Assembly: GCA_003222395.1 (NCBI GenBank)
Contig: QHWB01000031.1
Span: 126,501 to 190,500 of the forward strand
Length of the DNA stretch: 64,000 nucleotides
Origin: Acidobacteriota bacterium
Lineage (GTDB): Bacteria > Acidobacteriota > Vicinamibacteria > Vicinamibacterales > CAVVIG01
Reading direction: 5' to 3'
A program made the translations under genes and the position numbers. Within the stretch, counting starts at the first letter, position 1, and each line of letters begins with the position of its first letter. The notes beneath the pieces were generated by a model, which was not told the origin of the DNA, did not search any database, and was given only the letters and a program-made list of their open reading frames with translations. This document shows, in pieces, positions 1 through 64,000 of the stretch.

Positions 1-1392
1 AACGCCGATGCCGGCCTGCGCGCCGTCGGGCCACGGCGCTTCGATGACCGCCCGCGCCTGCTCCTCGACCATCGCGGCGGCTTCGCGCTTGAAGCGATCG
101 AGATCCCCCGGCTCGACGATGCCCGCCGCTTCGAGCTTCGCCGCGTAGGTGTCGATCGGATCGCGTGCCGCCCAGTATTCGTACAGCTCGCGGTTCGCGT
201 ATCCGTGCTCGGAAAGCGGCGCGTATTCCCATGACGGCTGCGGATCGCGCCCGAGGTACAACATGTCGTCGTGATGCGCGTGGCCGCACATGCGCATCGA
301 GACGGTTTCAATCAGCGTCGGCCCTTCGCCCGCGCGCGCGCGCTCGGCCGCCCAGGTGAACGCCGCGGCTATCGCATCGGGATCGGTCCCGTCGATCGTG
401 ATGCCGGGCACGCCGTAGCCGGCGGCCTTGTCGGCAAAGACCCGCGCGGCGGTCTGCTCGCCGAGCGGCGTCGACAGCGCCGTGTGATTGTTTTCGAGGC
501 AGAAGATCGCCGGCAGTTTGCGCGCGGCGCACAGGTTGATCGCTTCGTGCCATTCGCCGAGCGACGATCCCCCTTCGCCGATGAACGAGACGGCAACGCG
601 TCCGGATCCGTCGCGCGCGAACGCCATGGCCATGCCGGCGATCGTCAGCGTCGCCGTCGTCAGCGGCGCCGCCGGCGGCAGGATGCCCCACTCGAAGTCG
701 CCGATGTGCAGATCCTTTCCGTCGAGCGGCGCGCCGATCTTGCCCATCTGCGCATTGAGGACCATGCGAACGGTATCCGGCGCTGATCGCATGGCGAGCG
801 TCGCGCCAAGGTCGCGGATGACGGGTCCGATCACGTCGCCGTTCCAGCGCCCGTCGGCCGCGCGGTAAGCCGCCCCGCGGCGCAGACGGATCGCCGCGGC
901 GTAGATCGCTTCCTGGCCGAGCGATCGGAATCCCTTGCCCTGAAATCCGGCGCCGCCGTACTTGATCTCGCCGGTCATGAAGAAGGTCTTCAGGCGATTG
1001 TCCGTCGCGCGGGTGAGCACCATCCCGCGGAGAATCTCGACGCGCTCTTCGCGCGTCAGCGACGCTTCGATGGCGGCGCGGCGCAGGAAACCGTCGCAGT
1101 CGTCGAGCAGCGCCGCGTACGCCTGACCGATTCGCCGTTCGGCGGTCGTGCGCGGCGTCGTCTCCGCGAGGCCGGGCGGCACGTCGCGCGCCTGGAGGCG
1201 CCGCGCGAGCTCACGACGAAGCAGGGGCCGGACCACGTCGATCTCCGCCTCGGTGCGTGGCTCGCGCCCGCCGCGCGCCGCCTCGAACGCGTCGAGCGCG
1301 TCGGTGAGCGCGAACGGCTGCCGCTCGGCGACGAACGCGCCGAACCGGCTCGCGATTCCCGTCAGCTTCTCGATCTGTGCGCGGCTGGACAT
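1..1392 (-). CDS. Thiamine-diphosphate-dependent dehydrogenase E1 (alpha part), truncated by the window edge
   Basis: Read from ATG at 1392 on the minus strand; 464 codons are open to base 1 and the C-terminus lies outside. The first ~110 residues are a helical extension. From ~115 on the protein resembles E1 alpha of 2-oxo acid dehydrogenases, which decarboxylate 2-oxo acids with thiamine diphosphate. The cofactor motif is visible as GEG at residues 272-274 and ENN at 300-302. The long extension and open end suggest a single-chain alpha/beta E1, but the beta half cannot be seen. It starts 22 nt after the aconitase X small subunit and is probably the third gene of that operon. The substrate is not determinable. 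Confidence 0.85.
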   Translation of the reverse strand, partial: MSSRAQIEKLTGIASRFGAFVAERQPFALTDALDAFEAARGGREPRTEAEIDVVRPLLRRELARRLQARDVPPGLAETTPRTTAERRIGQAYAALLDDCDGFLRRAAIEASLTREERVEILRGMVLTRATDNRLKTFFMTGEIKYGGAGFQGKGFRSLGQEAIYAAAIRLRRGAAYRAADGRWNGDVIGPVIRDLGATLAMRSAPDTVRMVLNAQMGKIGAPLDGKDLHIGDFEWGILPPAAPLTTATLTIAGMAMAFARDGSGRVAVSFIGEGGSSLGEWHEAINLCAARKLPAIFCLENNHTALSTPLGEQTAARVFADKAAGYGVPGITIDGTDPDAIAAAFTWAAERARAGEGPTLIETVSMRMCGHAHHDDMLYLGRDPQPSWEYAPLSEHGYANRELYEYWAARDPIDTYAAKLEAAGIVEPGDLDRFKREAAAMVEEQARAVIEAPWPDGAQAGIGV

Positions 1393-1414
1393 CTTCTAAA
1401 AATCGTAATCGATC

Positions 1415-1837
1415 TCAGATGAGCCGAATGGCGCCCGACCGATCCACGGCGAGATGCATGCCGGTTTCGAGCGACGCGAAGTCGGCGTCGGCGAGCGCGA
1501 CGACCGGAAACGCCTTGCCATACATCAGCTCGGCGACGATCGACGCCAGCGCGAAGAACGAATCGGTGCCGGTGGTGAGAATGGCCGCCGGCGCGGTGCC
1601 TGCGCGGACCGACTCGAGGAGCACCGCGGTCGTCGTCGACGATCCTTTGCTGAACGGCACGGCGAGGATCCGGCCGGCGGCGCGAACCCCCGCCAGCGGG
1701 TGATGACGATCGATGATCTCTCCAGTCCTGAAATCGTAACCGCCCCAGAAGGACAGCGATTCGTCGGTGACGAGCGCTTCGCCACGGGCGTCGCCCGCCA
1801 CGATCGCGCGGCCGAAGATCACACCGTCGGCTGCCAT
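1415..1837 (-). CDS. Aconitase X small (swivel) subunit, DUF126
   Basis: This is a 140-residue protein (ATG at 1837, TGA at 1415) with the glycine-rich DUF126 swivel-domain pattern (GRAIVAG near the start, PFSKGSSTT and TGTDS in the middle). In aconitase X enzymes this domain closes over the active site in the large subunit. It overlaps the large-subunit stop by 19 nt, so the two are translationally coupled. Separate subunits are the arrangement best known from archaeal phosphomevalonate dehydratase; many bacterial members, such as cis-3-hydroxy-L-proline dehydratase, are fused. The substrate here is open. Confidence 0.85.
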   Translation of the reverse strand: MAADGVIFGRAIVAGDARGEALVTDESLSFWGGYDFRTGEIIDRHHPLAGVRAAGRILAVPFSKGSSTTTAVLLESVRAGTAPAAILTTGTDSFFALASIVAELMYGKAFPVVALADADFASLETGMHLAVDRSGAIRLI

Positions 1838-3087
1838 ATGGAATCGTCTCGCACCACCCGTCCTTCGATCGCCGACCGGACGCAATCGGCCAGGCTGCCG
1901 AAGGTGATGCGCGAACCCAGCAGGCTCGGCGCGTAGTACGCGTATTTCGCCGAGTTCGTCATCAACGTCTTGATCTCGGCCGGCAGCATCGGCGACGCGA
2001 GGATGCACGTGTCGACCGTGATCCGCGCGCCGAAATCGACGATCGGCGCCAGCACGCCGGCCTCGTGCGCCGCCTCTTTCATCAGACGGCTCGACGTGAT
2101 GAGAAACTTCACGCGCGGGTGCGCGCGGCGACCGGCGACGAGCGGTGCGAGCCGCTCGAACTCCGCAAGTGAAAAATGCGGACTGCCGAGGATCACCATA
2201 TCCAGTTCGCGGCCGTCTGTCGTCGTCAGCTCCGCGCGCGCCGACTGCAGATCGCGGACGGTGATGTCGATCGTCTGCTCCGGAGCGCGTCGGTGAAATG
2301 CCGCCTCCACCGTCGGCGCCTCGGGCGTGACGCCCGCGATGTGAAACAGGGCGACGCGGCCGGAAGACGCGACGGCGGCCGCGAAGGCCTTCAGGTCGTC
2401 CTCGGTCGGCGATACGCTGACGCCTTCGATCACCGGGATGCGATCCTCCGCCAGCTTTCCGACGAGGTGGCCGAGCACCGGGAAGAATTGATCGTCCTGT
2501 TGCAGCGCAGCCGGTACTCCGATCAGACGAAGCAGCAGCTGGCCGGCGCGGTTCTCGGTCAGATGAAGACCGACGGCGGGAACGCGGCCGGTGATCGCGC
2601 AGCAGATGTCGAGGAGATCCGGATACCGTTCGGTCCGCGCGCCGATGACCGAATTGGCAAAGGCGATCGCGTTCGACTCGCCCCACGCAATCTGCTGACC
2701 GAAGGACGGCCGCATCGCCGTTTGATACGGCGCGCAGGTCCACGTGGGCGACGCGCCCATCTTTTCGTACGCGAGCATCTGCCGCGCGGCCTTCGCCGCC
2801 CAGTCCGGCGACACGGCCCAGTCCTTCCACCCGCACTCGTCGACGCCGCTCACGTTGAGGCTCGTCGGAACCGCGACGCGCGCGCCGAGCGAGGCGAGGC
2901 GCTCCGCGAATTCCAGCGTCGCGTCGCCGAGATAGATGGCGCTGTCGATGTGCGCGTGCGAGATGTCCATCAGCTCGCGGGCCTCGTAGACGTCGGCCAT
3001 GCGCACGAGAATCTGCATGGCGAACTGCGCGGCGGGGCCGCGGCGGCCGTCGAGCATCTCCTTGTCGCGGGGTGAAAGAGTCAGCAT
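1819..3087 (-). CDS. Aconitase X catalytic (large) subunit, DUF521
   Basis: This 422-residue protein begins with MLTLSPRDKEML and carries the DUF521 pattern: VPTSLNVSG, an APYQ segment after a cysteine, AWGESNAIAFANSVIGART, and ICCAITGR. These belong to aconitase X hydro-lyases, which bind an iron-sulfur cluster and dehydrate hydroxyacids (phosphomevalonate in archaea, cis-3-hydroxy-L-proline in some bacteria). Which substrate applies cannot be read from the sequence. It is followed by the small subunit and an E1 dehydrogenase. It is divergent from an amidohydrolase gene, with 41 bp between the two starts. Confidence 0.88.
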   Translation of the reverse strand: MLTLSPRDKEMLDGRRGPAAQFAMQILVRMADVYEARELMDISHAHIDSAIYLGDATLEFAERLASLGARVAVPTSLNVSGVDECGWKDWAVSPDWAAKAARQMLAYEKMGASPTWTCAPYQTAMRPSFGQQIAWGESNAIAFANSVIGARTERYPDLLDICCAITGRVPAVGLHLTENRAGQLLLRLIGVPAALQQDDQFFPVLGHLVGKLAEDRIPVIEGVSVSPTEDDLKAFAAAVASSGRVALFHIAGVTPEAPTVEAAFHRRAPEQTIDITVRDLQSARAELTTTDGRELDMVILGSPHFSLAEFERLAPLVAGRRAHPRVKFLITSSRLMKEAAHEAGVLAPIVDFGARITVDTCILASPMLPAEIKTLMTNSAKYAYYAPSLLGSRITFGSLADCVRSAIEGRVVRDDSIWQPTV

Positions 3088-3115
3088 TAGAACAGAACGT
3101 CGCAGCGCTTCTCAC

Positions 3116-3121
3116 TATAAT
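3116..3121 (+). promoter_or_regulatory. Consensus -10 box TATAAT, 7 nt before the amidohydrolase start
   Basis: TATAAT lies at 3116-3121 and the ATG at 3129. Transcription starting ~7 nt downstream would begin at or next to the start codon, giving a leaderless mRNA. No Shine-Dalgarno is present. On the other strand the same AT-rich spot reads TATAGT (3115-3120) and could serve the divergent aconitase X operon. Confidence 0.65.
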
Positions 3122-3128
3122 CCGCCGC

Positions 3129-4376
3129 ATGCGACAGATTCTTGCGGCCCTCATACTGCTGCTGTTGATCGCCTTGCCATCGGCGCAGGCGCCAACGGCT
3201 GCCGTCACGATTCTCAGACCGGCGCGCGTGTTCGACGGCGACGCGGCGCACGACGGGTGGTCGGTGCGCGTGCGCGGCGATCGCATCGAGGCAGTCGGCG
3301 CCGACGCGGCTGCCGGCGCCGCGGGCGCGAGGGTGATCGATCTGCCGGGCACCACGCTGACGCCCGGCCTCGTCGAGGGGCATTCGCACCTCCTGCTGCA
3401 TGCGTACAGCGAGACGTCGTGGACCGATCAAGTGTCGCGCGAAGGGCTCGCGCTGCGCGTGGCGCGCGCCGTCAACCATCTTCACCTAACGCTGATGGCC
3501 GGGTTCACGACGGTGCGCGATCTCGGCACCGAAGGGGCCCAGTACGCCGACGTCGAATTGAAGCAGGCCGTGAATCAGGGCATCGTGCCCGGTCCGCGCG
3601 TGCTCGCGTCGACGAAAGCCATCGTCGCCACGGGAAGCTATCAACCGAAGTTCGTCGCCGAATGGAGCGTGCCGCAGGGGGCCGAAGAAGCCGACGGCGT
3701 CGACGGCCTGACGCGCGTCGTCCGCGATCAAATCGGCAGAGGCGCCGACTGGATCAAGCTGTACGGCGACTATCGATGGGGACCATTGCCGGGCGCGCAT
3801 CCGACGTTCTCGCTCGACGAGATGAAACTGGCGGTGGAAACGGCGAAGAGCGCCGGCGTGCCGGTGGCTGTACACACGAGCACGCCGGAAGGAATGCGGC
3901 GCGCGACGCTCGCCGGCGCCGAGACGATCGAGCACGGCGACGGCGGCACTCCGGAAATCTTCAAGCTGATGGTCGAGCATCACGTCGCCTGGTGCCCGAC
4001 GCTGACGGCTGGCGCGGGACCGTGGCCGCCGGCGGATCCGAACTCACCGGCCGCGACCCGCAAGCGCGCGACGTTCAAAGCGGGCCTCGACGCCGGCGTC
4101 ACGATTCTGAACGGCAGCGACGTCGGCACCTTTCCACACGGCGAGAACGCGCGAGAGCTCGAGGCGATGGTCGCGTACGGCATGCAGCCCGCGGCGGCCC
4201 TGAAGAGCGCGACGTCGATCGCGGCGCGCGTGCTGCACATGGACAATCAAATCGGACAGGTGAAGCAGGGACTCTTCGCGGATCTCGCGGCATTCGACGG
4301 CGATCCGACGAAGGACATCGGCGCGCTGCGCCGTGTGAAGTTCGTGATGAAGAACGGGACGATCTACAAGCAATAG
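3129..4376 (+). CDS. Exported amidohydrolase (imidazolonepropionase/prolidase-like)
   Basis: The protein has 415 residues. The start was set at MRQILAALI rather than at in-frame codons 19 residues upstream, because this ATG gives a clean signal peptide and directly follows a -10 box. Amidohydrolase landmarks are the HxH-type metal motif (EGHSHLLLH), a lysine-bearing WIKLYGDY strand, VAVHTS, an IEHGD segment and the late metal-binding aspartate in NGSDVG. The family hydrolyses amide or ester bonds, often of dipeptides or cyclic amides, using one or two metal ions. The signal peptide points to the periplasm. The substrate is unknown. Confidence 0.88.
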   Translation: MRQILAALILLLLIALPSAQAPTAAVTILRPARVFDGDAAHDGWSVRVRGDRIEAVGADAAAGAAGARVIDLPGTTLTPGLVEGHSHLLLHAYSETSWTDQVSREGLALRVARAVNHLHLTLMAGFTTVRDLGTEGAQYADVELKQAVNQGIVPGPRVLASTKAIVATGSYQPKFVAEWSVPQGAEEADGVDGLTRVVRDQIGRGADWIKLYGDYRWGPLPGAHPTFSLDEMKLAVETAKSAGVPVAVHTSTPEGMRRATLAGAETIEHGDGGTPEIFKLMVEHHVAWCPTLTAGAGPWPPADPNSPAATRKRATFKAGLDAGVTILNGSDVGTFPHGENARELEAMVAYGMQPAAALKSATSIAARVLHMDNQIGQVKQGLFADLAAFDGDPTKDIGALRRVKFVMKNGTIYKQ

Positions 4377-4377
4377 A

Positions 4378-4414
4378 GGTCAGAGGTGACCTGTGACCCC
4401 TGACCCCTGACCCG
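4378..4414. repeat. Degenerate short tandem filler between convergent genes
   Basis: Imperfect iterations of a unit close to TGACCCC (GGTCAG, GGTGACC, TGTGACCCC, TGACCCC, TGACCCG) fill the whole gap between two convergent stop codons. Similar fillers with other unit sequences occur elsewhere in this window. Confidence 0.7.
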
Positions 4415-4415
4415 A

Positions 4416-5441
4416 TTAGGAGCAGCCGCTGACGCACGACCCGCGCGCGTCGAACTCCATCGTGATGCCGCTCTTCGGGACGTGCACCACGATGCGACCG
4501 CGGCCTTCGTCGCCGCGATCGTCGCCGCGTCCGATCCGTTCAACCGCCGCGATGAAGCGGGCCGTTCGCGACCCGGGATTCACGACGCCGGCTGTCGTCG
4601 CCGCTTCGTTCACGTGAGACGGGATGACGGCGCGCGGTCTGACCAGCCGCGTCGCCGCGAACGCGGCAGCCTCCGGTCCCGTGGTGAAGAGATCGCCGAT
4701 GTTGATGATCATCAGCGACGGCCGATAGAACTCCCGGATGATCGTGTCCATTTCGGCGGTCAACCCGGTATCTCCGGTGAGGTACACCGACAGCCCGTTG
4801 GTGAACTTCACGACGAAGCCGTTCGCCGGATCGAGGTACGCGGTGAGGCCATCGGCCGTGAGCTCGGTCTTGAGCGGCTCCGACAGCGTGGCGGCCGCGG
4901 CGCTGCTGTCGTGGTTCGCCGGCACGGTGGCGATCTCGATGGCGGGACCGCCATTCGAAATCGTTCGAGCACCGCTGATGCCGAGCAGTGCCGTGCAGGC
5001 CGTCGGCCGTGGAACGGTCATCCCGTTCGAGCCGACTCCGGTCGCGTTGATGGGCGGCGGCGGACATGCCGGCGTTGGAGCGCCCGTGATCGCCTGAATT
5101 TTCTTGCCGATGAAACTCGCGAGGTCCGGCGCCGCGACGACGGCCGCATTCTTCGCGGCCGCGATCTGCGGGGTCGATCCGAGATGATCGCCGTGTCCGT
5201 GGCTGACCAGAATGACGTGCACGGCGCCGAGCCGCGGATCGCCCGCCGACACGGTCGGCCCGGGATCGTAGAGAATCCGCACACCGGTCGGATCTTCGAA
5301 CAGGACCGCGCGATCGAACGCCGCCAGTTCGCCTGCGGTTTGACCGAGGGGAGTGAGCTTCACCGTTTGCGCGTGTGCGGCGCCGGCGCCGCACGCGAAG
5401 CAGAGGCCTGCTGCGATCCACCGAGGCAAACGCATTCTCAT
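4416..5441 (-). CDS. Exported metallo-beta-lactamase-fold hydrolase
   Basis: This 341-residue protein has an N-terminal signal peptide ending near AHA-Q (residues 20-25). The MBL metal motif HGHGDH is at residues 81-86, further histidines lie in VPANHDSS and PSHVNE, and the bridging aspartate is in LTGDTG. It is probably a zinc-dependent periplasmic hydrolase of the UlaG-like MBL group; the substrate is unknown. The start is supported by a strong Shine-Dalgarno, AAGGAGG, about 6 nt before ATG. This differs from the leaderless-looking starts nearby. Confidence 0.85.
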   Translation of the reverse strand: MRMRLPRWIAAGLCFACGAGAAHAQTVKLTPLGQTAGELAAFDRAVLFEDPTGVRILYDPGPTVSAGDPRLGAVHVILVSHGHGDHLGSTPQIAAAKNAAVVAAPDLASFIGKKIQAITGAPTPACPPPPINATGVGSNGMTVPRPTACTALLGISGARTISNGGPAIEIATVPANHDSSAAAATLSEPLKTELTADGLTAYLDPANGFVVKFTNGLSVYLTGDTGLTAEMDTIIREFYRPSLMIINIGDLFTTGPEAAAFAATRLVRPRAVIPSHVNEAATTAGVVNPGSRTARFIAAVERIGRGDDRGDEGRGRIVVHVPKSGITMEFDARGSCVSGCS

Positions 5442-5553
5442 GAATGCCTCCTTCCGCTGATGGCCGACGGTTCGTGGCCCGACTGCGCGAGGGCAGTTTA
5501 GATCGGCGCCATCGCTTCGGCTCCGGCTTTCACGAAGAAAAGGGAAGGTCGTC

Positions 5554-8067
5554 TCAGTAATTCAGCCAGTAGGAGAGTTTGACCAGGAAGACGTTCTGCG
5601 GGGTGACGCCGAAGATGCCGCGGACGTCGCGGCCGAACCGGAACCCGCCGGGGACGGCGTCGTTCTCGCGCGCCTGCTGCCACACGACGAACAGCGTCGA
5701 TCCCGGCTTGTATTCCCACCGCAGCACGTTGGTCGTGCGGAACGACTTCACGTTGAAGTCCGGATTGCCGTTCGCGTCCAGGTCGTACGCGTACGGCGAG
5801 TAGCGCAGGAGGTACTCACGGGTGCGTCCGTCCGCGAGCTCCTTGAATCCGTGGTAGTCGCCGGCCGAGACGAACGGCTCCGCGTAGATTTGAATCGAGA
5901 GGTTGGGCGTCATCGTGTAGTTGACCCGCTCGGTCAGCGCCACGGTCGTCTGATCGATGTGGGCGAACGCATAGTGATCACGGGTGTCGGTGACCTTGCC
6001 TACCCACTGTGAGTCGTTGATCGATCGGTTCAGGCGCGCGCCGCTCGTGATCGTGAGCGGCGACATCGGACGATAGGTGAGTTCGATCTCGTCGTCGGCG
6101 AACGACGAGCCGACGCCATTCCGCCCGCGCCCGTGGAAGTAATTGACGGACACGCGCCGCCGGTTGTCCGAGTTGAGCCACGACCAGAAACTGCCGTAAC
6201 CCTCCCTCAACCCACCCGGACCGCCGCGGGTCAATCGATCGTCGAAACCCATCGGCTGATGGTTGATGCCACCGCCGGCCGACCAGTTGTTGATGAACGT
6301 CACGTTGCCGTTGACGTTCTGGCCGGCGAACAAGCGATCGCCCGAATAATTCCAGGCGGACCACTGGTTGAAGTTGAGATTGCGGTTGCGGAACCAGCGG
6401 TTCGGCACGTCGCTGCGCACCTGGAGCCAGTTGGCCATCCATCGCTCGTCAGCGCGCCGCAGGAATCCGACGTCGTTCAGCTCGAAGCCGGGCGACTTGA
6501 AGCCGACCTGTGAATTGAACCGGACGCGCTGACCGCCAATCTTGCTGATGCCGACGCGGCCGCTCGCGCCGGCGAGCGAAGTCGCCGCCGGATCGAGATG
6601 AAGCATCGTCGCGTCGGGACGCTGGAAATAGTGGCGGCTGTTCTCCTCGATGCCGTCGATCGCGTCCGCGCTGCCGCGCACGCTGCTGCCGGCCAGGTAA
6701 CCGGTGACGCTGTAGCGCGATTTGAAGCGGACGTCCCAGTCGACGCCGCCGGTGAAGGCGCTGCTCGGCAAGATGCTCGTCGTCTCGGTCAATTGACGGT
6801 TCGCCGCCGTGACCATGAAGCCGAGCGACGATTGATCGGCGAACTCGCGTCGCACGCGGCCGATCGAATACGTCGTGAGCGGCTCGATCGGCTGCCGGAA
6901 CCTGTGCGTCGCGTCGAGCACGGTTCCGAATTCCTCCTGTGTCACGGCGGACATGGCGCCGATCGAAAATTTGCCGACGCGTCCCGTCAGTTTGCCCGCG
7001 CCAAGGATTGTCGTCTGCGTCGGAGACTGCGCGTAGATGTCGTCGCCGCTCGGGAGCTCGTCGACACCCTGCGGCGATCGTCCGACGCGGCGCGAGTAGA
7101 AGAGCTGACAGGGACCGTCCATGCAGTCGGAATCGAATCGGAACATGCCCGACCCTTCGACGAAGAAGGGACGCCGCTCCGAGAAGAACGTCTCGAAGGC
7201 GCTCAGGTTGACGACCGCAGGGTCGGCTTCCACCTGACCGAAATCGGGATTGACGGTCGTCGTCAGCGTGAGTCCGGGCGTCAGCGCGTATTTCAGATCC
7301 AACCCCATCGCGCCGCTCGGCGAAGACGCCTTCACGAGCGGATTGCCGCCGGCGCGCTGGCGCGTCAAGTCGGCGACGGTGTACGGCAGCATCTCGAGCC
7401 GCTTGGGCGAAGCGGTCATCGTGAGGCCGCTCAGCTCGCCGAACGACGACACATAACCGGTCGCGCTCCGCGCGAGCAACGGCCACGTGCTCGTTTCGTT
7501 CAGACGACCGATGCGGCGCGCGACGGCGAAGCCGAACGTATTCGCGCCATTGGGATTGAAGCGCAGCTGCGAAAACGGGATGTGGAACTCCGCCGTCCAG
7601 CCCGAGGCGTCGCGCGTGACCTTCGCGTCCCACACGGCATCCCATCCGTCGTCGCGGTTGTTGTCGTCGAACCAGTAGCGGTCGATCTTCACGCCCGACG
7701 GATTGACGGCGAATTCGTACGCGGTCCGCCGATCGTGGTAGGAGTCGACGAACACGTGCAGCCAGTCGGAGGGCGAATCGGCGTCGCGCCGCGTGAGATA
7801 CGACACGATTTTGTCAGCCTGCGTGTCGAACGCCCGCACCTTCACGTACAGCGTGGTCGCGTCGTACACCACGCGAAACTCGGTCCGTTGGCTCGGCTGT
7901 CCGCCCTCCTCCGGCTCCCGCTGGAGGAACCCGTCCATGGGCGTCGCGGCCTGCCACGCCGCTTCGCTGACTTCGCCGTTGATGCGCACGGCATTCGGCG
8001 TGTCCGCAATGGGAACCGCGTCGGCGCGGGACGACAGTGCAACGGCGAGCAGTGCGGCGGACAGCAT
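5554..8067 (-). CDS. DUF5916 protein with N-terminal CBM9-like sugar-binding domain
   Basis: This is an 837-residue exported protein. After a signal peptide (~1-17) comes a domain resembling carbohydrate-binding family 9 (~20-215, with RFDTQADKI-like and YEFAVNPSG strands). It is followed by a long beta-rich region (~230-837) rich in aromatic strands and ending in YWLNY, as expected for an outer-membrane barrel. The architecture matches the DUF5916 family, common in Bacteroidetes and Acidobacteria, whose function is not established. It may bind saccharides at the outer membrane. No partner gene in the immediate neighbourhood explains it. Confidence 0.82.
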   Translation of the reverse strand: MLSAALLAVALSSRADAVPIADTPNAVRINGEVSEAAWQAATPMDGFLQREPEEGGQPSQRTEFRVVYDATTLYVKVRAFDTQADKIVSYLTRRDADSPSDWLHVFVDSYHDRRTAYEFAVNPSGVKIDRYWFDDNNRDDGWDAVWDAKVTRDASGWTAEFHIPFSQLRFNPNGANTFGFAVARRIGRLNETSTWPLLARSATGYVSSFGELSGLTMTASPKRLEMLPYTVADLTRQRAGGNPLVKASSPSGAMGLDLKYALTPGLTLTTTVNPDFGQVEADPAVVNLSAFETFFSERRPFFVEGSGMFRFDSDCMDGPCQLFYSRRVGRSPQGVDELPSGDDIYAQSPTQTTILGAGKLTGRVGKFSIGAMSAVTQEEFGTVLDATHRFRQPIEPLTTYSIGRVRREFADQSSLGFMVTAANRQLTETTSILPSSAFTGGVDWDVRFKSRYSVTGYLAGSSVRGSADAIDGIEENSRHYFQRPDATMLHLDPAATSLAGASGRVGISKIGGQRVRFNSQVGFKSPGFELNDVGFLRRADERWMANWLQVRSDVPNRWFRNRNLNFNQWSAWNYSGDRLFAGQNVNGNVTFINNWSAGGGINHQPMGFDDRLTRGGPGGLREGYGSFWSWLNSDNRRRVSVNYFHGRGRNGVGSSFADDEIELTYRPMSPLTITSGARLNRSINDSQWVGKVTDTRDHYAFAHIDQTTVALTERVNYTMTPNLSIQIYAEPFVSAGDYHGFKELADGRTREYLLRYSPYAYDLDANGNPDFNVKSFRTTNVLRWEYKPGSTLFVVWQQARENDAVPGGFRFGRDVRGIFGVTPQNVFLVKLSYWLNY

Positions 8068-8102
8068 GTAACGGCTTACTTAGACGACCTGCGCAGGATG
8101 TT

Positions 8103-8118
8103 AGTTGGCAGTTGGCAG
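8103..8118. repeat. Short direct repeat AGTTGGC x2
   Basis: AGTTGGCAGTTGGCAG is a two-copy, 7-nt direct repeat just upstream of the rhodanese promoter. It belongs to the same style of short intergenic fillers seen elsewhere in the window. Confidence 0.5.
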
Positions 8119-8138
8119 GGAAAAAAGCACCTCGATGG

Positions 8139-8150
8139 TATCGTACGCCG
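8139..8150 (+). promoter_or_regulatory. -10-like TATCGT 6 nt before the rhodanese ATG
   Basis: TATCGT at 8139-8144 fits TANNNT and is followed by six bases and then ATG at 8151. There is no Shine-Dalgarno. This is consistent with a leaderless transcript. Confidence 0.45.
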
Positions 8151-9008
8151 ATGGCCTTTACGACCCTCATCTCTACCGACGCGCTCGCGAAACACCTGAA
8201 CGAATCGTCGTTCGTCATCATCGACTGCCGGTTCAAGCTCGACGACGCGACGTGGGGCGAACGCGAGTACGCGTCCGCGCACATTCCAGGCGCGGTATAT
8301 GCGCATCTCGACCGCGATCTGTCCGGTGCGAAGAGCGGAACGAACGGACGTCATCCATTGCCAGACGGCATGACGCTCGCGAGCACGCTCGGTCGATTCG
8401 GCATCTCCGACGGCATGCAGGTCGTCGCCTACGACCAGGACAACGGCACCTACGCCAGCCGGATGTGGTGGATGCTGCGGTGGATGGGCCACACGGCGGT
8501 CGCGGTCCTCGATGGGGGCTTCGCGAAATGGAAAGCGGAAAAGCGTCCCACGAAGAGCGGCGTGGAGCAGAGGCCGTTTCGGCCGTTCTCGGGTACGCCG
8601 CAGCGTGACATGACGATCGACGTCAACGGCGTCGAACAGCTGACGACGCGCAGCGATTGGCGGCTCGTTGACGCGCGCGCGCCGGAGCGTTATCGCGGCG
8701 AAGTCGAACCGCTCGACAAACAGGCCGGGCACATCCCGACGGCCGTGAATCACTTCTTCCAGTCGAACCTCGACGAGCGCGGACTGTTTCGCACGCCCGA
8801 AGAGCTGCGGCAGCGCTTCGCGCCGACCTTGGGCCCGGTGCCGTCGAACCAGATCGTGTGCTATTGCGGATCCGGCGTCACGGCGTGCCACAACCTGCTC
8901 GCGATGGAGCACGCGGGACTCAAAGGCGCGAAGCTCTACGCCGGCTCGTGGAGCGAATGGTCGTCGGCGCCGCAGCGCGAGATTGAAAAGGGAACGCCAC
9001 GCGTCTGA
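8151..9008 (+). CDS. sseA: Two-domain rhodanese / 3-mercaptopyruvate sulfurtransferase
   Basis: The protein has 285 residues with the start at MAFTTLIS. An upstream in-frame start would add 38 residues of non-family sequence. It has two rhodanese domains: an inactive N-terminal one (~5-130) and a C-terminal one (~155-280) with the active-site loop C-Y-C-G-S-G-V-T-A, the catalytic cysteine being residue 239. The CGSGVT loop is typical of mercaptopyruvate-type enzymes, whereas thiosulfate sulfurtransferases usually have CRKGVT. It transfers sulfane sulfur to thiol acceptors or cyanide in the cytoplasm. It is a single gene, with a decayed MATE gene downstream. Confidence 0.9.
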   Translation: MAFTTLISTDALAKHLNESSFVIIDCRFKLDDATWGEREYASAHIPGAVYAHLDRDLSGAKSGTNGRHPLPDGMTLASTLGRFGISDGMQVVAYDQDNGTYASRMWWMLRWMGHTAVAVLDGGFAKWKAEKRPTKSGVEQRPFRPFSGTPQRDMTIDVNGVEQLTTRSDWRLVDARAPERYRGEVEPLDKQAGHIPTAVNHFFQSNLDERGLFRTPEELRQRFAPTLGPVPSNQIVCYCGSGVTACHNLLAMEHAGLKGAKLYAGSWSEWSSAPQREIEKGTPRV

Positions 9009-9119
9009 TCCGCTGACCGCCATTCCGGCCTGACGCTCCGCTCGGGCACACGTCTGCCCGGCCAGAACCAATTGCATCCCGGATCTCTCGCCACGCGGCT
9101 CGACACGCGTGGTGTCCCA

Positions 9120-9557
9120 ATGGTGTCGCGGGTCGGCGCCGATGCGGTTGCGACCGTCGGCCTCACCGAGTCGATGCTGACGATGAGTTCGCCCGCGGTC
9201 GGACTGACGTTCGTCACGCTGGCGGGCGTCCTGGAGTCGACGTTCACGAACGAGCCGGAGGTGGCATCTGTCGCGAGCCGCGGGCTGCGGCGCATCATCG
9301 CGAGCGGATTTGTCTTCTACGCCTGCGGCATTGTGGTAACGCAGTCGTTCAACGGCGCGGGCGATACGTGGACACCGACGATCATCAACCTGCTCGGCTT
9401 CTGGATCTTGGCTGTGCCGCTGGCGCAGTTCCTCGCGCGGCAGCTCGCGCTGGGGCCATCCGGTGTGTTCTGGTCGATCGCCGCGGCGTTCTCGACGACC
9501 GCTGTCTCTGCCGCGCTCGTCTTCCGCCGCGGGCGCTGGAAGTTGAAGCGGGTCTGA
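9120..9557 (+). pseudogene. Remnant of a MATE-family multidrug efflux gene
   Basis: The reading frame joins a piece of the N-terminal MATE half (SRVGADAVATVGLTESMLT, normally near transmembrane segment 2) to the last ~110 residues. That tail contains FTNEPEV, GFVFYACGIVVTQSFNGAGDT and the ending GRWKLKRV. Everything in between, roughly nine transmembrane segments, is missing, and the sequence upstream (9009-9119) shows no MATE N-terminus. An intact MATE protein has ~450 residues, so this is an internally deleted, probably non-functional gene. A hairpin terminator follows the stop directly. Confidence 0.75.
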
Positions 9558-9566
9558 CAAAAAACA

Positions 9567-9602
9567 AAGGACCAGAGACAGCCATGAATGTCTCTGGTCC
9601 TT
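9567..9602 (+). terminator. Intrinsic terminator after the MATE remnant
   Basis: A perfect 14-bp stem (9567-9580 with 9589-9602; arm core GGACCAGAGACA) encloses an 8-nt loop. An A-rich tract lies before it and TTCGTCTT after it. It begins about 10 nt after the stop codon and may act in both directions. Confidence 0.75.
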
Positions 9603-9682
9603 CGTCTTGTCGCTCGCGGCGGACTCCCCCAGAAGCTCACCGCGACTGCAGTTGTCGGCGGGCGGCGGACGCCTGGTCCGCT

Positions 9683-10348
9683 TCAGTGAATGTCCATCCG
9701 ATCCAACCTCACTGGCGTTCGTGACGCACGCCAATCGTCCTCGATCACGCCATACATCACCTGGTCGAGGTACTCACCATTGCGAAGGAACGACTTCCGC
9801 AAAACGCCTTCCTGAACCGCGCCGATCTTCCGCAGCGCTCCGTTGCCGCGGCCGTTCTTCACCGCGCAGCGCGCTTCCAGCCGATGCACGCCGAGCGTTT
9901 CGAAGGCGAACTCGAGGACGAGATCCGCACCGTCGGCGAAGATCCCGGTGCCCCAGAAGGGCGAGCCGATCGCGAATCCCCACTCCGCCGTGCCGAACCC
10001 CGATTCGAGCTCGCGCACCTGGAAGATTCCGATCGCCGTGTCGTGCCCTTTCAGCGTCACGGCGAAGCACGCGTAGGTGCCGGCCGTCCGCATCCGGAGG
10101 GTCCAGGCGATGAAGCGCTCGAACCCTTCGACCGTCGACGGCGGCGGCGAAATGAACCGCGACACCTCTTCGGTCGTCAGCATCGCGAACAGCGACTGCG
10201 CGTCGCTCGTTCGCAGCTCGCGGAGCACCACGTTGTGTCCCGTGAGCGTCGGCAGCCGGTGCTGCCAGTCAGTTGTGGTGACATCCGTCATGGGTGGGCG
10301 GATGACGACGTTCATGTCGAGCTCCGACTGATACGGCATCTTTTCCAT
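9683..10348 (-). CDS. GNAT N-acetyltransferase (RimJ/RimL-like)
   Basis: This 221-residue protein has a GNAT domain at ~30-205: VVLRELRTSDAQSLF at the first strand, the RFI..PPST helix, AEWGFAIGSPFWGTGIFADGA covering the acetyl-CoA-binding strand and loop, and LEARCAVKNGRGNGALRKIG at the end. RimJ/L-type enzymes acetylate N-termini or small amines. Its ATG overlaps the TAA of the upstream subtilase by one base (TAATG), so translation is probably coupled. That association suggests the acetyltransferase works with the protease or its product, but the target is unknown. Confidence 0.85.
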   Translation of the reverse strand: MEKMPYQSELDMNVVIRPPMTDVTTTDWQHRLPTLTGHNVVLRELRTSDAQSLFAMLTTEEVSRFISPPPSTVEGFERFIAWTLRMRTAGTYACFAVTLKGHDTAIGIFQVRELESGFGTAEWGFAIGSPFWGTGIFADGADLVLEFAFETLGVHRLEARCAVKNGRGNGALRKIGAVQEGVLRKSFLRNGEYLDQVMYGVIEDDWRASRTPVRLDRMDIH

Positions 10349-12480
10349 TACTGGATACCTCCCACCGAGACGGTCGTCGTGCTAGTAACAGAAGTGATGC
10401 CTGGGCTCGGATCGATCGGAACCGTCGGAGCGCTTTCAATCAACGGAGCCGGGTCGCCGAACTCGATCTGGACGCTCGGCAACGGCTCCTGTGAATCGTC
10501 GCCAAACGTTGCGACGTCTCCGCTGACGCCCCACGTCACGTCGTCATCCGCTGAGGTCCCCCACACGACGTTGGCATCGTTCGATGTGCCCCACAGGACG
10601 TTCTCGCTGCCGTCGGCAGTGCCCCACACGACGTTTCCCAAGTCGGCGGTGCCCCACACCACGTTTTCGCAGTCGGCGCCGCCGCAGTCGGTGCCCCAGA
10701 CCACGTTCTCGTCGACGCTAGTTCCCCAGACGACGTTCGAAAGGGCGTCGACGGAAGTGCCCCAGACGAGATTCGATCCCTGGACGAGATTGCCGCCCGT
10801 GGAATCGTTCGTCCCCCAGACGACGTTCTGACAGCTGGCATCACCGCACGCCGTGCCCCAGAGGACGTTCTCACCGTCGAGGCCGAGCGTCTTGGCCGTG
10901 CCCCACACGACGTTCGTCGCCCACGCGTTCGCGCGCGGATTGAGGTAGCCGCCCTTCAGTCGGTGGTTGCCCCACAGAACGACGCGGCTCCACACCGGCT
11001 GAATGGGCATCGACGATCCGACGGCATTGCTCGCGTAGAACTTGGCGAGGCGCACGGCTCCAAGCGTGTTGAGGAAGCCGGCGCCCTGTCGCAGCGAGGT
11101 GTACCCCCGATACTCCTCCGCGGTGTACTGCAAAATCGCCTTGATCAGATTCGGCGTCAGGTTCGGATTCGCCTGCAGCATCAACGCGACGGTGCCGCTC
11201 ACCACCGGCGCCGCCATGCTGGTGCCGCTCAGCGCGAGATACGGCATGACGCCGAGCGACAGCGAGCCGGCCAGGAGGTAAGGCGTCTTGGTCGCGTAGA
11301 ACGTGCTGCCCGGCGCCGCGAGCGACACCGTGCCGGTTCCAGGCGCGACGAGATCCGGTTTCGCTCCGAAGTCGACGGCGGTCGGCCCGGAGGAGCTGAA
11401 TGCCGCCATCGTGTCGTCAGTGCGGGTGATCGTGCCCATCGTGCTCGAGGCGCCGACCGTCAGCACCCACGGCGCATTGCCCGGCGCCGTGATGCCGCCC
11501 CTCTGCAGCTGACCGGCGCCGTTCTTTCCGAGATTGCCAGCCGCCGCGACGACGGTGATGCCGAGATCCGTCACCTTCTTGACCGCGAGGGTGAGCGGGT
11601 CGGTCCAGTACGACTCCCGGATCGGCGCGCCGACCGAGAGGTTCACGACGCGGATGTTGTACGTCGTGCGGTTGGCGATGATCCAGTTCAGCGCCGCGAT
11701 GATGTTGGAAATCGTGCCCTGACCGTTGGCGTCGAGCACCTTCAGCGACACCAGCGACGCACCGGGCGCGATTCCGGATTTCGCCCCCTGCGAGTCGTAT
11801 CCGTTGCCCAGGATGATGCCGCCGACGTGCGTGCCGTGGCCGTTGTCATCGTAGGGCAGCGTCCGGCCGTTCACGAAGTCGACGAATTTCGCGACGCGCT
11901 GATTTCCATACGGATACAGCTTCGTCGACTTGTTCGTCAGGTCGTCGTGCCAGGTGGCGATGCCCGAGTCGAGCACCGCCACGCCGACTCCGGCGCCGGT
12001 GTAGCCGAGGAAGTAGTTGACGTACGCCGCACCAACCGTGATCGACGTTCGATAGTTATGCGTCTTCAGCGGTCGGTTGTCGTGGACCCGGAAGATCTCC
12101 GGGTAGGCGGCCAGTTTCTTCAGCTGTCCGTTGGACAGCTGGAGCACCTGACCGTTGATGATGTCCAGCTTGTTGCCCTGAGCGAACTTCTTGAACTCGA
12201 TGGGCAGCTGGGCGCCTGGCATCAGTTCGACAATCACGCTGGTGGTCGAAAGCGGATTGCCGAATGTCGCTCGGCGCGTCAGCTCGTCGTCAAGCTTGTA
12301 GTTCTTGACCTGAGCGCCGGGGACCCCTGGCTTGGCATGCGCGGCTGGCTGGTTGTGCTGGCCTGCGGCCATCGAGTTCGTCGAGAACCCGAAGACCACG
12401 AGCGCCACTGCCGCAAGCATTCGCTTGGGGCCCCAGACAGCTTTCTGTCTTACGATGGCTTTTGTGGACGGTAGAGTCAT
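10348..12480 (-). CDS. Secreted S8 subtilisin-like protease with a WGT-repeat C-terminal tail
   Basis: The protein has 710 residues with a signal sequence at ~20-40 (MLAAVALVVFGF). An inhibitor-I9-like propeptide region precedes the S8 domain. The catalytic triad is visible as Asp171 (AVLDSG), His215 (GHGTHV) and Ser421 (SGTSMAAP), with oxyanion Asn near AAAGN (~315). From residue ~502 to ~652 the tail carries about twelve copies of a W-G motif, ten of them close to N-[VL]-[VL]-W-G-T. An acidic, Pro/Ser/Thr-rich end follows. The repeats may bind or anchor; no function is known. It is coupled to the downstream acetyltransferase through TAATG. Confidence 0.9.
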   Translation of the reverse strand: MTLPSTKAIVRQKAVWGPKRMLAAVALVVFGFSTNSMAAGQHNQPAAHAKPGVPGAQVKNYKLDDELTRRATFGNPLSTTSVIVELMPGAQLPIEFKKFAQGNKLDIINGQVLQLSNGQLKKLAAYPEIFRVHDNRPLKTHNYRTSITVGAAYVNYFLGYTGAGVGVAVLDSGIATWHDDLTNKSTKLYPYGNQRVAKFVDFVNGRTLPYDDNGHGTHVGGIILGNGYDSQGAKSGIAPGASLVSLKVLDANGQGTISNIIAALNWIIANRTTYNIRVVNLSVGAPIRESYWTDPLTLAVKKVTDLGITVVAAAGNLGKNGAGQLQRGGITAPGNAPWVLTVGASSTMGTITRTDDTMAAFSSSGPTAVDFGAKPDLVAPGTGTVSLAAPGSTFYATKTPYLLAGSLSLGVMPYLALSGTSMAAPVVSGTVALMLQANPNLTPNLIKAILQYTAEEYRGYTSLRQGAGFLNTLGAVRLAKFYASNAVGSSMPIQPVWSRVVLWGNHRLKGGYLNPRANAWATNVVWGTAKTLGLDGENVLWGTACGDASCQNVVWGTNDSTGGNLVQGSNLVWGTSVDALSNVVWGTSVDENVVWGTDCGGADCENVVWGTADLGNVVWGTADGSENVLWGTSNDANVVWGTSADDDVTWGVSGDVATFGDDSQEPLPSVQIEFGDPAPLIESAPTVPIDPSPGITSVTSTTTVSVGGIQ
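10527..10977 (-). repeat. Tandem coding repeat NVVWGT (about 12 copies)
   Basis: Copies of a codon block encoding N-V-V-W-G-T recur at irregular spacing of ~8-18 codons, separated by short variable Ser/Asp/Cys-containing linkers (such as TACGDASCQ and TDCGGADCE). Two linkers hold paired cysteines. The DNA repeats follow the codon frame, so the repeat is a protein feature rather than an intergenic element. Confidence 0.9.
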
Positions 12481-12488
12481 GTCGGCGA

Positions 12489-12494
12489 ACAGTA
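12489..12494 (-). promoter_or_regulatory. -10-like TACTGT 8 nt before the subtilase ATG
   Basis: On the minus strand TACTGT is followed by TCGCCGAC and then ATG (12480). No ribosome-binding site is visible, so the mRNA may be leaderless. Confidence 0.45.
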
Positions 12495-12877
12495 GAGCAA
12501 GAGCCCCGCCACCCCAGCCTTATGCTGCAGCAGACGACTAACTCGCAATGTGTGTTGTATTTACGAATGTGTCACGCCGCAGCCGATCCTGCGGCGATGT
12601 CTAGAACCGGCACAAGAATGGCGGAGCAAGTACCAGAGTTTGCCGTAAACACTAGGAGACTAGAGAGATGGTTGGAATTGTTTCGTTCCGGCACACGATT
12701 GTCAAAACGATGCACTTTCAAATTCGTCATTGTCTTATGATGTCGTCTTAAGAGCTTTAAACAGCTCTATGAGCGCCGTAGGAATCTGTCATTGGGCTAC
12801 TGCCAGAATTTGACGCCCGGAGGCGGCTTCCGAGATCGCGGCCATCGGTACCGGGCGCTCGGCTCAAAGAAGCTCAG
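12495..12877. other. AT-richer intergenic region between metH and the subtilase
   Basis: About 380 bp without a convincing gene and clearly less GC-rich than its surroundings. A small hairpin lies at 12751-12768 (AGAGCT, 6-nt loop, AGCTCT). A wider 7-bp inverted repeat CGCCCGG...CCGGGCG surrounds ~12803-12850, possibly downstream structure for metH. A plus-strand frame across 12462-12740 has no recognisable domain and is not called. Confidence 0.5.
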
Positions 12878-16651
<3,774 letters not shown>

Positions 16652-16670
16652 CGCAGCGCCTTTGGCCACG

Positions 16671-16745
16671 AACTCACGAAATCACGACGAGGATTAGTCG
16701 CCCTCTTCTTCGTGTCTTCGCGTCTTCGTGATTGCATGTGTTCTT
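16671..16745. repeat. Filler repeat between metH and the ArsR-methyltransferase gene
   Basis: On the minus strand this is a run of CACGAAGACGCGAAGAC-like units. It extends into the 3' end of the ArsR-methyltransferase gene, so the last ~15 residues of that protein (THAITKTRRHEEEGD) are encoded by the repeat. Confidence 0.7.
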
Positions 16746-17671
16746 GTTCCCGTGGCGATCAGCACCGTGAAGGGATCGCCGCTCTTGCGCGCGCCGACGC
16801 CGACCTTGACGTCGGAGAGGCCCGCGCCGGTCAGCAGGCGATTCAGTTCCTCGTCGTCGAAGCCGAGGCGGCGATCGCCGAGCTTGCCGCGCACCCATTC
16901 TTCGTCGTGCTTGCGCAGATCGAGAACGAGCAGGCGTCCGCCCGGCGTGGTGACGCGAACCGCTTCGGCGACGGCGCGCGCCGGATTCTGCGCGTGATGC
17001 AGCGCCTGCGACAGCATCGCGACGTCGACCGACGCGTCCTTCATCGGCAACTTCTCCAGCTCGCCTTTCTTCCAGATGACGTTGCTGATTCCGCGGCGAT
17101 GCGCCAGCGCGCGCGCGCGCTGAAGGACCACCGCCGATCGATCGACCGCGATGACGCGCGACGCCCAGCGCGCCGCTTCGATCGTCAGGTACCCTTCGCC
17201 GCACCCGAGATCCGCGACCTTCAGCGCAGGCATCAGCAGCCCGAGCGCCCGCGACCAGGCGGCCCAGCTGCGTCCGGGCACCAACTGTCGCGCCTCGCGC
17301 GCGTCAGGGCTCGCGTGCGCCTCGAAGTTCTCCTTCCTGAGACGCAGCACTTCCTGAAGGCGCGCGTCGTCGGCTCGGACGGACGCGTCGCCCGCGGCTT
17401 CGTCGAACTGCGCCCGCAGGACCGGCGCGATCGCATGTTCGCCGTCGCGCAGCTTCGGCGCGAGGCGGTAATACGTAAAGCCACCGTCGCGCTCCTCGGC
17501 GACGAGTCCGGCGTCCTTCAGCAGACCCAGATGCCGCGACACGCCCGATTGGGCGAGCCCGAGCACTCCGGTCAGCTCGGTGACGTTCAGCCGCTCTCTG
17601 GCGAGCACGCGCAGCAGGCGCAGGCGAGCTTCGTCGCCGAGCAGGCGGTAGAGCGTCGAGGCGCCCTTCAC
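16694..17671 (-). CDS. ArsR-type HTH fused to SAM methyltransferase domain (SahR-like), next to metH
   Basis: This is a 325-residue protein starting at GTG 17671. Residues ~1-85 form an ArsR winged helix (SGVSRHLGLLKDAGLV recognition helix). Residues ~140-300 form a class I methyltransferase fold with the SAM loop VADLGCGEGYLTIEAA and the post-motif ALHHAQNPARAVAEA. Known SahR regulators of the SAM cycle are ArsR-family proteins that respond to S-adenosylhomocysteine. Here the methyltransferase fold could be the SAM/SAH sensor. It lies upstream of metH in the same direction and has a paralogue in front of ahcY (23268). A catalytic role is not excluded. Confidence 0.85.
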   Translation of the reverse strand: MKGASTLYRLLGDEARLRLLRVLARERLNVTELTGVLGLAQSGVSRHLGLLKDAGLVAEERDGGFTYYRLAPKLRDGEHAIAPVLRAQFDEAAGDASVRADDARLQEVLRLRKENFEAHASPDAREARQLVPGRSWAAWSRALGLLMPALKVADLGCGEGYLTIEAARWASRVIAVDRSAVVLQRARALAHRRGISNVIWKKGELEKLPMKDASVDVAMLSQALHHAQNPARAVAEAVRVTTPGGRLLVLDLRKHDEEWVRGKLGDRRLGFDDEELNRLLTGAGLSDVKVGVGARKSGDPFTVLIATGTRTHAITKTRRHEEEGD

Positions 17672-17678
17672 ATCTACA

Positions 17679-17684
17679 AATCTA
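17679..17684 (-). promoter_or_regulatory. -10-like TAGATT 7 nt before the ArsR-methyltransferase GTG, in a short direct repeat
   Basis: On the minus strand TAGATT, then TGTAGAT, then GTG. The AT-rich stretch includes a near-tandem ATCTACAA/ATCTACAT repeat (plus strand 17672-17687) that could be part of an ArsR operator. No Shine-Dalgarno is seen. Confidence 0.45.
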
Positions 17685-17687
17685 CAT

Positions 17688-18581
17688 TTATTGATTCAGA
17701 TCGTCAATCGATTTCGGCCAGTCGCCCTTGAGCAGGCGCGAGAGGGAGCGGTCGGCGAGGAGCCGCCCGGCGGTCTGGCACGTCGCGCAGTAGTTGCACT
17801 CGTTTTCGGCGTAGACGATCCGCTGCACCGGCGATCCGCACACCGGGCACGGCTGTTTGAAACGCCCGTGCACCGCCATCGCGTCGCGAAACGCCGTCAC
17901 CTTTTCCGGGAATCCGCCGCCGGTCTCGTTGCGAAGGCGATCGATCCACAACGCGAGCGTCGCACGGGTCGCATCGTACAGGCGCAGGAACTCCGCGTCG
18001 GTGAGTGATCGCGTCAGCTTCAACGGCGAGAGCCTCGCCGCGTGAAGAATCTCGTCGGAGTATGCGTTGCCGATGCCGCTGAACAGATGCGGATCGGTCA
18101 GCGCTCGTTTGACCGTGTGGTTCTCGCGGGTCAGCGCGTCGTGGAACTCTTGCAGGCTCGCATCGAGCGGCTCGATGCCGCCGGGATCCAACGCCCGGAG
18201 CGCCGCCCCGCCGCGTACCAGCTGCATCGACGCCCGCTTCTTCGAGCTCGCTTCCGTGAAGAACAACGTGCCGTTGGGAAAATCCAACGACGCCAGGATC
18301 AACTTCGGCCCGATGCCCGGCTTCTGGTCCGGTGTGCGCCATCGAAGCCGGCCGGCGATCATCAGATGGATCACGAGGAAAAGATCGTGATCGAACTCCA
18401 GCACGATGCGCTTGCCGACGCGGCGCACGCCGCGAACGATCCGGCCGTGAACGATGTCAATAGGTGGATCGACGGAGCGGAGGACGAAGGGACTGAGGAG
18501 GTGGATCGTCTCGAGGCGTTGACCGGCGATGTGCCGCGTCAGCGCCTCGATGTAAACGACGACATCAGGCAGCTCGGGCAA
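17688..18581 (-). CDS. mutM: Formamidopyrimidine-DNA glycosylase / endonuclease VIII-type
   Basis: The 297-residue protein starts at TTG 18581. This start is supported because processed Fpg needs Pro directly after Met, and the chain begins (M)PELPDV. It shows the Fpg H2TH segment (SGIGNAYSDEILHAARLSP) and a C-terminal zinc finger (CPVCGSPVQRI...CNYCATCQT) with four cysteines. It excises oxidised purines or pyrimidines from DNA and nicks the strand. The TTG follows the TAG of the upstream small gene with no gap. The C-terminus differs slightly from classical Fpg, so Nei-like specificity is possible. Confidence 0.93.
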   Translation of the reverse strand: MPELPDVVVYIEALTRHIAGQRLETIHLLSPFVLRSVDPPIDIVHGRIVRGVRRVGKRIVLEFDHDLFLVIHLMIAGRLRWRTPDQKPGIGPKLILASLDFPNGTLFFTEASSKKRASMQLVRGGAALRALDPGGIEPLDASLQEFHDALTRENHTVKRALTDPHLFSGIGNAYSDEILHAARLSPLKLTRSLTDAEFLRLYDATRATLALWIDRLRNETGGGFPEKVTAFRDAMAVHGRFKQPCPVCGSPVQRIVYAENECNYCATCQTAGRLLADRSLSRLLKGDWPKSIDDLNQ

Positions 18582-18929
18582 CTAATCTTTCTTGAGCCAT
18601 TCCACGATCTGCTCGCGCGTCCAATGATGATCGTCGTTGAGGTGCAGGATGATGGCGTTGAGCGGCAGCCGCTTGTTGCATCCCTCGGGACATCGGCGAC
18701 GGACGTTCTCCAGACAGTCGAACAGACGCTCCATCCGCGGTCGGATGGCGTGAGCCTCGTGCGGATCGCGCGGCAGCGCGTACGCGCCTTCGTATGCCGC
18801 GCCGAGGGCGCAGGAGCCGCCGGTATCGGAGAAATACTCGCCGAACGCCTGCCGTGGACGCCGCCGCGCGCCTGCGGCGATCGCCGCGGCGAGCTCGAGC
18901 TGATCTTCCCTCGGCACTTGATGCATCAT
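18582..18929 (-). CDS. Small conserved-looking protein of unknown function
   Basis: This is a 115-residue protein. The start at ATG 18929 is fixed by GGAGGT about 3 nt upstream; longer frames upstream run through repeat DNA. Features are GGSCALGAAYEGA, a CLENVRRRCPEGCNK cysteine cluster (three Cys), and a C-terminal LHLNDDHHWTREQIVEWLKK that looks like a helical hairpin. I do not recognise the family. Its TAG abuts the TTG start of fpg, so the two are co-translated. Confidence 0.7.
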   Translation of the reverse strand: MMHQVPREDQLELAAAIAAGARRRPRQAFGEYFSDTGGSCALGAAYEGAYALPRDPHEAHAIRPRMERLFDCLENVRRRCPEGCNKRLPLNAIILHLNDDHHWTREQIVEWLKKD

Positions 18930-19033
18930 GACCTCCAGGCGCCCGCTGCTGCGCATTTTACGCCCCGAAACGCGCGCGCGCACCTGTTCGTACTCGGACG
19001 TTGTCCACCACTCACGGGGAACTCTTCTTATTC

Positions 19034-19130
19034 GCGCGGGCCCCAACGCCCACGCGGGCTCAAGGCTGCGCCTGCTCGCTTGCGTTGCGCAGTCGCTTCG
19101 CTCGTTCTCCTCGCGCAGGCCGTCGACTGT
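19034..19130. repeat. GC-rich repeat with GGGCCCC core and CGCTCG-rich tail (copy 1)
   Basis: GCGCGGGCCCC is followed by CACGCGGGCT and a run of GCTCGCTTGCG, TCGCTTCGCTCG-like words. Related elements occur at 38659, 51568 and 62134. It occupies most of the gap between the small gene and the secreted protein gene. Confidence 0.6.
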
Positions 19131-19207
19131 GCGTACTGGCGTCGTTTGTGCTACAGGCGTAATGTAGATCCGCGCGGCTGCAGAAGCCCGCGCGGCGTCT
19201 AATCCGT

Positions 19208-19774
19208 ATGCGACTGATTCCTCTGCTGTTTGCGGCGATCCTGGCGGCGGCGCCAGGCGATGCCCAGAATCCCGACCCGTCTCCGCAGCAGGACTCGTCG
19301 TCCGCGAAAGTGAACCTGCCCGTATCGCTCGACAAGATTAAGGAAGCGTTGTCGCAGCCGCCCTCGCTGCCACTCATTGGATTGAACGAGACGCCGACCT
19401 TCAGAGTGGAAATTCACGAGCGCCAGAAGTTCACGCTCGAAGACTTAATCAAGAGCATGGATTTCAAGGCCGGTCCCGTCCCCGCAGGCGGTATCTATGC
19501 GAACGAAATGCAGCGCCAATTCTGGCACACGAGCGACAGCCCGCTCGTGCAGCCGTACGCCGCGTTCAATCAGCCGCAGCTCCTCACGATACTGATCGAG
19601 AACCTCGTCGGAAAATATCTCGCCGGCCGCGCGTTGAACGCCGTCAGCTCCGCGGAACGCGCTCACGCCGAAGCGGCGGCGCGCGACGAAGTCCGTCATG
19701 CCGTCGCCGAGTACTGCGCGGCGCAGCCGTACGGCGGCAAGGGCATCGAAATCTGCTCGACTGCCATTCAGTGA
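19208..19774 (+). CDS. Secreted protein of unknown function
   Basis: This 188-residue protein has a signal peptide at ~1-19 (MRLIPLLFAAILAAAPGDA). It continues with a Pro/Ser/Gln-rich stretch, the mixed segment TPTFRVEIHERQKFTLEDL and a helical C-terminal part with two cysteines (EYCAAQ, IEICST). No known domain is recognised. It lies in the same direction as, and ~115 nt before, the BamA-barrel protein and may be exported with it. Confidence 0.65.
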   Translation: MRLIPLLFAAILAAAPGDAQNPDPSPQQDSSSAKVNLPVSLDKIKEALSQPPSLPLIGLNETPTFRVEIHERQKFTLEDLIKSMDFKAGPVPAGGIYANEMQRQFWHTSDSPLVQPYAAFNQPQLLTILIENLVGKYLAGRALNAVSSAERAHAEAAARDEVRHAVAEYCAAQPYGGKGIEICSTAIQ

Positions 19775-19890
19775 ATTCATAAACGCGATCGCCGCGCGCG
19801 AAGCCCGGATGGTCGCGCGCGCGACGGATGAGGTCGGGGCGCGCGTAAGACGGTCGCGCGCGCGGCGCATGCCTTGCACCACCACGGCGC

Positions 19891-22800
19891 ATGCGAATTC
19901 TTGCACGCGCTTCAACGCTCGCCGTAGCGTGCGCGATGGTGGCGGCCGCGCCCGCGTCGGCCCAGTACTTCGGCCGCAACAAGGTTCAATACAGGAAACT
20001 CGATTTTCAGATCCTGAAGACCGAGCACTTCGATATCTACTACTACCCCGAGGAACGTGAAGGGATTAGCGTCGCCGCGCGTATGGCCGAACGATGGCAC
20101 GCGCGCCTCGAGCGCATCCTCGAGCATCGACTGCGGGGCCGCCAGCCGCTCGTACTCTACGGTTCGCATCCCGACTTCGAGCAGACCAATGCGATAGGCG
20201 GCGAGCTCAGCGAAGGAACCGGCGGCGTCACCGAACCGCTCCGTCGACGCATAGTGCTGCCCTTGGGCGGCCCTCTTGCGGATACCGATCACGTGATCGG
20301 TCACGAGCTCGTCCACGCGTTTCAGTTCGACATCACGACGCGGCCCGATGCGCCGCCCGGACAGAACGGTGCCGAGCGGCTACCGCTATGGTTCATCGAA
20401 GGTATGGCGGAGTACCTTTCGCTCGGTCCGGTGGATCCGAATACGGCCATGTGGATGCGCGACGCTGCGCGCGAAGTCGATGACAAGCACAAGCTGCCCT
20501 CGATCGACGACCTCAACAGTCCCAAGTACTTCCCGTACCGCTGGGGTCAGGCCCTGTGGGCGTACATCGGAGGCCGGTTCGGCGACGACGTGATTCGCCG
20601 CATGCTGGCACTCGCCGCAGCCGCGGGCGACTACAACGTCGCCTTCGAGAAGGTGCTCGGCGTGAAAAACAAGGAGCTGTCTGCCGACTGGCAGGCGTCG
20701 ATTCGCGATACGTACGCGCCAATCCTGGCGCGGACCACGCCGCCGAGCGAGATTGGCAAGGCGGTGATCAAAGGGACGAACCAGATCGGCAGCGAGCTGA
20801 ACGTCGGTCCCGCGATCAGCCCCGACGGCAAGCAGATCGCGTTTCTCTCGGAACGCAGCGTATTCTCGATCGACCTGTTCATCGCGGATGCGGCAACCGG
20901 CAAGGTCGTGCAGAAGCTGACGAGCACCGCCACCGATCCGCATTTCTCGAGCATCGAGTTCATCTACTCGGCCGGCGCCTGGGACGCGGCGAGCCAGCGC
21001 ATTGCGGTCGCGACGGTCGCGTCCGGCCGGCCGGCGCTCGCAATCTTCTCCGCCGAAACAGGATCGAAGCAGCAGGAGATCCCGATTTCCGATCTCGATG
21101 AAGTGTTCAACCCCACGTGGGCGCCCGACGGTCACGCGATCTGCTTCACAGGGATGACCCGAGGCTTGACCGACCTCTTCGTGTATGACTTGAACGCGTC
21201 GAAGCTGCGCCGGTTGACCAACGACGCCTTTGCAGATCTGCAACCCGCCTGGTCGCCGGATGGCCGCAAGATCGCGTTCGCGACCGACCGCTTCTCGAGC
21301 CGTTTGGACACGCTCGACATCGGCCCATATCGTCTCGCGCTGATCGATCCGGAGAGCGGCGCCATCGACGAAGTTCGCGGCTTCAGCGAAGGCAAGAACA
21401 TCAACCCGCAGTGGACGCCCGACAGCCGCTCGCTGCTGTTCATCTCTGATCGCGACGGCATTCCCAATCTCTATCGCGTCGCCATCGCGTCTGGCGACCT
21501 GACGCAGTTGACGAAGGTCGGAACGGGACTGAGCGGCATCACGATCTCCAGCCCGGCGCTCTCAGTGGCATCAAAGGCGGGCGTCGCGGCGTTCAGCGTG
21601 TACGAAGGCGGCAAGTACGACATCTACACGGTCGATGCGACCGAACGTGCGATGCCCTTGTCGTCCGCGAGCGAGAGCGCGGCGGCGCTGCCGCCGGTCA
21701 ACCGGAAGCAGAGTGAGGTGCAGAGCCTGCTCGCCAACGCGTCGTTCGGCCTGCCGGCGCCGACGGAGTATCCAAGCACCGACTACAAGCCTTCGCTGTC
21801 GCTCGAGGGCATTTCACAGCCGAGCATCGCGGTCGGTGCCAGCCGCTACGGCGCGGCCATCGGCGGCGGCATCGCGTTCCAGTTCGGCGACATGCTCGGC
21901 GATCACATGCTGACGACGGTCGTGCAGGTCAACTCCGGCACCGGGTTGAGCAACGACTTCAGCTTCAAGAACACGGCGGCAGAGGCGGTGTACTTCAACG
22001 CCGCGCATCGGGTGAACTGGGGGCTGATCGGGGGTCAGATTCCGTACTTGAGCGGCGGCTTCGCGAGCGCGGTCGGCACCATCGGCGGCGAACCGGTCCA
22101 ACAGGATCAGACCGTCATCTTCCGCCAGACCGAACAGAGCGGCGCCGCAGTCGTGGCATATCCGTTCAATCGCGCGCAGCGCGTCGAGCTCCAGGGCGGC
22201 GTCACCAGGATCTCCTTCGATCAAATCGTGCAGACGACGCTCTTCTCGCTGAACACGGGCCAATTGCTGGCCGACAACACCGAGACGACGTCGCTCGCGT
22301 CGCCGCTGACGCTCGGGAACACGTCGGCGGCGCTCGTCTACGACACCTCGAACTTCGGCGCGACCAGTCCGGTCGCTGGACAGCGATATCGGCTTGAGGC
22401 GGCGCCGACGTTCGGATCGATCAATTTCACCAACCTGCTCGCCGACTACCGACGCTACTTCATGCCGGTGTCGTTCTACACGTTCGCGGCCCGCGTGCTC
22501 CACTACGGCCGGTACGGCAGCGGCGGCCAGGATCCGCGGCTGTTCCCCTTGTTCCTCGGCTATCCCAATCTCGTGCGCGGCTATGATGTCGGCACGTTCG
22601 ACGCGACCGACTGCGTGCCGACGACGCCGACGGCCAATGACTGCCCGTCGTTCGATCGGCTCGTCGGCAGCCGCGTCCTCGTCGGGAATCTCGAGCTGCG
22701 ATTTCCGCTGCTCCGTCCCTTCGGCGCCTCGCAGCGGATGTACGGTCCGGTGCCGGTCGAAGTCGCGTTGTTCACCGATGGCGGCGTCGCCTGGAATCGT

Positions 22801-22971
22801 GGAGAGAAGCCGTCGATACTCGGCGGGTCGCGGCGCGGCGTCTCGAGTGCCGGTGTCACATTCCGCGTCAACGTGCTCGGCTTCGCGATCGGTCAGTTCG
22901 ACTTCTCACATCCGTTCCAGCGCGCGGGACGCGGTTGGATCTTCCAGTTCAACCTCTCGCCGGGCTTCTAA
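19891..22971 (+). CDS. Fusion of metallopeptidase-like, TolB-type propeller and BamA-type barrel domains
   Basis: This is a 1026-residue outer-membrane protein. Signal peptide ~1-24. Residues ~35-270 carry a gluzincin-type motif, HELVH at 138-142 with a downstream E-G-M-A-E-Y (Glu170/Glu174), so a zinc peptidase is plausible. Residues ~290-620 form a TolB-like propeller (repeats of the type SPDGKQIAFLS and WSPDGRKIAFATDR). Residues ~680-1026 form a BamA/surface-antigen barrel ending in FQFNLSPGF, with terminal Phe. It may degrade or scaffold proteins at the outer membrane; the role is inferred from domains only. Confidence 0.85.
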   Translation: MRILARASTLAVACAMVAAAPASAQYFGRNKVQYRKLDFQILKTEHFDIYYYPEEREGISVAARMAERWHARLERILEHRLRGRQPLVLYGSHPDFEQTNAIGGELSEGTGGVTEPLRRRIVLPLGGPLADTDHVIGHELVHAFQFDITTRPDAPPGQNGAERLPLWFIEGMAEYLSLGPVDPNTAMWMRDAAREVDDKHKLPSIDDLNSPKYFPYRWGQALWAYIGGRFGDDVIRRMLALAAAAGDYNVAFEKVLGVKNKELSADWQASIRDTYAPILARTTPPSEIGKAVIKGTNQIGSELNVGPAISPDGKQIAFLSERSVFSIDLFIADAATGKVVQKLTSTATDPHFSSIEFIYSAGAWDAASQRIAVATVASGRPALAIFSAETGSKQQEIPISDLDEVFNPTWAPDGHAICFTGMTRGLTDLFVYDLNASKLRRLTNDAFADLQPAWSPDGRKIAFATDRFSSRLDTLDIGPYRLALIDPESGAIDEVRGFSEGKNINPQWTPDSRSLLFISDRDGIPNLYRVAIASGDLTQLTKVGTGLSGITISSPALSVASKAGVAAFSVYEGGKYDIYTVDATERAMPLSSASESAAALPPVNRKQSEVQSLLANASFGLPAPTEYPSTDYKPSLSLEGISQPSIAVGASRYGAAIGGGIAFQFGDMLGDHMLTTVVQVNSGTGLSNDFSFKNTAAEAVYFNAAHRVNWGLIGGQIPYLSGGFASAVGTIGGEPVQQDQTVIFRQTEQSGAAVVAYPFNRAQRVELQGGVTRISFDQIVQTTLFSLNTGQLLADNTETTSLASPLTLGNTSAALVYDTSNFGATSPVAGQRYRLEAAPTFGSINFTNLLADYRRYFMPVSFYTFAARVLHYGRYGSGGQDPRLFPLFLGYPNLVRGYDVGTFDATDCVPTTPTANDCPSFDRLVGSRVLVGNLELRFPLLRPFGASQRMYGPVPVEVALFTDGGVAWNRGEKPSILGGSRRGVSSAGVTFRVNVLGFAIGQFDFSHPFQRAGRGWIFQFNLSPGF

Positions 22972-23204
22972 GAGGTCACGCGGAAGGCGCCCTTGACGAT
23001 GAACCACAAGCCGACCAACAGCAGCAGTTCGCGCGGCGCGATGATCGGATGCCACATGACGAGGGCGTGGCGGTGAACGGCGGCCGACCATACGAGCCAG
23101 ACGCCGAACGCGAGCGCGAGCCCGCCGCTCAGTGCGCGTCCGCCGGGGCTGTCGATCCGCAGCGCCAGCAGCACGGCAAAGAAGGCGAAAACCAACAGGC
23201 TCAT
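22968..23204 (-). CDS. Small integral membrane protein
   Basis: This 78-residue protein has three hydrophobic helices (~2-15, ~26-45, ~57-70) and no recognised motif. It converges on the barrel gene with a 4-nt overlap and is divergent from the ArsR-methyltransferase gene. The function is unknown. Confidence 0.6.
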   Translation of the reverse strand: MSLLVFAFFAVLLALRIDSPGGRALSGGLALAFGVWLVWSAAVHRHALVMWHPIIAPRELLLLVGLWFIVKGAFRVTS

Positions 23205-23252
23205 AGGTGAAGTAGACGGGTTGCGGGAGCGGGGTGTTCTGGATTATCCTTT

Positions 23253-23270
23253 CATCCGGTTATACGGATG
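23253..23270. promoter_or_regulatory. Perfect inverted repeat CATCCG-GTTATA-CGGATG covering a start codon
   Basis: Six-base arms with a 6-bp spacer; the last three bases are the ATG of the ArsR-methyltransferase gene. A TATCCT box at 23245-23250 lies just upstream. The position suits an autoregulatory operator that blocks RNA polymerase and would also control ahcY downstream. Confidence 0.5.
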
Positions 23271-24212
23271 AATGGCCGCGCCCCTGCGATCCTCGACCAT
23301 CTCGCATCGCTGGCCGACACGACTCGTAGCCGGATTCTGCTGCTGCTCGATCGGCATGAGCTGACCGTGTCTCAGCTATGCGGCATCATGCAGCTCCCCC
23401 AGTCGACGGTGAGCCGCCACCTGAAGGCGCTGCTGGATGCCGGATGGGTCGCCTCGCGCGCGGAAGGAACGAGCAACCTCTATTCGATGACGCGCGGCGA
23501 CGTGGACGCAACGGCGCGACGGCTGTGGCTGCTCGTTCGCGAGCAGGTTGGGCCGACGCCGGCGGCCGCGCAGGATCAGCGGCGGCTGCAGGCGGCGCTG
23601 GCGGAGCGCCGCACCAAATCGCAGGAATTCTTCTCGTCATCTGCCGGTCAGTGGGACCGCGTGCGCGACGAACTGTACGGCGATCGCTTCCATCTCGCGG
23701 CGTTTGCCGCGTTCGCGCAGCGCGAGTGGGTCGTCGGCGATCTCGGATGCGGCACGGGCCAGGTCAGTGCCGCCATCGCGCCATTCGTTCGGCACGTGGT
23801 TGCCGTCGACGCGTCAGCCGCGATGCTGCAGGCGGCGAAGAAGCGGCTGCAGCGGTTCGACAACGTCGACCTGCGGCGCGGCGACCTCGAAGCGTTGCCG
23901 ATCGACGATGCGCGCCTCGACGCCGCGACGCTCATGATGGTGCTGCATCACGTGCCGGAGCCCGAACGCGCGCTGCGCGAGGTCGCCCGTGTGCTCAAAC
24001 CCGGCGGTGCGCTGCTCGTCGTCGACATGCTGCCGCACGAGCGGGAGAATTATCGTCAGCAGATGGGCCATGCGTGGCTTGGCTTTTCGGAGGAACATAT
24101 CAACCGACTCTTCGGCGAGAGCGGGTTCGGAGAGGTGATGACGAATCCGCTGCCGCCCGATGCGAAAGCCAAAGGTCCAGGGTTATTCGTCGCAACCGCG
24201 AGGAGACAGTAA
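23268..24212 (+). CDS. ArsR-type HTH fused to SAM methyltransferase domain (SahR-like), next to ahcY
   Basis: This 314-residue protein has a winged helix at ~5-90 ([19 protein letters not shown]) and a class I methyltransferase fold at ~135-300 ([53 protein letters not shown]). It is paralogous to the gene before metH. It is followed two bases later by ahcY. The combination fits a SAM-cycle repressor that senses SAM or SAH through its methyltransferase domain, like SahR. Enzymatic methyl transfer is the alternative. Confidence 0.87.
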
Positions 24213-24214
24213 AA

Positions 24215-25714
24215 ATGCCGACAGTCGCTGAAAGAATGCACGCCTTTGCCGCCGCGAACGCCGCGGGGCGCGAACCCTACAAAGTGAAGGATCTGGCGCT
24301 TGCCGAGTTCGGGCGCAAGGAAATCCGCCTCGCCGAACAGGAGATGCCTGGCCTGATGGCGCTGCGCACCCAGTACGGCGCCGCCGAACCGCTCGCCGGC
24401 GCGCGGGTCATGGGCTCGCTCCACATGACGATTCAAACCGCCGTTCTCATCGAGACGTTGACCGAGCTCGGCGCGGATGTTCGCTGGGTGTCGTGCAACA
24501 TCTTTTCGACGCAGGACCACGCGGCGGCGGCGGTCGTCGTCGGCCGGCCCGAGACGGGCGGCACGGCAAAGGATCCGAAAGGCACGCCGGTCTACGCCTG
24601 GAAAGGCGAGACGCTCGACGAGTACTGGTGGTGCACGGAGCAGGCGCTCGAATGGCCCGACGGCAGCGGGCCGACGCTGATCGTCGACGACGGCGGCGAC
24701 GCGACGCTGCTGGTGCACAAGGGCGTCGAGTTCGAAAAAGCGGGGAAGGTTCCGGCGTTCGACGCGGACAAGGATCCCGAAGAGTGGGGCGTCATCCTCG
24801 AGACGATTCGCCAGTCGATGGCGAAAGACAAGACGCGCTACACGCGGATCGCGTCGACGATTCGCGGCGTCAGCGAAGAAACGACGACCGGCGTCCATCG
24901 TCTGTATCAGATGATGGAAGCGGGGACGCTGCTCTTCCCGGCCATCAACGTCAACGACTCGGTGACCAAGAGCAAATTCGACAACATCTACGGCTGCCGC
25001 CACTCGCTGCCCGACGGCCTCGCGCGTGCGACCGACGTCATGCTCGGCGGAAAGGTGGCCGTCGTGTTCGGCTACGGCGAGGTTGGCAAAGGATGCGCGC
25101 AGGCGTTGCGCGGGCAGGGCGCGCGCGTCATCGTCACCGAGATCGATCCGATCTGCGCGCTGCAGGCGGCGATGGAAGGCTTCCAGGTGGCGACGATCGA
25201 CGACCTCGTCGAGACCGCCGACATCTTCATCACCGCGACGGGCAACCACAACATCATCACCGTCGATCACATGAAGCGGATGAAGGACAAGGCGATCGTC
25301 GGGAACATCGGCCACTTCGACAACGAGATCGACATGGCCGGCCTGAGGAAGTTCCCGGGCATCGAGAAGATCAACATCAAGCCGCAGTACGACGAGTGGA
25401 AATTCCCCGACGGCCACAGCATCCTCGTGCTCGCCGAAGGACGGCTGCTGAATCTCGGCTGCGCAACGGGTCATCCGAGCTTCGTGATGTCGGCATCGTT
25501 CACGAATCAGGTGCTCGCGCAGCTCGATCTCAACGCGAACGCCGGGAAATACGGCAAGAAAGTCTTCATGCTGCCGAAGAAGCTCGACGAGGAGGTCGCG
25601 CGGCTGCACCTCGACAAGCTCGGCGTGAAGCTGACGAAGCTCACGAAGGATCAGGCTGACTACATCGGCGTTCCGGTGGAAGGACCGTACAAGCCCGAAC
25701 ACTATCGGTACTAG
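24215..25714 (+). CDS. ahcY: S-adenosylhomocysteine hydrolase
   Basis: This 499-residue enzyme hydrolyses SAH to adenosine and homocysteine using tightly bound NAD. Family marks are [42 protein letters not shown], the NAD loop [20 protein letters not shown], the ATGNHNIIT segment and the C-terminal [13 protein letters not shown]. It has the ~40-residue insert of the long bacterial form ([20 protein letters not shown]). GAGGAG about 8 nt before ATG provides the ribosome site. It is co-transcribed with the SahR-like gene and ends at a terminator. Confidence 0.97.
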
Positions 25715-25739
25715 GATTTAGGGGTCGGGGATTCGTGAC

Positions 25740-25779
25740 AACCCGCGAGCGATTCGCGTTGCTCGCGGGTTTTGTTTTT
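25740..25779 (+). terminator. Intrinsic terminator after ahcY
   Basis: An 11-bp perfect stem AACCCGCGAGC / GCTCGCGGGTT (25740-25750 with 25761-25771) has a 10-nt loop and is followed by TTGTTTTT. Confidence 0.9.
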
Positions 25780-25790
25780 CACGACAGGCG

Positions 25791-25796
25791 TATGAT
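25791..25796 (+). promoter_or_regulatory. -10 box TATGAT 6 nt before the CocE-type hydrolase ATG
   Basis: TATGAT, then CCGCGT, then ATG at 25803, with no Shine-Dalgarno. It follows the ahcY terminator directly and is therefore a separate promoter, probably giving a leaderless mRNA. Confidence 0.55.
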
Positions 25797-25802
25797 CCGC
25801 GT

Positions 25803-27782
<1,980 letters not shown>

Positions 27783-27784
27783 TC

Positions 27785-28255
27785 TCAGCGGGGCTTTTTC
27801 TTCAGGCTAGCAAGGAACTCCGCTGGCGTTTCCACGCGGAGGCCGTGGCGCAGCGCCGAAAGAAAGTGCCGGCGGTTGTCGGTGATGACGACGTCGGCGT
27901 TCGCGGAGCGCGCGATTTCGCCGATGTGGGCGTCATAGATGCGTCCGCCGATGACGCCATCCTTCACGATCGCGCGGAGCATCGGCTGTCGATCCGCTGC
28001 CGGCAGATCGTGGACGGCCATCCGCGCGAAGACCTCTTCATCCAGCAGCCGAGCGGCGTCAGCCGGCCCGAGACGAAACTCCGGAGGCAGCCGGGTCGAC
28101 ACCGAGAAGAATTCCAAACAACAGTGCCAGGCGGTTGCCGGCGCATCGACGCGATGATCGGAAACCGCGTGCATCACAGATTGCGCCGGCGCGCTCTGCG
28201 GGCCGAAATCGATCAGGCCCGCGACCAGCACGCTTGTGTCGAGAAACGTCGTCAC
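27785..28255 (-). CDS. PIN-domain toxin (VapC-like)
   Basis: The protein has 156 residues and starts at GTG 28255, overlapping the antitoxin stop (GTGA). PIN acidic residues are visible: Asp6 in FLDTSVLVAG, a Glu in CCLEFFSV, an Asp in RIYDAHIGEIA and an Asp in VITDNRRHF. PIN toxins are Mg-dependent RNases that cut tRNA, rRNA or mRNA. The coupled AbrB-type antitoxin makes a type II toxin-antitoxin module likely. Confidence 0.85.
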   Translation of the reverse strand: MTTFLDTSVLVAGLIDFGPQSAPAQSVMHAVSDHRVDAPATAWHCCLEFFSVSTRLPPEFRLGPADAARLLDEEVFARMAVHDLPAADRQPMLRAIVKDGVIGGRIYDAHIGEIARSANADVVITDNRRHFLSALRHGLRVETPAEFLASLKKKPR

Positions 28256-28506
28256 GGCCAGCGATTCCGTTCTTCCTCGATCAGCGCCGCCACGTCGATC
28301 GACGGTCGAGTGTCAGGCGCGGCAGTGGGACGCGCCACGAGTCGCGCGCCGACCTTCACCAGCCGGGGGCCTGGCGCCACGCGCGTGAGCCGCAGCCCGA
28401 GCTCGTCCTCTGTCAGCTCGACTTCCGCGCCTGCCGACAACCCCGCACGTTGCCGCAGCGGCGCCGGAATGACCAATCGTCCTGCCTTGTCAATGGTAGT
28501 CCGCAT
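28252..28506 (-). CDS. AbrB/MazE-fold antitoxin
   Basis: This 84-residue protein has an N-terminal AbrB swapped-hairpin domain (TTIDKAGRLVIPAPLRQRAGL) that binds DNA. A C-terminal tail (SIDVAALIEEERNRWP) should thread into the PIN toxin. It lies upstream of and overlaps the toxin by 4 nt, the usual antitoxin-first order, and probably represses the pair. Confidence 0.87.
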   Translation of the reverse strand: MRTTIDKAGRLVIPAPLRQRAGLSAGAEVELTEDELGLRLTRVAPGPRLVKVGARLVARPTAAPDTRPSIDVAALIEEERNRWP

Positions 28507-28512
28507 GCCATA

Positions 28513-28518
28513 AGGATA
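28513..28518 (-). promoter_or_regulatory. -10-like TATCCT 6 nt before the antitoxin ATG
   Basis: On the minus strand TATCCT, then TATGGC, then ATG at 28506. No ribosome-binding site is seen, so the antitoxin message may be leaderless. Confidence 0.5.
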
Positions 28519-28532
28519 CCACGCGCTGACTC

Positions 28533-29465
28533 CTACCCCACTTTCTGGTCGTCGCCTCGGCCACCGGTGAGCCTCTGCTGCTGCAGCGCCGCCGCGCCCA
28601 TCAGGCCGCCCATGCCCATCGATTCGACGGCGCTGCTCGGAATCAGCATCAGCGCGCCCTTCTCCTTCAGTCCCTCATAGAGCATGTTCATCGCGCGCAG
28701 ATGCAGCGCCGTCGGGTTGTCGTGGTACGACTTCGCCGCTTCCTGAAACGATCGCGCGATCTCCATCTCCGCCTGTCCGAGGATGATGCGCGCCTGCTTC
28801 TCGCGCGCCGCCTGCGCCTCGCGCGACATCGCGTCCTGCAGCGCGCTCGGAATGACGACGTCGCGCATCTCCACCGACTGCACCGTGATGCCCCACGGAT
28901 TCGACCGGCCGTCGATCAGCTGCTGCAGCTCCTGCTCGATCTTCTCGCGTCCCCGCAGCAAATCGGTCAGCGCCGTGCGGCCGATGATGTCGCGGAGCGC
29001 GGTCTGCGCCGCCCAGCTCACCGCCTGCGAGTACTCCTGCACTTCGAGCGCCGCCTTCTGCGCGTCGTGCACCATCCAGAAGAGCACGGCGTCGACGTTG
29101 ACCGGCACGGTGTCCGACGTCAGCGTCTGCTCGGCGGCGAAGCTCGTCGTGATCGTCCGCTGATCGATCCACGTCGCGACCGAATCGACGAACGGGACGA
29201 TCCAGAACAATCCGGGCCCGCGCAGTCCGACGAACCGTCCGAGCCGGAGGACGACGCCGCGCTCCCACTGCTGCGCGATCTTCGGCGACTGCATGAGCAC
29301 GAAGCCGACGAGGGCCGCGATGACGACCGGAATCGGGTTGCCCACCGATGCGGCGACCACTCCACCGATCGCGATCGACGCGACCATCGTGGCGATCGCG
29401 ACGATGTTGACCCGGGGCGAGTCACCGAAAGAGGACTCGCCGCGACGATTCACAATGACGGGCAC
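28533..29465 (-). CDS. SPFH/band-7 (slipin) membrane protein
   Basis: The 310-residue protein has two N-terminal hydrophobic stretches (~20-60) and then an SPFH domain (~65-230; ERGVVLRLGRFVGLRGPGLFWIVPF, RTITTSFAAEQTLTSDTVPVNVDAVLFW, NPWGITVQSVEMRDVVIP). A coiled-coil region follows (~215-260; REAQAAREKQARIILGQAE). Slipins oligomerise at the membrane and are usually linked to membrane quality control, often beside an NfeD protease that is absent here. The GntR regulator ends one base before its start, so they form an operon. Confidence 0.9.
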   Translation of the reverse strand: MPVIVNRRGESSFGDSPRVNIVAIATMVASIAIGGVVAASVGNPIPVVIAALVGFVLMQSPKIAQQWERGVVLRLGRFVGLRGPGLFWIVPFVDSVATWIDQRTITTSFAAEQTLTSDTVPVNVDAVLFWMVHDAQKAALEVQEYSQAVSWAAQTALRDIIGRTALTDLLRGREKIEQELQQLIDGRSNPWGITVQSVEMRDVVIPSALQDAMSREAQAAREKQARIILGQAEMEIARSFQEAAKSYHDNPTALHLRAMNMLYEGLKEKGALMLIPSSAVESMGMGGLMGAAALQQQRLTGGRGDDQKVG

Positions 29466-29466
29466 G

Positions 29467-29838
29467 TCAGTGCTCCTTTCTCAGAGCTTGCAGCAGATCA
29501 TCGAGCGTGAAGCCGTGGCGCTCGGCGTCGGCGAGGACGCGGTGGACGAACGCGCGGAGCCGGCGCGTTTTCTCTTCGGCCGGTCTCGCCTGCGCGCGGC
29601 CGACCGCGATGAAGGAGCCGACGCCGCGCCGCGTCTCGAGCACGCCCGCGCGCTCGAGGTCCGAGTACACGCGCGCCACGGTGTTGGCGTTCACCTGCAG
29701 ATCGACGGCGAGCTGGCGCACGGTCGGCAGCTGGTCTCGCGGCCGCAGGCGGCCGGACGCGATCGCGGCACGCAGGGCGTGCTCGATCTGGGCGTAAATC
29801 GGCGTCGAGTCGTTCGGATCGATGAGGAGCAGCGCCAC
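29467..29838 (-). CDS. GntR-family (YtrA-type) transcriptional regulator
   Basis: This 123-residue protein starts at GTG 29838. It has a winged helix (~10-75) with IYAQIEHALRAAIASGRLRP, LPTVRQLAVDLQVNANTVARVYSDLERAGVL and the GVGSFIA wing. The short C-terminal helical tail instead of an effector domain is typical of the YtrA group, which usually controls ABC transporters or membrane-stress genes. It precedes the slipin gene and probably regulates itself through the palindrome in its promoter. Confidence 0.9.
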   Translation of the reverse strand: MALLLIDPNDSTPIYAQIEHALRAAIASGRLRPRDQLPTVRQLAVDLQVNANTVARVYSDLERAGVLETRRGVGSFIAVGRAQARPAEEKTRRLRAFVHRVLADAERHGFTLDDLLQALRKEH

Positions 29839-29845
29839 TTGAGTG

Positions 29846-29873
29846 ATTATACTAGTTCATTAGTACAAGTCAA
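29846..29873 (-). promoter_or_regulatory. Strong promoter with embedded GntR operator
   Basis: On the minus strand: -35 TTGACT (29868-29873), 16-bp spacer, -10 TATAAT (29846-29851), then seven bases and GTG, so the transcript is probably leaderless. Inside the spacer and -10 lies the inverted repeat TACTA-ATGAAC-TAGTA (29850-29865), well placed for autorepression by the YtrA-type regulator. Confidence 0.75.
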
Positions 29874-29936
29874 CCAAGAAAAAAGCCGGAGGCGATTCAA
29901 CGCCCCCGGCCCATGACTTTCTCCGACCTGCGACCT

Positions 29937-30320
29937 CTAGCGAGAGATCATCTTCAGCGAGTCGGCCGCAATGGTCATCTTCCCGTCCTTCTCGCTGACA
30001 TCGCCGGTGATCTCGACGGTGTGCGCGACGTGCGGGACGATCTTCGCGTTCTTGTCGGCGGCCAGGCCGCCGGTGATTTCGTACACCTTGCCGTCTTCGG
30101 TCAACAGCGCCATCGGCCGGCCGGCCTTCGCGCACGCAACCGCGCAATCGGCCGTGTCGCCCTTCGGCATCTTGTGATCCTTGCCGACGTTCGACTTGTC
30201 CATCTTGTAGCAGGACTCGTCGATGATCTGTCCTTTCACCGTCTCGGTCTTCGCGAAGGCAGGCGCACCCAGCGCGAGCACGAACGCCGCCGCCGTCAAA
30301 CCGGCAAAGAACCTGCGCAT
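29937..30320 (-). CDS. Small exported protein, possibly OB-fold
   Basis: This 127-residue protein has a signal peptide ending near AFA-K (~23). The mature part is a beta-rich 100-residue domain (VKGQIIDESCYK, CAVACAKAGRPMALLTEDGKVYEI, HTVEITGDV) with three cysteines. It resembles short periplasmic OB-like domains found in acidobacteria, but I cannot name a function. AAAGGAG precedes the ATG by about 7 nt. A TATAAG box ~40 nt further upstream makes this a leadered gene. Confidence 0.72.
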   Translation of the reverse strand: MRRFFAGLTAAAFVLALGAPAFAKTETVKGQIIDESCYKMDKSNVGKDHKMPKGDTADCAVACAKAGRPMALLTEDGKVYEITGGLAADKNAKIVPHVAHTVEITGDVSEKDGKMTIAADSLKMISR

Positions 30321-30478
30321 AGGGACTCCTTTGAAAAAGAATCTGAAAAGCGTCTCCGCTTATACGATACTTGCCGCCCTGTGCGCAAGGTGTTCCTTCA
30401 CACAACGATGACGCGCCGCCTCGTGTCGACCGGCCTCGTGCTCTCCTGTCTCGCCGCCGCCGTGCGAGAACAGCGATT

Positions 30479-31471
30479 TCATCGCGGCTTTTCCAGCTGG
30501 TTCTTCAGACTTCCGAGGTTCTCTTCGAGGCTCGCGCGCGCGCGACGGCCGGCAATCGCGCGGCGCAGCAAGCTGAATCGCCCCTTGAGCGCATCGGCGC
30601 GCGTGCGGTTCGCATACACGAGATAGAAATGATTCGGATCGCTGAGGCCGTCGCTTGCGATCGTCAGCGCGAGCGACGCGTCGATGTACCGGCTCGAGTA
30701 CACGTCCTTGGTGGCCACCACGCAGTTCTGGACGGTCCGGCAGACGATCGTGACGTGCGTCACCGTGATGAACGGCGCTACGCCGAATTTCTCCTTCGAC
30801 CAGTACAGAAAGTCTTCGGCACCCTCGACACGATTCGAGGGAAAGGTCCGCAGGTGCTCCGGCAATCGTGGCGCGAGCGCGCCGACCGCCGGCTCGCGGT
30901 TCAGCAGCGCGTTGAATTCGTCCAAGGGCCGAATCGGCCGCGAGCCGTCATCGTATTGCCGCATGCGGCCGGACGATCCGTTGAGGTACGCGACGATCTC
31001 GTCGAACAGGATTCGCTTGAGGTGATCGGCCGGCCGGCCGCGCTCGAACTGACGGATGACGTCCGCGGGCAGCCGAACGTCGCAGTCGCCAACGTGGCAC
31101 GTGGCGGGGTTGAAGTCGTCCCTGTCGATCGTGAGCGCGGCGAGGTCCGGCCAGGTGGGCGGATCGCTGAAGCGGCCTATCTGCAGCACATCGGGGCTGC
31201 TCTTGAAGCGAGTGATGTCGCGCACGCGGGCGAGGAACTCGTTCTTCGAAACGTTGACTCGCACGGCGCCGGCCACCGCAAGCTCGCCCGGCACGTCCGA
31301 GTCGATCGAATGCTTGACGATTCTGCCGCGATGCAGGTCGGCCAGCTCTGTGGTCGTGAAGCGCAGATACCGGGTCAGGACGCCGCGGACTTCGTGATTG
31401 ATGTCGTCGTTCGGATCGGCCGCGACGAGGAGCGCCGCGGCGCACGCCAGCGCCAGCACGCGGCCAATCAC
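30479..31471 (-). CDS. Exported protein of unknown function
   Basis: The 330-residue protein starts at GTG 31471 and has a signal peptide at ~1-18. It contains two CxnC patterns (ATCHVGDCDV; VCRTVQNCVV), LPADVIRQFERG and SRYIDASLALTIASDGL. It ends with a basic coiled-coil-like tail (LRRAIAGRRARASLEENLGSLKNQLEK). No domain is recognised. Its GTG overlaps the stop of a 23-codon ORF, which itself overlaps the stop of the glycosyltransferase gene, so the three appear to be co-translated. Confidence 0.65.
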   Translation of the reverse strand: MIGRVLALACAAALLVAADPNDDINHEVRGVLTRYLRFTTTELADLHRGRIVKHSIDSDVPGELAVAGAVRVNVSKNEFLARVRDITRFKSSPDVLQIGRFSDPPTWPDLAALTIDRDDFNPATCHVGDCDVRLPADVIRQFERGRPADHLKRILFDEIVAYLNGSSGRMRQYDDGSRPIRPLDEFNALLNREPAVGALAPRLPEHLRTFPSNRVEGAEDFLYWSKEKFGVAPFITVTHVTIVCRTVQNCVVATKDVYSSRYIDASLALTIASDGLSDPNHFYLVYANRTRADALKGRFSLLRRAIAGRRARASLEENLGSLKNQLEKPR

Positions 31472-31539
31472 GGGTTGCCGCGTTTGCGGCGTTCTCCGAC
31501 CGTTCGCCCGCCGTCGACGAGGTACCGCTTCATCATCAT
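31468..31539 (-). CDS. 23-residue ORF bridging two genes by stop/start overlaps
   Basis: ATG at 31539 overlaps the TGA of the glycosyltransferase (ATGA). The 23 codons begin MMMKRYLVDGGRTVGERRKR and end in TGA, which overlaps the GTG of the next gene (GTGA). The peptide is strongly basic. The double 4-nt overlap is the pattern of translational coupling, so it is either a real micro-protein or a re-initiation relay. Confidence 0.45.
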   Translation of the reverse strand: MMMKRYLVDGGRTVGERRKRGNP

Positions 31540-32765
31540 GCCGCTGAGTCTACCGCGAGGCGCTCGAGGTGATCGACGGCGGCGTCGACGCCGTTCCGCG
31601 ATCGAATCGCGGGCGCCAGCGCGCCCGCTCGCGCGGCGATCCGCGGATCGTTCAACGCCGTCACGAGCCGGTCGGCGAGGACGTCGGCGTTCGCGAGCTC
31701 GACTGGCAACGCGCGGGGACCGAGGCCGAGCACCGCCACGCGGTGCGCCCAGTAAAACTGATCGAGGATGTGCGGCAGCACCACCTGCGGTACGCCCGCT
31801 CTCGCGGCTGCGGTCGTCGTTCCGGCGCCGCCGTGGTGCACGACGGCGGCAACGCGCGGCAGCACGTTCTGATGCGGCAGCGCATCGACGGTCAACACGT
31901 CATCGCCGTCGCCGACGTGACGGTCGAGCGCGGCCCAGCCGCCGGCAACGAGAGCGCGGCCGCCGACGGCGCGAATGGCCGTGACGGCGTCGCTCGCCAA
32001 TTCCGCCACACGCGTGGCGACCATGCTGCCGAACCCGACGTAGATCGGCGGCGGATCGGTTTTCAGGAACGCGTCGACGCGCGGATCGATCGGCGAGGCG
32101 TCGTCGAGGACGAAGGCGTCCGTGGCGACGACCGACCGCGGCGCGTCGTCTCCGAGCGGCGCGAGGTCGCGATCGGCGGCGACGATGATGCCGCCGTCGC
32201 TCAGCTGCTGGAGCGGCGAGTCGATCGGCGGCAGACCGAGCGTCGCGCGCGCCGCATTGATCGGACCGCGAAGCGCCAGGCTCGCCATCGGGCCGCCAAC
32301 GTGCCATAAGAGCCGATTGATCCAGCGTGGCAACGTCTGCGTTCGGAGCGTCGGCGGAGGAATCGAACCGCCCGGCACGGCGCACGGACAGAACACGACG
32401 CTCGTGAACGCGACGCCGCGCAGCTCGGCGACCGACGGCGCAGCCAGCTGGATGCCGGCGCCGACGATCAGATCGGCGTTCACGCTCGCGCGCGAGAGCG
32501 AGGCGAACAGTCGGGGGATGAGCAGCTGCGAGATGTGGCGCATCTGCCACCGGAGCGAATCGAAGCGCGCGCCCTCGGCGCGCAGCATCGCCTCGACGTC
32601 GATGCCGTCGCCCTGCACGTCGAAGCCGTGCGCCCGAATCCACGCGACGAAGTTGTCGGGTGCGACGAACGACACGTGATGTCCCCGCGCGCGCAATCCA
32701 ATCGCGAGCGCGATCATGGGCTGCACGTCGCCGCGCGTGCCGTGCGGAGCGAGAAGGACCCGCAT
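31536..32765 (-). CDS. GT1-family glycosyltransferase (UGT/YjiC-like)
   Basis: This 409-residue GT-B enzyme has an N-terminal acceptor domain beginning RVLLAPHGTRGDVQPMIALAIGL. The C-terminal donor domain has YVGFGSMVA and the PSPG-like motif HHGGAGTTTAAARAGVPQVVLPHILDQFYWA. Family members transfer sugars from UDP- or dTDP-donors to lipids, sterols, macrolides or flavonoids. The acceptor is unknown. It is divergent from an MFS transporter gene across a 52-bp gap that holds a REP-like palindrome. Confidence 0.9.
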   Translation of the reverse strand: MRVLLAPHGTRGDVQPMIALAIGLRARGHHVSFVAPDNFVAWIRAHGFDVQGDGIDVEAMLRAEGARFDSLRWQMRHISQLLIPRLFASLSRASVNADLIVGAGIQLAAPSVAELRGVAFTSVVFCPCAVPGGSIPPPTLRTQTLPRWINRLLWHVGGPMASLALRGPINAARATLGLPPIDSPLQQLSDGGIIVAADRDLAPLGDDAPRSVVATDAFVLDDASPIDPRVDAFLKTDPPPIYVGFGSMVATRVAELASDAVTAIRAVGGRALVAGGWAALDRHVGDGDDVLTVDALPHQNVLPRVAAVVHHGGAGTTTAAARAGVPQVVLPHILDQFYWAHRVAVLGLGPRALPVELANADVLADRLVTALNDPRIAARAGALAPAIRSRNGVDAAVDHLERLAVDSAA

Positions 32766-32772
32766 CGTCGGT

Positions 32773-32796
32773 AGAGTCCGGCTTCAGCCGGACTCT
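32773..32796. repeat. REP-like palindrome (copy 1)
   Basis: AGAGTCCGGCT-TC-AGCCGGACTCT is a perfect 11-bp inverted repeat between two divergent genes. Read through, it encodes VRLQPD or VRLKPD on either strand. A related, decayed copy lies inside hisH (41891). Confidence 0.8.
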
Positions 32797-32802
32797 CGCG
32801 AG

Positions 32803-32808
32803 TATACT
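32803..32808 (+). promoter_or_regulatory. -10 box TATACT 9 nt before the MFS transporter ATG
   Basis: TATACT, then CACGCTCGC, then ATG at 32818. No Shine-Dalgarno is present. The REP-like palindrome occupies the -35 region. Confidence 0.5.
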
Positions 32809-32817
32809 CACGCTCGC

Positions 32818-34107
32818 ATGATGAACGTTCGGACGTCGACCACGCGCACGCCGCTGACGGCGAATCACATCCGCGGCTTCTGGGCGGCGTGGGGCGGCTG
32901 GGCGCTCGACGGCATGGACTCGTTCATCTACGCGTTGGTGCTGACGCCGGCGCTGACCGAACTCCTGCCGAAATCGGGCATTCCGGCGACGCCAGGCAAC
33001 GTCGGCTTCTACGGCAGCGTGCTGTTCGCGCTGTTCCTGATCGGATGGGGCCTGTCGATGGTATGGGGCCCGATCGCCGATCGATTCGGCCGCGTGCGAA
33101 CGCTCGCGTTGACGATCCTCTGTTATTCGGCGTTCACGTTCGCCGCCGCTCTTTCCACGAACCTGTGGCATCTCGCGGCGTTCCGGCTGCTGGCCGGCCT
33201 CGGCATCGGCGGCGAATGGGCGATTGGTGGCACGTACGTCGCCGAATCGTGGCCCGAAGATCGCCGCCGGATGGGCGCCGGCTATCTTCACACCGGCTAC
33301 TACTTTGGATTCTTTCTCGCGGCGATTGCCAATTACTTCATCGGCGCCAGATACGGCTGGCGATGGATGTTCGCGATCGGCGGCACGCCGGCGCTACTCG
33401 TCACCTTCATTCAATACGCGGTCAGCGAATCGTCGACGTGGCAGAAGCACGATCGCCGGCGCCCGACGATGCGATCGGCGTTCGGAAAACTGTTCTCGCC
33501 GCAGTACGCGCGGCGAACGTGGTTGAATTCGCTGTACCTGCTCGTGTCGATCGTCGGTTTGTGGGCCGGATCGGTGTACGTGCCGACGTCGGTCACGCAG
33601 ATCGCGCTGCGCGACGGCTACAGCGGCGCGGATGCGGCGCGACTCGCGTCGTACGGCACGATGATCCTGTCGGCTGGAACGATCGTCGGATGCCTCGTCC
33701 TGCCGCTGCTCGCGGACGCGTATGGCCGACGGTTCACGCTCGGACTCTATTTCGCGATCATGCTCGTATCGATCGCCGTCGGGTTCGGCTATGTGTTCTA
33801 TCTGCCGCACGCCCTGACGCCGTTCATGATGGTTCTCTTCACGCTCGGCGTCGGCGGCGCCAACTTCGCGATGTACACGTTGTGGCTGCCGGAGCAGTAC
33901 GCCACCGACTGCCGCGCCAGCGCGTTCGCCTTTGCCACTTCCGTCGGACGGTTCGCGGGAGCGGGCATCACGTTCCTCGTCGGCGCGGGCGTTCAGCACT
34001 TCCACACGATCGGGACGCCGGTCGCGCTCACCTCGCTTGCGTTCGCCGTCGGGCTCCTCCTGCTACCGTTCGGCGAAGAGACCAGAGGGAAACCGCTGCC
34101 GGCGTAG
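32818..34107 (+). CDS. MFS transporter of the aromatic-acid/sialate:H+ symporter type
   Basis: The 429-residue membrane protein has about 12 helices. The start was set at the ATG pair 32818/32821 after the -10 box; the longer frame only adds repeat-encoded residues. MFS motif A appears after helix 2 as GPIADRFGRVRTL and after helix 8 as ADAYGRRFTLG. GLGIGGEWAIGGTYVAE, in helices 4-5, is characteristic of metabolite:H+ symporters for organic acids. The substrate is unknown. Confidence 0.9.
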   Translation: MMNVRTSTTRTPLTANHIRGFWAAWGGWALDGMDSFIYALVLTPALTELLPKSGIPATPGNVGFYGSVLFALFLIGWGLSMVWGPIADRFGRVRTLALTILCYSAFTFAAALSTNLWHLAAFRLLAGLGIGGEWAIGGTYVAESWPEDRRRMGAGYLHTGYYFGFFLAAIANYFIGARYGWRWMFAIGGTPALLVTFIQYAVSESSTWQKHDRRRPTMRSAFGKLFSPQYARRTWLNSLYLLVSIVGLWAGSVYVPTSVTQIALRDGYSGADAARLASYGTMILSAGTIVGCLVLPLLADAYGRRFTLGLYFAIMLVSIAVGFGYVFYLPHALTPFMMVLFTLGVGGANFAMYTLWLPEQYATDCRASAFAFATSVGRFAGAGITFLVGAGVQHFHTIGTPVALTSLAFAVGLLLLPFGEETRGKPLPA

Positions 34108-34117
34108 AGCTCTGCGT

Positions 34118-35224
34118 TTACGCTCGCGGCACCAGATGCACCGATGTCGCCTTGATCGCGGCGATCACCTCCGCGCCGGGCGCCAGCTCCAATTCTTCGC
34201 GCGATTGGCGCGTGATCAGCGCATCGAGCTTGAATCCGCAATCAAGCGTGACGCGATCGATCGGGCCTTCGTGAGCGATGGCCACGACGCGTGCGGGCAG
34301 ATGATTACGGGCGCTCGCGCGGGGGTGTGACGCCCTCTCGATCGTGACGTCCTCCGCGCGGATGCACGCGTAGACGTCGGTGCCGGGCGGCGTCGGCTCG
34401 CGCTCGGCCACGTGCAGTTCCATCTGCGCGACCGCCACGGTGAGCAGCCCGCCGCTCGACGCCGTGACGCGCGCCGGCAGCACCGCTTCGACGCCGAGCG
34501 ATGCGGCGACGGCGGCGTCGGAGGGATGACTGAACGCGTCGGCAATCGGTCCCACCTGTCGGACGCGCCCGTCGATCATGACCGCCATCTCGTCGCCCAT
34601 CGCCATCGCCTCGGTGCGGTCGTGCGTCACGAGGACGGCGCGCGTCCCGAGCCGATGGAGCAGCGCCCTGACGTCGTGGCGCAAACGCGTCCGCGTCGGC
34701 GCGTCGAGCGCGGCGAACGGCTCGTCGAGCAGCAGCAACTGCGGCCCGGGCGCGAGCGCCCGCGCCAGCGCGACCCGCCGCGCCTCGCCGCCCGACAGCC
34801 GCCGAGCCGATCGTTTCTCGATCGGATCAACCCCCAGCATCGTGGCAATTTCCGACAGGGGTCCGACACGGGTGCGACGCCGGTCCGACGCGTATCGGAC
34901 GCCATACCTGACGTTCTCCTCCACCGACAGGTGTGGAAAGAGCGCCGGTTCCTGAAAAACCAGCCCGATGCGGCGGTGCTGAGGCGGCTGCCAGATACCG
35001 GCGGCCGAATCGAACCACGTGTGCTCGCCGAAGCGAATGGTTCCCGCGTCCGGACGATCGAGCCCGGCGATCTGACGCAGGACGGTCGTCTTTCCTGCGC
35101 CGGACGGTCCGAACAGGACGAGGATCGAACCGGGCGCCACGTCGACGCTCATCGCCGCTGCGACTGCAAAGCCGCTCGCGAATCGATGTTCGGTCGAGAC
35201 GACTAATGGCGCGGCTTGATCCAT
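34118..35224 (-). CDS. modC: Molybdate ABC transporter ATP-binding protein
   Basis: The 368-residue protein starts at ATG 35224, overlapping the modB end by 22 nt. The nucleotide-binding domain has Walker A GPSGAGKTT, Q-loop VFQEPALF, signature LSGGEARRV and Walker B LLLLDEPFAALD, then a His switch in LVTHDRTEA. The C-terminal part (~235-365) is a TOBE/Mop-like domain (VLPARVTAS, NHLPARVVAI), as in ModC. It energises oxyanion import with ModB and ModA. Confidence 0.93.
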   Translation of the reverse strand: MDQAAPLVVSTEHRFASGFAVAAAMSVDVAPGSILVLFGPSGAGKTTVLRQIAGLDRPDAGTIRFGEHTWFDSAAGIWQPPQHRRIGLVFQEPALFPHLSVEENVRYGVRYASDRRRTRVGPLSEIATMLGVDPIEKRSARRLSGGEARRVALARALAPGPQLLLLDEPFAALDAPTRTRLRHDVRALLHRLGTRAVLVTHDRTEAMAMGDEMAVMIDGRVRQVGPIADAFSHPSDAAVAASLGVEAVLPARVTASSGGLLTVAVAQMELHVAEREPTPPGTDVYACIRAEDVTIERASHPRASARNHLPARVVAIAHEGPIDRVTLDCGFKLDALITRQSREELELAPGAEVIAAIKATSVHLVPRA

Positions 35225-35874
35225 ACCGAACGCTGAAGCGAATAGGTCGACGCGAGGATGACGAACGATACGATGAGCAGCAGCAGCGACGTCTGCGACG
35301 CCGACCGGTAGTCGAGCGCCTGCACCGCGTCGTAGATCGAGATCGAGACGGTACGCGTCACGCCCGGCAGGTTGCCGCCGACCATCAGCACGACACCGAA
35401 CTCGCCGAGCGTGTGCGCGAAGCTGAGAACGATGCCGGTCACGAGGCCCCGCACCGACAGTGGCAGCACGACGCGGGCGAACGTTGCAATCCGCGACACG
35501 CCGAGCGACCACGACGCCTCGAGCAGACGGCGATCGACCGAGGCGAACTCCGCACTGAAAGGCTGCACGGCAAACGGCATCGAGTACAGCACCGACGCGA
35601 TCAGCAGGCCTTCGAACGTGAACGGCAGGCCGTGACCGGCAATCCGCGTGTACGCGCGACCGACCGGGCTCAGCGGACCGATCGCGATCAACACGTAGAA
35701 GCCCAGCACGGTCGGCGGCAGGACCAGCGGCACCGCCACGATTGCTTCCACCAGAAACTTCCAGCGCCGCGGCGAGAAGACGATCCAATACGCGAGCGGG
35801 ATGCCGAGCGCCAGCAGGACGGCGGTGGTCGCGGTCGCCAGGCGCACGCTGAGCCAGAGGGCGGTCCAGTCCAC
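35203..35874 (-). CDS. modB: Molybdate ABC transporter permease
   Basis: The 223-residue protein starts at GTG 35874, with five to six hydrophobic helices. The ATPase-contact EAA loop is LEASWSLGVSRIATFARVVLP. FAHTLGEFGVVLMVGGNLPG is characteristic of ModB/CysU-type oxyanion permeases. It starts 2 nt after the modA stop and overlaps modC. Confidence 0.94.
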   Translation of the reverse strand: MDWTALWLSVRLATATTAVLLALGIPLAYWIVFSPRRWKFLVEAIVAVPLVLPPTVLGFYVLIAIGPLSPVGRAYTRIAGHGLPFTFEGLLIASVLYSMPFAVQPFSAEFASVDRRLLEASWSLGVSRIATFARVVLPLSVRGLVTGIVLSFAHTLGEFGVVLMVGGNLPGVTRTVSISIYDAVQALDYRSASQTSLLLLIVSFVILASTYSLQRSVWIKPRH

Positions 35875-35876
35875 AA

Positions 35877-36668
35877 CTACTCGTTCGGCAGGAAGAAGCC
35901 GTATTGCCGCAGAACGGCGCGTCCGTCCGCGCTCAGCACGTACGCGCGCAGCGCGCGCGCCGCTTCCACGTCAGCGGCCCATTTCAAAATCGTTCCGGCC
36001 TGATCGATCCGCGGGTATTGATCGAGCGGAATCTCGGCGTAGCGCCCTCTGTCTCGCGCCGCAGGCGCCAGGGCAAGCGACAGCGCGACGACGGCCGCGT
36101 CGGCGGCGCCGCTCTCTGCGAACTGCAGCGCCTGCGCGACGTTCTCCCCGAACACGAGCTTCGATTGCACCGCGTCGTACACGCCGGCCGAGCGCAGCGC
36201 CGCGACTGCCGCGCGTCCATACGGCGCATGATCCGGATTCGCGATCGAGACGTGCGCGATCGACGCGGCTGCAAGCCCTTTCAGCCCCGTGCGACCGACG
36301 TCGACCGATGACGAGTTGGGAACCCATACGACGAGGCGGCCGACGGCGTACTGGAATTCGCCGCCGTCGAGCGTCAGACCGCGGGCGGCGAGCTGCCTCG
36401 GATACTCGAGGTCCGCCGAGAAGAACACGTCGAACGGCGCCTCGTTGAGCAGCTGCGCGTAGAAGGTCCCCGACGATCCGTACGACGCCTCGACGTCGAC
36501 GGCGTGCGAACCGCTGAACCGCGCGACGAGATCGCCCATCGCGGCGTTGAGGTCCGCAGCGGCGGCGACCCGGACGCGTGCGCGCGGCGGCCGGCGATCG
36601 ATCGACTGGCGGCATCCGGCAGCGGCCAGCAGCGCGGCGGCGGCCGACGCCGCAACGAATCGCTTCAC
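35877..36668 (-). CDS. modA: Molybdate-binding lipoprotein
   Basis: This 263-residue protein starts at GTG 36668. It has a lipobox LLAAAGC (Cys19), so it is a lipid-anchored solute-binding protein. ModA landmarks are VRVAAAADLNAAMGDL, SYGSSGTFYAQLLNEAPFDVFFSAD, HVSIANPDHAPYGRAA and KLVFGENVAQALQFAESGAADAA. It captures molybdate or tungstate in the periplasm. It is the first gene of modABC and divergent from an HTH-Mop regulator. Confidence 0.93.
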   Translation of the reverse strand: MKRFVAASAAAALLAAAGCRQSIDRRPPRARVRVAAAADLNAAMGDLVARFSGSHAVDVEASYGSSGTFYAQLLNEAPFDVFFSADLEYPRQLAARGLTLDGGEFQYAVGRLVVWVPNSSSVDVGRTGLKGLAAASIAHVSIANPDHAPYGRAAVAALRSAGVYDAVQSKLVFGENVAQALQFAESGAADAAVVALSLALAPAARDRGRYAEIPLDQYPRIDQAGTILKWAADVEAARALRAYVLSADGRAVLRQYGFFLPNE

Positions 36669-36688
36669 AATGACTGCACATTTTAATA

Positions 36689-36705
36689 TGATTCGAGCCG
36701 AATCA
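36689..36705. promoter_or_regulatory. 17-bp palindrome between modA and its divergent regulator
   Basis: TGATTCGAGCCGAATCA is a perfect 7-bp inverted repeat with a 3-bp centre, lying in the 53-bp divergent intergenic region. It is next to AT-rich TTTTAATAT, which can supply a -10 for modA. It is the obvious candidate operator for the HTH-Mop protein. Confidence 0.65.
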
Positions 36706-36721
36706 CTGAACGGTACTGGCC

Positions 36722-37171
36722 ATGTTGCTGACCGTGAGGCAGGCCGCCGAGCGGCTCGGCGTCGGCTACTCGACGCTGAAACAGTGGATCTATCAGGGCC
36801 GCGTCCGCACGAGGACGACGACGGGCGGCCACCACCGGATCGCGGATACCGAGGTCGATCGGCTGCTCGCGCCGTCGACCGCGGCCGTGCGCACGGCCGC
36901 CCGCGAACGGACCGGCGCGATCGTCTCGATCAGCGGACGCAATCAGCTGCGCGGCTACGTCGACGAGGTGCGCGTGGAAGGCCTGCTCGCGCAGGTGCGG
37001 CTGCGGATCGGCGACCAGACGCTCACCGCCGTCATCACGCGCGATGCCGTCGAGGAGCTGAAGCTGCGCCGCGGCGACGAGGCGCTCGCGATCGTGAAGT
37101 CGACCGAAGTGATGGTGGCGCGCGAGGCCGAGCCGCCGCGTCGCCCCCCCAACCGTCGCGCCGCTCGTTGA
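36722..37171 (+). CDS. MerR/excisionase-type HTH fused to a Mop (molybdate-binding) domain
   Basis: This 149-residue protein has a MerR-like winged helix at ~1-50 (LTVRQAAERLGVGYSTLKQWIYQGRVRT...GGHHRI). A Mop/TOBE domain (~65-132: RNQLRGYVDEVRVEGLLAQVRLRIGDQTLTAVITRDAVEELKL) follows, and then a basic tail. The Mop domain binds molybdate. With modABC divergent, the protein is probably a molybdate-responsive regulator doing the job of ModE with a different DNA-binding domain. Confidence 0.88.
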   Translation: MLLTVRQAAERLGVGYSTLKQWIYQGRVRTRTTTGGHHRIADTEVDRLLAPSTAAVRTAARERTGAIVSISGRNQLRGYVDEVRVEGLLAQVRLRIGDQTLTAVITRDAVEELKLRRGDEALAIVKSTEVMVAREAEPPRRPPNRRAAR

Positions 37172-37197
37172 CACCTCAGTTGGCGATCGACTACCCT
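37168..37197 (+). promoter_or_regulatory. Promoter of the histidine operon
   Basis: -35 TTGACA (37168-37173) and -10 TACCCT (37192-37197) are separated by 18 bp. The -35 overlaps the stop of the upstream regulator gene. The expected transcription start falls just before the ATG of the his leader peptide at 37207. Confidence 0.75.
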
Positions 37198-37206
37198 TTC
37201 GGCTCC

Positions 37207-37269
37207 ATGTTCCGCGTTCGCCATCGCGCGCGCCATCATCACCGCCATCTGGCGGCGGAGCGCGCGTGA
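37207..37269 (+). CDS. hisL: Histidine-rich leader peptide of the his operon
   Basis: This is a 20-codon ORF, ATG 37207 to TGA 37269, with histidine at positions 6, 10, 11, 12 and 14; the codons include CAT CAT CAC in a row. Five His in 20 residues directly behind a promoter, and ahead of a terminator and hisI, is the arrangement of ribosome-mediated attenuation. Stalling at the His cluster when charged tRNA-His is scarce would favour read-through. No Shine-Dalgarno precedes it, so it is probably translated from a leaderless 5' end. Confidence 0.75.
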   Translation: MFRVRHRARHHHRHLAAERA

Positions 37270-37324
37270 TCTAGGTCGACCCGGGACCAGGCACCGACGA
37301 CAACGGACCCAGGACCACACGGCG

Positions 37325-37354
37325 CCCCGCCCCACGGCGGGGTTTTTTGTTTTT
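37325..37354 (+). terminator. Attenuator-type intrinsic terminator upstream of hisI
   Basis: CCCCGCC-CCAC-GGCGGGG (37325-37342) is followed by TTTTTTGTTTTT. It starts 55 nt after the leader-peptide stop. GGCGG inside the leader ORF (near 37250) could compete for the CCGCC arm. It could also serve as terminator of the upstream regulator gene, but its place after a His-rich leader favours attenuation. Confidence 0.8.
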
Positions 37355-37361
37355 AGCGGGT

Positions 37362-37390
37362 CCCCACCGCGCGGCCTTTGCGCGGTGGGG
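37362..37390 (+). promoter_or_regulatory. Second hairpin covering the hisI ribosome-binding region
   Basis: A perfect 11-bp stem CCCCACCGCGC / GCGCGGTGGGG has a 7-nt loop and is followed by TGCTTTT and the hisI ATG at 37398. The 3' arm contains the only G-rich Shine-Dalgarno-like sequence (GGTGGGG), so the hairpin may hide it, or act as a second weak terminator. Confidence 0.6.
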
Positions 37391-37397
37391 TGCTTTT

Positions 37398-37709
37398 ATG
37401 GACTATTCCAAGCTCGATGGGCTCATCCCGGCCGTCATCCAGGACGCCGAGTCGTCCGAGGTGTTGATGGTCGGCTTCATGAACGACCAGGCGCTCGCCC
37501 AAACGCGGCGCACCGGCTACGCCACGTTCTTCAGCCGCTCGCGCAACAAGCTGTGGATGAAGGGCGAGACGTCCGGCAACAAGCTCGAAGTCGTCGACAT
37601 CCTCGTCGACTGCGACGACGACACCGTGCTGGTCAAAGTGAAGCGGCTAGGTGATGGAAACGTGTGCCACACCGGCGAGCGATCGTGTTTCTATCGGAAG
37701 CTGACATGA
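37398..37709 (+). CDS. hisI: Phosphoribosyl-AMP cyclohydrolase
   Basis: This 103-residue protein catalyses step 3 of histidine synthesis. The start was chosen at MDYSKLDGL rather than an upstream in-frame codon inside the terminator region. Family motifs are [44 protein letters not shown] and the zinc/Mg sites [11 protein letters not shown] and [11 protein letters not shown]. There is no HisE domain; the pyrophosphohydrolase must be encoded elsewhere. It overlaps hisG (ATGA). Confidence 0.96.
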
Positions 37710-38593
37710 GGCTCAAGCTCGGCATCCCGAAGGGCTCGTTACAGGACGCGACGATTCAGCTGTTCGCGCGCGCGGGGTTCAACATCTACGTCAGCTCGCG
37801 GTCGTACTTTCCCGCGATCGACGATTCCGACATCGAATGCATGCTGATCCGCGCGCAGGAGATGGCGCGCTACGTTTCGGACGGCGTTCTCGACGCGGGC
37901 CTCACCGGTCAGGATTGGATCGCCGAGCACGAGGCGGGCGACGGCAAGACCGGCGTCATCACCAGCATCGCCGATCTGATCTACGCCAAGCAGAGTTTTG
38001 GCAGGGTGCGCTGGGTGCTCGCGGCGCCCGAGGAGTCGACGATTCGATCGGCACGCGATCTCGAAGGCAAGACCGTCGCCACCGAGCTGGTGCGCGCGAC
38101 GCGCGCGTACTTCGCGCGCCAGCGCGTGAACGTCAACGTCGAGTTCTCCTGGGGCGCGACCGAAGTCAAGCCGCCGATGCTCGCGGACGCGATCGTCGAG
38201 GTCACGGAGACTGGATCGTCGCTTCGCGCGAACCGGCTGCGGATCATCGATACCGTGATGGAGTCGAACACGCAGCTGATCGCGAATCATGCGGCGCTCG
38301 CCGACGCGTGGAAGCGGACGAAGCTCGACAACCTCGCGCTGCTGCTGAAGGCCGCGATCGAGGCGCAGGGGCGCGTCGGCCTGATGCTGAACGTGCGCCG
38401 CGCCGATCTCGACGGCGTGCTGTCGTTGCTGCCGGCGCTGCAGCGCCCGACGATCTCGGCGTTGAGCGATGCCGACTGGGTCGCGGTGAACACGATCATC
38501 GAGGAACGCACGGTTCGAGATCTGATTCCGAAGTTGAAGGCCGCGAACGCCCAGGGGATCGTCGAGTACCCGTTGAACAAGATTGTGTTGTAG
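37706..38593 (+). CDS. hisG: ATP phosphoribosyltransferase, long form
   Basis: This 295-residue enzyme catalyses the first, committed step, joining ATP and PRPP. It has the catalytic type-II periplasmic fold ([45 protein letters not shown]). A C-terminal ACT-like regulatory domain (~215-295, ending in [12 protein letters not shown]) makes it the long, self-sufficient, histidine-inhibited form, so no HisZ is needed. The start overlaps the hisI stop. Confidence 0.96.
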
Positions 38594-38658
38594 ATCGACT
38601 TCGTTGGCGACGTTCTGTTCTAGATCCGCGCGAGCGGTCTACGCCGCGAGCGCGGCAG

Positions 38659-38677
38659 CGCGTGGGGGGCCCACGCG
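38659..38677. repeat. Hairpin / GC-rich repeat with GGGCCC core in the hisG-hisD gap (copy 2)
   Basis: CGCGTGGG-GGG-CCCACGCG is a perfect 8-bp stem in the 114-bp gap between hisG and hisD. Read on the minus strand it resembles the GGGCCCC + CGCTCG-rich element found at 19034, 51568 and 62134. The rest of the gap holds an outer CGTGT...ACACG repeat and no gene. Confidence 0.55.
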
Positions 38678-38707
38678 TGTAAAAAATGTCGTGACACGCG
38701 AGTAAGC

Positions 38708-39943
38708 ATGCGAATCATCCAAGCCGGTGACACGCGCGCGCTGCGGCGCCTGATGCCGGCGAACGCGGCAATCGATCGCGCTTTCCGCCGCCGCGTGCAG
38801 ACGATTGTCGATCGCGTGCGGAGCGGCGGCGACCTCGCGCTCGCCGCGTTCGCGCGCCGCTTCGACGGCGTCGACGGCCCGCTCGAAGTGCCGACTGACG
38901 ACGTGCGGGAGCAGGCGTCGAAGGTCGAGGCGGCGGTCCGGCTGGCGATCCGCCAGGCGGCGAAGCACATCGCGCGCGTCGCGTTCCGTCAGATTCCGCG
39001 TCACTTCGATCTCCGCGTCGCCCCGGGCGTGTCGGTCGAGCAGCGCATCGAGCCGCTGGCGCGCGTCGGCTGCTACGTGCCGGGCGGACGGTTCCCGCTG
39101 CCCTCGTCGTTGTTGATGACCGCGGTGCCGGCGCGCGTCGCCGGCGTCCGCGAGATCATTGCCGTCTGCCCGCGTCCCGAGCCGGCCGTCATGGCCGCGG
39201 CCGTCGAGGCGGGCGTGACGCGGTTGTTCCGCGTCGGCGGCGCGCACGCGGTGGCCGCGCTCGCCTACGGCACGAAGACGATTCCGCGCGTCGACAAGAT
39301 CGTCGGCCCCGGCAATCGCTACGTCGCCACGGCAAAGGCGATCGTCGCGGGCGATTGCGCCATCGATTTCTACGCCGGTCCGACCGAGATCGTCATCGTC
39401 GCCGGCGCGGGCCGCGCCGCGTGGATCGCCGCCGATCTCGTCGCGCAGGCCGAGCACGATCCCGATGCGCGCGCCGTGCTGATCACGTGGAGCGAGCCGC
39501 TCGCCGCGCGCGTGTCGGCCGCCGTCGACCGGGCCGCGGCCGGGCGCGCGGTCGCGGAGCAGTCGCTGGCGGCGAACGGCGCCATCATCGTCGCGCGAAC
39601 GGAGCACGAGGCGATGGATCTGGCGAACCGGTTCGCGCCGGAGCATCTCGTCGTCGACCGGGAGTCGCTCGCGCGCCGGCCGCTCGTCGCCGGCGCCGTG
39701 TTCGTCGGCGATTTCAGCGCGCAGGCGGCAGGCGACTACGCAACCGGATCGAATCACGTGTTGCCGACCGGCGGCGCCGCACGCTTTCGCGGCGGCCTGA
39801 ACGCCGCCGATTTCGTGCGCGTGATGGCGGTGCAGCGCGTCACGCGTCCCGGCCTGGCGCGGCTCGCCGACACGATCCTGCCGCTCGCGCGCGCCGAAGG
39901 GCTGCAGGCGCACGCGGAATCGGTGGAGTTGAGGCTCAAATAG
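38708..39943 (+). CDS. hisD: Histidinol dehydrogenase
   Basis: This 411-residue zinc enzyme oxidises histidinol to histidine in two NAD-dependent steps. Motifs include [61 protein letters not shown] and the C-terminal [12 protein letters not shown]...[10 protein letters not shown]. Its TAG overlaps the GTG of hisC by one base. Confidence 0.97.
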
Positions 39944-40986
39944 TGGGTCACTACCAGAAACCGCCGGAGCTGTACGACGGCTTGCGGCTGCATCAGAACG
40001 AGAACACCGGCGGCTGCTCGCCGCGCGTCATCGAGGCGCTCGCGAAGCTGCGCCCCGATCAAATCGGCTTCTACCCGCCGTACGCCGCGGCGACCGACGT
40101 CATCGCGCGCTACCTGGGCGTGCCGGCCGACCGCGTCGCGATCACCAACGGCCTCGACGAAGGCATCATGGCGTTGTCGGTGGCGCAGCTGCGGCCGGAC
40201 GGCGGCCGACCGGTGCCCGAAGCGATCGTGCCGGAGCCGGCGTTCGAGATCTTTCGCTTCGACACGGCGGTCGCGGGCGGCGCGCTCGTGCAGGTGATGC
40301 CGCACGCCGACTTCTCGTTTCCGCTCGACGAGGTCCTCGGAGCGATCACGCCGAACACGCGCGTCGTTTTCCTCACGAATCCGAACAACCCGACGGGCGT
40401 GTCGATGCCGCTCGACGCGATTCGCGCGATTGCGCGCCATCTGCCGCCAAAGGCCATCGTGTTCGTCGACGAAGCGTACGCCGAGTTCGCGGGCGTCACC
40501 TTCCTGCCGGAGCTGGCCTCGTTTCCGAACGTGATCGTCGGTCGGACGTTTTCGAAAGCGTTCGGGCTCGCAGGGCTGCGCATCGGCTGCCTGGTTGGCG
40601 CCGCCGACGTCCTCGATCCGATTCGCGAGGCGGTTCCGGTGTACAGCGTGAACGTCGCCGCCGTCGCCGCCGTGCAGGCGGCGCTCGGCGATCTCGATCA
40701 TCTCAATCACTATCTGCGCCAGGTGGCCGAGTCGAAAGCGATTCTCTACGCCGCGTGCGATCGTCTCGGTCTGAAATATTGGAGGAGCAGCTCGAACTTC
40801 GTGCTCCTGTGCGCCGGCGATCGCACCACGGCACTCGTCAACGGCGCGTTCGAGCGCGGCATCTACATCCGCGATCGCTCGACGGAACCGGGCTGCGCCG
40901 GCTGCATCCGAGTCGGCGCCGGCATCGTCGAGCACACGCGACGGGCGGTGGCGGTGATGGAAGAGGTGCTATGCGCCGTGCGGTGA
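39943..40986 (+). CDS. hisC: Histidinol-phosphate aminotransferase
   Basis: The 347-residue PLP enzyme of fold type I starts at GTG 39943 (TAGTG overlap with hisD). It shows [33 protein letters not shown] and the PLP-lysine segment [16 protein letters not shown]. It transaminates imidazole-acetol phosphate with glutamate. Its 3' end overlaps hisB by 16 nt. Confidence 0.95.
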
Positions 40987-41558
40987 TCGATCGGCGGACC
41001 ACCGAGACGCAGATTGTGCTCGCCATCCGCCTCGACGGCAAAGGGCAGTACGCGGTCCGCACCGGCATCCGCTTTCTCGATCACATGCTGGAACTCGTCG
41101 CCCGGCACGGCGCGTTCGATCTGCGGATCGACGCGGTCGGCGATCTCGACGTCGATCAGCATCACACCGTGGAAGATCTCGGCATCGCGCTCGGCGAGGC
41201 GGTGTCGCAGGCGTTGGGCACGCGCCGCGGGATCAACCGCGCGGGCTACTTCGTGATGCCGATGGACGAGACGCTGGCGGTCGCGGCCATCGATCTCGGC
41301 GGCCGGCCGCACGCGGTCGTGGATCTGGGAGTGAAGGTCGTCCGCGTCGGCGATCTCCAGACCGAGCTGGTGCACGATTTCTTCGACGGCTTCGCCATCG
41401 GTGCGCGAGCGAACGTCCACGTGAAGGTCCTGTACGGCCGATCGAGCCACCACAGGATCGAAGCGGTGTTCAAAGCATTCGCGCGCGCGCTCCGGGTCGC
41501 CTGCTCGAGAGACAAGCGGTTGGCAAAGATGCTTCCGAGCACAAAAGGACTGCTGTGA
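40971..41558 (+). CDS. hisB: Imidazoleglycerol-phosphate dehydratase
   Basis: This is a 195-residue monofunctional HisB without the phosphatase domain. Metal-binding repeats [73 protein letters not shown] are complete. A separate histidinol-phosphate phosphatase is therefore required and is not in this cluster. Confidence 0.96.
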
Positions 41559-42220
41559 TGCACCTTCCAATCGCGCTCATCGACTACAAGGCCGGCAACC
41601 TGACATCGGTCAAGAAAGCGCTCGCGACGGTCGGCGCGGAGGTGTTCGTGCCCGGACGCCCAGCTGATCTTGCGTCCGCGCAGGGTGTGATCGTGCCGGG
41701 CGTCGGCCATTTCGGCGCGACGCGCGCGATCGACGGCGAGTGGACCGAGGCAATCCTCGAGCGCATCGGCGAAGGACGTCCTCTCCTCGGCATCTGCCTC
41801 GGGATGCAGTGGCTGTTCGAGGGGAGCGACGAAGCGCCGGATCTGCCGGGTCTCGGCGTCCTCTCAGGACGATGCTATCGGCTTGGTGGAGTCCGCCTGA
41901 AACCGGACACCGTTGATGAAGCCGCCTCGGACGCAACCGTCGCGGGCGCGCCAGTCAAGGTTCCGCACGTCGGCTGGAACGACATCACGTTCGATCGATC
42001 CGCGTCGATCGTCGACGGCGTGTCGTCCGGCGCGCAGGTGTACTTCACGCACAGCTACGTTGCGCCGATCACGGGCGACACGATCGCATTCACCGAACAC
42101 GGCGGTCGCTTCGCGTCGGTCGTCCAGCGCGCCCACATCGCCGGCGTGCAATTCCATCCGGAAAAGTCCGGCGACGTCGGGTTGCGTATTCTGCGGAATT
42201 TCTTGGAGCTTGCCGGGTGA
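41558..42220 (+). CDS. hisH: Imidazole glycerol phosphate synthase glutaminase subunit
   Basis: The 220-residue class I glutamine amidotransferase starts at ATG 41558 in TGATG with the hisB stop. The nucleophile Cys is in LLGICLGMQWLF, and the His-Glu pair in GVQFHPEKSGDVG. Residues ~108-132 (VRLKPDTVDEAASDA and flanks) are an extra segment between the Cys loop and KVPHVGWND, encoded by a REP-like element; ordinary HisH has only a short turn there. It supplies ammonia to HisF. Confidence 0.94.
   Translation: MHLPIALIDYKAGNLTSVKKALATVGAEVFVPGRPADLASAQGVIVPGVGHFGATRAIDGEWTEAILERIGEGRPLLGICLGMQWLFEGSDEAPDLPGLGVLSGRCYRLGGVRLKPDTVDEAASDATVAGAPVKVPHVGWNDITFDRSASIVDGVSSGAQVYFTHSYVAPITGDTIAFTEHGGRFASVVQRAHIAGVQFHPEKSGDVGLRILRNFLELAG
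41891..41908. repeat. REP-like palindrome inserted in frame in hisH (copy 2)
   Basis: GTCCGCCTGAAACCGGAC matches the core of the palindrome at 32773 with a few changes and encodes VRLKPD in the hisH frame. Confidence 0.65.
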
Positions 42221-42224
42221 CGAC

Positions 42225-42288
42225 ACAGAGTGACCCGAGAACACAGTGTTCTCCTGCCAACTCCGTGTCGTTACCACGCTGACCTCAG
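42225..42288. repeat. Nested palindromic filler between hisH and hisF
   Basis: Outer arms ACGACACAGAGT and ACTCCGTGTCGT (one mismatch) enclose the perfect palindrome GAGAACAC-A-GTGTTCTC. A related sequence starting ACGACACAGAGT lies at 54813. It can form a long hairpin inside the his mRNA. Confidence 0.7.
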
Positions 42289-43044
42289 ATGCTCTCAAAA
42301 CGCATCATCGCGTGCCTCGACGTTCGCGACGGTCACGTGGTCAAAGGGGTGAACTTCGAAGGCCTTCGATCCGCGGGCGACCCCGCGGAGCTGGCGCGCC
42401 GCTACAACGTCGAAGGGATCGACGAGCTGGTGATCCTCGACATCACGGCGACGATCGAAGCGCGGCGCGCGCTCGCCGACACGATCCGTGCGGTCGCGCG
42501 CGAGCTGTTCATCCCGCTCGCGGTCGGCGGCGGAATTCGATCCGAGGACGATGCGGCTGCCGCGGTGGAAGCGGGCGCCGACAAAGTGAGCCTGAACACG
42601 GCGGCGCTCGGAGATCCGGCGCTCATCACGACGCTCGCCGATCGCTATGGCAGTCAGGCCGTGGTCGTCGCGATCGACGCAAAGCGCGATGGCGATCGCT
42701 CGGCCGTGTACTCGCGCAGCGGCCAGACGGCGGCGAATCGCGATGCGGTCGAGTGGGCGCGCGAAGCCGAGTCGCGGGGCGCCGGCGAAATCCTGCTCAC
42801 GTCGATCGATCGCGACGGCACCAAACGCGGATTCGACTGCGATCTGACGGCGGCAGTCTCTGGCGCAGTGTCGATTCCGGTCATCGCGTCGGGCGGCGCC
42901 GGCACGCTCGATCATTTCGTCGAGGTGTTCACGGCGGGCCGCGCCGACGCCGCGCTCGCCGCGTCGATCTTTCATTACGCGGAGACGAGCGTTCGCGCGC
43001 TGAAACAGCATCTGCGCGCGCACGGCATCCCGGTGCGTCTGTGA
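42289..43044 (+). CDS. hisF: Imidazole glycerol phosphate synthase cyclase subunit
   Basis: This 251-residue TIM barrel starts [26 protein letters not shown]. The phosphate-binding motifs are [11 protein letters not shown] and [12 protein letters not shown], and the catalytic Asp pair is in ACLDV and [10 protein letters not shown]. With HisH it makes imidazole-glycerol phosphate and AICAR. The stop overlaps a GTG that could also start hisA. Confidence 0.97.
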
Positions 43045-43052
43045 ATCCACGA

Positions 43053-43742
43053 ATGCTCATCCCATCCATCGATCTCAAAGACGGCGCCGTCGTCCAACTC
43101 GTGCAGGGCGAGCGCCTCGCGATCCGCGACGATGACGTCTTCCGGTGGGTGCGGCGGTTCGAGCGGTTCCCGAAAGTGCAGGTGATCGACCTCGACGGCG
43201 CGATGGCGTCGGGCGACAATCTCGCGCTCGTCCGGCAGATCGCGGGTGTCCTCTCGTGCCGCGTCGGCGGCGGCATTCGCACGGTCGCGCGCGCGCAGGA
43301 CGTGCTCGCCGCCGGCGCGCATCAGGTCATCGCCGGGTCCGCACTGTTCAAGGACGGCCGTCCGGACGTCGACTTCGCCGCGTCGCTGGCCGACGCGGTC
43401 GGTCGTGAGCGCGTCATTGCCGCCGTCGACAGCCGCGGCGGATACGTAGTGATTCACGGATGGAAAACGCCGCTGCCGCTGACGCCGCAGGAGGCCGTGC
43501 GCGCGCTCGAGCCGTATTGCGATGAGTTTCTCTACACGCACGTCGATACCGAAGGGTTGATGGGTGGCACCAACATGGAGGCAATCCTCGCTGTCGCGCG
43601 CGTGACGCCGCGGCGCGTCACGGCCGCCGGCGGCATCACCACGCAGGCAGAAATCGACGAATTGGACTCACTCGGCATCGATGCCGTCGTCGGAATGGCT
43701 CTTTATACCGGGACTTTGAAACTGGATTCGGAATCCCGCTAA
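43053..43742 (+). CDS. hisA: ProFAR isomerase
   Basis: The 229-residue TIM barrel catalyses the Amadori rearrangement of ProFAR. The start was chosen at ATG 43053 to match the family beginning MLIPSIDLKDGAVVQL; GTG 43041 overlapping the hisF stop is the alternative. RVGGGIRTVARAQDVLAAGA, VHGWK-type and TAAGGITTQAEIDEL phosphate sites are present. It is the last gene of the operon. Confidence 0.95.
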   Translation: MLIPSIDLKDGAVVQLVQGERLAIRDDDVFRWVRRFERFPKVQVIDLDGAMASGDNLALVRQIAGVLSCRVGGGIRTVARAQDVLAAGAHQVIAGSALFKDGRPDVDFAASLADAVGRERVIAAVDSRGGYVVIHGWKTPLPLTPQEAVRALEPYCDEFLYTHVDTEGLMGGTNMEAILAVARVTPRRVTAAGGITTQAEIDELDSLGIDAVVGMALYTGTLKLDSESR

Positions 43743-43743
43743 G

Positions 43744-43795
43744 GCAAGCTCCAGTCCTCAGCCCAAGCAACCAGCCCCCAGCAACCAGCAACCGA
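43744..43795. repeat. Filler repeat after hisA
   Basis: Degenerate iterations of CAGCAACCAGC/CCCAGCAACC-like units occupy most of the hisA to DUF4097 gap. No clear terminator is visible here. Confidence 0.6.
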
Positions 43796-43827
43796 ACGAT
43801 TCCCGCGAACCTGCCGTCAAAGCACTC

Positions 43828-44583
43828 ATGCGAAAAATACTTGTCGCCGCGGCCCTCGTTGCGTTCGCAGCTCCGGCGTTCGGCGCGAGCCTCTTCGACG
43901 AGACCGAGAAGATCAGCCGGACGGTCGCTTTCGAGCCGGGCGGCACGCTCCGCGTGAAGACGTTTTCGGGCCGCGTGACGATCACCGCCTCCGACAAGAA
44001 TGAGGTCGCGGTCGAAGCGGTGCGGCACGCCAGCCGCGACCGCCTCGATCGCATCAAGCTCGACATCCATAGAGAAGGGTCGACCCTCGTCATCGACACG
44101 AACCACCGCGAGTACTCCTGGTGGGACGGCATGCGGAACAACGTCGTCGAAACGGACCTCGATATCGCCGTTCCACGGCGCACCAACCTCGATTTGAATA
44201 CCTTCAGCGCCGCCATAACCGTCGACGGCGTCGAGGGCTCCTCGCGCGTCCATGGCTTCTCGTCGCGGATTCAGCTGAACGACATCGCCGGGTCAGTCCG
44301 GGCGCACACATTCAGCGGTCCGGTCGACATCCGCTCCAAGAACTGGCAGGACCACCAGTCGATCACCGTCGACACGTTCAGCGGCAACATTCAGCTGCAC
44401 GTGCCCGAAAATGCGCGCGGACACGTCACCTTCAATTCGTTCAGCGGCCGTCTCAACTCGGAAATGCCGCTGACGCTCCACAGCAGCAGCCGGCGCAATC
44501 TGTCGGCCGAGCTCGGCGGCGGGGCCGACGGCTCGTCGCTGAGGTTCAAGACCTTCTCAGGCAGCGTAAGGATCGACCGGTAA
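43828..44583 (+). CDS. Exported DUF4097 (adhesin-like beta-solenoid) protein
   Basis: This 251-residue protein has a signal peptide ending near FGA-S (~20). The mature part has repeating strand turns with the recurring words F-S-G or F-S-A (VKTFSGRVTI, NTFSAAITV, HTFSGPVDI, DTFSGNIQL, NSFSGRLNS, KTFSGSVRI). These form a right-handed beta-solenoid as in DUF4097 proteins. The function is unknown; homologues occur near envelope or stress genes. Confidence 0.82.
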   Translation: MRKILVAAALVAFAAPAFGASLFDETEKISRTVAFEPGGTLRVKTFSGRVTITASDKNEVAVEAVRHASRDRLDRIKLDIHREGSTLVIDTNHREYSWWDGMRNNVVETDLDIAVPRRTNLDLNTFSAAITVDGVEGSSRVHGFSSRIQLNDIAGSVRAHTFSGPVDIRSKNWQDHQSITVDTFSGNIQLHVPENARGHVTFNSFSGRLNSEMPLTLHSSSRRNLSAELGGGADGSSLRFKTFSGSVRIDR

Positions 44584-44596
44584 CTGCTGATACAAT

Positions 44597-44631
44597 AGGT
44601 AGTTGCCGCCCTTTCTCGGGCAGCTACCTAC
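44597..44631. promoter_or_regulatory. Inverted repeat between a TACAAT box and the start of the glycan-synthesis fusion gene
   Basis: TAGGTAG...CTACCTA arms extend inward through TTGCC/GGCAG, giving about 12 bp with one wobble and an 11-nt loop. TACAAT (44591-44596) precedes it and GTG 44633 follows. It could be an operator or a 5' hairpin controlling the glycan locus. Confidence 0.5.
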
Positions 44632-44632
44632 T

Positions 44633-47600
44633 GTGAGTACAGCAGTCCAGACCGGGCCCGTGGCGCGCCATGAGCCGACGCCATCGGCGTTCGCTCGAGT
44701 CGCAACCGACGGCAAGTTCCTGTGCTTGCGCTCCGCAGCGCGCAGCGCGGAGGCGGGTGCGCGCTTTTTCGTCAAAGGCGTCACTTATGGGACGTTCACG
44801 CCTGACTCGGACGGCTACCAGTTCCCTTCCCCGCCTCAGACCGCTGAAGACTTCCGGTTGATGGCCAGCCTTGGCCTGAATACCGTTCGCACCTACACCG
44901 TGCCGCGACGCGAACTGCTCGACGAGGCCGGACGGCGCGGACTGCGGGTCATGGTCGGGCTGCCGTGGCCGCAGCATGTCGCGTTTCTCGACAACCGGAA
45001 CCTGCGGCGGCAGATCCGCGCTGAGCTGACCGGCAGGGTGCGCGAGCTCGGTGATCATCCGGCGCTCCTCGCCTTCGCGCTGGGAAACGAGATCCCTGCC
45101 GGCGTCGTGCGCTGGCACGGCCGCGTGCGCGTCGAGAACTACCTGCGCGCGCTCTATGAGGACGCGAAGAGCGCGTCGCCCGAGAGCCTGTTCACCTACG
45201 TGAACTTTCCACCGACGGAGTTTCTCGACCTGTCGTTCTTCGATCTCTGTGCGTTCAACGTGTACCTGCACCGCGAGCCGGAGCTGCGCGCGTACCTGGC
45301 GCGGCTGCAGCACATCGCGGGACACAAACCGCTGCTCCTCGCCGAGGCAGGCGCCGATTCGATCCGCGAAGGCGAAGCGGGACAGGCCGAGATCACGTCG
45401 ATGCACATCCGCGCCGCGTTCGAAGAAGGCGCGTGCGGCGTCATGGCGTACTCGTGGACCGACGAGTGGTGGCGCGGCGGGTCCGCGATCGACGACTGGA
45501 AGTTCGGGCTCGTCGATCGCGATCGCACCCTGAAGCCCGCGGCGGTCGCCGTCGCGGCGGCGTTCGCGAACGCGCCGTTTTCGGCCGAGAAGAAGAAGAC
45601 GTGGCCGCGCGTGTCGGTGGTCGTCTGCGCCTACAACGCCGCTGACACGCTCGACGACAACCTCGCGTCCCTCGAGCGGCTCACGTACCCCGACTTCGAG
45701 ATCATCCTCGTCAACGACGGTTCGAAGGATCGCACCGGCGAGATCGCCCGCGGTTATCCGCGCGTGCGCGTCATCGATACGCCGAACCAGGGGCTGGGCG
45801 CGGCGCGCAACGTCGGCCTGGCGGAAGCCACGGGAGAGATCGTCGCCTATACCGACGCCGACACGCGCGTCGATCCCGACTGGCTGACGTTTCTCGTGCA
45901 GCCGTTCCTCCAATCCGACGTCGTCGGTTCGGGCGGACCCAACGTCGTGCCGCCCGACGATCCGGCGGTCGCGCAGTGTATCGCGCGCGCGCCGGGCGGT
46001 CCGACGCACGTTCTGCTCGACGATCGGATTGCGGAACACGTCCCGGGCTGCAACATGGCGTTCCGCCGCGACGCGCTGCTCGCGATCGGCGGCTTCAATC
46101 CGATCTACCTCCGCGCCGGCGACGATGTGGACGTGTGCTGGCGGTTGCAGGCGCGCGGCTGGAGGATCGGGTTCGCTTCGTCGGCGCTCGTCTGGCATCA
46201 CCATCGCGCGTCGATCAAGGCGTACTGGCGCCAGCAGGTCGGTTACGGCGAAGGCGAGACGTGGCTGATGGCGCACCATCCCGAGAAATTTCTCGACGGC
46301 CGCATGCTGTGGCGGGGGCGGATTTACAGTCCGCTCCCCTTCGTGCGATCGCTGTGGGGAACGAAGATCAACGCCGGCGTGTGGGGCACGGCGCCGTTTC
46401 CGTCGGTGTACCGCACCGACGTGCACCCGTTCGCATTCCTTCCGCACTCGATCAGATGGCAGGCGCTCTCGCTCGTCATGACGATTGCGGGCGCGATCGT
46501 CGCTGCGACCGGCAACCACCGGTGGGCCGCCGCGCTGCTCCTCGTCGGCGGCCTGGTCGGCCTCGCGGTGACCGTGACGAAGAACATCACCTACGCGACG
46601 CGCTCCGACGTCAGCACGCTGAAAGGCAGCAAACTGTGGTACTGCGCCGCTGTCGCGTACCTGCATTTCATCCAGCCGCTCGCGCGCATCCGCGGCCGCA
46701 TTCGCGGGCTGCTGTCGCCGCCCGAAGTCGCGCTGCCGCAGGCACAGCGACAGACGAGCCGCGGTCCGCGTCCCTCGCTCGCCGAGATCTGGCGCGCGCT
46801 GCTGCTGATTACCGGCAGCGTCACCGAAGATCGTTTCTGGAGCGAAACGTGGACGTCGGCCGACCGCGTGCTGAAGCAGCTGACCGACTGGTTGCGAAGG
46901 TCGCGCGCCGTGCGCAGCGTCGAGATCGACGAAGGATGGTCCGACGACCGCGACGTGAGCGTGTTCGTCGGCCGCTGGGCGTGGCTCGACGTTCGCGCGC
47001 TCGTCGAAGACCATGGCGGCGGCAAGTCGCTATTGCGCATCAGCACGCATCTGCGGCCGACGTCGTTCGGCGTCGTGAGCGCGTGCGGCCTCGGCGCCGC
47101 GCTGCTCGTCGCGGCGGCGACAGGCGTCTCGCTCGCACAGCCGCTCGCCGGCTCGGTCGCCGCCGGTTCGGCGGTGATGCTGATCCTGTTCGTCGTCTGG
47201 AGAACGTCGCAGGCGACCGCGATCGCGCGGCGCGGCCTCAGCCGCGTGACGCTCGAGGCCGGCATGACCGCGCTGCCGTCGGGGCCGGCGCGCGCGCCGA
47301 TCGTCGCGCCGTCGGTGCTGCGCATCTACGGACTGCGCAGCGCCATCATCTTCGTGCTGATGATCGTGTCGCTCGGCGCGAGCACGTTCATCCTGCGCGA
47401 AGCCGCCACCGTGGGTCCCGTCATCGGCAGCCAGAAGGGGTACGCGGGCGATTACGGGCCGGCGATTGAAGCGTGGCTCGACACGCCGGGCGGCATCGCC
47501 CTCGCGCCGAACGGCGACCTCTACATCGCCGACTCGAACAACGACATGATCCGCCGCGTGAACGCGCGCGGCGACATCGAGCCGTACGCCGGCAGCCACG

Positions 47601-48478
47601 ATCTCGGGAGCGGCTTCTCCGGCGACAACGGGCCCGCGATCGTCGCGCAGCTCGATACGCCCGACGGCGTCTGCATCGCGCCCGACGGCGACCTCATCGT
47701 CGCCGATTCACACAACGACCGCATCCGTCGCGTCGATCGACCGACGCAGATCATCACGACCATTGCCGGCTCCGGTGAGAACGGTTACGACGGCGACGAC
47801 AAGCCGGCCATCAGTGCGGCGCTCAGCAACCCGAGCGCCGTAGCCTGCGCGCCGAACGGCGACATCTACGTCGCCGATACCTTGAATTACCGCATCCGGG
47901 TGATCGAAGCGAGGACGGGCCTGATCCGCACCGTCGCGGGCGACGGCACGCCGGGCGATGGCGCCAATGTCGGCGACGCCGGGCCTGCGCTCGCTGCGCA
48001 CGTGAACATGCCGAGCGACGTCGCGATCGATCCGAGAACCGGCGACGTGTACATCGCCGACATGCATCACAACCGCGTGCGCAAAGTCGACGCGCGCACG
48101 CGCGTCATCACAACCGTCGCCGGCAACGGCGTCTGGGGCAACTCGGGTGACGATGGGCCGGCGATGGAGGCGCGGCTCGCGGGCGCCGCGGGCATTGCCG
48201 TCGTGCCGGAGGCCGGCGGTAAGGTGACGCTGTTCATCGCCGACTTCTACAACGGCAACGTGCGCGCCGTCGGGCCCGACGGCATCATCCGCAACATCAG
48301 CGACGAAGGGCATTTCGCCTTCGGCGCGCCGACGCGCGTCGCCTACGCGCCGCGCCGCGGGCTCCTGTACGTCGCCGACTCGAGCACCGACCGCGTCGTG
48401 CCGCTGATCATTCCGAAGATCGCGCCGAATCTCGTCCCGCAGCGTCCGATCGCCCCGGCGAGAAAGATCGGGGGATGA
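44633..48478 (+). CDS. Four-part fusion: glycoside-hydrolase-like domain, GT2 glycosyltransferase, membrane segments, NHL propeller
   Basis: The 1281-residue protein starts at GTG 44633; TTG 44603 would lie inside the hairpin. Residues ~45-310 form a clan-A TIM barrel with both expected glutamates (Asn152-Glu153 and Glu238). Residues ~325-560 form GT2 (VSVVVCAYNAADTL, TDAD 407-410, GDDVDVCW, QQVGYG). Hydrophobic segments lie near 609-626, 630-652, 812-833, 840-856 and 902-920. Residues ~935-1270 carry five or six NHL blades (DLYIADSNNDMIRRV type). It probably makes and trims or senses a glycan at the inner membrane. It overlaps the ABC exporter (ATGA). Confidence 0.88.
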   Translation: MSTAVQTGPVARHEPTPSAFARVATDGKFLCLRSAARSAEAGARFFVKGVTYGTFTPDSDGYQFPSPPQTAEDFRLMASLGLNTVRTYTVPRRELLDEAGRRGLRVMVGLPWPQHVAFLDNRNLRRQIRAELTGRVRELGDHPALLAFALGNEIPAGVVRWHGRVRVENYLRALYEDAKSASPESLFTYVNFPPTEFLDLSFFDLCAFNVYLHREPELRAYLARLQHIAGHKPLLLAEAGADSIREGEAGQAEITSMHIRAAFEEGACGVMAYSWTDEWWRGGSAIDDWKFGLVDRDRTLKPAAVAVAAAFANAPFSAEKKKTWPRVSVVVCAYNAADTLDDNLASLERLTYPDFEIILVNDGSKDRTGEIARGYPRVRVIDTPNQGLGAARNVGLAEATGEIVAYTDADTRVDPDWLTFLVQPFLQSDVVGSGGPNVVPPDDPAVAQCIARAPGGPTHVLLDDRIAEHVPGCNMAFRRDALLAIGGFNPIYLRAGDDVDVCWRLQARGWRIGFASSALVWHHHRASIKAYWRQQVGYGEGETWLMAHHPEKFLDGRMLWRGRIYSPLPFVRSLWGTKINAGVWGTAPFPSVYRTDVHPFAFLPHSIRWQALSLVMTIAGAIVAATGNHRWAAALLLVGGLVGLAVTVTKNITYATRSDVSTLKGSKLWYCAAVAYLHFIQPLARIRGRIRGLLSPPEVALPQAQRQTSRGPRPSLAEIWRALLLITGSVTEDRFWSETWTSADRVLKQLTDWLRRSRAVRSVEIDEGWSDDRDVSVFVGRWAWLDVRALVEDHGGGKSLLRISTHLRPTSFGVVSACGLGAALLVAAATGVSLAQPLAGSVAAGSAVMLILFVVWRTSQATAIARRGLSRVTLEAGMTALPSGPARAPIVAPSVLRIYGLRSAIIFVLMIVSLGASTFILREAATVGPVIGSQKGYAGDYGPAIEAWLDTPGGIALAPNGDLYIADSNNDMIRRVNARGDIEPYAGSHDLGSGFSGDNGPAIVAQLDTPDGVCIAPDGDLIVADSHNDRIRRVDRPTQIITTIAGSGENGYDGDDKPAISAALSNPSAVACAPNGDIYVADTLNYRIRVIEARTGLIRTVAGDGTPGDGANVGDAGPALAAHVNMPSDVAIDPRTGDVYIADMHHNRVRKVDARTRVITTVAGNGVWGNSGDDGPAMEARLAGAAGIAVVPEAGGKVTLFIADFYNGNVRAVGPDGIIRNISDEGHFAFGAPTRVAYAPRRGLLYVADSSTDRVVPLIIPKIAPNLVPQRPIAPARKIGG

Positions 48479-50334
48479 TCCAGACCAACGCGGCCCGTCA
48501 GCCGGGCCTTCTCCGCTGGACGCTCTCGTTCCTGCAGCCATATCGCGCCAAGGTCACGCTGCTGACGGTGCTGCTCGCCTCGGAGATCGCGCTCGGCTGG
48601 CTTCAGCCGTGGCCCCTCGCCATCGTCCTCGACTTCCTGACCGGCAACGCCCTGCCGCGGGCGCTGACGCGCGTCGTGCCGTGGCTGACGACGCTCGCGG
48701 CGACGCATCGGTTCGCGCTCCTCGTCACGATCGTCGTGGCGGGCGTACTCCTGCAGGTCGTCAATCAGTTCGTGTCGGCGTACGGGACGCAGGTGCAGGT
48801 CGATACGGGCCAGCGGATGGTGTACGACCTGCGCCGCCGGCTCTTCGAGCACCTCACCGCGCTCGGCCTGCATCATCACATCACGACGAGCACCGCCGAC
48901 GCGGTCTACCGCGTCGACGTGGACGCGTACGCGATCGAGAACCTCGTGATGAGCGGCATCTTCCCGCTCGCGGCGTCGTTTACGTCGCTGATCGTGATGT
49001 TCGGCTTCCTGCTCTACAAGAACATGACGATCGGCCTGCTGTCGCTGACCGTCGTCCCGTTCCTGTACCTGTGCCTGCGGTACTACACGTCGACGCTGGT
49101 GAATCGCGAAGAGCGCGTCAAAGAGCTCGAATCCAAGCTGCTGGAGCGGCTGTACGAGACGTTCGGCGCAATGCGGCTCGTCAAGAGCTTCGCGCGCGAG
49201 GTCCATGAACTCGGCCGGTACGGCGCGGCCGGCGACGCGACGATGAACGCGCGGATTGCGATTACGTGGCAGCAGTCGCTCTTCTCGGTCGTCGTGAGCA
49301 CGATTACCATTCTCGGCACCGCGATCATCGTGATCGTCGGCGGCAACCTCGTGATGAAGGGGCAGCTGACGATCGGCGATCTGTATCTCGTCATCAGTTA
49401 CCTCGGCGCGGTGTACGGACCGCTCTCGGCGATCACGCACACCACCGGGCAGCTGCAGGGAGCGCTCGCCGGCGCGAAGCGCGTGCGCGCGATGTTCGCC
49501 CTCATTCCCGAGACGATCGACGATCCCGATGCGATCGAAGCGGATACGGTCACCGGTGAGATCAGCGTCGAGCAGGTCGAGTTCACATACCCGAACGGCG
49601 CGCGCGTGCTGCACGACATCTCGTTCGCCGCCAAGCCGGGCGAAATGATTGCGCTGGTCGGCTTGACCGGCGCCGGCAAGACGACGCTCGTCAGTCTGAT
49701 TCCGAGGTTCTACGACGCGACCGGCGGCCGCCTGACGATCGACGGCGTCGACGTCCGCAAGTACCGCGTCCGCTCGCTGCGCGAGAAGATCGCGATCGTG
49801 CTGCAGGATCCGGTCCTGTTCTCCGGAACGATCGCCGACAACCTGCGCTACGGTCGCCTCGACGCGACGCCGCAGGAGATCGAGGAAGCCGCGCGCGCGG
49901 CGCACGCGCACGAGTTCATCGCGCGACTGCCGAAAGGATATGACACCGAAATCGCCGAGGCCGGCGGCGGGTTGTCGGGCGGCGAGCGCCAGCGCCTCAG
50001 CGTCGCGCGCGCGATTCTGAAGAATGCGCCGATTCTCATCCTCGACGAGCCGACCTCGTCGCTCGACGCCATCTCCGAGGAGATCGTATTCGCCGCGCTG
50101 CGGCGTCTGCGCGCCGGCCGAACGACCATCGTCATCGCGCATCGCCTCTCGACCGTTCGCGACGCCGATCGCATTCTCGTCCTCGACGGCGGAAAGATCG
50201 CGGCGCAGGGACGCCACGACGAGCTGTTGAAGACGAGCCAGCTCTATCGTCGGATGTGCGCCCGCCTGTCGGTCGGCAAGTCGCTCGATGAGCCGGAGAC
50301 CGTGGACGAACTGATTCAGGCGGCGAGACGATAA
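48475..50334 (+). CDS. ABC exporter with fused permease and ATPase (MsbA/NdvA type)
   Basis: This 619-residue half-transporter has a six-helix type IV membrane domain (~25-325) and a nucleotide-binding domain (~355-595) with Walker A GLTGAGKTT, signature LSGGERQRL, Walker B ILILDEPTSSLD and switch His in VIAHRLST. Such homodimers flip lipids or oligosaccharides; NdvA/ChvA export beta-glucans made by an adjacent synthase. The 4-nt overlap with the GH-GT2-NHL gene strongly suggests it exports that enzyme's product. Confidence 0.92.
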   Translation: MIQTNAARQPGLLRWTLSFLQPYRAKVTLLTVLLASEIALGWLQPWPLAIVLDFLTGNALPRALTRVVPWLTTLAATHRFALLVTIVVAGVLLQVVNQFVSAYGTQVQVDTGQRMVYDLRRRLFEHLTALGLHHHITTSTADAVYRVDVDAYAIENLVMSGIFPLAASFTSLIVMFGFLLYKNMTIGLLSLTVVPFLYLCLRYYTSTLVNREERVKELESKLLERLYETFGAMRLVKSFAREVHELGRYGAAGDATMNARIAITWQQSLFSVVVSTITILGTAIIVIVGGNLVMKGQLTIGDLYLVISYLGAVYGPLSAITHTTGQLQGALAGAKRVRAMFALIPETIDDPDAIEADTVTGEISVEQVEFTYPNGARVLHDISFAAKPGEMIALVGLTGAGKTTLVSLIPRFYDATGGRLTIDGVDVRKYRVRSLREKIAIVLQDPVLFSGTIADNLRYGRLDATPQEIEEAARAAHAHEFIARLPKGYDTEIAEAGGGLSGGERQRLSVARAILKNAPILILDEPTSSLDAISEEIVFAALRRLRAGRTTIVIAHRLSTVRDADRILVLDGGKIAAQGRHDELLKTSQLYRRMCARLSVGKSLDEPETVDELIQAARR

Positions 50335-50335
50335 T

Positions 50336-50434
50336 GAGATTGCTGATTGTTGATTTCAGATTGCTGATTGGATTGCAGATTGAATCCGCAATCAGCAATC
50401 AATCTGAAATCAGCAATCTGAAATCAGCAATCTC
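50336..50434. repeat. Large palindromic filler (AATCAGCAATCTGAA family)
   Basis: Left half ATTGCTGATTGTTGATTTCAG and neighbours, right half AATCAGCAATCAATCTG and two tandem AATCTGAAATCAGC units. The halves are partly inverted copies and can fold into a long hairpin. AT-rich, and it fills the entire gap between the exporter and glycosyltransferase genes. Confidence 0.8.
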
Positions 50435-51553
50435 GTGAGAATCCTCTTCGCGGGCATCATCGCCCGCTATCCGTTCGGCGGCGTCACGTGGTGTTCGTTG
50501 ATGTATCTGCTGGGACTGCGCGCGCTCGGCCACGAGGTCTTCTACATCGAGGACACCGGCGAGTGCGTGTACGACCCCGTGCAGAACACGCGCGCCATCG
50601 ATCCGTCGTACGGCACGAGCTACATCAACGCCTCACTCGAGCCGTTCGGGCTCGCCGACCGCTGGTCGTTCGTGAACTACGACGGCGCCTATCACGGCCG
50701 CAGCCGCGATGCCGTGGCGCGCTATGCCGCCGATGCCGACCTCTTCATCAACCTGTCGGGCGGCTCGTGGTTCTGGCGCGACGAGTACATGCGCATCCCG
50801 CGCAGGGTGTTCGTCGATTCCGATCCGGCCTTCACGCAGCTGGCAATCGCGAAAGCCGAACCGTGGTACGTCGACTTCTTTCAGCGCTTCGATCGCCTGT
50901 TCACCTTCGGCGCGAACATCGGAACGGCGGCGTCGCCGATTCCCGTCGGACCGTTCACGTGGCACAAGACGTGGCAGCCGATGACGCTCGACGACTGGCG
51001 AACGCGCGCCGCGCCGCGCGATCGCTTCACGACGGTGATGACGTGGCAGATCGAGAGCTTCACGGACGTCGGCGGCAACAAGGATCAGGAATTCGTCAAG
51101 TTCATCGAGCTGCCCGCGCGGACGCCTCAGCGTTTCGAGCTCGCCATCAACGGTCCGCAGAAGCTGCTGCGCCAATACGGATGGGACACCGTCGACGCGA
51201 TGAACGTGTCGCGCACGCCGTGGGGCTACCGCGATTTCATTCACAGCTCGAAGGCAGAGTTCGGCGTGGCCAAGCAGACGTACGTCGCCAATCGATCCGG
51301 TTGGTTCAGCGACAGAACCGAGTGCTACCTCGCATCCGGACGTCCGGCGCTCGTGCAGGACACGGGCTGGACGGCGCACCTGCCGTCGGGCGAGGGCCTG
51401 CTCGCCTTTTCGACGATGGAGGAAGCGATCGCCGGGATCGATCGGATCAACGGCGATTACGATCGTCACGCGGCACGTGCGGCCGAGATCGCGCGCGAGT
51501 ACTTCGACGCGTCGATCGTGCTGCCGAAGCTGTTGGAGGTGGCATGCGGATAG
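50435..51553 (+). CDS. Glycosyltransferase-like GT-B protein
   Basis: The 372-residue protein starts at GTG 50435 (MRILFAGIIARYPFGGVTW). The N-terminus has a Rossmann-like strand with a glycine-rich loop. The C-terminal half has FIHSSKAEFGVAKQTYVANRSGWFSDRTECYLASGRPALVQDTGW, which resembles the donor-site region of GT-B enzymes (E...C.LASG.PALV). No CAZy family can be named. It lies between an ABC exporter and a GT4 enzyme. Confidence 0.75.
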   Translation: MRILFAGIIARYPFGGVTWCSLMYLLGLRALGHEVFYIEDTGECVYDPVQNTRAIDPSYGTSYINASLEPFGLADRWSFVNYDGAYHGRSRDAVARYAADADLFINLSGGSWFWRDEYMRIPRRVFVDSDPAFTQLAIAKAEPWYVDFFQRFDRLFTFGANIGTAASPIPVGPFTWHKTWQPMTLDDWRTRAAPRDRFTTVMTWQIESFTDVGGNKDQEFVKFIELPARTPQRFELAINGPQKLLRQYGWDTVDAMNVSRTPWGYRDFIHSSKAEFGVAKQTYVANRSGWFSDRTECYLASGRPALVQDTGWTAHLPSGEGLLAFSTMEEAIAGIDRINGDYDRHAARAAEIAREYFDASIVLPKLLEVACG

Positions 51554-51567
51554 CGCGCATTTTTCAC

Positions 51568-51640
51568 GGCTCGCGGGGCCCCACCCCCGCTCGCGCTCGC
51601 TCGCGCCTTCGCGCTCGCTCGGGCCGCAGGCGCTGCTCCG
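51568..51640. repeat. GC-rich repeat with GGGGCCCC core and CGCTCG-rich tail (copy 3)
   Basis: GCGGGGCCCCACCCCCGC is followed by TCGCGCTCGCTCGCGCC and TTCGCGCTCGCTCGGG. It fills the ~100-bp gap before the GT4 gene and resembles copies at 19034, 38659 and 62134. Confidence 0.65.
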
Positions 51641-51656
51641 CCCAGGTCGCCAGACG

Positions 51657-52682
51657 ATGAGAATCGCGCACATTGCTCCCGTCGCGACGACGATTCCTCC
51701 GCCGAAATCGGGATCGGTCGAAACGATGACGTCGCTGTTGACGGAAGGGCTCGCCGCGCGCGGCCACGACGTGACGTTGTTCGCGACCGGCGACTCGAAG
51801 ACGCGCGCGAAGCTCGTCGGCATCTATCCGCACGGCTACTGGCACGATGAGAACATGTGGCCGTGGGAACTCTATGAAATGCTGAACCTCGCCGCCGCAG
51901 TCGAGCACGCCGCCGAATTCGACATCATCCATTACGAGGCGGCCTACTACCCGATGTCGCTTGCGTTCGCGCGCATCTCACCGACGCCGATCGTCCAGAC
52001 ACTGCATCATTCGCCCAGTGAAGCCGAGGTCAAGCTCTGGTCGCGGTATCCCGAAGCGCCGTTCGTGGCTATTTCGAACGAACAGGCGCGCCTCCTCCGC
52101 GGGCTCAACATCGTCGGCACCGTGCTGCACGGTATCGATACGGATAACTTCACATTTCGCGAGAAACCGGACGATTATCTGCTCTTCCTCGGGCGCTTCA
52201 CCGAGGGCAAAGGCGTGCTGCAGGCGATCGAAATCGCCAGGCGCGCGGGCCTGAAGCTGATCCTGGCGGCGGCCGAGGAAGAGTACTACCGGGAGACGGT
52301 GGCGCCGCACGTCGACGGCCGAAGCATTGTGTACTTCGGCGAAGCCGATTTCGACGCCAAGGTGAAGCTGTACGGCGGGGCGCGCGCGCTGCTTTACCCG
52401 ATTCAGGCGCGCGAGCCGTTCGGCCTCGTGCTGGCTGAAGCGATGGCCTGCGGAACCCCCGTCGCGGCGCTCGATCGTGGCGCGGTTCGTGAAGTAGTCG
52501 ACGACGGCGTGACCGGGATGGTGTTCGCCGACCTCGAGCAGATGGTGAACGAGCTGCCGCGTCTGTTCGATCTGGATCGTCGGCGCGTCCGCGAGCGGGC
52601 CGTTGCGCGGTTCGGCGCGGCCCGCATGGTCGACGAGTACATCGCGGTCTATCTTCGTATCGTGGAGAAGCATCGTGGCTGA
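51657..52682 (+). CDS. Family 4 glycosyltransferase
   Basis: The 341-residue GT-B enzyme starts at ATG 51657. N-terminal domain MRIAHIAPVATTIPPPKSGSVETMTSLLTEGLAARGHDV; donor domain LLFLGRFTEGKGVLQAIEIARRAG and the retaining-GT motif YPIQAREPFGLVLAEAMACGTPVAALDRGAVREVV (E-x7-E). It probably transfers a hexose from a nucleotide sugar. Its stop overlaps the deacetylase start by 8 nt. Confidence 0.92.
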   Translation: MRIAHIAPVATTIPPPKSGSVETMTSLLTEGLAARGHDVTLFATGDSKTRAKLVGIYPHGYWHDENMWPWELYEMLNLAAAVEHAAEFDIIHYEAAYYPMSLAFARISPTPIVQTLHHSPSEAEVKLWSRYPEAPFVAISNEQARLLRGLNIVGTVLHGIDTDNFTFREKPDDYLLFLGRFTEGKGVLQAIEIARRAGLKLILAAAEEEYYRETVAPHVDGRSIVYFGEADFDAKVKLYGGARALLYPIQAREPFGLVLAEAMACGTPVAALDRGAVREVVDDGVTGMVFADLEQMVNELPRLFDLDRRRVRERAVARFGAARMVDEYIAVYLRIVEKHRG

Positions 52683-53478
52683 TCGACCGCTCGCCGGCCG
52701 CACTGTCCTCGCCGTCTTCGCGCACCCCGACGACGAATCGCTCGCCTGCGGCGGAACGCTCGCGCGGCTCGCCGACGCCGGTGCGCGCGTCGTGCTCCTC
52801 TGCGGATCGCGCGGCGAATCGGGATCGATCAGCGACCTGGCGCTCGTGCCGGACGGCGACCTCGCGGGCGTCCGGACGCGCGAGCTCGCCGAAGCCGCCG
52901 CCGTGCTCGGCATCGCCGACGCGATCGTCCTCGATCATCCCGACGGCGACCTGCGATGGGACGATGTGACGGAGTTTCACGAAGAGATCGTCGCGGCGCT
53001 CCACCAGTACCGGCCCGACGCCGTCATCACGTTCGCCGAAGACGGGCTGTACTGGCACCTCGATCACATCGGCGTGCACGAGCGCACGTACACTGCGGTG
53101 AAAACGCTCGGTGCCGGCGCGCCGCCGCTGTTCTACGTCACGATGCCGAAGGGCGTCATGCGCAAGATTGCGGAAGCGGCCCATGCCAAAGGCGGCGCCC
53201 TGCCCGACGCCAGTTTCTGGGGCATCGAGCCGGATGCGTTCGGCGACGCGGCGATTCCGCCGACGTTTTCGATCGACGTCCGCGACTGGGTGCCGCGCAA
53301 GCTCGCCGCGCTGCGGTGCCACCGCACGCAAATGGGGCCGAACAATCCGATCGCGTGGATCGACGAAGACGAGGCGCGCCGCTGGCTCGGTAGCGAATAT
53401 TTCCGCCGTTCGCCGCTCGAGTCGGGCACGGCTGAATCGGTCCTCGAACAGCTGGGCGAGCCTGTGGCGAGCTCATGA
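52675..53478 (+). CDS. PIG-L family sugar N-deacetylase
   Basis: The 267-residue protein starts at GTG 52675. The zinc-binding motif AHPDDESLACGG (P-D-D) is followed by HPDGDLRWDD and the distal histidines in YWHLDHIGVHE. Family members (PIG-L, MshB, BshB) remove acetyl groups from GlcNAc conjugates. In this cluster it probably deacetylates an amino sugar added by the neighbouring glycosyltransferases. Confidence 0.92.
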   Translation: MADRPLAGRTVLAVFAHPDDESLACGGTLARLADAGARVVLLCGSRGESGSISDLALVPDGDLAGVRTRELAEAAAVLGIADAIVLDHPDGDLRWDDVTEFHEEIVAALHQYRPDAVITFAEDGLYWHLDHIGVHERTYTAVKTLGAGAPPLFYVTMPKGVMRKIAEAAHAKGGALPDASFWGIEPDAFGDAAIPPTFSIDVRDWVPRKLAALRCHRTQMGPNNPIAWIDEDEARRWLGSEYFRRSPLESGTAESVLEQLGEPVASS

Positions 53479-53530
53479 AAGTCTGAAGTTTGAAGTACGA
53501 AGTACGAGCGTAAGAAGTAAGAAGTAAACG
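53479..53530. repeat. Filler repeat (GAAGTAAGAAGT family)
   Basis: Degenerate units such as GAAGTCTGAAGTTTGAAGT, ACGAAGTACGA and TAAGAAGTAAGAAGTAA sit between the deacetylase and methyltransferase genes. Confidence 0.7.
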
Positions 53531-53556
53531 ATGCTTCAGACTTCGAACTTTTCGAT

Positions 53557-54807
53557 ATGCACCTGGAACTGTTCGAAATCCTCCGATGTCCGTACTGCGG
53601 CGGACCGCTGGAGCTGGTCGAGTCGCTGTTTCACCGCCGCAGCGGCGACGAGATCAGCGACGGGATTCTCGGCTGCCACTGCTGCATCTTCCCGGTCGTT
53701 GACGGCATCCCGGTGCTGCACCTGCAGCCGAACGCGACGGCTGCGCGAGACCAGATGCAGGCGGAACATCCCGAGCAGGCGCTGCGGACGATGGTCGGCC
53801 TCGAGAGCGAGGCGGAGGCGAGAGCATTCGAGGCCGTCGCCGCGTCGGAGGCCTCGACGTACCGCCAGACCGTCGAGGCGCTCGGGCCGAATTTCGAAGG
53901 CGGCTACTTCCTGTATCGATTCTCGGATCCGACCTACGTCGTCGCCGAAGCCGTCGTTCGCGCGGTCGCGCGCGCCGTGCTCGGGGACCGTCGACGCGCC
54001 ATCGACATCTGCGGCGGATCGGGTCATCTGACGCGCTCGCTGCTCGACCTGTCGTCGTCGCCGCCCGTCCTCGCCGATCTGTATTTCGCGAAGATCTGGC
54101 TCGCCCGGCGCTTCACGGCGCCGGGATGCGTGCCGGTCTGCTGCGACGGCAACGCGCCGATGCCGTTCGCGCGCGGCGCCTTCGCGTTCGCGATGTGCAC
54201 CGACGCGTTCATGTACATCTGGACGAAGCGGCAGTTCGTGGGCGAGATGGCGCGGCTCATCGACGATCCGTCGGCCGATCCCGGCGCGGTGCTGATCGGC
54301 CACACGCACAACGAGCGGACGTGGAGCCCGTCGCACGGTCAGCCGCTCTCGCCCGAGGGATACGCCGCGCTGTTCGAGACGCTGCCGCCGCGGGTTTTCG
54401 CCGAGTCCAACCTCTTCGCCGACGTGGTCGCCGGCGGACCGCTGGACCTTTCGCGGCAGGACTCGAAGGAAACGCTCGACGGCGATCCGGCGGTGACCCT
54501 CGTCGCGACCGGGCGCCACGACGTGTTCGTCCGTCACCAGCTCGATGCGAACCGTCCGGTATCGGGCGAGTTCCGGCTGAACCCGCTGTACGAAGTCGAA
54601 GCCAACGGCGACAGCGTTCGTCTGCGTCTGCGGTTCCCGTCCGAGGATTACGAGGAGGAGTACGGCGCCTGCCGCCAGTACCTGCCGGACGAAGCGGTTG
54701 TCCACCGCGCCGCACTCGATACGCTGCCGGGCGGCGCCGTTCCCGCGGTGCTCGCCGATCTCGCGAAGCGGCGCGTGATCCTCGATCTGCCGAAGCGTTA
54801 TTACTGA
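53557..54807 (+). CDS. SAM-dependent methyltransferase with N-terminal zinc-ribbon (Trm112-like)
   Basis: This 416-residue protein starts with a Trm112-like cysteine ribbon (~8-55: CPYCGGPLEL...GCHCCIFPVVDGIPVLHL). A class I methyltransferase domain follows (~145-260: AIDICGGSGHLTRSL, CDGNAPMPFARGAFAFAMCTDAFMYI). The C-terminal ~150 residues are beta-rich and unassigned. It may methylate a glycan or lipid precursor; the substrate is inferred only from position in the cluster. Confidence 0.85.
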   Translation: MHLELFEILRCPYCGGPLELVESLFHRRSGDEISDGILGCHCCIFPVVDGIPVLHLQPNATAARDQMQAEHPEQALRTMVGLESEAEARAFEAVAASEASTYRQTVEALGPNFEGGYFLYRFSDPTYVVAEAVVRAVARAVLGDRRRAIDICGGSGHLTRSLLDLSSSPPVLADLYFAKIWLARRFTAPGCVPVCCDGNAPMPFARGAFAFAMCTDAFMYIWTKRQFVGEMARLIDDPSADPGAVLIGHTHNERTWSPSHGQPLSPEGYAALFETLPPRVFAESNLFADVVAGGPLDLSRQDSKETLDGDPAVTLVATGRHDVFVRHQLDANRPVSGEFRLNPLYEVEANGDSVRLRLRFPSEDYEEEYGACRQYLPDEAVVHRAALDTLPGGAVPAVLADLAKRRVILDLPKRYY

Positions 54808-54812
54808 TCGTC

Positions 54813-54880
54813 CGGCACGACACAGAGTCGGCAGGGAACACAGAATTCCTCCGTGCTCTCCCGAATCTCCCTGTCGTCGC
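54813..54880. repeat. Nested palindromic filler related to 42225
   Basis: ACGACACAGAGT, GGGAACACAGAATTCC and CTCCCTGTCGT repeat the pattern seen between hisH and hisF with changes. A TATACT box at 54889-54894 follows, upstream of the ATPase gene. Confidence 0.65.
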
Positions 54881-54908
54881 CACTACGCTATACTCCGTAC
54901 TCATTACG

Positions 54909-56039
54909 GTGTTCAACGTAAACGACAACCCGTTCGTGTACGGCGAAGTCGTCCCCGCCGCGGCCTTCGTAGACCGCGTCGCCGAGCTCCGCCGGCTGTC
55001 CGGCGACTTGAGGGCGGCGCAGAAAGTCTTCCTCATCTCGCCTCGCCGCTACGGCAAGTCGTCGCTGATCCGTCGCGCGCTCGCGACCGCGGCGCGCGGC
55101 GGCGCGCTGACCGTCGAAGTCACCGTCAGCAGCTTCAGCTCGTACGTCGCGTTTCTCGAGGGCTACGCCCGTGCGCTGGCGGCCGCCGAAACGAAGTGGG
55201 ACGCGGCGAGCTCGTGGCTTCGCGACGCGATCTCGTCCACCCGTGTCGACGTGCGGTCCGATCGCGTGGCGTTCGTCAATGCGCGGTCCGATCGCGACAT
55301 TTCACGCCTCGCCGAAGAGGTGTTCGCGCTGCCCGGCCGTCTTGCCGAGGCGCGGCGCCGCAACGTCGTCGTCGCGCTCGACGAGTTCCAGGCCATCGCC
55401 GCGTTCGACGGCGGTTCGGTCGAGCACGCGCTGCGCGCCGCGGTGCAGCAGCAGCGCGGCGTTGGTTACGTGTTCGCCGGATCTGAGCCCAGCCTGATGG
55501 AACGAATGCTGGGACCGAAGCGGCCGTTCTACAAAGCGGGACCGGTGATGCGCCTCGAGAAGATTCCGGCCGAAGAGTTCGAGGCGTTCATCGATGCGGC
55601 GTTCGTTCGATCGCGCATGAAGCCCGAGGACGGGCTCGGCAGCGCAATCGTCGAGCTCGCCGGCAACCTGCCGTACGACGTTCAGCGCCTCGCGCACGAG
55701 ACATGGGACGAGGTGCGTGCCAGCGGCGCGCGGCGCGCGACGCTCGATCATCTTCACCAGGCGCTGACGCGACTCCTGGCCGAGCACGATACAGTGTTCG
55801 AGGCCGCGTGGCAGCGGCTGACGCTCGCGCAGCGCGCCGTCCTGCGCGCCGTGGTCCTCGAGGACGGCCGCGGCATGCACTCGGCCGACGTCCGCGCGCG
55901 TCATCGCCTTGGCGGGCCATCCACCGTCCAGACGTCGCTTGCCGCGCTCGTGCGCGACGATGTGGTCGCTCGCGAAGGCGATCGCTTCACCGTCGTCGAT
56001 TCGCTGATGCGTGAGTGGGTGGCGCGCCGGACGTTCTAG
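54909..56039 (+). CDS. AAA-type ATPase (archaeal-ATPase-like, MNS group)
   Basis: The 376-residue protein starts at GTG 54909 (VFNVNDNPFVYGEVV); upstream codons in the same frame run through repeat DNA. Walker A is SPRRYGKSSLIR (~45-56), Walker B NVVVALDEFQAI (~155-166), and a sensor-like strand lies in YVFAGSEPSLMERML. A winged-helix-like C-terminus (~300-376; ADVRARHRLGGPSTVQTSLAALVRDDVV) follows. Relatives are stand-alone P-loop proteins of uncertain role. Confidence 0.8.
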   Translation: MFNVNDNPFVYGEVVPAAAFVDRVAELRRLSGDLRAAQKVFLISPRRYGKSSLIRRALATAARGGALTVEVTVSSFSSYVAFLEGYARALAAAETKWDAASSWLRDAISSTRVDVRSDRVAFVNARSDRDISRLAEEVFALPGRLAEARRRNVVVALDEFQAIAAFDGGSVEHALRAAVQQQRGVGYVFAGSEPSLMERMLGPKRPFYKAGPVMRLEKIPAEEFEAFIDAAFVRSRMKPEDGLGSAIVELAGNLPYDVQRLAHETWDEVRASGARRATLDHLHQALTRLLAEHDTVFEAAWQRLTLAQRAVLRAVVLEDGRGMHSADVRARHRLGGPSTVQTSLAALVRDDVVAREGDRFTVVDSLMREWVARRTF

Positions 56040-56075
56040 GCAGATCGGCCCTTCCCTTGCAACCACGGACAAGTG

Positions 56076-56711
56076 ATGAGGTTAGTTGTCTGCTTGTGCG
56101 TCGCGATCGGACTCTTGATGAGCACCGCGACGAACGCACATGCGCAAAGCGACAGCTTGCTCGCCGTCGGCGGCCAATTCACGATTCGTGATCCGGCGAT
56201 GGGTCGTGCACACGGCAGCTCTGACGTGGGGCTGCTGTGGCGGTTTGGTCACGGCGATACGGGCTGGGGATGGACGTGGTCATTCAACTGGTTTTCCACC
56301 GACATCGATAGGCCGATTGGACCGCGGATCACGGAGCTCGGGGAGCTCAGCGTGAAACCGGTCATGGTCGGCTATGGCTATCGATATGCGATCGACGCCG
56401 TATCGGTCGAGCTGAATGCGACGGCCGGCTATGCGTTCACGTCGTTTCACCTGACGCCGCAGGCCCTTGATGCCTACCGTGACGTGCTCGGCGCCCGGTC
56501 GATGAGCGCCGACGCGGCGAACACGCTCGTCGCGCGCCCCGAAGTCGGCATCTGGTTCGATGTGACGCAGAAGTTCGGCGTGAACGTCAATGCCGGGTAC
56601 ATGTTTGCGCGACCGCGCGTGACGATCCGCAGCTCGGTCGCCAACGAATCGCAGCGAATTCGCGCCGACATGTTCAGCGTCAAAATCGGAATGGTCTATC
56701 GGATCTTCTAA
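56076..56711 (+). CDS. Small outer-membrane beta-barrel protein
   Basis: The 211-residue protein starts at ATG 56076, with a signal peptide ending at AHA-Q (~24). Alternating amphipathic strands (SDVGLLWRFGHGDTGWGWTW, VMVGYGYRYAIDAVSVELN, GIWFDVTQKFGVNVNAGYMF) and the C-terminal KIGMVYRIF with terminal Phe indicate an OmpA/OmpW-like barrel. The function is unknown. It converges on the exporter operon with a 4-nt overlap. Confidence 0.75.
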   Translation: MRLVVCLCVAIGLLMSTATNAHAQSDSLLAVGGQFTIRDPAMGRAHGSSDVGLLWRFGHGDTGWGWTWSFNWFSTDIDRPIGPRITELGELSVKPVMVGYGYRYAIDAVSVELNATAGYAFTSFHLTPQALDAYRDVLGARSMSADAANTLVARPEVGIWFDVTQKFGVNVNAGYMFARPRVTIRSSVANESQRIRADMFSVKIGMVYRIF

Positions 56712-57802
56712 GCCGCGCGCTTCGTCGAGCGGGCGATGGCGAGCGTCAGGATCGCCGCGCCCCACGCCGCGAGCGCCGCCGCCTGCGGCCATACCGTTTC
56801 GAGACCCACGCCCTTGAGGAAGATCGATCTCAGAATCACGAGAAAGTAACGCAGCGGGATCAGGTAGGTGATCGGCTGGATGAACGCCGGCATATTCTCG
56901 ATTGGAAAGATGAATCCCGACAGGAACACCATCGGCGTCATGAAGAAGAACGCCGCGGTCATCATCGCCTGCTGCTGCGTCGACGAGATTGTCGAGACGA
57001 ACAACCCGAGGCCGAGCGTCGACAACAGATAAACCGCCGTCATCGCGAACAGAAGGCCGACGCTGCCGCGAAGCGGCACCTCGAACCACAGCACGGCGAT
57101 TCCGATCACCAGACAGACGTCTACCATTCCGACGAGCGCGTACGGAAGCAGCTTCCCGACGATCAGCTCCCATCGACGCAGCGGGGTCACGTTCAACTGT
57201 TCGAGCGTGCCCAGCTCGCGTTCGCGCACGATGCCCATGGCAGCCAGGATCGTCGTGATCGCGAGGAGCAGCAGTGCGAGCACGCCGGGAATCATGAAGT
57301 GCCGGCTTTCGAGCCGCGGATTGAACCACACCTGCACCCTGGGGTCGAGGACGCCGCGCTCCTGCGAGTACGCGCCGAGCAGGTTGGTCGCGTATCCCAG
57401 CGCCACGTTCGTCGAGTTCGCGTCGCTGCCATCGGCGATCAGCTGAAGCGTCTGCGGCCGGTTCGAGGCGATCGCGTCGCCGTAACCGGATGGAATGGAC
57501 AGAGCCAGCCACGCGCGCCCGCGCTCGAGATACGAGTCGACCTCCCTCGCGCTGCTGACCACGTCGACGATGGCGAAGCTGGGCGACGCCGAAAAGCGTG
57601 AGATCAGGCCGCGGCTCGCGGTGGATCGATCGGCGTCGACGACGACGACCGGCACGTTCTCGATGTCGGTCGTCGCAGCGTAGCCGAGGGCGAGCAGCTG
57701 CAGCATCGGCGCGACGATGAGGATTCCGAACAGGCGCGGATCGGCCTTCAGCTCGAGCAGCTCTTTCCAGACGAGGCATCGTACTCGGGGGATCAGGTCC
57801 AT
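56708..57802 (-). CDS. ABC-2 type exporter permease (second)
   Basis: The 364-residue protein starts at ATG 57802, overlapping the other permease by 10 nt. It has one N-terminal helix (~20-45), a large periplasmic domain (~50-175) and five C-terminal helices with IVRERELGTLEQLNVTPLRRWELIVGKLLPY, the typical coupling segment. It resembles YbhS/YbhR-type drug exporter permeases. It is the last gene of the TetR-controlled operon. Confidence 0.9.
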   Translation of the reverse strand: MDLIPRVRCLVWKELLELKADPRLFGILIVAPMLQLLALGYAATTDIENVPVVVVDADRSTASRGLISRFSASPSFAIVDVVSSAREVDSYLERGRAWLALSIPSGYGDAIASNRPQTLQLIADGSDANSTNVALGYATNLLGAYSQERGVLDPRVQVWFNPRLESRHFMIPGVLALLLLAITTILAAMGIVRERELGTLEQLNVTPLRRWELIVGKLLPYALVGMVDVCLVIGIAVLWFEVPLRGSVGLLFAMTAVYLLSTLGLGLFVSTISSTQQQAMMTAAFFFMTPMVFLSGFIFPIENMPAFIQPITYLIPLRYFLVILRSIFLKGVGLETVWPQAAALAAWGAAILTLAIARSTKRAA

Positions 57803-58971
57803 TGTCGGCGAAGACGAACAGACGCAAGCGTCAGAACCAGAATCGCGAACGTCGTGAGCGCGCCGAGCTCGAGGGCGTAGGCGGCGACGCCGGCGCCTTT
57901 GAGCACGATGCTGCGCAGCGCGATCAGGAAGTAGCGCGCCGGAACCGCGTACGTGATGACCTGCAGGACGCGCGGCATGCTGGAGATCGGAAAGATGAAT
58001 CCGGACAGCATCAGCGTCGGCAGGAACGACGCGAGCAGCGCCAGCTGAAACGCGACCTGCTGCGTTTCCGCGACGCTCGAAATGAGGAGTCCCAACCCCA
58101 GCGCGCCGACGAGAAAGAGCGATAACGCCGCGAGCAGCAGCAGCCACGACCCGCGCATCGGCAGATCGAACAGGATCATCGATACGACGATGACGCCGAC
58201 CGCCGACAGAAGCGAGATGGCGAAGTACGGAACCACCTTGCCGACGACGAAGCTGGTTGCGCCGAGCGGCGCCATCCGAACCTGCTCCATGGTGCCGCGT
58301 TCCTTTTCGCGGACGATCGAGAGCGCCGTCGAAATCACTGCGCTGATCATCGCGATGTAGGCGATCAGTCCCGGCACGAGAAACAGCGCGCTGCGAAGCT
58401 GCGGGTTGTACCAGACGCGCGGTTCGACGGTGACGAGCGGTGTCGCCACGCGGATGGAAGCTCCCGGTCCGTTTGCCGCTGGAGCGGCTGCTGCCGCGCG
58501 CGCGGCATATCGCAGACCTTCGGTCCGGATGATCGTCGTCGCATACGCCATCACGGTTGTCGCCGTGTTTGAGTTGTCGCCGTTCAGCAGCACCTGGACG
58601 TCGACGCGATGTCCGACCCGCACGTCACGTCCGAGTCCGTTCGGGACGACGAGCACCGCTCGCACGTCGTTGCGGTCCATCAGCTCAGTGGCCGCAGGTC
58701 GATCGGACACCACAGCCTTCTTCGGATCGGCGTCGACGGCCGCGACCAGGTCGAAGTAGCCGGAATTGACGAACGCCGCGACGAGCGATCGGCTCTCCGG
58801 CGTGCGATCGCGGTCGTCGACGGCGAGCCGGATGTGGCGGATGTCGAAATTCAGCGCGTAACCGTAGAGCAGCAGCACGAACAAGGGCACGAACAGCAGC
58901 GTCATCAGCGTCCGCGGATCGCGTGCGATCTGGCGGAACTCCTTGCGTGCGACGGCGGCGATCTTCCGCAC
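57793..58971 (-). CDS. ABC-2 type exporter permease (first)
   Basis: This 392-residue protein starts at GTG 58971, one base after the ATPase stop. KIAAVARKEFRQIARDPRTLMTLLFVPLFVLLLYGYAL is the cytoplasmic helix and first membrane segment. It has a long periplasmic loop and the IVREKERGTMEQVRMAPLGATSFVVGKVVPYF coupling motif. It is a heterodimer partner of the downstream permease; exported compounds are unknown. Confidence 0.9.
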   Translation of the reverse strand: MRKIAAVARKEFRQIARDPRTLMTLLFVPLFVLLLYGYALNFDIRHIRLAVDDRDRTPESRSLVAAFVNSGYFDLVAAVDADPKKAVVSDRPAATELMDRNDVRAVLVVPNGLGRDVRVGHRVDVQVLLNGDNSNTATTVMAYATTIIRTEGLRYAARAAAAAPAANGPGASIRVATPLVTVEPRVWYNPQLRSALFLVPGLIAYIAMISAVISTALSIVREKERGTMEQVRMAPLGATSFVVGKVVPYFAISLLSAVGVIVVSMILFDLPMRGSWLLLLAALSLFLVGALGLGLLISSVAETQQVAFQLALLASFLPTLMLSGFIFPISSMPRVLQVITYAVPARYFLIALRSIVLKGAGVAAYALELGALTTFAILVLTLASVRLRRQWT

Positions 58972-58972
58972 G

Positions 58973-59896
58973 TCAGCCGGCCTCTTCCACCACGTCGAGG
59001 AACACGTCCTCGAGCGACGGCGGCACCGGCTCGATCGACGCGACCGGCACACCGGCGTGTTCCAACCGTGCCTTCACGCCATCCACGTCGCGCTCACCAT
59101 GTTTCAGCACCGCGTGCACGGAGGTGCCGAACACACTCGTCTTTTCGACATCCGGCGCGCGCTCGATGAGCCGCATCGCCTCGACGGCATTCGAAGTACG
59201 GATCTCGACGATCGTGCGATCGGCAAACACCTGCTTCAGCTCCGCCGTCGTGCCGATCGCGGCAAGACGTCCAGCGTGAATGATGGCGATGCGGTTGCAA
59301 TGCTCCGCTTCGTCGAGGTAGTGAGTCGTGACGAGCACGGTCACGCCTGACGCCGACAGGTGATCGATCAACCGCCAGAATTCACGCCGCGAGACGGGAT
59401 CCACGCCGCCGGTCGGCTCGTCGAGAAAGACGACGGGCGGCTCGTGAAGGATCGCGCAGCCGAGCGCGAGCCGCTGGCGCCACCCTCCGGCGAGATCGGC
59501 GGCGCGCAGCCGCTCCCGGCCGGCGAGGCCCGCCATATCGAGCACGAATCGGCGGCGCGCATCGAGCCGCGTGCGATCGAGGCCGTAGATGCCGCCGAAG
59601 AAGCTGATGTTCTGATCGACGGTCAGCCGCTCGTAGAGCGAAAAGCGCTGCGACATGTAGCCGATGCGCTGCTTGACCGCCTCCGGATCGCGGCTGACGT
59701 CGACGCCGTCGACCGTGGCGGACCCGCTCGTCGGTTTCAGCAATCCACACAGCATCCGGATCGTCGTCGACTTGCCGGCGCCGTTGCTGCCGAGGAAGCC
59801 GAAGATTTCGCCTTTGGCCACTTCGAACGACAGGCGATCGACGGCCGCGAAATCGCCGAAGCGGCGTGTGAGGTCCTTCACGACGATCGCGTTCAC
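58973..59896 (-). CDS. ABC exporter ATP-binding protein (second)
   Basis: The 307-residue protein starts at GTG 59896 (GTGA overlap with tolC). Walker A GSNGAGKSTT, Q-loop YMSQRFSLYERL, Walker B VVFLDEPTGGVD and switch His VTTHYLDEAEH are present. The signature is degenerate, reading LAGGWRQRLALG instead of LSGGxxQR. A C-terminal DUF4162-like domain ends SLEDVFLDVV. The operon has two ATPase genes, comparable to the two halves of YbhF. Confidence 0.91.
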   Translation of the reverse strand: MNAIVVKDLTRRFGDFAAVDRLSFEVAKGEIFGFLGSNGAGKSTTIRMLCGLLKPTSGSATVDGVDVSRDPEAVKQRIGYMSQRFSLYERLTVDQNISFFGGIYGLDRTRLDARRRFVLDMAGLAGRERLRAADLAGGWRQRLALGCAILHEPPVVFLDEPTGGVDPVSRREFWRLIDHLSASGVTVLVTTHYLDEAEHCNRIAIIHAGRLAAIGTTAELKQVFADRTIVEIRTSNAVEAMRLIERAPDVEKTSVFGTSVHAVLKHGERDVDGVKARLEHAGVPVASIEPVPPSLEDVFLDVVEEAG

Positions 59897-61194
59897 CGGC
59901 CGACCGCCCGCGCGAGCCGCGCGTCCGCGAGGCGCGCCGCCGCGATCGCCTGCGTTCGATCGAGCGCGGCCTGCAGCAGCGCGACCTGCGCATCGAGCAC
60001 GTCCGTGCTCGTGGTCACGCCGGCGGCGAAGCGATCGCCGACGACGCGCCGCGCCTCTCGCGCGCTGCGGACCGCGTCGTTCGCCGCCGCAATGGCCGCG
60101 CGGCTGGCGTCGATCTCGCTCATCCGCTGCCGGATCTCGACGGCCACGACGCTGTCGAATTCCGCGAGGCGCTCCTCGGCCGCGCGGCCGGCCGCCGATG
60201 CTTCCGCCAGCTCGCCGCGCGTACGGCCGCCGTCCAACAGCGGCCAGCTGACGTTGACGCCGGCGTCCCATGACGTCCGCCACGCGTCTTCACGCGGGAA
60301 GATGCGCGCGTTCGGCCGCGCGTAATCGAATCCGCCGCCGACGCCGATGTTCGGCTTCGTCCCCGCAGCCGCCGCGCGATTGCGCTCGGCCGCCGCCGCG
60401 ACCCGTTTGACGAGCGACGCGCGCTCGGGCCGCTGCCGCCGGGCGAGGTCGATCAATTCGTCCATCGATGCGGGTACCGGCGGCGGCACGTCGAGCGTCG
60501 CAATTGCCTCGATGGGCGTGCCGGGCGCCGCGCCGACGAGGCGCGCCAGCTCCGCCTCCGCCACGTCGCGCGCGGCTCTCGCCTGAACCTGCAGCATGCG
60601 CTGGCGCGAGCCCTGCGCCTCGACGCTCGACACGTCGTTGGGCGGCAGCAATCCGGCAGCGAACTGATTGCGGACGTCACGCAAATGCGCGTCGACGCGG
60701 GCGACCGACTCGTCGACGACGCGCAGCGATTCGACGGCGGTGACGAGCGTCCAGTACGCGCGCGTCACTTCGAGCGTCAGGTCGGCGCGCGCGGTGGCGA
60801 TGTCGTCCGACGACGCTGTCGCTTCGATTCTGGCTGCGCGCTCGAGCGCGTCGAGACGGCCGCCGGTGTACAGCGGCCACTGAAGATCGAGCCGTGTCCG
60901 GTAATTGTCGGGGATGTCGGGATAGATCAGGCGGAACTGGTTGTTGGGCAACAGTACGCCGAACGTCTCCACGTGGTTCGTGCGCGTGTAGCCGGCCTGC
61001 GCAGCAATTTGCGGCAGCGCCGAGCCGCGCCGTTGGTCGACGACCGCCTCCGCCGCGTCGGCGCGGGCCGCCGCCTCGCGCACGCGATGGCTCGCCTCGA
61101 GCGCGCGCTGCACCGCCTCATCGACCGACAGCCGAAGCGGCGCCGCTTCGGCCGTGAGCGCGAACGCAGCCGCAAGACAGATGATCGCGCTCAT
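59893..61194 (-). CDS. TolC-family outer-membrane efflux protein
   Basis: The 433-residue protein starts at ATG 61194 and has a signal peptide at ~1-18. It has the two-fold helical repeat of TolC proteins (LSVDEAVQRALEASHRVREAAARADAAEAVVDQRRGSALPQIAAQAGY and FDSVVAVEIRQRMSEIDASRAAI...). The repeat ends in GVTTSTDVLDAQVALLQAALDRTQAIAAARLADARLARAVG. It forms the outer-membrane duct for the exporter. It is unusually placed between the two ATPase genes. Confidence 0.91.
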   Translation of the reverse strand: MSAIICLAAAFALTAEAAPLRLSVDEAVQRALEASHRVREAAARADAAEAVVDQRRGSALPQIAAQAGYTRTNHVETFGVLLPNNQFRLIYPDIPDNYRTRLDLQWPLYTGGRLDALERAARIEATASSDDIATARADLTLEVTRAYWTLVTAVESLRVVDESVARVDAHLRDVRNQFAAGLLPPNDVSSVEAQGSRQRMLQVQARAARDVAEAELARLVGAAPGTPIEAIATLDVPPPVPASMDELIDLARRQRPERASLVKRVAAAAERNRAAAAGTKPNIGVGGGFDYARPNARIFPREDAWRTSWDAGVNVSWPLLDGGRTRGELAEASAAGRAAEERLAEFDSVVAVEIRQRMSEIDASRAAIAAANDAVRSAREARRVVGDRFAAGVTTSTDVLDAQVALLQAALDRTQAIAAARLADARLARAVGR

Positions 61195-62117
61195 GAAGTC
61201 GCCTCGTTGAGCCGCGCGATGAAGACGTCTTCGAGCGACGTCGCCGTCGGGCGGATGCCCGTCGCCTCGAGCCCCGCCTGAGCGAGGTGCGAGGCGATCA
61301 GCGATGCGGCGTCCCGCTCGGCGCGATCCATGCGGACGTGCGCGCGCTCGCCGAACATCTGCACGTCGGTCACTCCCGGGACGCGCGCGAGCACGGCCTG
61401 CGCGCGCCGATGATCGGACACGATCACTTCGTAGAGCGATCCCGGCAGCGCGGCGCGCAGCGCGTCGGGCCGATCGACGGCGAGCAGCCGCCCCTCGCTC
61501 AGGAGCGCGACGCGGGCGCAGCGTTCCGCCTCGTCCAGATATGGCGTGGCCATGACGATCGTGATGCCCTGCGACAGGAACTCCGACAGCAGCATCCAGA
61601 ACTCGCGGCGCGACACCGGGTCGACGCCGGTCGTCGGCTCGTCGAGGACCAGCAGCGCCGGCTCGTGGATCAGCGTGCATGCGAGCGCGAGCTTCTGCTT
61701 CATGCCGCCGGACAGACGGTCCGCGAGGCGCGCGCGGAACTTCGTGAGCTGGGTCATGTCGAGAAGTCGATCGCGCCGCGCGTGGTAGTCGCCGACGCCG
61801 TGAATCTCGGCGAAGAAGGCGATGTTCTCGTCGACGCTCAGATCGCCGTACAGGCTGAATCGCTGCGACAGATAACCGACCGATTCGGTCAGGCGGCCGT
61901 GCCGGCGCACCGGATCAAGATCCAGCACGCGCGCGCTGCCGCCGTCGGCTCGCAACAGTCCGCAGATCACTCGAATCGTCGTCGTCTTGCCGGCGCCGTC
62001 GGGCCCGATCAGGCCGAACATCTCACCGCGATCGATCGACAACGTCAGGTCGCGCAGCGCGATCGTGTCGGCGTAGCGCTTTGTGATGCGATCGAGAGCG
62101 ATGGCTATTGCCGCCAT
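61191..62117 (-). CDS. ABC exporter ATP-binding protein (first)
   Basis: The 308-residue protein has Walker A GPDGAGKTTT, Q-loop YLSQRFSLYGDL, a canonical signature LSGGMKQKLALA, Walker B LLVLDEPTTGVD, and the switch position reading MATPYLDEAE (Pro where His is usual). Its partner ATPase has the His but a degenerate signature. The two may pair so that only one composite site is fully active. It overlaps tolC by ATGA. Confidence 0.91.
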   Translation of the reverse strand: MAAIAIALDRITKRYADTIALRDLTLSIDRGEMFGLIGPDGAGKTTTIRVICGLLRADGGSARVLDLDPVRRHGRLTESVGYLSQRFSLYGDLSVDENIAFFAEIHGVGDYHARRDRLLDMTQLTKFRARLADRLSGGMKQKLALACTLIHEPALLVLDEPTTGVDPVSRREFWMLLSEFLSQGITIVMATPYLDEAERCARVALLSEGRLLAVDRPDALRAALPGSLYEVIVSDHRRAQAVLARVPGVTDVQMFGERAHVRMDRAERDAASLIASHLAQAGLEATGIRPTATSLEDVFIARLNEATS

Positions 62118-62133
62118 CTTTTTCTTATTTTGC

Positions 62134-62200
62134 GGCGGGGCCCCGCCCCCGCCGCCTGCCGCGGCTCGCTCGATCGCTCGCCGCGGTTGGTCGATGCGTT
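62134..62200. repeat. GC-rich repeat with GGGGCCCC palindrome (copy 4)
   Basis: GGCGGGGCCCCGCC is a perfect 14-bp palindrome, followed by CCCGCCGCCTGCCGCGG and CTCGCTCGATCGCTCG. It lies in the 90-bp gap between the HlyD and first ATPase genes, the only sizeable gap in that operon. Confidence 0.7.
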
Positions 62201-62207
62201 TGCTTGC

Positions 62208-63233
62208 TCATCGCGCGTCCTGGAAAGGGATCTCCGCTTCGACGGGCATGCCGGCCTTGAACACGCCTTTCCGGTTGTCGAGCGAGATTTTGAGACGATA
62301 GACCAGCTTCGAGCGATCCTCGGCCGTCTGCACGTTGCGCGGCGTGAATTCCGCTTTCGACGAGATGTAACTGATGGTGCCGGACGCGCCCGGTCCGCCG
62401 GCGTCGGTGAAGACGGTTGCCGGCTGGCCGAGCCGGATGCGCGGCACGAGCGGCTCGTCGATGTACACGTTGGCCCACGCGTGAACGAGATCGGTGATCA
62501 CGACGAGAGGCGCGCGCGGCTGCAGCAGCTCACCCGCGTCAGCGAGCGTCTCCGTCACGACGCCAGGGGTCGGCGCGCTCACGGTTGCGTCGGCGATCGC
62601 TTTTTCCGCGGCGGCGATCTGCGCGCTGATGGCCGTCACGCGCGCCTGCGCCGCTTCGATGTCTTCGCGGCGGGCCCCGGCGCGCAGCCGCGCCACGTTC
62701 TCGCGCGCCGCCCGCACGCGATCGCGCGCGCCCTGCAGCCGCTCTTTCGCGACATCCCGCCTCGTCACCGCGTCGTCGCGCTGCTTGCGCGAGCCGGAGT
62801 CCGCCGCGAGAAGCGCCTCGAAGCGATCGACGTCCGCCTGGGCGGCGGCCAGCTCGGCCTCCGCGGCGCGCACGTCGGTTTCAGCGGTCGCGGCCTGCGC
62901 GTCGGCCTGCCGGATATCTTCCGGACGGGTGCCCGCGACGAGCAGCCGCCGCTGCGCGTCGGCTTGCGCGCGCTCGGCGCGCACCCTCGCGAGCGCGAGC
63001 TCGGCGTCCGCGGTGTCGAGGCGGGCGATGACGTCGCCGGCGTTGACGCGGTCGCCCTCGCGAACGCGCAGCTCGATCAACCGTCCGCCCACCTGCGCGG
63101 CCACCTGCACGTCGGTCGCTTCCACCTGGCCCGACACGCGCGCGCGATCGGCCGGCGGTCTCTGGCGACACGATGCGGCCGCGGCGACGGCCGCGGCCAG
63201 CCAGGCGATCGATGTTCGAGAGCGAACGTTCAC
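62208..63233 (-). CDS. HlyD-family periplasmic adaptor
   Basis: The 341-residue lipoprotein-like protein starts at GTG 63233 (GTGA overlap with tetR), with signal/lipobox AAAVAAAASC near residue 22. It has lipoyl half-motifs (VQVAAQVGGRLIELRVREGDRVNAGDVIARLD; ATVSAPTPGVVTETLADAGELLQPRAPLVVI) around a long alpha-hairpin rich in Ala/Arg (~80-205). It bridges the ABC-2 permeases and TolC, as YbhG does. Confidence 0.92.
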   Translation of the reverse strand: MNVRSRTSIAWLAAAVAAAASCRQRPPADRARVSGQVEATDVQVAAQVGGRLIELRVREGDRVNAGDVIARLDTADAELALARVRAERAQADAQRRLLVAGTRPEDIRQADAQAATAETDVRAAEAELAAAQADVDRFEALLAADSGSRKQRDDAVTRRDVAKERLQGARDRVRAARENVARLRAGARREDIEAAQARVTAISAQIAAAEKAIADATVSAPTPGVVTETLADAGELLQPRAPLVVITDLVHAWANVYIDEPLVPRIRLGQPATVFTDAGGPGASGTISYISSKAEFTPRNVQTAEDRSKLVYRLKISLDNRKGVFKAGMPVEAEIPFQDAR

Positions 63234-63862
63234 GATTTCGATCTCACCGGGTCGCGCATGAGCGACCGCCGCGCCGCCTCCTGCAGCTGCCGCACGAACT
63301 CGGCGGTCGAGAGCGACGACAGATCGACGACGTGCAGGTGCGCGATCTCCTTGCGGATCGGCGTGCCCGCCAGGAAGAACACGATCGGGGCGAGCATGCT
63401 GAAGTACGCGACGACGGGATGGACGGGGCGGAACTCGCCGGCGGCGACGCCCTCGCGGATGATCGCGGCCACCGCGCGCGGCACGGCGCCGAGCGCCTTG
63501 AGCGTCTCGCGATCGAGATGCATGCCGCCTTCGGCGACCTCGCGCAGCATGATGGCGGGAAAGAACGCGTGTTCGTCGATGAACGCCGCCATCGCCGCGA
63601 TGGCGCGATCGATCTTGACCGCCGGCGGATGGTGGCCGGCGGCGACGCTCTGCAGACGTTCGGCCGCGCGGGTGAACATGCGGCGGAGGAGGGTGCGGTA
63701 GAGGCGCTGCTTGCTCGTGAAATGGTAGTAGAGCATCGCCTTGTTCACCCTTGCGCGGTGGGCGATGCGGTCGACGCGAGCGCCCGCAAAGCCGCGCTCC
63801 GAGAACTCGAGCGCGGCGACAGCGAGGATACGGTCGGGCGAGACGCGCGCGGGCCTCGGCAT
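63230..63862 (-). CDS. TetR-family repressor of the exporter operon
   Basis: This 210-residue protein has an N-terminal TetR helix-turn-helix (~8-55: SPDRILAVAALEFSERGFAGARVDRIAHRARVNKAMLYYHFTSKQRLYRTLL). The ligand-binding half is unassigned. It is the first gene of a seven-gene operon joined by GTGA/ATGA overlaps, with a perfect palindrome immediately upstream. Confidence 0.92.
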   Translation of the reverse strand: MPRPARVSPDRILAVAALEFSERGFAGARVDRIAHRARVNKAMLYYHFTSKQRLYRTLLRRMFTRAAERLQSVAAGHHPPAVKIDRAIAAMAAFIDEHAFFPAIMLREVAEGGMHLDRETLKALGAVPRAVAAIIREGVAAGEFRPVHPVVAYFSMLAPIVFFLAGTPIRKEIAHLHVVDLSSLSTAEFVRQLQEAARRSLMRDPVRSKS

Positions 63863-63866
63863 TAGA

Positions 63867-63882
63867 AACTAACCAGTTAGTT
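63867..63882. promoter_or_regulatory. TetR operator candidate
   Basis: AACTAAC-CA-GTTAGTT is a perfect 7-bp inverted repeat 4 nt before the tetR start codon. It is placed to block transcription of the whole exporter operon. Confidence 0.8.
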
Positions 63883-63913
63883 AACTTGAAGGCGCCGTGG
63901 ATGTCAACGGGCG

Positions 63914-63919
63914 TAAACT
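63914..63919 (+). promoter_or_regulatory. -10-like TAAACT 8 nt before the epimerase ATG
   Basis: TAAACT, then GACCTCCG, then ATG at 63928. No purine-rich ribosome site is present, in keeping with the leaderless pattern elsewhere. Confidence 0.45.
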
Positions 63920-63927
63920 GACCTCCG

Positions 63928-64000
63928 ATGCGCATCGTCCTCTCCGGCGGCACCGGCTTTCTCGGCCGTCCGCTCGCCGCGGCGCTCACCGCCGTCGGCC
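63928..64000 (+). CDS. NAD-dependent epimerase, TIGR01777 type, N-terminal part only
   Basis: Only 24 codons are visible before the window ends: MRIVLSGGTGFLGRPLAAAL. The GGTGFLG loop is the dinucleotide-binding glycine motif of extended short-chain dehydrogenases, and the short lead-in resembles TIGR01777 (YfcH-like) proteins. It is divergent from the TetR gene. Confidence 0.7.
   Translation, partial: MRIVLSGGTGFLGRPLAAALTAVG

Follow-up and report, generated by a model that had tools for sequence, protein, structure and literature searches.

The 64-kb window, by which we mean the whole stretch of acidobacterial DNA that was analysed, carries a histidine operon whose upstream region raises a simple question: is transcription of these genes controlled by a leader peptide rich in histidine, and if so, how would a ribosome load onto a leader that seems to begin where the transcript begins? 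The original prediction had proposed a his operon leader with a His-rich peptide and an attenuator, and this interpretation gains support from conserved His codons and from a terminator and antiterminator that covary among relatives. With a probability of roughly 0.88, we regard the element as a ribosome-mediated transcription attenuator that responds to histidine and on which ribosomes load in leaderless fashion. The genome carrying the window comprises 7.74 Mb, and the hisI sequences on public contigs closest to that of the window belong to acidobacterial metagenome-assembled genomes, some of them labelled Vicinamibacterales.

Judged by Pfam domains and gene order, the operon has the arrangement hisIGDCBHFA on the plus strand. 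Its first gene, hisI (phosphoribosyl-AMP cyclohydrolase, PF01502), extends from 37398 to 37709 with its ATG at 37398, and is followed by hisG, hisD, hisC, hisB, hisH, hisF and hisA at 37706 to 43742; hisC (aminotransferase) and hisH (glutamine amidotransferase) are named from general Pfam domains and position. Upstream lies an HTH-TOBE gene (36722-37171; PF12728 and PF03459 in Pfam), and the 226 bases that separate it from hisI, together with its own last bases, contain a promoter, a leader ORF, a terminator and a second hairpin, as read from the sequence. The sigma-70-type promoter (37168-37197, plus strand) consists of a -35 box TTGACA at 37168-37173, an 18-nt spacer and a -10 box TACCCT at 37192-37197, a geometry that is repeated in relatives; the -35 box overlaps the stop codon of the HTH-TOBE gene. 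Nine nucleotides after the -10 box begins the ATG (37207) of a 20-codon leader ORF, hisL (37207-37269, plus strand, TGA at 37267-37269), with a predicted 5′ untranslated region of 0-5 nt. Its putative peptide, MFRVRHRARHHHRHLAAERA, has histidine at positions 6, 10, 11, 12 and 14. The intrinsic terminator occupies 37325-37354 on the plus strand, where the stem-loop CCCCGCC-CCAC-GGCGGGG (37325-37342) is followed by T6GT5 (37343-37354), with a predicted energy of -14.5 kcal/mol. Promoter, His codons and terminator thus read as originally claimed. Three further plus-strand segments complete the proposed switch: a putative 1:2 hairpin or anti-antiterminator, CCGCC-ATCT-GGCGG (37242-37255, -8.3 kcal/mol), which lies over and after the last His codons; region 2, the antiterminator 5′ strand GGCGGAGCGC (37254-37263), located within the hisL ORF before its stop codon; and region 3, the antiterminator 3′ strand GCGCCCCGCC (37322-37331), which overlaps the 5′ arm of the terminator.

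The conservation of the His codons was assessed in DNA upstream of hisI, obtained from 24 of 27 same-family genomes (those with a match) and from 80 public contigs. After removal of 11 duplicates, 5 non-acidobacterial loci and 3 loci with less than 300 nt upstream (L008, L063, L104), 86 acidobacterial rows were left; among them are L022 and L041, both on contigs that start within hisI and both scored as misses, and L078, whose record title reads Acidimicrobiia and which was counted as acidobacterial, the same leader being present in L122, from the order to which the window belongs. A short ORF with four or more His in 9 codons was present no more than 350 nt ahead of hisI in 78 of the 86 loci, versus 7 of 1611 random segments of the same loci and 10 of 1720 dinucleotide shuffles. 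The His-rich leader upstream of hisI is not due to chance, because such ORFs mark 78 of 86 upstream regions and only 0.4-0.6% of the controls. With the threshold relaxed to at least 3 His in 9 codons, 81 of the 86 loci are positive; the five that still fail are L022 and L041, together with L039, L045 and L051, which have no leader. In these last three loci GAGGAA stands ahead of hisI, an apparent loss of the attenuator. No His-rich short ORF was found within 350 nt of hisI in any of the 5 non-acidobacterial loci. Scanned in 350-nt segments with a step of 100, the plus strand of the 64-kb window passes the same test at the his leader site only, while on the minus strand one 17-codon ORF (11470-11417) also passes.

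The leader peptides diverge strongly between relatives (for example MFTRHHHVHHHPVLRGGRSCA, MSFVHHAHRSHHHRSQNGTAGVCA and MQIRTHHRHHHHHHVTNVSADPFGLR), and the His codons are kept even though the peptides differ, as the original prediction had proposed to verify. In-frame CAN codons of the leader ORFs comprise 278 CAT, 244 CAC, 29 CAG and 5 CAA, so that histidine accounts for 522 of 556 (94%); the ORFs were selected for His, and the informative part of this count is the mixture of CAT and CAC. In the other two frames, the share of CAY among CAN codons is 15/35 and 47/63. The in-frame CAN codons being mostly His, with CAT and CAC mixed, it is the amino acid that is conserved and not the letters. 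This synonymous variation bears directly on an alternative in which the terminator is driven by an RNA that senses tRNA, such as a T-box, or a metabolite, the His codons being incidental. There is precedent in Firmicutes and Actinobacteria, where his genes under T-box control are described in PMC9413887. At gathering cut-offs, however, no Rfam family was detected in the window or in 10 relatives; neither RF00514 (His leader) nor RF00230 (T-box) matched at cut-off in these sequences, and nothing relevant, including these two families, appeared in the leader at E ≤10. Taken with in-frame His codons that are conserved through synonymous change, these results make a sensing RNA of this kind extremely improbable. 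The element is accordingly not a member of the Rfam His leader family RF00514.

The peptide-dependent reading requires competing RNA structures, and these are predicted in the relatives as well. Between leader ORF and hisI, a terminator was detected in 76 of 81 leaders by a finder that required a T-rich tail; in the row for the window the finder picked the second hairpin, and the true terminator was read from the sequence. The 3′ part of the leader ORF contains GGCGG-A-G followed by a short G+C-rich stretch, and these segments pair with the terminator 5′ arm together with the bases preceding it. In the alignment of 75 leaders (A1, from which L048 was excluded for its poor hairpin), the terminator has a covariation score of 0.277 versus 0.151 in shuffles, with 94.0% of cells paired. 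The 13 pairs of the antiterminator score 0.186, versus 0.142 in shuffles (reached by 0 of 500) and 0.012-0.085 in slid versions. Kinship alone can push sequences above such shuffles without structure, and a structure derived from the same sequences favours itself over slid versions. Cells changed on both sides number 59 versus 40.1 in shuffles (0 of 500 reach this value), and 70.3% of cells are paired in the alignment versus 66.2%. Two of the five antiterminator measures do not stand out from shuffles in these 75 leaders: pairs changed on both sides (10 versus 8.8, reached by 97 of 500 shuffles) and further pair types (29 versus 27.0, reached by 107 of 500). Paired changes are visible by eye in A1, where GTTGC faces GCAAC in L017, L020, L021, L023 and L024, and CTGC faces GCAG in L060, L061 and L065. 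When leaders are tested singly, the antiterminator pairing lies at or below the 0.05 shuffle level in 57 of 76. The original prediction had suggested a search for an antiterminator built with the leader GGCGG, and one is both predicted and covarying (GGCGG..GCGC with the terminator 5′ arm; 75 sequences). In the case of the window RNA, the minimum-energy fold from leader nucleotide 47 to the end of the terminator, roughly the RNA left free by a ribosome halted at the His codons, is the antiterminator (-35.0 kcal/mol), whereas the predicted fold of the complete leader contains the terminator. The 1:2 hairpin segment is weakly more stable than shuffles across the 76 leaders, with a mean z of -0.52 and values below zero in 59%.

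A further element was proposed at the hisI start itself, an 11-bp hairpin that would cover the ribosome site. The hairpin does exist at 37362-37390, with its 3′ arm GGTGGGG just upstream of the hisI start, and its assignment as a part of the switch that hides the ribosome binding site was rejected. The palindrome CCCCACCGCGC-N7-GCGCGGTGGGG (window 37362-37390; L107-L109) occurs at 16 places in the genome with up to 3 mismatches, each reported on both strands, while a backwards control occurs at 0. Several copies show stem letters that change in pairs (e.g., CCCCAACGCGC with GCGCGTTGGGG), and one copy sits within a long ORF. A search with a similar pattern found none in the relatives' hisI loci examined. 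With 16 copies in the genome and none in those loci, the second hairpin is a copy of a dispersed element, which we presume to be REP-like, and it probably does not belong to the attenuator.

The same region gives rise to a different proposal, namely that control is dual or mainly translational, the terminator hairpin also hiding the hisI ribosome site, since its 3′ arm GGCGGGG is the sole SD-like stretch there in near relatives. In nine of them (L003, L005, L006, L007, L009, L011, L016, L025, L059), 4-7 nt separate the first T run from the hisI start, and this interval contains no AGGA, GGAG or GAGG; the terminator arm is therefore the nearest G-rich stretch, and dual control is possible in these nine. 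Other relatives have longer spacers, some of which contain SD-like motifs, and in the window the palindrome copy stands between the terminator arm and hisI. The T-rich tail that follows the hairpin in the 76 leaders, where it was a requirement of the finder, is moreover what termination needs. For the element as a whole, we consider dual or mainly translational control unlikely, and transcription attenuation remains the preferred reading.

How the leader ORF would be translated was approached through the spacing between promoter and start codon in 81 distinct leaders, 80 of which had enough upstream DNA, with start codons picked regardless of the promoter. In 73 of 80 leaders, the end of a TANNNT box falls 6-11 nt ahead of the start codon; for three of the rows (L053, L054, L068) the start was assigned manually once the promoter spacing had been viewed, and omitting these leaves at least 70 of 77. 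The commonest gaps are 9 (30 leaders) and 10 (20 leaders). Shuffled sequences give a mean of 2.3 and a maximum of 6, and moving the test window 40-90 nt upstream gives 0-3. Among the 80 leaders there are 49 instances of TTGAC with its end 32-36 nt from the start codon, and SD-like four-mers ahead of the start are rarer than expected (3 of 80 versus 7.1). The combination that characterizes a leaderless mRNA, a -10 box near the start codon and no SD sequence, is consequently found here, and the hisL ORF looks leaderless or nearly so. A pyrimidine-purine step at the A of the ATG is seen in 67% of gap-9 leaders (n = 30), 47% of gap-8 leaders (n = 15) and 40% of gap-10 leaders (n = 20), which agrees with transcription starting at the AUG without proving it. 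Starts mapped in S. lividans, as given in PMC8079986, lie 4-9 nt from the -10 box (mean 6.3), so that on this scale a 5′ untranslated region of 0-5 nt would be expected here; since a gap of 9 falls at the long end of that range, a region of a few nucleotides would be as likely as none. Leaderless genes account for 9.7-19.4% in three acidobacterial genomes according to an earlier survey (PMC3160421).

This spacing also weighs on the possibility that the attenuator is real while hisL is served by a promoter farther upstream, with a longer 5′ untranslated region and ordinary initiation. A gap whose mode is 9 permits up to 5 nt ahead of the ATG, and one genus of family f25 (L159/G056, L160/G094, L180/G069) has a His leader (e.g., MVIATVSRHHHHHHPILGPG..) with GAGG before the ATG, no -10 box at 6-11 nt and a distant hisG; this f25 leader looks SD-led. 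Against such an arrangement as the general rule are the box at 6-11 nt in 73 of 80 leaders, when shuffles yield at most 6, the TTGAC at the matching -35 distance in many leaders, and SD-like motifs below expectation. We therefore regard a leader that is not leaderless as quite improbable for this element. The suspicion of a leaderless start voiced in the original prediction is strengthened by this fixed spacing.

On the window leader, a leaderless attenuator would operate as follows. RNA polymerase would start at, or within about 5 nt of, the hisL AUG, and the ribosome would as a result load on a bare 5′ end without a Shine-Dalgarno site. When His-tRNA is ample, the ribosome would quickly reach the UGA and cover region 2; region 3 would then remain available for pairing with region 4, the terminator would form and transcription would end before hisI. 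When His-tRNA is scarce, the ribosome would stall at codons 10-14 and mask the 5′ strand of the 1:2 hairpin; with this hairpin blocked, region 2 would pair with region 3, no terminator would form and the his operon would be transcribed. A ribosome has a footprint of about 15 nt beyond the P site. Consequently, a ribosome waiting at codons 10-12 would have the 5′ strand of the 1:2 hairpin (37242-37246) under it, and a ribosome at the stop codon would have region 2 under it, a geometry that in this model suits classical attenuation. Altogether, the element has most of the tested sequence features of the peptide-attenuator class, including an ORF with control codons before the cognate operon, a terminator before the first gene, and an antiterminator that shares the terminator 5′ arm.

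To describe its distribution, a leader model was compared with 297 genomes of the phylum, 108 of which match at E ≤0.01, the E-values being rough. Matches were obtained in 7/7 genomes of the family (the own genome included), 17/23 in the rest of the order, 0/2 in the rest of the class and 84/265 in the rest of the phylum. The count of 108/297 overstates the spread of the element, because genus g62 contributes matches that reach an E-value of 1.4e-7 and lack an adjacent his gene. These g62 matches (e.g., L148, L152, L153, L154, L158), some of which occur on both strands, are probably G+C-rich palindromes or bidirectional terminators. Inspection of 70 matches, with the flanking DNA checked for hisG, hisD, hisC, hisB, hisH and hisF, revealed a His-rich leader in 49, namely all of the best 30 (12 of these leaders being identical to leaders already in the set) and 19 of the 40 others. 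Among the 49, 48 have hisG or hisD in the flanking DNA and one lies near a contig end. Four matches (L161, L164, L166, L176) with a His-rich short ORF and no adjoining his gene were left out of this count, and L182 has hisD and, by the threshold used, no leader. Beyond the order, 28 matches fall in family f17, where all 16 that were inspected carry leaders; further families with leaders are f66, f12, f13, f68 and f25. Cultured relatives that possess the element include Acidipila rosea DSM 103428 (L095) and Acidipila sp. EB88 (L099). In family f12 the leader precedes hisD. In L151 and L155 (genomes G028 and G058), a His-rich leader ORF, a promoter-like box and a terminator-like sequence stand ahead of hisD and not hisI, and the element is thus not bound to one first gene.

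Within the own genome, the model has one clear match, ahead of the his operon, and 20 further matches with E of at least 0.10; seven of these weak matches (L140-L146) show neither a leader nor a his gene. The best matches in the family to trpE (22 loci), hisS (22 loci) and ilvB (19 loci) were scanned for a similar leader, and none had upstream an ORF that combines a cognate amino-acid run with a -10 box 6-11 nt before it. Cognate runs without such a box occur there at 11 trpE, 5 hisS and 2 ilvB loci.

Both components of the element have counterparts elsewhere. The enteric His operon leader (RF00514) likewise combines a His-rich leader peptide, an intrinsic terminator and a competing antiterminator before the his operon; the acidobacterial element differs from it in its predicted leaderless start, in having region 2 inside the leader ORF, in hisI as first gene and in the lack of an Rfam match. 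Candidate His-leader attenuators of Firmicutes, another phylum, have 3-5 consecutive His codons with a predicted terminator and antiterminator, and the parts of PMC9413887 that deal with them do not mention a leaderless start. Leaderless leader ORFs, for their part, are described for S. meliloti trpL (PMC7298713), for S. lividans trpL (trpL1), leuL and ilvL among others (PMC8079986), and for C. diphtheriae ilvB (PMC5784534). These share with hisL a leader ORF placed at the transcription start before an amino-acid gene, and they concern other amino acids and phyla, with starts taken from RNA data there and from promoter spacing here. In mycobacteria, leaderless poly-Cys ORFs (Canestrari et al. 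2020, cited in PMC9031893 and PMC13236596) similarly comprise a short ORF in which a run of one amino acid senses that amino acid; the amino acid is cysteine, and according to PMC9031893 these ORFs act on the translation of downstream genes. The promoter geometry supports a leaderless start for hisL, and leaderless attenuator ORFs are already known from S. meliloti, S. lividans and mycobacteria, as the cited accounts indicate.

The S. meliloti system suggests one more role, in which the terminated leader RNA or the His-rich peptide would also act in trans, as rnTrpL and peTrpL do. In that organism the trp attenuator RNA begins with the leader AUG, and PMC7298713 describes activity in trans for the RNA as well as for the peptide. 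The peptides considered here are, outside the His run, poorly conserved by eye, which argues against such a function, and we judge it very unlikely. Regarding Acidobacteria, Naville and Gautheret (2010) predicted attenuators in phyla such as this one and, in the account given in PMC2965389, almost all were without associated functions. No his attenuator in Acidobacteria was found in the literature searched, and subscription papers or an earlier comparative attenuation survey could contain one. His attenuators and leaderless leader ORFs are each known; the element combines them, and we found no report of both together in Acidobacteriota.

A broader proposal, which we put forward tentatively and hold to be rather doubtful, is that several Acidobacteriota families share a minimal, SD-free his attenuator. 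Leaderless initiation would here couple the first ribosome to RNA polymerase from the outset of the transcript, and in one group of near relatives a single arm, serving as terminator strand and as hisI ribosome site, would set transcription and translation together. Since leaderless geometry, His run and terminator occur together in them, these loci form a natural set for asking how a ribosome that loads on a leaderless transcript stays in step with RNA polymerase, and the loci without a leader or with an apparently SD-led version offer built-in comparisons. As for the organism itself, its his operon is most likely switched on only under histidine shortage, in an arrangement that recurs in many of its relatives.
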